A stretch of 24,941 nucleotides of DNA from Parasitella parasitica (taxonomy: Eukaryota > Mucoromycota > Mucoromycetes > Mucorales > Mucoraceae), in contig MU619270.1 of assembly GCA_025201805.1 (NCBI GenBank), positions 180,069 to 205,009 on the forward strand, given 5' to 3'. A program made the position numbers and the translations under genes. Shown here piece by piece: positions 1-24,941 of this stretch. Position 1 is the first letter of the stretch; the number at the start of each line of letters is the position of its first letter. The notes below the pieces were generated by a model. It did not search any database. It was not told where the DNA came from and saw only the letters and a program-made list of their open reading frames with translations.

Positions 1-133
1 AGAGCTAGGCTTTGGACTACACCCCTAAGCCAAATACTTGATACTACAAGTTTGCGTATAATCAAAAAATACACTGATATTTCTAGCTTTGGAATACTAT
101 TTCATTATGCTCTTTAACTAGGGATCCAACTAT

Positions 134-139
134 TTTATT
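134..139 (-). terminator. Poly(A) signal of the GT77 gene
   Basis: AATAAA on the minus strand about 40 nt beyond the glycosyltransferase stop codon. This is the usual hexamer and distance for a eukaryotic 3' end. Cleavage is not visible from sequence alone. Confidence 0.4.
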
Positions 140-176
140 TACGTGCGCTATTTACTATTTACATTTTTCACTGATA

Positions 177-1253
177 TTAAACGTACCAAAGGCCAAACTT
201 TTTCAAGTCCAACATCTTATTCTCTCCTTTACGATAATTTGCATGTACAATCATGGGTGTCATGCCATATTTTGTTGGGATATTTCGATCAAAATAAGCC
301 CTGCCATGGGGGAAGAGCATTAAATCCAGCAAAGCGATAGAGCTTGTTTGGTAATTGAGGTTCAAGTCATCCAAAATTCGGTTGATGGCTCTTTGTTGGG
401 TCACCTCGGGTTTCTTGTTTTGCTCCATATCCTGAATGTAAATAGAGGCGTCCAAAATACGCTTGTTTGTGTTGGTGGGGCGCATGATGTAGAAACCTGA
501 ATTAACAATTTTTTGCTCGGTTTCCTGGGAAAACAACGTCTCTGTATGTGGCCGGGAGTTGAGCTTCATCAGCAGGTAATCGTAAATGGACGAGGACGTG
601 AATACGATATCTACATCTGAAAACCAAACAGTGACGCCTGTGTATAGCAATCTCTCTACCACCAAAGACTTGGAGTGCGTGATGGGCGTGTATCCGTCTG
701 ATAGCCACCCTTCAAAATCTTTTGAAAGCTCTTTGTGGAACCACTCCTTGGGAATCATGACAACATGCTTGCCTAATCCAGCCTTTTTCATGGTCTCAAC
801 CAACTCTTCATCAATAGCAAACACCAAAAACTTGTCGTCCAATCCACACTTTTTGAGCGAAGCAATCCAATTCATTGTGTATTCAGCCATGCCTTGATTA
901 GCGACGGCAGTCAATAAGATGCGATCACTCTTTTTGTTGCCGGAGCGACCAGCGATGCGGATATTGTATTCAATAGCTTGTTCAATTTCTGCGTTTAAAC
1001 GTCCCCATTCCTTTGGTTGCCAATCCTTTGCTTTAAAAGGCTCTGTAGACACAGACACGAGATCCTCCTCTTCGGGTAAATCTAAATCACCTTGTTGTGC
1101 TTGTGTGGGTAGTGTGTCGGCGCCATCTTGGGAGCCATTAAATAACGACCGAGATGGAATGGGCGTCAGATTAGCCAAGAGCGCTAATAAAGACAGCAAA
1201 AATATAGTGGCCAAAAGCATCGCTAAGGCTTTATTTCTTGCGAACCTTTCCAT
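177..1253 (-). CDS. GT77-like nucleotide-diphospho-sugar transferase, type II membrane protein
   Basis: Single-exon 358-residue protein. Residues 1-7 are short and basic (MERFARN), followed by one hydrophobic anchor at about 9-29. A Ser/Asp/Glu-rich stem (about 30-75) and a lumenal catalytic domain (about 85-358) complete the usual Golgi type II topology. The catalytic domain carries the metal- and nucleotide-sugar-binding DxD motif as DVD at 213-215 in a WFSDVDIVF context. It also has NSGFYIMRPT (251-260), where the family recognises the acceptor region, and the C-terminal signature VHANY...KMLDLKKFGLWY (336-357). These match Nucleotid_trans (PF03407, family GT77), whose members transfer galactose, xylose or arabinose in cell-wall or glycoprotein glycans. 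The donor and acceptor cannot be read from sequence. The start at 1253 is chosen because it puts the anchor right at the N terminus. A purine-rich tract (about 1288-1320) lies just upstream. The family call is firm, the substrate unknown. Confidence 0.9.
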   Translation of the reverse strand: MERFARNKALAMLLATIFLLSLLALLANLTPIPSRSLFNGSQDGADTLPTQAQQGDLDLPEEEDLVSVSTEPFKAKDWQPKEWGRLNAEIEQAIEYNIRIAGRSGNKKSDRILLTAVANQGMAEYTMNWIASLKKCGLDDKFLVFAIDEELVETMKKAGLGKHVVMIPKEWFHKELSKDFEGWLSDGYTPITHSKSLVVERLLYTGVTVWFSDVDIVFTSSSIYDYLLMKLNSRPHTETLFSQETEQKIVNSGFYIMRPTNTNKRILDASIYIQDMEQNKKPEVTQQRAINRILDDLNLNYQTSSIALLDLMLFPHGRAYFDRNIPTKYGMTPMIVHANYRKGENKMLDLKKFGLWYV

Positions 1254-1446
1254 GGTACCTGATTTCTTTTTACTTGATACGAGATAGAAAAGAGGAAGAA
1301 GAAGAAGAAAAAAAAGAAGGGACAGAATATTAAGTTCTTCTATTTATTACCTAGTCTAAATCAAATAAATAGTCCAAACCATAATGATATTATAGTATAC
1401 TGGTGTAACATTAACATACCCATTCAGTGTCTCATGAGACAAGTTT
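1254..1446. promoter_or_regulatory. Promoter/5' region of the GT77 gene
   Basis: About 190 bp separate the GT77 start codon from the 3' end of the dead Gα gene, both on the minus strand. It holds a GGAAGAAGAAGAAG purine tract and AT-rich sequence. I see no convincing TATA box. Confidence 0.3.
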
Positions 1447-2620
1447 TTACAGTAAGCCAACATCGCGCAAGTTCCTTTGAATGATAATGTCATTGACTGC
1501 ACTCATAACAAATCCTATTTGCTCTGTATCTGTTGCACATGTAAAGTGGGTATAGATTTTTTTGTCTCTGACTCCTTGTTCAGGGCTAAAAATTGCTGCA
1601 TTAATAAATATTGGCTGGTTTCTTCGTACGTATTTGCACCTTTGAAGTCAGTAAATGTATTTGCAAGCAAATTATTTTGCTCGGAATAGTGTTCAAGAAC
1701 AAAATTGTTGATATCGATTTAAACCACTTTGAGTTGCAAATCGAGTCAAATAAAACCAGTGATTCCTTCATGCGATTCTAGAAAAAAACAGTGCATTTGC
1801 TAGGATACAAAGTGCACGTATTAACTTTTTCCTGCTGGCCATTTACCGTGCGCTCGTCATTCAATCAACACTTGGTCGAATTCAGATAACCCAACCAGGA
1901 ATATAATCGCCGTGACATTCTCAAAGCAATGGATCTATTTCTTGCGTTCTGATCGTTGCCCGCCTAAATCAAACATGCGATATTTAAGAGCCCCTATTAG
2001 AAATGTAGTCTCTGTAATGCCTGTAGTTTTACTCAAGCTCAAAGTACATCTTGATCAGTTGGGGAGTAGACTGGACTGCCAATTCTGTCGATCGAGTCAA
2101 AGAAACTTGATTTCTTAATAGTTTATGCATGGTAAATATAAAACTAAACTTACTATTTTGCAGAATCGTAGAGTTGATATTCATGATTTTGACAATACAC
2201 AGATTGCAAATTTGTCGTTTCATAGATACCGAATGGCTTTTACAGTTTCTGCGGATAAGCTTTGTAATTGATTAGGTAAAGCGTAAACAACATCCCGATA
2301 TGTATGCCGATAGCTTGGTTCTCGAGCGACACTTGCAAAGTTTCCATGGCTTCCAAAATCACACGCATAGGCTGCGCCATATTCGGGTAGATGATGTCTT
2401 TGAATCTGTTGTGCTCCCTTTTAGAGAAGCCTCTATCGTGGATAGTAAATCTCATTTGCTTTAATACGGTGGATTTTCCCGGTTCACCAACACCCAAGAT
2501 TATTAGTTTAACTTCGTGCGGCAAGGCTGTTTTAGCTTGTTCGATTTGTGAATCAATTTCCTTGCTGCGAGTGGCATCTTGCTCTGACTCAAATGGTTGT
2601 TTTGACAGCCTACAGCCCAT
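1447..2620 (-). pseudogene. Heterotrimeric G-protein alpha subunit pseudogene
   Basis: The reading runs right to left. The N terminus is MGCRLSKQ (2620), with the myristoylation/palmitoylation MGC start. The P-loop is GVGEPGKST in place of GAGESGKST. The helical domain ends near EYQLYDSAKY and is followed by [39 protein letters not shown], then [65 protein letters not shown] and the C-terminal NLRDVGLL. All G1-G5 landmarks of a fungal Gα are therefore present in order. Lesions: a stop at 2240-2242, two TGA codons where Arg is expected (2039-2041 and 2033-2035), TAG where the Trp after RKK is expected (1935-1937), and several 1-nt frameshifts, including one in an A7 run near 1558-1564. Part of the NKxD region is also lost. 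Two introns can still be recognised, one ending before FFDSIDRI and one before NRMKESL. It cannot make a functional Gα. Confidence 0.93.
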
Positions 2621-4320
2621 ATTTGTCAAAGTTATCATTTCAGAACAAAAACGATCATTAGAGACAATATCTTTTCACTTTGTTACTCGAAAACTTTTGT
2701 TTGCTTGTACCAAACTAAACCATCAGCCAAAGAAATTACCGATGAAGCGTTTTGGTCCCTAAAGACATGAAAGTGCTGTGAAAATGACCTTGTCTTTCAT
2801 GCTATCTGTGCATATTGCAGTATCTAGAAATCAATTAATTAATAATCCTGTAGCTGTTTTCATACGACTTTAACATAAGGTGAATGACAGAACTTGCACC
2901 AAACTGTCTTGAATGCGGACTACTTGGCAGGGCTCGGGATATTGCCACATATTACAAGATCGTTTATCACTACCATAAATGCTTTCTTTGCCTTTTAAAG
3001 CACAGGCTTGTGCTACAAGGTAGCAAATTTCATCTCGATTTGAAACAAACATATGGTTGTTACCAATTGTTAACATATTTCGAGAGGATATCGAAACAAA
3101 ACATGATAAAAGGTAAAACCATACAGATTTTGAAAACATGATCATATTTAGATGTTGCAGGCAAACAAACAAACAAGCAGATAAGTTTTTGGTCCCTGAA
3201 AAAGACCTGCATAGCTTTAATAGAAGACTCATCAAATTGCAAAAGATACATTTTGGTGCTATTTTGAAGCAAGGAAATAAATTGATCGTATGCATAATCT
3301 GTACGATATAGAAATGAACCTCTGAAGCGTTATTTGCTTCAAAGATAATATGATGTGATTTTCTGTAAAATGCAAATAAAATTGAGGCTGATGAGGACAA
3401 AATTGTGATCATGGCTTGTCTCAATAGTTTTTCGTGGCCTCATCGTGTTGTCTATGTACTAATAAACATGAAGCCATTCCATTGTTGTTATATTTAATTA
3501 GCAGAGATATAATTTCTTCCAACTTTTATGCAAAATACACAGCCGAAAAAACTGCTGGATGATGATTAATCGTATTGGAATCGTTACATGGCACCAGATA
3601 AAGGCAAAAATATCCTGATTGCTCGACATTTAACATTCGAGAATTGGTAGGATTGAGTTTGATACCATGGGAGGCCAATATGTATTGTTTAAAAATATCT
3701 GTATGCAAATATAAAGGATGGCAGTCGGGTTAGACAATGAATTGACACGGTGCAACATTGGACATTTGATTGACTTGTATGTATTTATATCGCACGTATT
3801 ATTTATGAGATACCGGAAATATGAATTTCAAACTCTAGAGATATATCGATAGTTTTCAAAACTTCTTCTTTTCTCCAATGCTAAATACCGGATAATACAC
3901 ACACATTTGATAGTTACACTGATGGTCGGCATGGTTTTGCAACCAAAAAGTTCACTTTAGCCTGTATAGGCTTGAATAATGTTATAAATACACATATGCT
4001 TTGACAATCAAAGTTGGAACACTGAATTCACCACACTATATACGTTGACTTAACCAGCCATGCGATAACGAACATGATAGATCAAAAGCAAGGTTTTTTA
4101 ATTTATGCATACAATAAAAAGTGTGTCGGATAGATACTTTTCTTGTTTGGTAATAGGCCGTCGCTGCCATGTTGGCATTAACCGCATTTGATAATTTCAA
4201 GTGACAATAAAAAGGATACAACACAAAATGGTGGAAACCAATTTATGGTGTTGTTGTTTCCACATCCATAAAAGGAAATATCCTGAGCACACAAAAGTTG
4301 AAGATTGAAAACAATAAAAG
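2621..4320. other. AT-rich spacer without a supportable gene
   Basis: About 1.7 kb between the Gα pseudogene and the PH-domain gene. A 184-codon minus-strand open frame lies at 2870-3424, and further short minus frames at 3526-3708 and 4036-4224. None has an identifiable motif, and the competing frames at 3060-3400 look equally protein-like, so no coding call is made. Decayed coding sequence cannot be excluded. No tRNA or other RNA gene was seen. Confidence 0.4.
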
Positions 4321-4330
4321 TTTATAAATA
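4321..4330 (+). promoter_or_regulatory. TATA box of the PH-domain gene
   Basis: TTTATAAATA lies about 75 nt upstream of the ATG at 4404 in an otherwise AT-rich promoter. The spacing suits a TATA element with a short leader. This is inferred by position and consensus only. Confidence 0.5.
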
Positions 4331-4403
4331 GAGCAAACGCTTTGATGTCTTTTGTTTTCACCTTCTTCTGGTTTCTATTCTTCATCAGCACTCTAATAGA
4401 AAA

Positions 4404-7400
4404 ATGAATTCATCGAAAGAAAACCTGACAAGACCCCGAAGTAATAATCTTGGAGTAAGAACCGATTATCGTAGACCTGTATCTCCATCCAACAGTAGCG
4501 GCATTTCAGACTACAAACGCAGCAGAAGCCCTGTTCCTGATAGCCTTTCAAGCGATGGGTCAGACTTGAGCAAATACGGCCGTAGGCCTCTTCCAACAGC
4601 CACAATGTCCTCTGGCTCAAGTTCTGGGCAGTCTGTTGCAGCTCTGCAACAACATCATCAATGGTTGATGCAGCAGCAAAGTGCCAATTCTGCTTCTTCA
4701 CGTAATAATTATAGATCTGTATCTCCCGGACCCCGTCCCACAAGAGCAATGAATGGAAACAGTGGCAGGCAAATCAATCAGCAACAGCAACAGTACAATG
4801 CCCCACTGGGTAATCACAATAACGGTGAAGATGCCGATGTAGTTTTTGATGATGTCGCTGACGAAGACGACGGTGATGATGTAGAGGAAGAGCGCATGAT
4901 AGTTATTCAAGATGTGCGGTCAAGGTCAAGGTCTCCTAGTATTAACAGAGGTAAAACTGTGCATAGACATGTGCTTCAGAATAGCAACTCATCGTCTATA
5001 TTTTACAGGAAGTGGCGGATCAATCATCTCTGTTCAAGCCGCACCTAGTTTCTGTCATACCACGCCTACAGGACCACAAGAATCCAAGGTAATTATATAT
5101 AAAATATGTTTATAATGCATCTAATAAATGTGTGTTTGATATTTGGCAGATTGTGAGAGAAGGTTGGCTTTACAAAAAGAATGGATTAATGGTAACACAA
5201 CTTTTAACATTATTTACTTTTTTCCTAATGCAGGTTACTTTTATTCCTTTTCTTATTTAGCAATGGAAGCCTGTTTATGCAGTCGCCAAACATGGAACTT
5301 CTGTCAAGTCTGGCTCGCTATATCTGTACAAAGACATCAAGGTAAGCCGTTATAACCACATTGAAAATTTCATCATCTCATACGCCAAGTTACAGTGTAA
5401 AAGCCATATCCAAACTTATGATATGGGCGAAGTAACTCAGGTGTCCCCAAGATCTCAAGAATACAAAGAAAACATTAAATGGGAGATTAGCATGGTTGTC
5501 AAAGGAGATGACGTTATCTTGGCTGCTGATGCTATGCTTGCTCGTAAAGATTGGATAGATTCCTTGACCTCCATCATGGGAAAGGTATCCATAGCTACGC
5601 AAAACGAGCTGGCGTCCCGCATCCAATCCTCAGAGCAGATGAACCGAGACCTTCAAGGTGTTGCTGAAGAACTTGACAATGAAAACCAAAAACTGAAAGA
5701 GCAGTTTCAAGCCCTCAAAGATAGTTCCGCCAAGAAAGAGCGCTTCTTTCAACAAGAACTGTTGAACCGTGAGACTGAATTGAAAGAAGCTCTTACCAAG
5801 AGGGAGAGAGCGTTTCAGCAAGAATTACAAGATAGAGAAGAAGAAATGAATACTGAAATGGACCGCCAACGTCAAGCGTTGGAAACCAAATGCGAAATAT
5901 TTGAACGTGAGGCAATGCAATGGAGAAGTAAATATAATGAATTGGAAAAAAGGGGCAGCAGCAGCGGCAACAGCGGCAGCATGAGATCTGATAACAGCAA
6001 GGTTGAATCATTGGAGATCGAAGTGCGTAAATGGAAAAACAGAGTCGACGAATTGGAGCATCAGCAAAAGCAGACTGAATACAGAAATGTCTCTAGAAAC
6101 ACCCGAAGCAATGACAGTTCATTTGACGGTAGCGATACCTTGAAAGAAACCATGTCAGATGTGAAATTCAATTTACAAGTTCTGCGAGACCAGATCAAGA
6201 ATTCTTCTGAAGGACCTCTTTTAGATATCAAATCAAGTGTCAACAAACTTTGCGATACACTCGATGATGCCAAGATGGGCTGGAATGATCTTCAAAGCGA
6301 CATCATCAAGTTTTTGGAAACTGAAAGAGACGACGCTAATATCAAAGACTCGAAACAAAAGCATATGATGGACTTACTACGCAACGAATTCGCCAGTTTA
6401 CGCCAGGAGCTTGTTGGTGTCTCTGCTGATGATGACAGTGATCAAGAGGAAAAAGATAAGGATGCTAAATTGCCTTCTCTGTCTGAAAAGTTTGACATCT
6501 TGATTCAAATGGTTGAGAATGTTCAAATTAGCCAATCCCGTCTCTCTTCATCCATGATGGATAACAATTCGACATCGTCGAGCGACAGCGGCCTGCCCTC
6601 CACCCCTCCTTTATCACATGTTGGCAAAGACTCTGAATTGTACAAGGCTGTTGCATCTCAACATAAGCAGCTGACTGAATGGATTCAAGAGTCGAGGGAA
6701 ATGCAAAACTCGTCGTCAACTACCGATATTGGCCGATTGCATGAAAAGATTACTCAAACTATCAGCGTTGCCATGTCTGAAATAATGGATAATCAACAGC
6801 AAGGCCAAGATGAACAAACAAAGAACATCAAAGTCATTGGAAACTACTTGAAATTGATCTCCAACGACATCCAAGAGAGCGCCATCCCAGACTTGTCCGC
6901 TTTATCTCAGCAGCTCGAAGATGTTGTCGAAAGATTGTGCACAACAGAGGAGCGTCTCTCGATGCTCAATGGAACATCCTCATACGTATCTGCACACCAG
7001 CAAGAGGACGTCATGTCTTTCCGCAATATGCCTCCTCCTTCGCCTTCGTCTGTGGCATTGAGTGATGATGAGAAGCTGTCTCAATTGCACACTTTTGTCA
7101 AGAATACTGAGCGATTCATGGAGCGTTCACTTTGCATCCTTAGTCAATACGGCAACAACCCCAATGGAATGGAGGAAACAATCCGTCGTGCTGTCAAAGG
7201 AGCCTCTAAAACACACTCTGGGGAGCTTTTAACCATTCAAGAGCAAAACAAGGCCGAGAGAGACATGATTGAAAAAAAAATGAAGCGCTACGAAGAAAAT
7301 GCTCGCGGCTTCTTTGAGAAATCAATGGAAAAGATGCACACTGATCTTCACGAATTTACCGGTGTTATGTATGGAATGCTTGAAAAGCTGGTGCTGGAGG

Positions 7401-8140
7401 CTTTGGAGCACTCGTCCGCCACATCCCCATCTGCATTCACCAGCCAAGATGACCAACCGCAACAAAAATCGATCCAGAATGTAGTTGAGCTATACGCAAA
7501 GCTTTCTGGCTTGAATCAAGTTCTCAAGGCAGAGATCACACGACTTACAGAAGAAAAAGAAGAACTGGAATCTACTGTTAAATTCATGAAAAAGAGTAGT
7601 AAGGATTTAGAGCGACAGATTGAAAAGCAAACCCAACAGCTCGAGACAGCAAAATCTGAATACGAAAGAATCCAAAGAGACGTTCAGAAAACTCGACACG
7701 AAGGTACAACCGACCTGTTGGCTAAGGAGTTGGAGCCTTTAATGCAGCAAATCGCCAAGCTGCGAAAAATGGCAGCTGTAAACGATGAGTTTTCTGAGAA
7801 CTTGAAGAGCAACCACGAAAAGGTATTTTATGCTGAATCTTCCCAAAATGAATGTATATGCTAATCATGTATATTTTCATAGCAACCAAGTCGATCAAAA
7901 TCACCGTTGCCTAGTCCCCACTATTACACAGAAGAAGACGACGAAGACAAGTTACGATTCCCAACCATGAATATGCGCAGCAGAAGAAGGTCATTTACAT
8001 CTCAATACTCGGATAGCACCGGCTCTGATAACAAGCATTATGACCAACAATCAATCAAGTCCCCATTGATTGGCAGTAGAGAGCGACCAAGAGAAAGAAC
8101 TCCTTTAGCAAGTTATTTGGAGCGTAATAATAAGCAATAA
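4404..8140 (+). CDS. PH-domain, coiled-coil protein (six exons, 1144 residues)
   Basis: Exons: 4404-4950, 5009-5088, 5150-5191, 5261-5341, 5396-7822 and 7883-8140. The five introns (54-69 nt) all have GT-AG ends and join in frame. Residues 1-209 are disordered: Ser/Arg-rich RSRSPS patches, Gln runs and an Asp/Glu block. A pleckstrin-homology fold spans about 210-315: IVREGWLYKKNGLM, QWKPVYAVAK, GSLYLYKDIK, then the C-terminal helix ending ARKDWIDSL with the conserved Trp. It was missed by simple ORF reading because four exons cut it. Heptad-rich coiled coils follow (about 320-430 and about 930-1040), with a helical middle of interspersed Ser-rich linkers, and a Ser/Arg/Pro-rich tail. PH domains bind phosphoinositides or proteins, so a cortical or membrane-tethered scaffold is likely. 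The specific role and orthologue are not recognised. Confidence 0.88.
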
Positions 8141-8142
8141 TA

Positions 8143-8148
8143 AATAAA
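8143..8148 (+). terminator. Poly(A) signal of the PH-domain gene
   Basis: AATAAA begins 3 nt after the stop codon, and further A-rich sequence follows. It is a plausible 3'-end signal, although unusually close to the stop. Confidence 0.4.
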
Positions 8149-9113
8149 AATACATATACCACAATAGTAAACATAACCAACATGAGTCTATCCAAAGAAT
8201 TCCTTCTTTTTCTCCACCTCATTCTTTTTTCTTCTTCACACACTCTCATTAAATTACTGTATACTTGCCTCGTCAATGTTAAGCAAGTCTGTCATGTTAC
8301 TAAAGCGAATTTGCTCATTTTTTCCTCGAATACAAGTCATTAGACTTTCATTTCAAGGAACTTCTGTAATTGTATTTGCATATATACTCGACAATCTAAT
8401 TGACTCACTCACTTTTTTTTTTTTTTTTTTTATTATTATTTGGAGCCATGTCTTCTATCTTACTACTACTACAAAAAAATGACTATGGTGAAGTAATAAA
8501 TAAATACATTAGCGCAGATGCACTAGAATAGGCTTATATCAATACGAAATCTACATTACACTCTGAAGCAAGCATGAACACAGGTCTTGCGCGATAAATA
8601 ATAGATATTTAAAGGGTCCCCATTTAGACACAAGCTTGCCAAGTGATCTATAGTGCATTTTACTCACCTGCCTTCTTCTTGCTCTTTTATTATTTTTACT
8701 ACAAGAACCTTCAAAGCAATAAGGTAGGAAACACTGCTGCTCGTACGAAGCTTCTCAATTTGGTAGAAGATGCTGCTAATTTTGAAAAAATGTTATCCTG
8801 GCAATCATTGTAATGTTTAACGTGTACCTGAAGCTAGCATAGTAACATGAATTGACAGATGTTATAAAGGTTAGATCAATCATGTTGACAAAAGTTACAT
8901 AGGTTTGAGCTAATATAGACTGCATGAGACTGAAGGTGCTGAAGCACCGCGCATTGGAGTGCCCTAAAGCATGCTTGAATACAACGTTGTCTTTTCTTAC
9001 GTATTTCATCCAAAGTGAAAATGTGTTTTGTACCAAAATTTATTGGGTACCAAAAAAAAAATCAAGCGTACTGATTAAGACTAAAATCCTGTAGTATAAC
9101 TGAAATTCTCTAT
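8149..9113. other. AT-rich spacer with a T19 homopolymer
   Basis: About 960 bp. It contains T19 at 8413-8431 and a small perfect inverted repeat GGTGCT-GA-AGCACC at 8935-8948. One plus frame (about 8690-8812) reads KLLNLVEDAANFEKMLSWQ and resembles coding sequence, but it has no start codon, splice support or recognisable domain. No gene is called. Confidence 0.4.
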
Positions 9114-9133
9114 ATGACATTTCGAAATGTCAT
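9114..9133. promoter_or_regulatory. 20-bp perfect palindrome upstream of the gene at 9262
   Basis: ATGACATTTCGAAATGTCAT is its own reverse complement over all 20 bases. It ends 128 bp before the start codon at 9262, where a dimeric transcription factor could bind. The binding factor is unknown and regulatory function is inferred from symmetry and position only. Confidence 0.45.
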
Positions 9134-9222
9134 TGGAAATTCAATAAAAGGGGCACATCCATAGGAGAATTTTTTGCTGTTATCATTTCGATCTTGGGAT
9201 ATAGAAAACAATTGAACAACCT

Positions 9223-9242
9223 TCTCTCTCTCTCTCTCTCTC
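9223..9242 (+). repeat. (TC)10 microsatellite in the 5' leader or core promoter
   Basis: Ten TC dinucleotides end 19 nt before the ATG at 9262 and are followed by more pyrimidines. CT-rich tracts are common just upstream of fungal transcription starts, and a dinucleotide array here may vary in length between strains. Confidence 0.7.
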
Positions 9243-9261
9243 GCTTTTTCTTTTATATTTG

Positions 9262-10486
9262 ATGTATCGGTCGTATCATGATCCATGCCTAACTAGAGCA
9301 ATTGCTCGTCAAGATGAAGCACTGGAGGATTTGATTCAATCCACTCGTCAAGTCATTCAAAAGCATACAACCTTTTTAGCGAATAATAACGATAGCAATT
9401 ACCATCGCCATCAACACCGTCGTGGCACTATTCATAATAAACCTCAATTGCAGGTACAAACACAATGTACAAATCACTGCTGCTCGGATAAAACTAGGCG
9501 GATACCTCCCAAAAACTACGATCTTACGACTCAATCACATCCACATCGACAGTCTCCCCAGCAGCAGCCTCAGCAACATCAGGTTCCAAAAAAATCCAGG
9601 ACAAAGACCTGGTTCAACAAAATCATTCCTTCTAAGCTGCAATATGAAATAGACGATGAAATGGGGCTACACGAGTTGAAAAAGAGGATTCACAAACAGA
9701 AACACTTGAAGCAGGAGCAACTGCCACATGTAAAGACAAGCAGTCGGCCCATGATTATACCCTCAGTTTCTTCATCGCCAGAAAAGGTCGTTGTTGTGGA
9801 TGTACCGGCAGATACAACAGTAATTCTTCGAAACATAGCTGCAGATGATGTCAAAAATTGCCAGATGGCAGCCATATATCATATTACAGACATGGATATT
9901 ATTAATCAATTGTTTGACCATGTAAGCTTGAGCGGATCCAAGAGCACAGGAGACATCAAAAAATGTAAGTAAACAAAAGTTGAGCGAGCCAGTGAGTATG
10001 ATTTTGCATACTTACTCTTTCGGCAAGCTTCTACTGCCCACTCTCCGCTTTCTTTCAGCAATAAGGTGTCAAAGAGCTGTACGATGCAACCAACATCTAT
10101 ACAAACTGGCGGCATTCACACAGACGGTGGCCCAAATAGATCGTCGTCTACGTGTTCATCAGCAACGCTATTGGTAATGAAACGTGTAAAGTTCTCGTTT
10201 GAGTAGTTGCATAATTAATAGATGTATATATATGCAGAATGATCAGCCATCATTGAAAAAGCCAAAAGGAATGACCAAGTACTTGTCTATGCCTAGGCAA
10301 CTGAATTTACAGCCGCAAAAGTTTAATTACATGGACAGTGATGCCAGCACTATAGATTATCGAGGAGACAACTCTCCCTCCTCTCTGTCATCCACATCAT
10401 CCTCATTGTACTGCAGTAACCCAAGAGGAGCAATGAAACATGAAAGACTGCGAGCACATAACCACACAAGGTCCTGGATGCGTTGA
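9262..10486 (+). CDS. Hypothetical protein, three exons, 365 residues
   Basis: Exons: 9262-9964, 10028-10173 and 10238-10486. Intron 1 (63 nt) starts GTAAGT and ends GGCAAG. A later TTTCAG at 10056-10058 is rejected because it leads to a stop at the next junction. Intron 2 (64 nt) starts GTAATG and ends TATGCAG. With these choices exon 2 reads continuously into NDQPSLKKPKGMTKYL. The protein starts MYRSYHDPCLTRAIARQDEA, has a short N-terminal helix, a His/Gln-rich middle, a basic patch (KKSRTKTWFNKIIPSK), a folded-looking segment with the hydrophobic KVVVVDVPADTTVILRNI (about 170-190), and a Ser-rich basic tail ending HTRSWMR. There is no signal peptide, membrane segment or recognisable domain. 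It may be a lineage-specific regulatory or scaffold protein, but function is unknown. The exon model is inferred, and the first exon is the surest part. Confidence 0.7.
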
Positions 10487-10793
10487 GATTTCGAAACAAT
10501 TCAGGAGAACTAAAAACTTGTTTTTTTTTTTTTTTTATACAGACAAACCCTAACACTTGAAATACGACAAATGTTGCTTAAATAAAAGTAAAAAAACACG
10601 GCTACAAGTATGGTACATTTTTACTTTATGAAATAAGCTGAGAACGACGTCCTTTACCAAAACAAACCAGACGCTAATAATTAGACAAGTATGTTTGAGG
10701 TGGGACAGAGGTGTAAACATTGTATATATAATATAATATGTACGTTTGCTTGTTCTTGCTCTTTCTTCTTGTCTTTTCACATGTAGGGCAAAA
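10487..10793 (+). promoter_or_regulatory. Spacer: 3' end of the 9262 gene and promoter of the 10794 gene
   Basis: A T16 run lies at 10521-10536 and an AATAAA poly(A) signal at 10581-10586, about 95 nt after the preceding stop. A TATATATAATATAATATG stretch lies near 10722-10740, followed by a pyrimidine-rich block (10750-10780). That is a typical TATA plus CT-block promoter about 55-70 nt before the ATG at 10794. I looked here for an exon coding a zinc cluster and found none. Confidence 0.5.
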
Positions 10794-12833
10794 ATGCCAC
10801 TTGGAAATTTAACTAGACAGCCAGAGTACAGTAAGTTCCCGTGCACACACTAGACATTTACTGACATCCTGCATAGTCTTTGAACGTATAAAAAACGAGA
10901 GTCTGTCGTCGCAAAGCGCTCCATCATCCCATGCAATTCAACATACCACAACATCTGCACCTACAGCTCGGAAGGAATGGTCATTTCACCCAACGGATAG
11001 CAGTATTGTCAGCGACCCCGACGCCAACGAGTTTATAGTGGCGTCCAACATTGCAAACAACAGCTTGCCCATTTCCTTCTTCGACTACAACATTGCATTC
11101 ACCACTTGCACATCAGGCGCAGATCAGCAGCAAGAGCAAGCGCGGCAAAGAGGTGATGATAACGATGTCTCATTGCCCACAGGTTGGTCATTGGCTGGAC
11201 GAAAAAGATCCATCTTTGAGCTGGACACCAACATTCATACCCTCAGTCAGCTGTATTCAACACTAGCAGACCTTCGAAGCCAATTATCCGAAACCGTAGC
11301 TGATCAAGTAGAACAGCCCTTTGGAAAGAAGCCTAGTCTTCGACCCACTCGATCATCGACAGACGACTACATGTTTCTGTTGTCGAGATCTGAGTCATTC
11401 GGCAACACGTCCAGTTCTCCCTGTGAGACGAGCGCCATGGATACCGGGGAGGAGCATCAGCACCCGCAAGAAAAACAGCAAGACAGCCATAATAGCCACT
11501 ATTTTCACCTCCGTTGGACTTATCCTGACTTTATCTTTGAATCACTAGTTCATGTTTATTTAGACTGCATCTGTTTCACACGAGTCCAACCTAAAAAACT
11601 GCTGGATCAACATCGTCAGGGCACCAACTTGGACAAAGCCTACACTTGCGCCATTTACGCTTACGCAGCTTTACACGCTTTGCTGTGTCACCCCGATAAA
11701 TTTGGCATCTATTCGTTCATGAACCAGCTGGCTGTGGATGCATACCATGCTGCGTTTGATATGGTTGAATTCGACTCGATGGATGCAGTGACGTGCGAAA
11801 CACTGGTGATCATGCACCAGTATCTAATGACAGTAGGACAAGATGGAGAGGCCCGCAACTTGTTTTGTTTGGCGCAAAGACAAATGGAGCTGCTGCTATC
11901 AGCAAAAAATCAGCATCCGCAAGATGTGCATCGTCTTTATGCGTGGATGGCAGAGTTGGATTGGTCTTTTGCCCTAACAAAATTCACTGCTCCTCTGATA
12001 GAATATCGCCAACTAAAGACATCTCTTGATCAAATCAAGCCTGTGACGACAAACTTTGACGATGACCAGTTGTACGTGAAAGCGATCAAGTTTAAGATCA
12101 AGGGGCTGCGTATTCTGCTTTTGAACCACCACCACCAACAGCCATCGACAGACACCTGTGCTAACCGATTACACCAGCAATTGAATCGATGGAGAACGAA
12201 ATATCTCGAGACCTTTTTGTATAAAAGACACGCGCCCAATAATGACCAGCCAACAGCCTACACACTGGAAGATAAACTAGCGTTACGGCTGCATGCCCTT
12301 TATTTCGCTGGTATGTTGGAGCTTCATCAGCAACACATGCTACAGGGATTTGAGTCGGATCAATTGTGGGGATCATCCGGAGAACAATGGCCCGACTACT
12401 TTAGCCGTTTGTCCTCTACCACATCCTCGTTTGAAATTTCCAGCGAACAAAGTCAAGTAGAAAAGGGTTTATATAGAAGCATGGATGCAGCTTATGGTTT
12501 CATACAAGTGATTCGTTTGCTACTGGATGAAATGGATAGATGCATTTTGCCTCAGGTACTCACTCATGCTGTAGCCTTGTGCACTGGAAAAATGTCTATT
12601 TATACTAAACGCAACCCACTTGTCATGTGTAGATGATTGATACGCTGTCGGCTGCATGTACTGTCCTTTACTTTGGAAACAAGGTTGTATTATCCAATAA
12701 AGAAATGGTGCAGAAATCACAAGAGGCACTTTCATTTGTGGTGCATGCATTTCTCACTTCTACTACTTTTGCCATGATGGAATGCCCCCGTATAGATAGA
12801 TTTGTCAAGAAATGGGGGTCTCTAATGTCATGA
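10794..12833 (+). CDS. Regulator-like protein with fungal middle homology region, no zinc cluster (638 residues)
   Basis: Exons: 10794-10830, 10877-12555 and 12633-12833. Intron 1 (46 nt, GTAAGT...CATAG) brings MPLGNLTRQPEY into frame with IFERIKNESLSS. Intron 2 (77 nt, GTACTC...TGTAG) joins DEMDRCILPQ to MIDTLSAACTVLYFG. The N-terminal third is polar and low in complexity. From about residue 220 an all-helical domain begins with WTYPDFIFESLVHVYLDC, then AYTCAIYAYAALHALLCHPD, and LAVDAYHAAFDMVEFDSMDA leading into TCETLVIMHQYLM. That is the pattern of the middle homology region of Zn2Cys6 transcription factors (Fungal_trans type). No Cys-rich cluster, bHLH or other DNA-binding motif is visible in the predicted protein. 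It may be a cofactor or a partner that dimerises with a DNA-binding factor. An undetected far-upstream exon is the main alternative. The start is inferred from splice phase. Confidence 0.72.
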
Positions 12834-12839
12834 ATAACA

Positions 12840-12845
12840 AATAAA
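12840..12845 (+). terminator. Poly(A) signal of the 10794 gene
   Basis: AATAAA begins 7 nt after the stop codon at 12833 and lies between the two convergent stop codons. Cleavage downstream would place the 3' end inside the opposing F-box gene. Confidence 0.45.
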
Positions 12846-12852
12846 CTTGTAT

Positions 12853-14031
12853 TTAATTAATAGAGATTTCATGATACGGTTCATGTTGGTCGACAGTTTC
12901 AGATAACGTCAGCGCAGATATCGTTTCCTGCAGCATGGCAGTAATATGAACAAAATCGGGAGGCTCTCCTTGGCTATAATTCTTCTGCAATATTGCACGC
13001 AGCAGGTCAAGCAGCATGCTCAGCCGTAGCTGCGTTTCTTCCAGCCACAGCCTCCACTGGTAATGGTATGCTGGCCGCTTGTTGTGCGTCACTGTGTTGA
13101 TGATGGACAAATATTCATTCTGATTTCGAATGTAAATCTTGAATCCCGCTTCCGTGCTGAAACTGACGTCGGAAGGCCTGGTTAAAAAAAAGTAGTTCAT
13201 TTGATGATAGGCAAGATTGTCCAAATCTCTGCAGGAAATGAGGCTAGTTTGTGCCAAGGAACATACTAATTTGATGTGCAGCTTGAACTCTTTACTCGGC
13301 TTTATATTTTTGCTCGGCTCTCGCCTTTCTGAATAGGATGACTGATCTGCATGATGGTATTGGTATCTTGATCGGATCACTCGCAGCTGCTGTTGTAAAT
13401 GGCTTGTTAATAAGCGATGAAAGATTCTAAGCACCATGTCTTCTTCCTCCAGAATGACCGCTAGTGTTTCTTGTAAGGTTGCCAAGAAATCCACCAAGAT
13501 AACACCTGTGTAGCTTTGTGCGGGCCATGGTTGTTGCTGTTGCTGCTGTTGCTGGGTACGTATAGTCGAGATGATTTGATCAAACTTTTGGCTGGGTGCG
13601 TCAGTTTCATGTGAATGGTTTATTTGAGAATGCAATGTGGAATCAAACAGACAGTGTTCTAGTAAGATGGCCAATGATTTATTCAATAAAAAGTCTAGAG
13701 AGAACGCCCTTCCTGATTTGCTCGGCATGCGGTCGTATATTCCAATGGCAAGGTGGTTCGCCACAGACTGAATGATACGCTGTTGCTGTATATATCCAGC
13801 ATTGCCGTGTCTGGTCAGGTAAGCTACAGCTGCATGTACACTTTGTCCGAATGGGTTAATGATGCGTGGTTTGATGAGATCGATTTGGTATTGCGATTGA
13901 AGTAGTTGGTACGACAATTTCCTGCTAGCATGCGAACAGGTGCCTAAATACCAGATGTCTGCAAATTCGAGATTTTGGCTAATTTGTAATATGAGCTCAA
14001 ATGGTAGATCGAGAAGACCTGCGCTTGACAT
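12853..14031 (-). CDS. F-box protein, 392 residues
   Basis: The start at 14031 gives MSSAGLLDLPFELILQISQN, followed by LEFADIWYLGTCSHASRKLS. This is a standard F-box (LP.E....I...L...D...L...C...R.L) at residues 6-45, which binds Skp1 in SCF ubiquitin ligases. The rest is helical, with a Q8 tract about one third of the way in (CAG/CAA codons, about 13527-13552) and no WD40 or leucine-rich repeats that would name a substrate class. The frame stays open another 37 codons to 14142, but that leader is mostly Phe from the T-rich strand of the A19 tract at 14073-14091 and is rejected. An alternative model splices an upstream exon (14149-14236) to 14018, giving a 417-residue protein. It is listed separately. 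The substrate is unknown. Confidence 0.8.
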   Translation of the reverse strand: MSSAGLLDLPFELILQISQNLEFADIWYLGTCSHASRKLSYQLLQSQYQIDLIKPRIINPFGQSVHAAVAYLTRHGNAGYIQQQRIIQSVANHLAIGIYDRMPSKSGRAFSLDFLLNKSLAILLEHCLFDSTLHSQINHSHETDAPSQKFDQIISTIRTQQQQQQQQPWPAQSYTGVILVDFLATLQETLAVILEEEDMVLRIFHRLLTSHLQQQLRVIRSRYQYHHADQSSYSERREPSKNIKPSKEFKLHIKLVCSLAQTSLISCRDLDNLAYHQMNYFFLTRPSDVSFSTEAGFKIYIRNQNEYLSIINTVTHNKRPAYHYQWRLWLEETQLRLSMLLDLLRAILQKNYSQGEPPDFVHITAMLQETISALTLSETVDQHEPYHEISIN

Positions 14032-14072
14032 TATGTTCCAGATATACGTTGATTGATTAATAATTTTACAAG

Positions 14073-14091
14073 AAAAAAAAAAAAAAAAAAA
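14073..14091. repeat. A19 homopolymer
   Basis: Nineteen A on the plus strand (T on the coding strand) just upstream of the F-box start. In the spliced model it is the pyrimidine-rich part of an intron; otherwise it lies in the leader or promoter. It produces the artificial poly-Phe leader of the long open frame. Confidence 0.8.
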
Positions 14092-14148
14092 GAAAAGAAA
14101 AAAAGTATTGTTTATACGCCAAAACGGTAAACAGCAGTTCATTTTTAC

Positions 14149-14236
14149 CTGCTTTGATGGTCATTTTCATTGGCCCAATTGCCTCTTTAATGTCGGTTGG
14201 GTTGAGTTCTGGAAGATATGCCTTTATTTCTTTCAT
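14149..14236 (-). CDS. Possible upstream first exon of the F-box gene
   Basis: From an ATG at 14236 the minus strand reads MKEIKAYLPELNPTDIKEAI and then GPMKMTIKA, ending in phase 1 at a GTAAAA donor (14148). An acceptor CGCAG at 14019-14021 is followed by GTCTTCTCG, so splicing gives ...TIKAGLLDLPFEL in frame with the F-box through a 130-nt intron. Codon choice is richer in C-ending codons than the AT-rich surroundings. An in-frame stop lies eight codons upstream of the ATG. Against it, the direct start MSSAGLL needs no splice. It could also be a relic of another gene. Confidence 0.4.
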
Positions 14237-14877
14237 TGACCAAGCACGGTACTCTCTTTGTTAAATCATTATAGACTGGAATCCCTTTATCTCTTAATAA
14301 TTTTCTATAATATCAATGTCCAAAGTTTCTTGTAGAAAACAATGATAATCATAACTGTGAAAAATGACTCGATGTTTATTCTACATCTTTTCCAAATTAG
14401 TTGTCCTGAAAGCTTGATATTCTGGCTCAACAATACAATCCTCTAATGTAACGGAACTAATAGTGCAAAATCTAGCTCTTTTGAAATTTGAGTACAAATC
14501 TTAAACTTGCTTAAAGCCCCAAGTGTCGACAAAGGATTTGCATGTCTTTTATATTATGCGAGGGGCTTGAAGCAGACATATATAAAATAAGTTTCAAAAA
14601 GCTCAACCGTTGAAAATAGTTGCAAAAGAACATTCGGATCTAACGCCAAGAAATTCGGGCTAGTGCCAATCGCTGCATCCTGCTTGTTTTTGTATTGAAC
14701 AGCTAGTTTGTTGAAAAATAGTTCAGTTTAATGGTCTTTTTTTATTTTTATCTAGATGCTACATCGGGAGGGATTAAGTTTTTTCATTTCATTTTTTTAA
14801 AATAAACAAAAGAAAGAAAAATATAAACAAAGAAAGCGAATGTATCTATAATTACAGGATATAAGAAGAACAGGAAA
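14237..14877. other. AT-rich spacer between two minus-strand genes
   Basis: About 640 bp holding the promoter of the F-box gene and the 3' end of the dual zinc-cluster gene. Several AATAAA-type hexamers on the minus strand (for example at 14746-14741) could serve as poly(A) signals of the latter. No open frame, RNA gene or repeat is supported. Confidence 0.35.
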
Positions 14878-17547
14878 TTATTGCAGCGGCTGATGAGGTA
14901 CAAAAGGAGGTAATGTAGGCGGGGAAGGCACGATGAATGAATACATTTCATCGTCAACGACACTCAATGGTCTTCCACCACAGGCGTTACGAACATCAGG
15001 CTCCATAACACCGACCAAATTGCGTGTCATTTCGAAATCATAAAGGTAAGCCTTGGACATTTTGGAAACATTGATAGATTGCTCCAAACATCTTCTAGCA
15101 AATTCTTGGTATTGGTCGTCGTTGTAATTTAGTAGCTTGATATAAACCATGTTTGCAAACAAGAAGCCCAATAGCGGGATGTTGCACTCGTCATGATGCT
15201 TTACCATAATATCCAAGGTTTGGGTGATAGCGTAGGCTGCATCAATGCAGATATAGAGACATTGGACCGAGAAGGGTGAGGTGGGTACGTGATCAGATGG
15301 GAAAAATGCTTGATATAGCAAAATCTTATTGATATTGTAGTATACATGGACACTAAGGATACAAAATCTAGCAAATTCGTGAATGTCAACGTGGCTATAC
15401 GGCTTTTCCTGCTGCTGTTCTCCAAAGCTATTGTAGCTATTACCGCAGCATGGCTCTGGCGTACCGGCTGCCATTTGATCAAGAGCAATGGATTCCAAAT
15501 CAGGATTCTTCCATTCGACAGGTAGGGTGTCGTAAAACTCTTGAAGTCTATCTTGCATTGCCAGTAAATCCATGGACAGTGTAGTATCCTGCTTGCCAGC
15601 TGCCTGTGCCGATAGCAAACGACTCATCACATCATGACGAAGCACCTGTAGCTGAATCATACAATACCACTCTGTATAGACATAGTAATTGATCATTTCT
15701 TGAGGTGGTTCTGCAAAGTCAATGTCCATCAAATCAAGGACAGGCTTTGGCTGGGGAGGAGGCAAGGGACAGTTGGGGTGGAATTGACCAGACTCGGCAG
15801 ACGTATTAGAGACACCTTGCAATACACGATACCAAGTATTAAAATAATACAGACACCAAACAAGGATGCTTTCTCTTGTATCAAGCACACGGCCTTCATC
15901 GTAAAGTCCTAATTCTTGAGCCATTGTAAATGAAATCCACTCGTAGATGTATATGACACCAGGATAGCCATTTTGGTGGTTGCAGTAGGAGAGTAAAAAG
16001 GCAGCCTGGCAATTGTCAATAGTGGGGTCATCAAAGCACTCGGCTAATTGTTCACGTCCCTTGAGACAGTAGGCCATAGAAAGAGCTTTGCCCATATTGT
16101 AATTGGGCGTGTCCTGAGCAGGACGTTTGCTCCAAACATGCATTTGGAAGGCGTTGCGAGCAGCCATGGCGCAAACAGCATAAACGAGAACAGTGCAAGG
16201 CCTTTTTTCAGGGTCTGGGTCATGGTAGCGAGCTAGAAATTCAGTAGTATCGACAATGGGCAGACGTATAGCTGAGCAGCAAGGCGTTTTACAATATAAT
16301 TCGACCAAACTGTCGGTTAGCTCGGGTGATATGTTTACAGGGTAGTTGTCAGGCAGTACGTGAGTAGGATGAGCCCAAGAGTTCCAAACCCCAAAAGAAA
16401 AGCCTGAAGATGTGTGTATGGAGCTCGTATCGTCTAATTCGGCAGACTGAGCCATCCTATGGCGCTCGTTGCCTAGCAAATCTGCAGCGCTCTTGTGGAT
16501 GCCGTTTTGATCGTCATCGTCATCGCCATCGCGAGAGGTGATGTGCATCGATTTCTTGAATTGGTCGACCAATTTAGACAGGTCGTTGTATGAATTGACG
16601 TTGCTTTCAACAGAGAGACCTTTGTTTGTAGTCGTAATTTTCCAAGCAAAGGGCTGCAGAGGCTTCTTTTTGAACGATTGATCCACTCGCTGGCCGAAAT
16701 CTCGAGTCTTTTGAGCGAAGTCTTTAGCCATTTTATCAATTGAGTCTTGCCATTGATCCATGACTTTATTCATTGTATTCAGTACTTGGGAGACGTGGTT
16801 TGCTTTAGGCTCGGTTTTCATGTAAACACATTCAAAATCGTTGCCGGCACACCTGCTGCAGCTGGGCAATGTGAGGTCGCACTGTTGCAGGTCTTTATAG
16901 CATTTGCTGCATGGATAAACGGAAAAAGAGCTGGTTGATGCGACTGGATTGCTGATATTGCTGTTTGAGCTGAGCATGTTATCGTCTTCCTCTTCTTGTC
17001 CCTCGGTGGCTGTTGCCATAATATAGTCTATACTACTGGACCCATCATTGGAGTGAATAGAGATGGAGGATCGGGCATCGCTATTGTACATTGGAGATGT
17101 CATATCTAAAGGCGCAACAGTTGATCTAGGCTGTGCTAATCTTTGCAGAGATATTCCTATTTTCGCTGTCGTGTTGGTTGGTAGTCCACCATTTTCACCC
17201 GTCTTTAATAGATCGCCAAACTTTTTGATTCGATCGCTAAGTGTTTCTGTTGCTTTCTGTAGTTTTTTCAATGTAGGCGCTGCTTCAGGATATTGACAGG
17301 TGATTCCTCTTCTTTTGCAACGAGAACAGCCTGGCTTGGTTCTATCGCATGCATGCCTGTAATGTCGAGATAAATGTAAAAAGAAAAAAAAAAAAAGTTA
17401 TTTTTACGTTTTTAACGATTAGAAACAAAACGCAAATTTCTAACATTTCTATTATTTTGGTATTTGCCTGAATCCTCTGCAACGGTAGCAGGCTGCCCCC
17501 AAATTGTTGTGATTTGCAGTGGTTGTTCTTTTTACAGCATCAGCCAT
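14878..17547 (-). CDS. Transcription factor with two Zn2Cys6 clusters and a middle homology region (852 residues)
   Basis: Exons: 17547-17468 and 17356-14878. Exon 1 starts MADAVKRTTTANHNNLG and ends inside the first zinc cluster. Its donor is GC, not GT (CAG|GCAAAT), with acceptor ACAG; this junction alone gives perfect cysteine spacing. Cluster 1 has cysteines at 20, 23, 30, 37, 40 and 47 (C-x2-C-x6-C-x6-C-x2-C-x6-C), with basic residues R22, R24, R27 and KRR after C40, as in DNA-binding Gal4-type domains. A helix (LQKATETLSDRIKKFGDLL) follows. Cluster 2 has cysteines at 176, 179, 186, 193, 196 and 203, with the same spacing. Its loop residues are YKDLQQ, DLTLPS and AGNDFE, so it carries little positive charge. 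A second helix follows (VSQVLNTMNKVMDQWQDSID). The middle homology region lies at about 375-640 (IRLPIVDTTEFLARYHD, MAQELGLYDEGR). A nuclear DNA-binding regulator is certain by family; targets are unknown. Confidence 0.9.
16828..16911 (-). other. Second Zn2Cys6 cluster, acidic type
   Basis: It encodes residues 176-203 of the factor at 14878-17547. The cysteine pattern C-x2-C-x6-C-x6-C-x2-C-x6-C is complete, including CSKC and CSRC knuckles. The second loop even has Pro before its last residue (DLTLPS), close to the canonical cis-Pro site of Gal4-type clusters. Only K178, K181 and R195 are basic. Confidence 0.85.
17357..17467 (-). other. GC-AG intron inside the first zinc cluster
   Basis: This is a 111-nt intron with donor CAG|GCAAAT and acceptor TTACAG. 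It splits codon Arg27 of the zinc cluster. No GT donor within the open part of exon 1 restores the cluster. Non-canonical GC-AG introns are a known minor class. Confidence 0.7.
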
Positions 17548-19683
17548 GATTGAATGTGTAGAAATGAATTGCCACCTTATAAAAAGGAATTATTTATATA
17601 AATATTAAAAGAAAAAAAAAAAAAAAGGGGGAAAAAGAAAAGAAATGGTGGGAAATACTGTGCAGGAGAGAGAAAGAGAAAGAGAAACGCAAATGCTGAT
17701 AAACGCACAAATCTTTTTTTATATGCGATAATTTGCCCGAGGTCTCACACTGCTGTTGCACGGTGTGGTGATATTTGAATTAAATTTCAAAATCCACTTG
17801 CGAACAATGCCTGGTATACTCTTGATGTACGCCTACATGTGCATGGTATGATAGCTGAGTAATACGCAGCTTTAAAATAACAGCAAAAAGTAGGCTTAGT
17901 TGCTAGAAACCGCACTGTAAGCAGCTTCACTCAAGACATAATTGCTTTTGTTCAGATGCTATTGAACCAAAGGAGTAGAATCACAGGGGAGATGTAAAGA
18001 AAAGATAGCAACAGTTTTATTTTGAGGCATGTTGGCCAACTCCCCCCCCCCCAACGACGCTATTTTCGATTGATCTTGTCCAGTCATGTCATTCAGGTAT
18101 AAAAGAAACTTTTTTATGTCAAATTTCATCAGTACAGACCCTAATATCCTTAAGCACTACAAGCTGCTTTAGCCTCACATTATGTAGCTTCGCATTTTCT
18201 TTTTTTTCTTTTTCATTAGATGCATTTGATATATATACATGCATCAATAACAGAAACGTTTTAAGCTTCTACGATGGACTGTTTGCGAGGAAATGATCTG
18301 CTTATGCTTCGAACTTGTCAACATTTCAAGCAATTTCGTGTGTTTTAAGTGGATCATACTATAGGTGAAGGCTATATTCTGTTTTAAAATCTGTGTTTGG
18401 CGTACGTCGAAAACGTTAATATGTTTAAGAAAAAAGCCCACCCCCCATGATTTTTAGCTAATTTCAATATCTTCAAGATCATCAATGTAATTCTCACCTA
18501 ATGGACTATATTTGACGTTTTATATCTTTATTAAAACCTCATTCATAGCCTTATGTGGCTAATTTTTGTAAACATAAAGTCGTATATCACACATTCACCA
18601 TCTATTCTGTCTGCTTCAAGATAGTTTCCTCATTCGATGCTATTTATGTTTAAATAGCTTTGAAAGTGTTGGCGGTTGCCATCTTCAAGATCCCTCAACT
18701 AGTTTGGCTTGCCACCAATTTGGGAACTCAGAACTCAATGTAGCCGCTTTAAAAGAGTAAACAATCAGATGGATGATACGAATATGAATCAGCAAAGCAT
18801 TTTGATTCTTATTAAATTGAAGAGCGTGTAGCACGCTTTAAACAATCAGCAAATCCTGCTGTTTTTCACACCTTGCACCCAAAGATAATAAGTTATATTT
18901 AGCAAGGAAAAAGGTTTAACTTACTTGGCATTAAAATATTCTGTCAATGCTTCCACTGGATTGTGTTATTGTATGACAGGCTATCATTGAGCGATGCTTA
19001 GCTACAATGTGCAATCATACCATACATCTAGGATTAATATTGGAGCCTTTACACAAACAATACCTTATAAAAAATAAGCATTGCATAGCTTTAGAACAAG
19101 GACTATTGAAATGCATACAAATAAATGAAAGATTTTAGCATCCAATTGCAGTTTTATGCACAATGCACATAGTAGATCTACGTTGGATGATACACCACAC
19201 CGCCTTTCAAGATATTCGTTTCAGACTTCTTCTTGGTTTAAGCTCTTTTCACCGCCTTACATGTAGGGAGTTGGCTCTAATTGGTAATTTAGTACCGTAA
19301 AAAAAGGAGGTGTTGAAATAACTATCTTTTAAGTCTTTCCAGAGCATAAACAAAGAATAATAAAAATAGCATACTAGCTCACAGAAAAAACAAGGTTTAG
19401 TAGTAATGCAGTGTAGTACGAGTAAAGCTGTAGGCTCTCGTGGCAGAATCCTTTGTCTGGTCACAATGATTGCAAAAAGATACCGCAAAAAGAAAGAGAT
19501 ACATCGTTTATAACTGTATTTTACAGAACTGATTCTATCAAATTTTAAAGACGTATCTCTAATTTAAAATTACTGCTATTCGTTACAAGGTCTGATCCAC
19601 GCACTCGTATTATATTAGCTTTGCATTTTTTCATGTTGTATAATGTGTCATGATAAAAAATATCCAGCGGCATCAAGCCGATT
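17548..19683. other. Long AT-rich spacer, promoter of the dual zinc-cluster gene on its left
   Basis: About 2.1 kb. The left end holds an A-rich block (about 17610-17625) and a GA-rich GAGAGAGAAAGAGAAAGAG tract (about 17665-17685), likely promoter elements. A perfect 10-bp palindrome GTTGGCCAAC (18031-18040) abuts a C11 run. Small open frames at 18244-18441 and 19249-19488 (both minus) have no motif or context. A short stem AGCGTG-TAG-CACGCT lies near 18823-18837. I see no RNA gene. Confidence 0.4.
18042..18052. repeat. C11 homopolymer
   Basis: Eleven consecutive C in an otherwise AT-rich spacer, directly after the palindrome GTTGGCCAAC. Confidence 0.85.
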
Positions 19684-19689
19684 TTTATT
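19684..19689 (-). terminator. Poly(A) signal of the thaumatin-like gene
   Basis: Minus-strand AATAAA about 26 nt after the stop codon at 19715, a normal position for the hexamer. Confidence 0.5.
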
Positions 19690-19714
19690 TAATGTATGCA
19701 AATGGTATAGCAAT

Positions 19715-20440
19715 CTAGCAGAAAGTAACTGTGTATTCATTGGATGCACAGATAAATACACTAGTAGCATCATCAAAAGCATAGCTATAGGCATCAGGAC
19801 AAGTAGCCTTGACCTCCGAGGCGTAAGAATTAGTGCTGCATACATTGGGATTATAGAAATCACCAGTGCAGCAGTATTCATCAGTGTTGAACTTGGTACA
19901 AGCACTCTTGCAACCAGAAACTTTACCCTCATCGTCATAAGTTTCGAAACCAGAAGGACAGCTAGGCAAAGTAGAGCAAATGGAAGTAGCACAAGAACGG
20001 CTATCTTTAACGGTAAGACCTTCCTTCAAGACAGGTGCCACAGTCATTGGCAAATTGAATCCAGCTACAAGAGAGATGTCATAGTAGACAGCACCAGTAT
20101 CTAAAAAGTGGAATTCAGCGAGAGAGGCAGGGGAGCCCATACCAGACTTGAAGCAGTTTTCGCCACCGCAGTTAGTTCTGCCCCAAATACGTCCAGACCA
20201 ATTGACAGGTAATGTGTAGGAGTGAGTTGAACCGGCAGAGACTTCAACAACATCACCAAAATAGTCAACATCAACGGAATTGCCAACTTTCAATGTAGCG
20301 CCACAATTATTAACAACATTGACAGTGGGCTGACCAAATTTTAAGAAAGAGACCGAAGTTGTAGCGTTACTGGTGGCAGGGGCGGCAGCAACCAGGCTAG
20401 CCATCAAAGCAAAAGACGTAATAACTGTGTTGAAGATCAT
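19715..20440 (-). CDS. Secreted thaumatin-like protein (241 residues)
   Basis: A Sec signal peptide spans about residues 1-20 (hydrophobic TVITSFALMASLVAAA, cleavage near AAA-APAT). The mature part has the thaumatin/PR-5 landmarks in order: NNCGATLKVG, GRIWGRTNC, SLAEFHF, YYDISLVAGFNLP, a Cys-rich domain II (CKSACTKF...DEYCCTG), the family signature CPDAYSYAFDD, and the ending YTVTFC. Fourteen cysteines are present, against 16 in typical plant members. Family members are secreted and bind or cleave beta-1,3-glucans, acting in wall remodelling or antagonism. Of the acidic-cleft REDDD set, Arg, Glu and two Asp have visible counterparts, but the Asp expected in VDGFN is Ala here (VAGFN). Glucan activity may therefore be altered. 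It is a single exon with a clear minus-strand TATA box and poly(A) signal. Confidence 0.93.
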   Translation of the reverse strand: MIFNTVITSFALMASLVAAAPATSNATTSVSFLKFGQPTVNVVNNCGATLKVGNSVDVDYFGDVVEVSAGSTHSYTLPVNWSGRIWGRTNCGGENCFKSGMGSPASLAEFHFLDTGAVYYDISLVAGFNLPMTVAPVLKEGLTVKDSRSCATSICSTLPSCPSGFETYDDEGKVSGCKSACTKFNTDEYCCTGDFYNPNVCSTNSYASEVKATCPDAYSYAFDDATSVFICASNEYTVTFC

Positions 20441-20506
20441 GGTATGTGTGTCTAGTCTACTATTTTCTAAAGAGGAAGAGTTTAATGAATGACAATTCTT
20501 TGGCTC

Positions 20507-20516
20507 TTTTTATATA
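20507..20516 (-). promoter_or_regulatory. TATA box of the thaumatin-like gene
   Basis: TTATATAAAA on the minus strand, about 67 nt upstream of the start codon at 20440, followed by a pyrimidine-containing leader. It is a strong consensus match at a normal distance. Confidence 0.65.
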
Positions 20517-21804
20517 AGAGTTGATTTTGAAACAAAAATGTAGACTTATGATGAAGTGATCAGAGCACGGGTCCCATCATATTGAATGAATCAAGAACTT
20601 CGCCAATGTTGTGTCTAGATGAAATTTTTTAATAGGTTATATTTCAAACGAATTGAATTTGATGAACAAGGGCCCAGAAAATGACCGTCGGTGTGAGCTA
20701 AATGTATATCATTGTTATATTTAACTATTTCGTACGATATGATAATAGTTGTAAGTATAGACTGAAAAGTAAGAGGGTAGAAATCAGAAAAAAGGTGCCT
20801 GAAAAAGTTCAAAAGGTAACTCTATGTCACCCATAGAGGATGTTTCTAGTTCCTAGTTCTTTATAGTCGTTTTAATGGGTCAAATTTCGTATTTATTTCA
20901 ACTAGATTGATATGAAACATAGTACACATCTTTACTTGCAAACCTTTTTTTTTTTTAATTTTTGCTGCGTTGCATAGGTGTACAACTAATTCCAACAATA
21001 TGTATTCTTCAAAATTTGACAGATGTTGTTCACCTGAGTCATATTCCTTGACATTAAAACGATCCAATCATAAAAACTGGATAAAAATAAATCGAAAAAG
21101 AACGTATTATTGGCTTACAATATCTAATTGCTCATGTTTCAAGTTACTCGAGATGCAAGGCTATCTCTTTCAAAAATCGCAGCTGGAGGATCAATGAAGC
21201 ATGTACTAAAATTTCTGTCCGACAAAACACCATTAACACTGGATGTATTTCTTCATTTGAACACGCTACTAGGCAAACACAACTAGATATATATCTAACG
21301 TCATTCTCCAAGACATTCACAACTTTTTGTATTGTTGAGAAGGCGCGGATACGGGATGTAAATTTACCTGTACTTTAAATAGTATCCGCTTATCCAACTT
21401 GTGATTCAATTCCAACGCGTCAAGTAGCCATTACTAAAATACCACTTATATGAAGAAGAAGAGAGGGACAACAGAAAAATAAACTTAAAGGGGATAAAAA
21501 GCTGATGTTTATTCAATGCTATATGGGTTTTGTTTATTTGTTAGCTGACAAGTGTAGCAAATAAAAAATACCCACTGTTTGCCTTTTTAGGTATTATTTA
21601 AACATATGTTGATCGCTGAAGAATGATATGAAATTTCTACAAATATACATTCACTTAATTCCAGCCTATACATCTCGCAAGTTACAGGCTGTCAAGTCAA
21701 TTTGTATAAATTATGAGCAAGTCTTTGAGCTTTCTAGACCCTCTTCTTTGTTATATAAATAGAATTGTTTCTATTTTCTGAAATTTATCAAATATTAACA
21801 CTAA
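20517..21804. other. AT-rich spacer right of the thaumatin-like gene
   Basis: About 1.3 kb. A 75-codon plus frame (20970-21197, KNWIKINRKRTYYWLTISN within) has no recognisable domain or splice context. An 8-bp perfect inverted repeat GCGGATAC/GTATCCGC flanks a 29-nt loop at 21345-21389. TATA-like TTATATAAATAG occurs near 21751. No gene is called. Confidence 0.35.
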
Positions 21805-22172
21805 GGTGGCCCTATTTTCGGAAAAAAAAACGTTATCATTAATCAGCCCCAGGACCGTGCTCATCGGTTAAGAAGTGAATCCCTCGGCAAGCATTTGTTT
21901 GATGAAAAATATCATTCGGCAACACCATAGTCTATATATAGTTAACCTTTTTTTTTTCTTTACATTGGAACGAGCTGTTTTACATCCCTCGAACTACTGT
22001 GAAAAAAATCGACCTTCGTTCTTATCGGGGGGGGGGGGGTGCACAGGTCATCTTTACAGGGAATTATGGTATTGTAGAAGACTTGGTTATTGAAAAACTT
22101 TTTGAAGGTGGTCTCGTCTATTTTGACTCTTGCGGTTACATGAATAACGAGCTTGAGAGTTACATTTTATAA
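21805..22172 (+). pseudogene. Unidentified coding relic interrupted by stops and a G13 run
   Basis: Two adjoining plus-strand frames look coding. The first (21805-21930) includes NVIINQPQDRAHRLRSESLG and KHLFDEKYHSATP before a TAG. The second (21942-22172) includes LHWNELFYIPRTTVKKIDLR, then a Gly run made by G13, then AQVIFTGNYGIVEDLVIEKL and FEGGLVYFDSCGYMNNELES before TAA. There is no initiator, and no clean splice joins the two parts. I do not recognise the family. The calm residue composition and mid-length open frame in an AT-rich area suggest a decayed gene or transposon piece, but chance cannot be excluded. Confidence 0.35.
22027..22039. repeat. G13 homopolymer
   Basis: Thirteen consecutive G inside the coding relic. 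Run length here is error-prone in sequencing and decides the downstream reading frame. Confidence 0.8.
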
Positions 22173-22265
22173 TATATACTTCATCTAGATGATTGGCACA
22201 TCAATGCAGCAACACCGTTGATGGGTTTTCATTAGAAATATTGCGCATTTAAACAATCACATTAA

Positions 22266-22741
22266 TTTTTTTTTTGTAATGGAGTCGCGCTCCGGTTTTT
22301 ATTTGAAGTGCTTTAGAAGTCGTAATGAGTGATAGAAAAGACTGGATATCTAAAGGGGGGGGGACGAGAAAAGAAATAGTATAAGAAGAAATCGGCATAC
22401 AGACGATGTGTTACTGAGGTTGAGAGAAAAGGGGTTCGGTCGAAGATCTAGCGCCAATGTGTCTGCCAAATAGTGACAAGAATGACAGCAAAGAGTTGAC
22501 GAAAAGATAAATCAGTTGGAGGGACTGAGGTATCACGATCTTGAGGAGGAGGAGAGCAAAGTAAGACTTGCTGCAAAGAGTGGAGAAAATTCGCATCCGA
22601 GAGGGTTGAAGAATGGATGTAGGTTTGATACATCTCGCGCCATACCAGTAATTTAGGAGGACAAGAGAAGAGGAAATGCTTAATAGTCTCAGTGGAAGAG
22701 GCACAATCACATTCATTGACAGGAACATTATAATGAATAAA
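22266..22741 (-). mobile_element. 5'-truncated LINE (non-LTR retrotransposon) 3' fragment
   Basis: On the minus strand an open frame (22741-22448) reads NECDCASSTETIKHFLFSCP and continues LLVWREMYQTYIH... to a stop. CxC...ET..H-x4-CP followed by VW is the zf-RVT-type Cys/His motif at the C terminus of LINE reverse-transcriptase proteins. An untranslated region follows, with a C9 run (22363-22355) and a CCGGAGCGCGACTCC block. The fragment ends in A10 (plus-strand T run 22266-22275), the poly(A) tail expected of target-primed insertion. An in-frame stop sits immediately upstream of the open frame and no reverse-transcriptase core is found, so it is a dead 5'-truncated copy. Target-site duplications were not convincing. 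Confidence 0.72.
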
Positions 22742-22956
22742 TTAATAGTCTAAACCTCGGCAAATGTTTCATTTTACGACAGTTGTTGACACCTATAAAC
22801 TTTTTGATTCTAAAAAATGAAGCTAGCCAGGAAATTTTTTTGGTTGATCTCTTTTACATGCACTATCAGAATTTATTATTAAATCTTGAAGGTTTCTTCA
22901 TCTGTTAAATCTCACAAATACAATCTGGACGTAGCTATTATCTCGAGTGAGGACAC

Positions 22957-23942
22957 ATGTCTTATTCGATTGAGACTTACCTAGAAACCGTATATTGCTA
23001 TGATAAATATATATTTGAGATGCTCGTGTTTGATTACAGATCAACCTAATCCATCCAATCGAGCAGGTTTGTTTATTTTAGAATACTTTTAACAAGAAGG
23101 GTATACACGCATACAAATTTAATACGAAAAAATTAAAGTTTTTCGGAATCGTGGACAGGCATATACCAATATATGGATATTTACAATTCAAATGCAATTG
23201 AATCTACACGCCACAGAAAACAAACAGAGTTTCGAAGATGGAAATAGACGTTACAAAATTTTAAGGATAAGTGAGATTATTTGCACGATATTCATTGCAC
23301 TGCCATTCATCACCAGCAGTAACAATGATATTGCACTCCACATTTATGCAGAACAGCCTCGCATAAAAGGAGTCGACTACAACAATGCTATGGTACTGGT
23401 AAATTTAGATTATTATCAATGGTTAGTGTATTGGTCTATATTGGTTATTTTGATTTTGCATTAAAATTAATTAAAATGTTGAGGAAACATCTCCACAATC
23501 AAAATAAAGAGGATGGTGGTAACAATGCCGCTATTCAGAGAGCTCCAATTATTCTATTTTATAAGATTGATGCAAAAATACTTGATATGCAGGTTCGCAT
23601 GACTATAAGTATTGGAATCAGTTCCATGCTGTATTTTCTTGTTTGCTAGATACTTTTATAAATTCTACATGCTTGTGAACGGCAAATCTCATAACAATTA
23701 CACTACAACCTTTATATTATTAATTAATTTAAAAAAGCCCATAGCACATTAGCTTTTACATTGACTATTATGGTCATGTCATTCAAGTTAGCTTTATTCA
23801 TTGACTGCCTCATGCAGAGTACTCAATCTCTTAGTACATGTTCTCCAACCCAGACAAAACAGTTAAATCCAATGATACTGCTAGCACTATCAGATCTAAC
23901 TCTAGTCCAGATGAATCTACTTTGATATCAAGCTATGATTAA
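22957..23942 (+). pseudogene. Decayed or interrupted multi-span membrane-protein gene
   Basis: Splicing at GTATAT...TTACAG (22990-23039) and GTTTGT...GGACAG (23067-23158) joins MSYSIETYLET, INLIHPIEQ and AYTNIWIFTIQMQLN in one frame. That frame then continues open through ILRISEIICTIFIALPFI and VDYNNAMVLVNLDYYQWLVY until 23464. The protein-like signal moves by one frame near 23440-23455 to FDFALKLIKMLRKHLHNQ, then AAIQRAPIILFYKIDAKILD and VRMTISIGISSMLYFLVC (stop at 23647-23649). It moves back at 23648 to RYFYKFYMLVNGKSHNNYTT. A last piece after a CTCTTAG acceptor reads YMFSNPDKTVKSNDTAS to a stop at 23940-23942. At least three hydrophobic spans are visible. No family is recognised. Frameshifts argue for a pseudogene; sequence errors or an unusual intron pattern are alternatives. 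Confidence 0.38.
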
Positions 23943-24580
23943 GCCCGAAAAGATTGTTGCAGTTTCGACCATCAATCATCTTAGAGCAAAATAATTTACA
24001 TAACACAACACCCTCCGTATAGAGAGCACCTCCTCATCACACACTCCTAAAATTGATTAGGTACTTATTCCATAATTTTAGGGCTTACCATCTGAATAAA
24101 TATCTTTCATTTTATGTCTAACTTTTGCTAAAGTGATAGAACTTCCTACAAAAAAGTAATTGGATGTCATCTCTTACGGAGCTACCTTAGAATTCCAAAT
24201 CAAGCTAAAAAACAGATTACCTAAATATCTAACCATGAAACCGCGAAACATTTATAATCGATTAAGAACCAACTAAAAGAAATCGAACCACAATGATCTG
24301 CCATAATTATAGACAGGAGATCATGGCAATGTACTTCAATTAAAGATTGAAGATTGTCCAATGATGTGATGTGATACGCTTGTGTAAATGGAGAATAAAG
24401 TCTCTGTTTCAAATCAAGAAGGTTATTCCTGTAAGTAACACAGATCTGAGCACCAGGATAAGGGTTAAGGCACTGTCAGATCAAAGACGTGTAGCCCTTG
24501 TTGTATAATCTTATATCGTACCCTGTCAAGTAGATTGTCACTGTGAATTAGTCTTGTCAATTAGTAATCTAAATAAGTCA
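23943..24580. other. AT-rich spacer with one unassigned minus-strand open frame
   Basis: A minus frame open from 24475 to 24221 includes NPYPGAQICVTYRNNLLDLK and PFTQAYHITSLDNLQSLIEV. It has no start codon in a sensible place and no recognised motif, so it is only noted as a possible relic. Confidence 0.25.
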
Positions 24581-24941
24581 CCAGAAATTTATGTAGTTGT
24601 TAAAAGTATAAATAGCAGATGAAATTTCGATCTTAAATAAAGTATCTTTTTAGCTTTCGTATCTCGTTAACCTTTGGTTTTCATTTTATCTTTTTTGATC
24701 CAACACACAAACCACATTTGGAACGCATAGACCAATGTAAGGAATGGTCCATGCATGTCATTTGCAAATGTGTCAGAAACATTGATATTAGAATACCTGT
24801 TGAGATCTGCAAGAAGATCGAAATAAAAAAAGTATAATATAAAACGTTGAATTAACGAGATACGAAAACTTGAGATTACTTTATTAAAGATTCAACTTTG
24901 CATCTGCTATTTATACTTTTTGCAACAACATAAATTTTTGG
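24581..24941. repeat. Large imperfect inverted repeat with LTR-like signals, cut by the window edge
   Basis: The 90 nt at 24581-24670 are about 80% identical to the reverse complement of 24852-24941, with exact blocks such as AGTATAAATAGCAGATG and TTTCGTATCTCGTTAA. Each arm holds a TATA-like TATAAATAG followed about 20-30 nt later by AATAAA, the order of promoter and poly(A) signal in an LTR. Towards the middle the symmetry continues loosely (CACATTTG/CAAATGTG at 24713 and 24765; GACCA/TGGTC at 24730 and 24745). The right arm reaches the last base of the window, so its outer end is unseen. It may be two opposed solo LTRs, a foldback element or a MITE. No transposase or integrase is visible. 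Confidence 0.6.

Follow-up and report, generated by a model that had tools for sequence, protein, structure and literature searches.

The window (the whole 24,941-nt stretch of DNA that was analysed) encodes on its minus strand an 852-residue protein with two complete Zn2Cys6 clusters, and the protein belongs to a family in which this double arrangement is conserved. The family appears to comprise Mucoromycotina transcription factors built of two Gal4-like modules, each consisting of a cluster, a linker and a heptad helix, followed by a middle homology region. Cluster 1, strongly basic and carrying an arginine at the position of Gal4 Lys18, would be the DNA reader and would be dimerised by helix 1, whereas cluster 2 seems to have kept the zinc fold and lost the ability to read CGG. 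Judging from residue conservation, we lean, with modest confidence, towards a division of labour in which cluster 1 reads DNA and cluster 2 serves as an auxiliary or assembly module. The coordinates of the gene and its parts are collected in Table 1.

Table 1. Features of the double-cluster gene and its neighbouring F-box-like gene (window positions unless another locus is named).
Feature	Position	Strand	Remarks
Exon 1	17468..17547	-	Met1 to the split Arg27 codon; carries C20 and C23 of cluster 1
Intron	17357..17467	-	111 bp, GC donor, AG acceptor; interrupts cluster 1 between C23 and C30
Exon 2	14878..17356	-	Runs to the stop codon; remaining cluster 1, linker, cluster 2, helix 2, middle homology region
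Cluster 1, exon-2 portion (H28-C47)	17296..17355	-	C20 and C23 are encoded in exon 1
Helix 1, residues 56-79	17200..17271	-	Heptad L56 L59 T63 L66 I70 F73 L77; predicted in the P0001 model and by hydrophobic periodicity
Zinc cluster 2, C176-C203	16828..16911	-	YKDLQQ replaces the Lys/Arg-rich loop of other clusters
Helix 2, residues 212-251 (P0001: 208-247)	16684..16803	-	Long heptad helix, predicted
Middle homology region, about residues 333-823 (P0001: 328-818)	14968..16440	-	Edges approximate
F-box-like gene, window	12853..14160	-	Downstream of the window factor
F-box-like gene, locus L009	5796..7199	+	Downstream of the paralog

Translation of the spliced gene upholds the initial annotation of two full clusters with identical spacing, C-x2-C-x6-C-x6-C-x2-C-x6-C. 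Cluster 1 consists of C20-C23-C30-C37-C40-C47 and cluster 2 of C176-C179-C186-C193-C196-C203, with a distance of 129 residues from C47 to C176. A Pfam search of the 852-residue protein returned two PF00172 stretches, as many as had been anticipated. When the genome was searched in all six frames, cluster 2 scored 28.6 bits and the exon-2 part of cluster 1 26.6 bits, against a curated PF00172 cut-off of 21 bits. Cluster 1 fits the six-cysteine pattern C-x2-C-x6-C-x5-12-C-x2-C-x6-8-C given in a passage of PMC7295025, and cluster 2 has the same spacing as cluster 1. Two clusters arose in none of 200,000 cysteine shuffles of the protein, the analytic expectation being about 2e-6 per protein, and a chance origin of the double cluster is excluded for practical purposes. 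A pattern search of the DNA for cluster-like codons gave 2 matches against 1.42 expected.

The completeness of cluster 1 depends on the splicing of a GC-AG intron, because the intron splits the cluster between C23 and C30. The double cluster could be an artefact of the gene model if exon 1 were part of another transcript, a reading to which we assign very little probability. In its favour, GC donors are a class reported at less than 1% in model organisms (in a passage of PMC7072748), and 49 of the 114 family entries contain cluster 2 but not the start of cluster 1. The window factor's own deposited protein (P0002, 741 aa), which begins at Met112, is among those without cluster 1. Against it, cluster 1 is completed in frame with the exact six-cysteine spacing, two motifs are present in 52 of 112 database proteins, and a paralog in the same genome has an intron at the identical position and phase (68 bp, GT donor), the splicing of which yields the same kind of cluster. 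The string RGFRH(A/S)C spans the junction of exons 1 and 2 in 49 of 114 family proteins. The model of P0008, from another species, continues into an intron left unspliced at this junction, and the first codons of the intron, R-Q, fit a GC donor. An intron that falls within cluster 1, with a GC donor in this gene, suggests how half of the architecture may go missing in annotation; since 49 of 114 entries lack the start of cluster 1, surveys may undercount double-cluster factors.

A protein search recovered 112 relatives at an E-value of 0.001 (7986 candidates scored), and a profile search built on 59 of these recovered 115 (7992 scored). The E-values of the profile search drop from 1.3e-150 (P0114) to 2.5e-11 (P0115) and 5.4e-6 (P0116), and this steep drop marks a sharp family boundary at the sensitivity used. 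The closest named relatives of the window protein are from Parasitella parasitica and Mucor bainieri. By genus, the named members belong to Mucorales, Umbelopsidales or Endogonales; four names that were checked are all Mucoromycotina, and we take the remaining named genera to fall in the same subphylum. A regular-expression count among the 112 relatives found two motifs in 52, one in 51 and none in 9. In the family alignment (113 rows, the 112 database relatives and the window protein), 61 rows have a letter in every one of the 12 cysteine columns, and 58 of these keep all the cysteines; cluster 2 retains its six in all 104 rows that have letters there. The three misses (P0009, P0050 and P0110) concern C20, C23 or both, which exon 1 encodes, and are possibly gene-model errors. 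The 1168-aa model P0105 (Zychaea) has a repeat protein ahead of the double-cluster factor and may be a gene-model fusion. No paper on a Mucoromycotina double-cluster family was found by title or abstract start in the open-licence PMC literature, and no passage on double Zn2Cys6 proteins was found among those examined in PMC5415576, PMC4133162 and PMC3998117. The conserved double-cluster family is not found described in the literature searched; the architecture itself is a variant of known Zn2Cys6 factors.

The two clusters differ in their residue chemistry. The claim that cluster 1 is basic and cluster 2 is not agrees with mean net charges of +7.5 for cluster 1 (53 motifs, including one of the outlier P0116) and +0.25, that is near neutral, for cluster 2 (103 motifs). 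In Gal4, Lys17 contacts DNA; at the corresponding position, cluster 2 has Asp in 96 of 104 rows (Cys register). The reference positions for DNA contact given in a passage of PMC5559640 are Gal4 Lys18, Arg46 and Arg51. The position of Lys18 is occupied in cluster 1 by R27 (Arg in 66 of 73 rows) and in cluster 2 by L183 (Leu in 100 and Gln in 4 of 104 rows, never a basic residue), both counted in the Cys register. Elsewhere in the genome, K, R or H stands at position 18 in 17 of 17 other complete clusters that could be read whole, drawn from at least 34 PF00172 places outside the family, the rest of which are intron-split or unmatched. The cluster 2 loop, mostly (F/Y)KDLQQ, is near-invariant, and Gln184, Pro191 and Arg195 are invariant in 104 of 104 rows. 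The linkers show the opposite tendency: K211, which an ungapped count places at Gal4 Arg46, is basic in all 105 rows; at T55, the equivalent position after cluster 1, 0 of 71 rows have a basic residue, and K57 is basic in 75 of 76. By this measure of linker basicity, cluster 2 looks more Gal4-like than cluster 1.

Mean column entropy amounts to 0.67 in cluster 1, 0.94 in cluster 2, 0.87 in helix 2 and 1.08 in part of the middle homology region (residues 380-529), as measured in 58 rows selected for all 12 cysteines, so that the cysteine columns are zero by construction. Both the loss of basic residues from cluster 2 and its greater variability relative to cluster 1 could be read as the decay of a functionless relic. 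This reading is highly improbable and appears already contradicted by conservation: the six cysteines, Pro191, Gln184 and Arg195 persist in every one of the 104 rows, and the entropy of cluster 2 is near that of helix 2 and under that of the middle homology region.

Because its loop is mostly (F/Y)KDLQQ, cluster 2 would no longer read CGG, and its near-neutral charge beside the basic cluster 1 makes some other role plausible. Under the division of labour that we favour, cluster 2 would cap the long helix 2, pinned by its zinc, and contribute to dimer assembly, partner contact or clamping of the phosphate backbone. A more specific version, which we put forward tentatively and rate somewhat below an even chance, is that cluster 2 turned family-wide from a DNA-reading to a protein-assembly head with the DLQ loop and helix 2 as its interface, the candidate partners being cluster 1, a partner chain or a cofactor. 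If true, an ancient, lineage-wide Zn2Cys6 fold would have been kept for a non-DNA job beside a DNA-reading first cluster. A non-reading cluster 2 would also offer a natural comparison, within one protein and kept across Mucoromycotina, between a Zn2Cys6 cluster that reads DNA and one that does not.

The assignment of cluster 2 to a non-DNA or protein-contact role, proposed in the initial annotation, is thus plausible with respect to CGG, while other observations are compatible with DNA binding by cluster 2. The lack of Lys18 is not proof of lost DNA binding, because Pho7 has Asn at this position and is nevertheless an active regulator (according to a passage in PMC5559640). The factor could also be a reader with two heads, in which cluster 1 recognises one half-site and cluster 2 uses its KDLQQ loop and a basic linker to recognise another that is not CGG. 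The uniformly basic K211 and the near-invariance of the loop, which would be expected of a specificity loop, agree with such a factor, as does a tandem family of the same genome with two adjacent basic clusters per protein. The near-neutral charge of cluster 2, the Asp and Leu at the Lys17 and Lys18 positions and the basic residue kept at position 18 by all 17 other complete clusters speak against it, and we consider a second reading head a serious possibility, though rather an improbable one.

A helix with the heptad pattern of the Gal4-type module is predicted after each of the two clusters. The hydrophobic fraction at heptad positions a and d, in the best of 7 registers, is 0.76 for helix 1 (0.04 elsewhere) and 0.75 for helix 2 (0.09 elsewhere); the non-hydrophobic heptad positions are T63 and G80 in helix 1 and K243 and R250 in helix 2. 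The structure model was read from P0001, a 90%-identical relative in which the numbering of helix 1 is the same as in the window protein. Its confidence has block means of 60-68 at cluster 1 and 70-77 at cluster 2, and a cluster 2 fragment folded alone gave a poor mean pLDDT of 54.9. Of the cluster-plus-helix unit with a (K/R)xFG motif that had been noted twice in the protein, the helices stand and the shared motif does not extend family-wide. The motif is found at residues 71-74 in 42 of 79 rows, at 245-248 in 31 of 99 and at both sites in just 20 of 73, and was rejected as a family feature; the profile alignment pairs F73 with W229, not with F247.

The presence of a middle homology region, also annotated initially, is supported by its predicted fold, the ten best structural matches of which are all Cep3/CBF3 chains. 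By profile, the Fungal_trans domain PF04082 is precomputed for the entry P0002 and was detected in P0001; it was not listed for the spliced window protein in a Pfam search at E-values up to 1. A 607-aa open frame elsewhere in the window (10813-12636, plus strand) looks middle-homology-like by eye and had no Pfam match at an E-value of 0.01.

The two modules had been interpreted as copies of one cluster-plus-helix unit. If cluster 2 arose by duplication of cluster 1, the two should resemble each other more than they resemble other clusters, and they are hardly closer mutually than to other clusters of the genome. In a comparison of profiles with single sequences that took 11 of the 17 complete genome clusters, the cluster 2 profile gave 36.8 for its own cluster 1 (mean of 20 family cluster 1 sequences, 34.9), 35.4 for L025 and 35.0 for L023, and the cluster 1 profile gave 35.1 for its own cluster 2, 43.5 for L030 and 42.4 for L025. 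Pairwise, cluster 1 ranks six other clusters above its own cluster 2, and cluster 2, the paralog aside, ranks only L023 above its own cluster 1. The two profiles compared directly score 43.4, level with cluster 1 against L030 and above cluster 2 against L025, and the alignment of longer profiles runs without a gap for 57 columns, into the helix. An old duplication of a module within the gene is neither supported nor refuted by these sequence comparisons, the test being weak at a length of 28-35 residues.

The paralog (contig C13 of the same genome) has both clusters and is 54% identical to the window protein over the main match. In a tree, the window gene and the paralog fall in two separate clades, each with several Mucorales genera; the tree was built by a quick method from 62 rows chosen from the 112 relatives together with the window protein and the paralog, and carries a long-branch warning for divergent members. 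An F-box-like gene follows both factors in the same orientation, with 31% identity over 379 columns between its two copies; the window copy reaches 17.2 bits with the Pfam F-box profile, below the cut-off of 20.5. Because this neighbour adjoins both copies in the same orientation, the window gene and its paralog look like an old segmental duplicate. The window also contains, all on the minus strand, a Thaumatin-family protein (19715-20509; PF00314 at 5e-45), a Nucleotide-diphospho-sugar transferase domain (177-1343; PF03407 at 5.2e-22) and an open frame (2240-2674) matching only positions 2-92 of the 333 of the G-alpha profile.

Zn2Cys6 regulators were described at the outset as normally carrying one cluster, a fair statement that must be set against four double-cluster genes from two families in this genome alone. 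The genome (30.7 Mb, 232 contigs) has at least 38 PF00172 places in a six-frame search, and the genes with two matches in one open frame are the window gene, the paralog and genes on contigs C75 and C94. That the architecture may be common, which the initial annotation had named as a refutation, holds in part: it is lineage-wide in Mucoromycotina and occasional elsewhere. Isolated examples come from Tolypocladium, Cordyceps and Pleurotus: passages in PMC6471507 (CCG_02279 and CCM_00582) and PMC7295025 (PoZCP55) ascribe two C6 zinc domains to each predicted protein. By the descriptions in those passages they differ from the window factor, appearing in lists of DUF3468 proteins and together with septin domains.

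The second family of the genome is represented by related genes at L010 (4487-5239, minus strand) and L011 (3690-4469, minus strand). Among the best 120 of its 160 relatives, two clusters are found in 85, a single one in 34 and none in 1; in 79 of these 85 doubles the clusters are separated by 26 residues. This tandem Mucorales family resembles the window factor in having two PF00172 clusters per protein; it differs in that both clusters are basic, with C3-x5-C4 and the 26-residue gap, against x6 and 129 positions in the window factor. Membership of the window factor in the tandem family is ruled out by its 129-residue spacing and x6, and the tandem pair on C75 and C94 was unmatched in the genome search with the window protein.

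Among characterised regulators, TamA/Dal81 may resemble the window factor in manner of working only. Cep3 (CBF3 subunit B) and Upc2 share the fold of the middle homology region, at identities of 9-10% and 13%, respectively, with Upc2 placed below several unrelated helical repeats; unlike them, the window factor is two-clustered. Gal4-type factors (PF00172) share the six-cysteine spacing and the heptad helix after the cluster, and the profile search of PDB matched Ppr1 (E-value 0.00017), Lac9, Hap1/Cyp1 and Gal4, and weakly Put3 (E-value 0.71). The window factor departs from them in having two such modules per chain, the second with Asp and Leu in place of Lys17 and Lys18.
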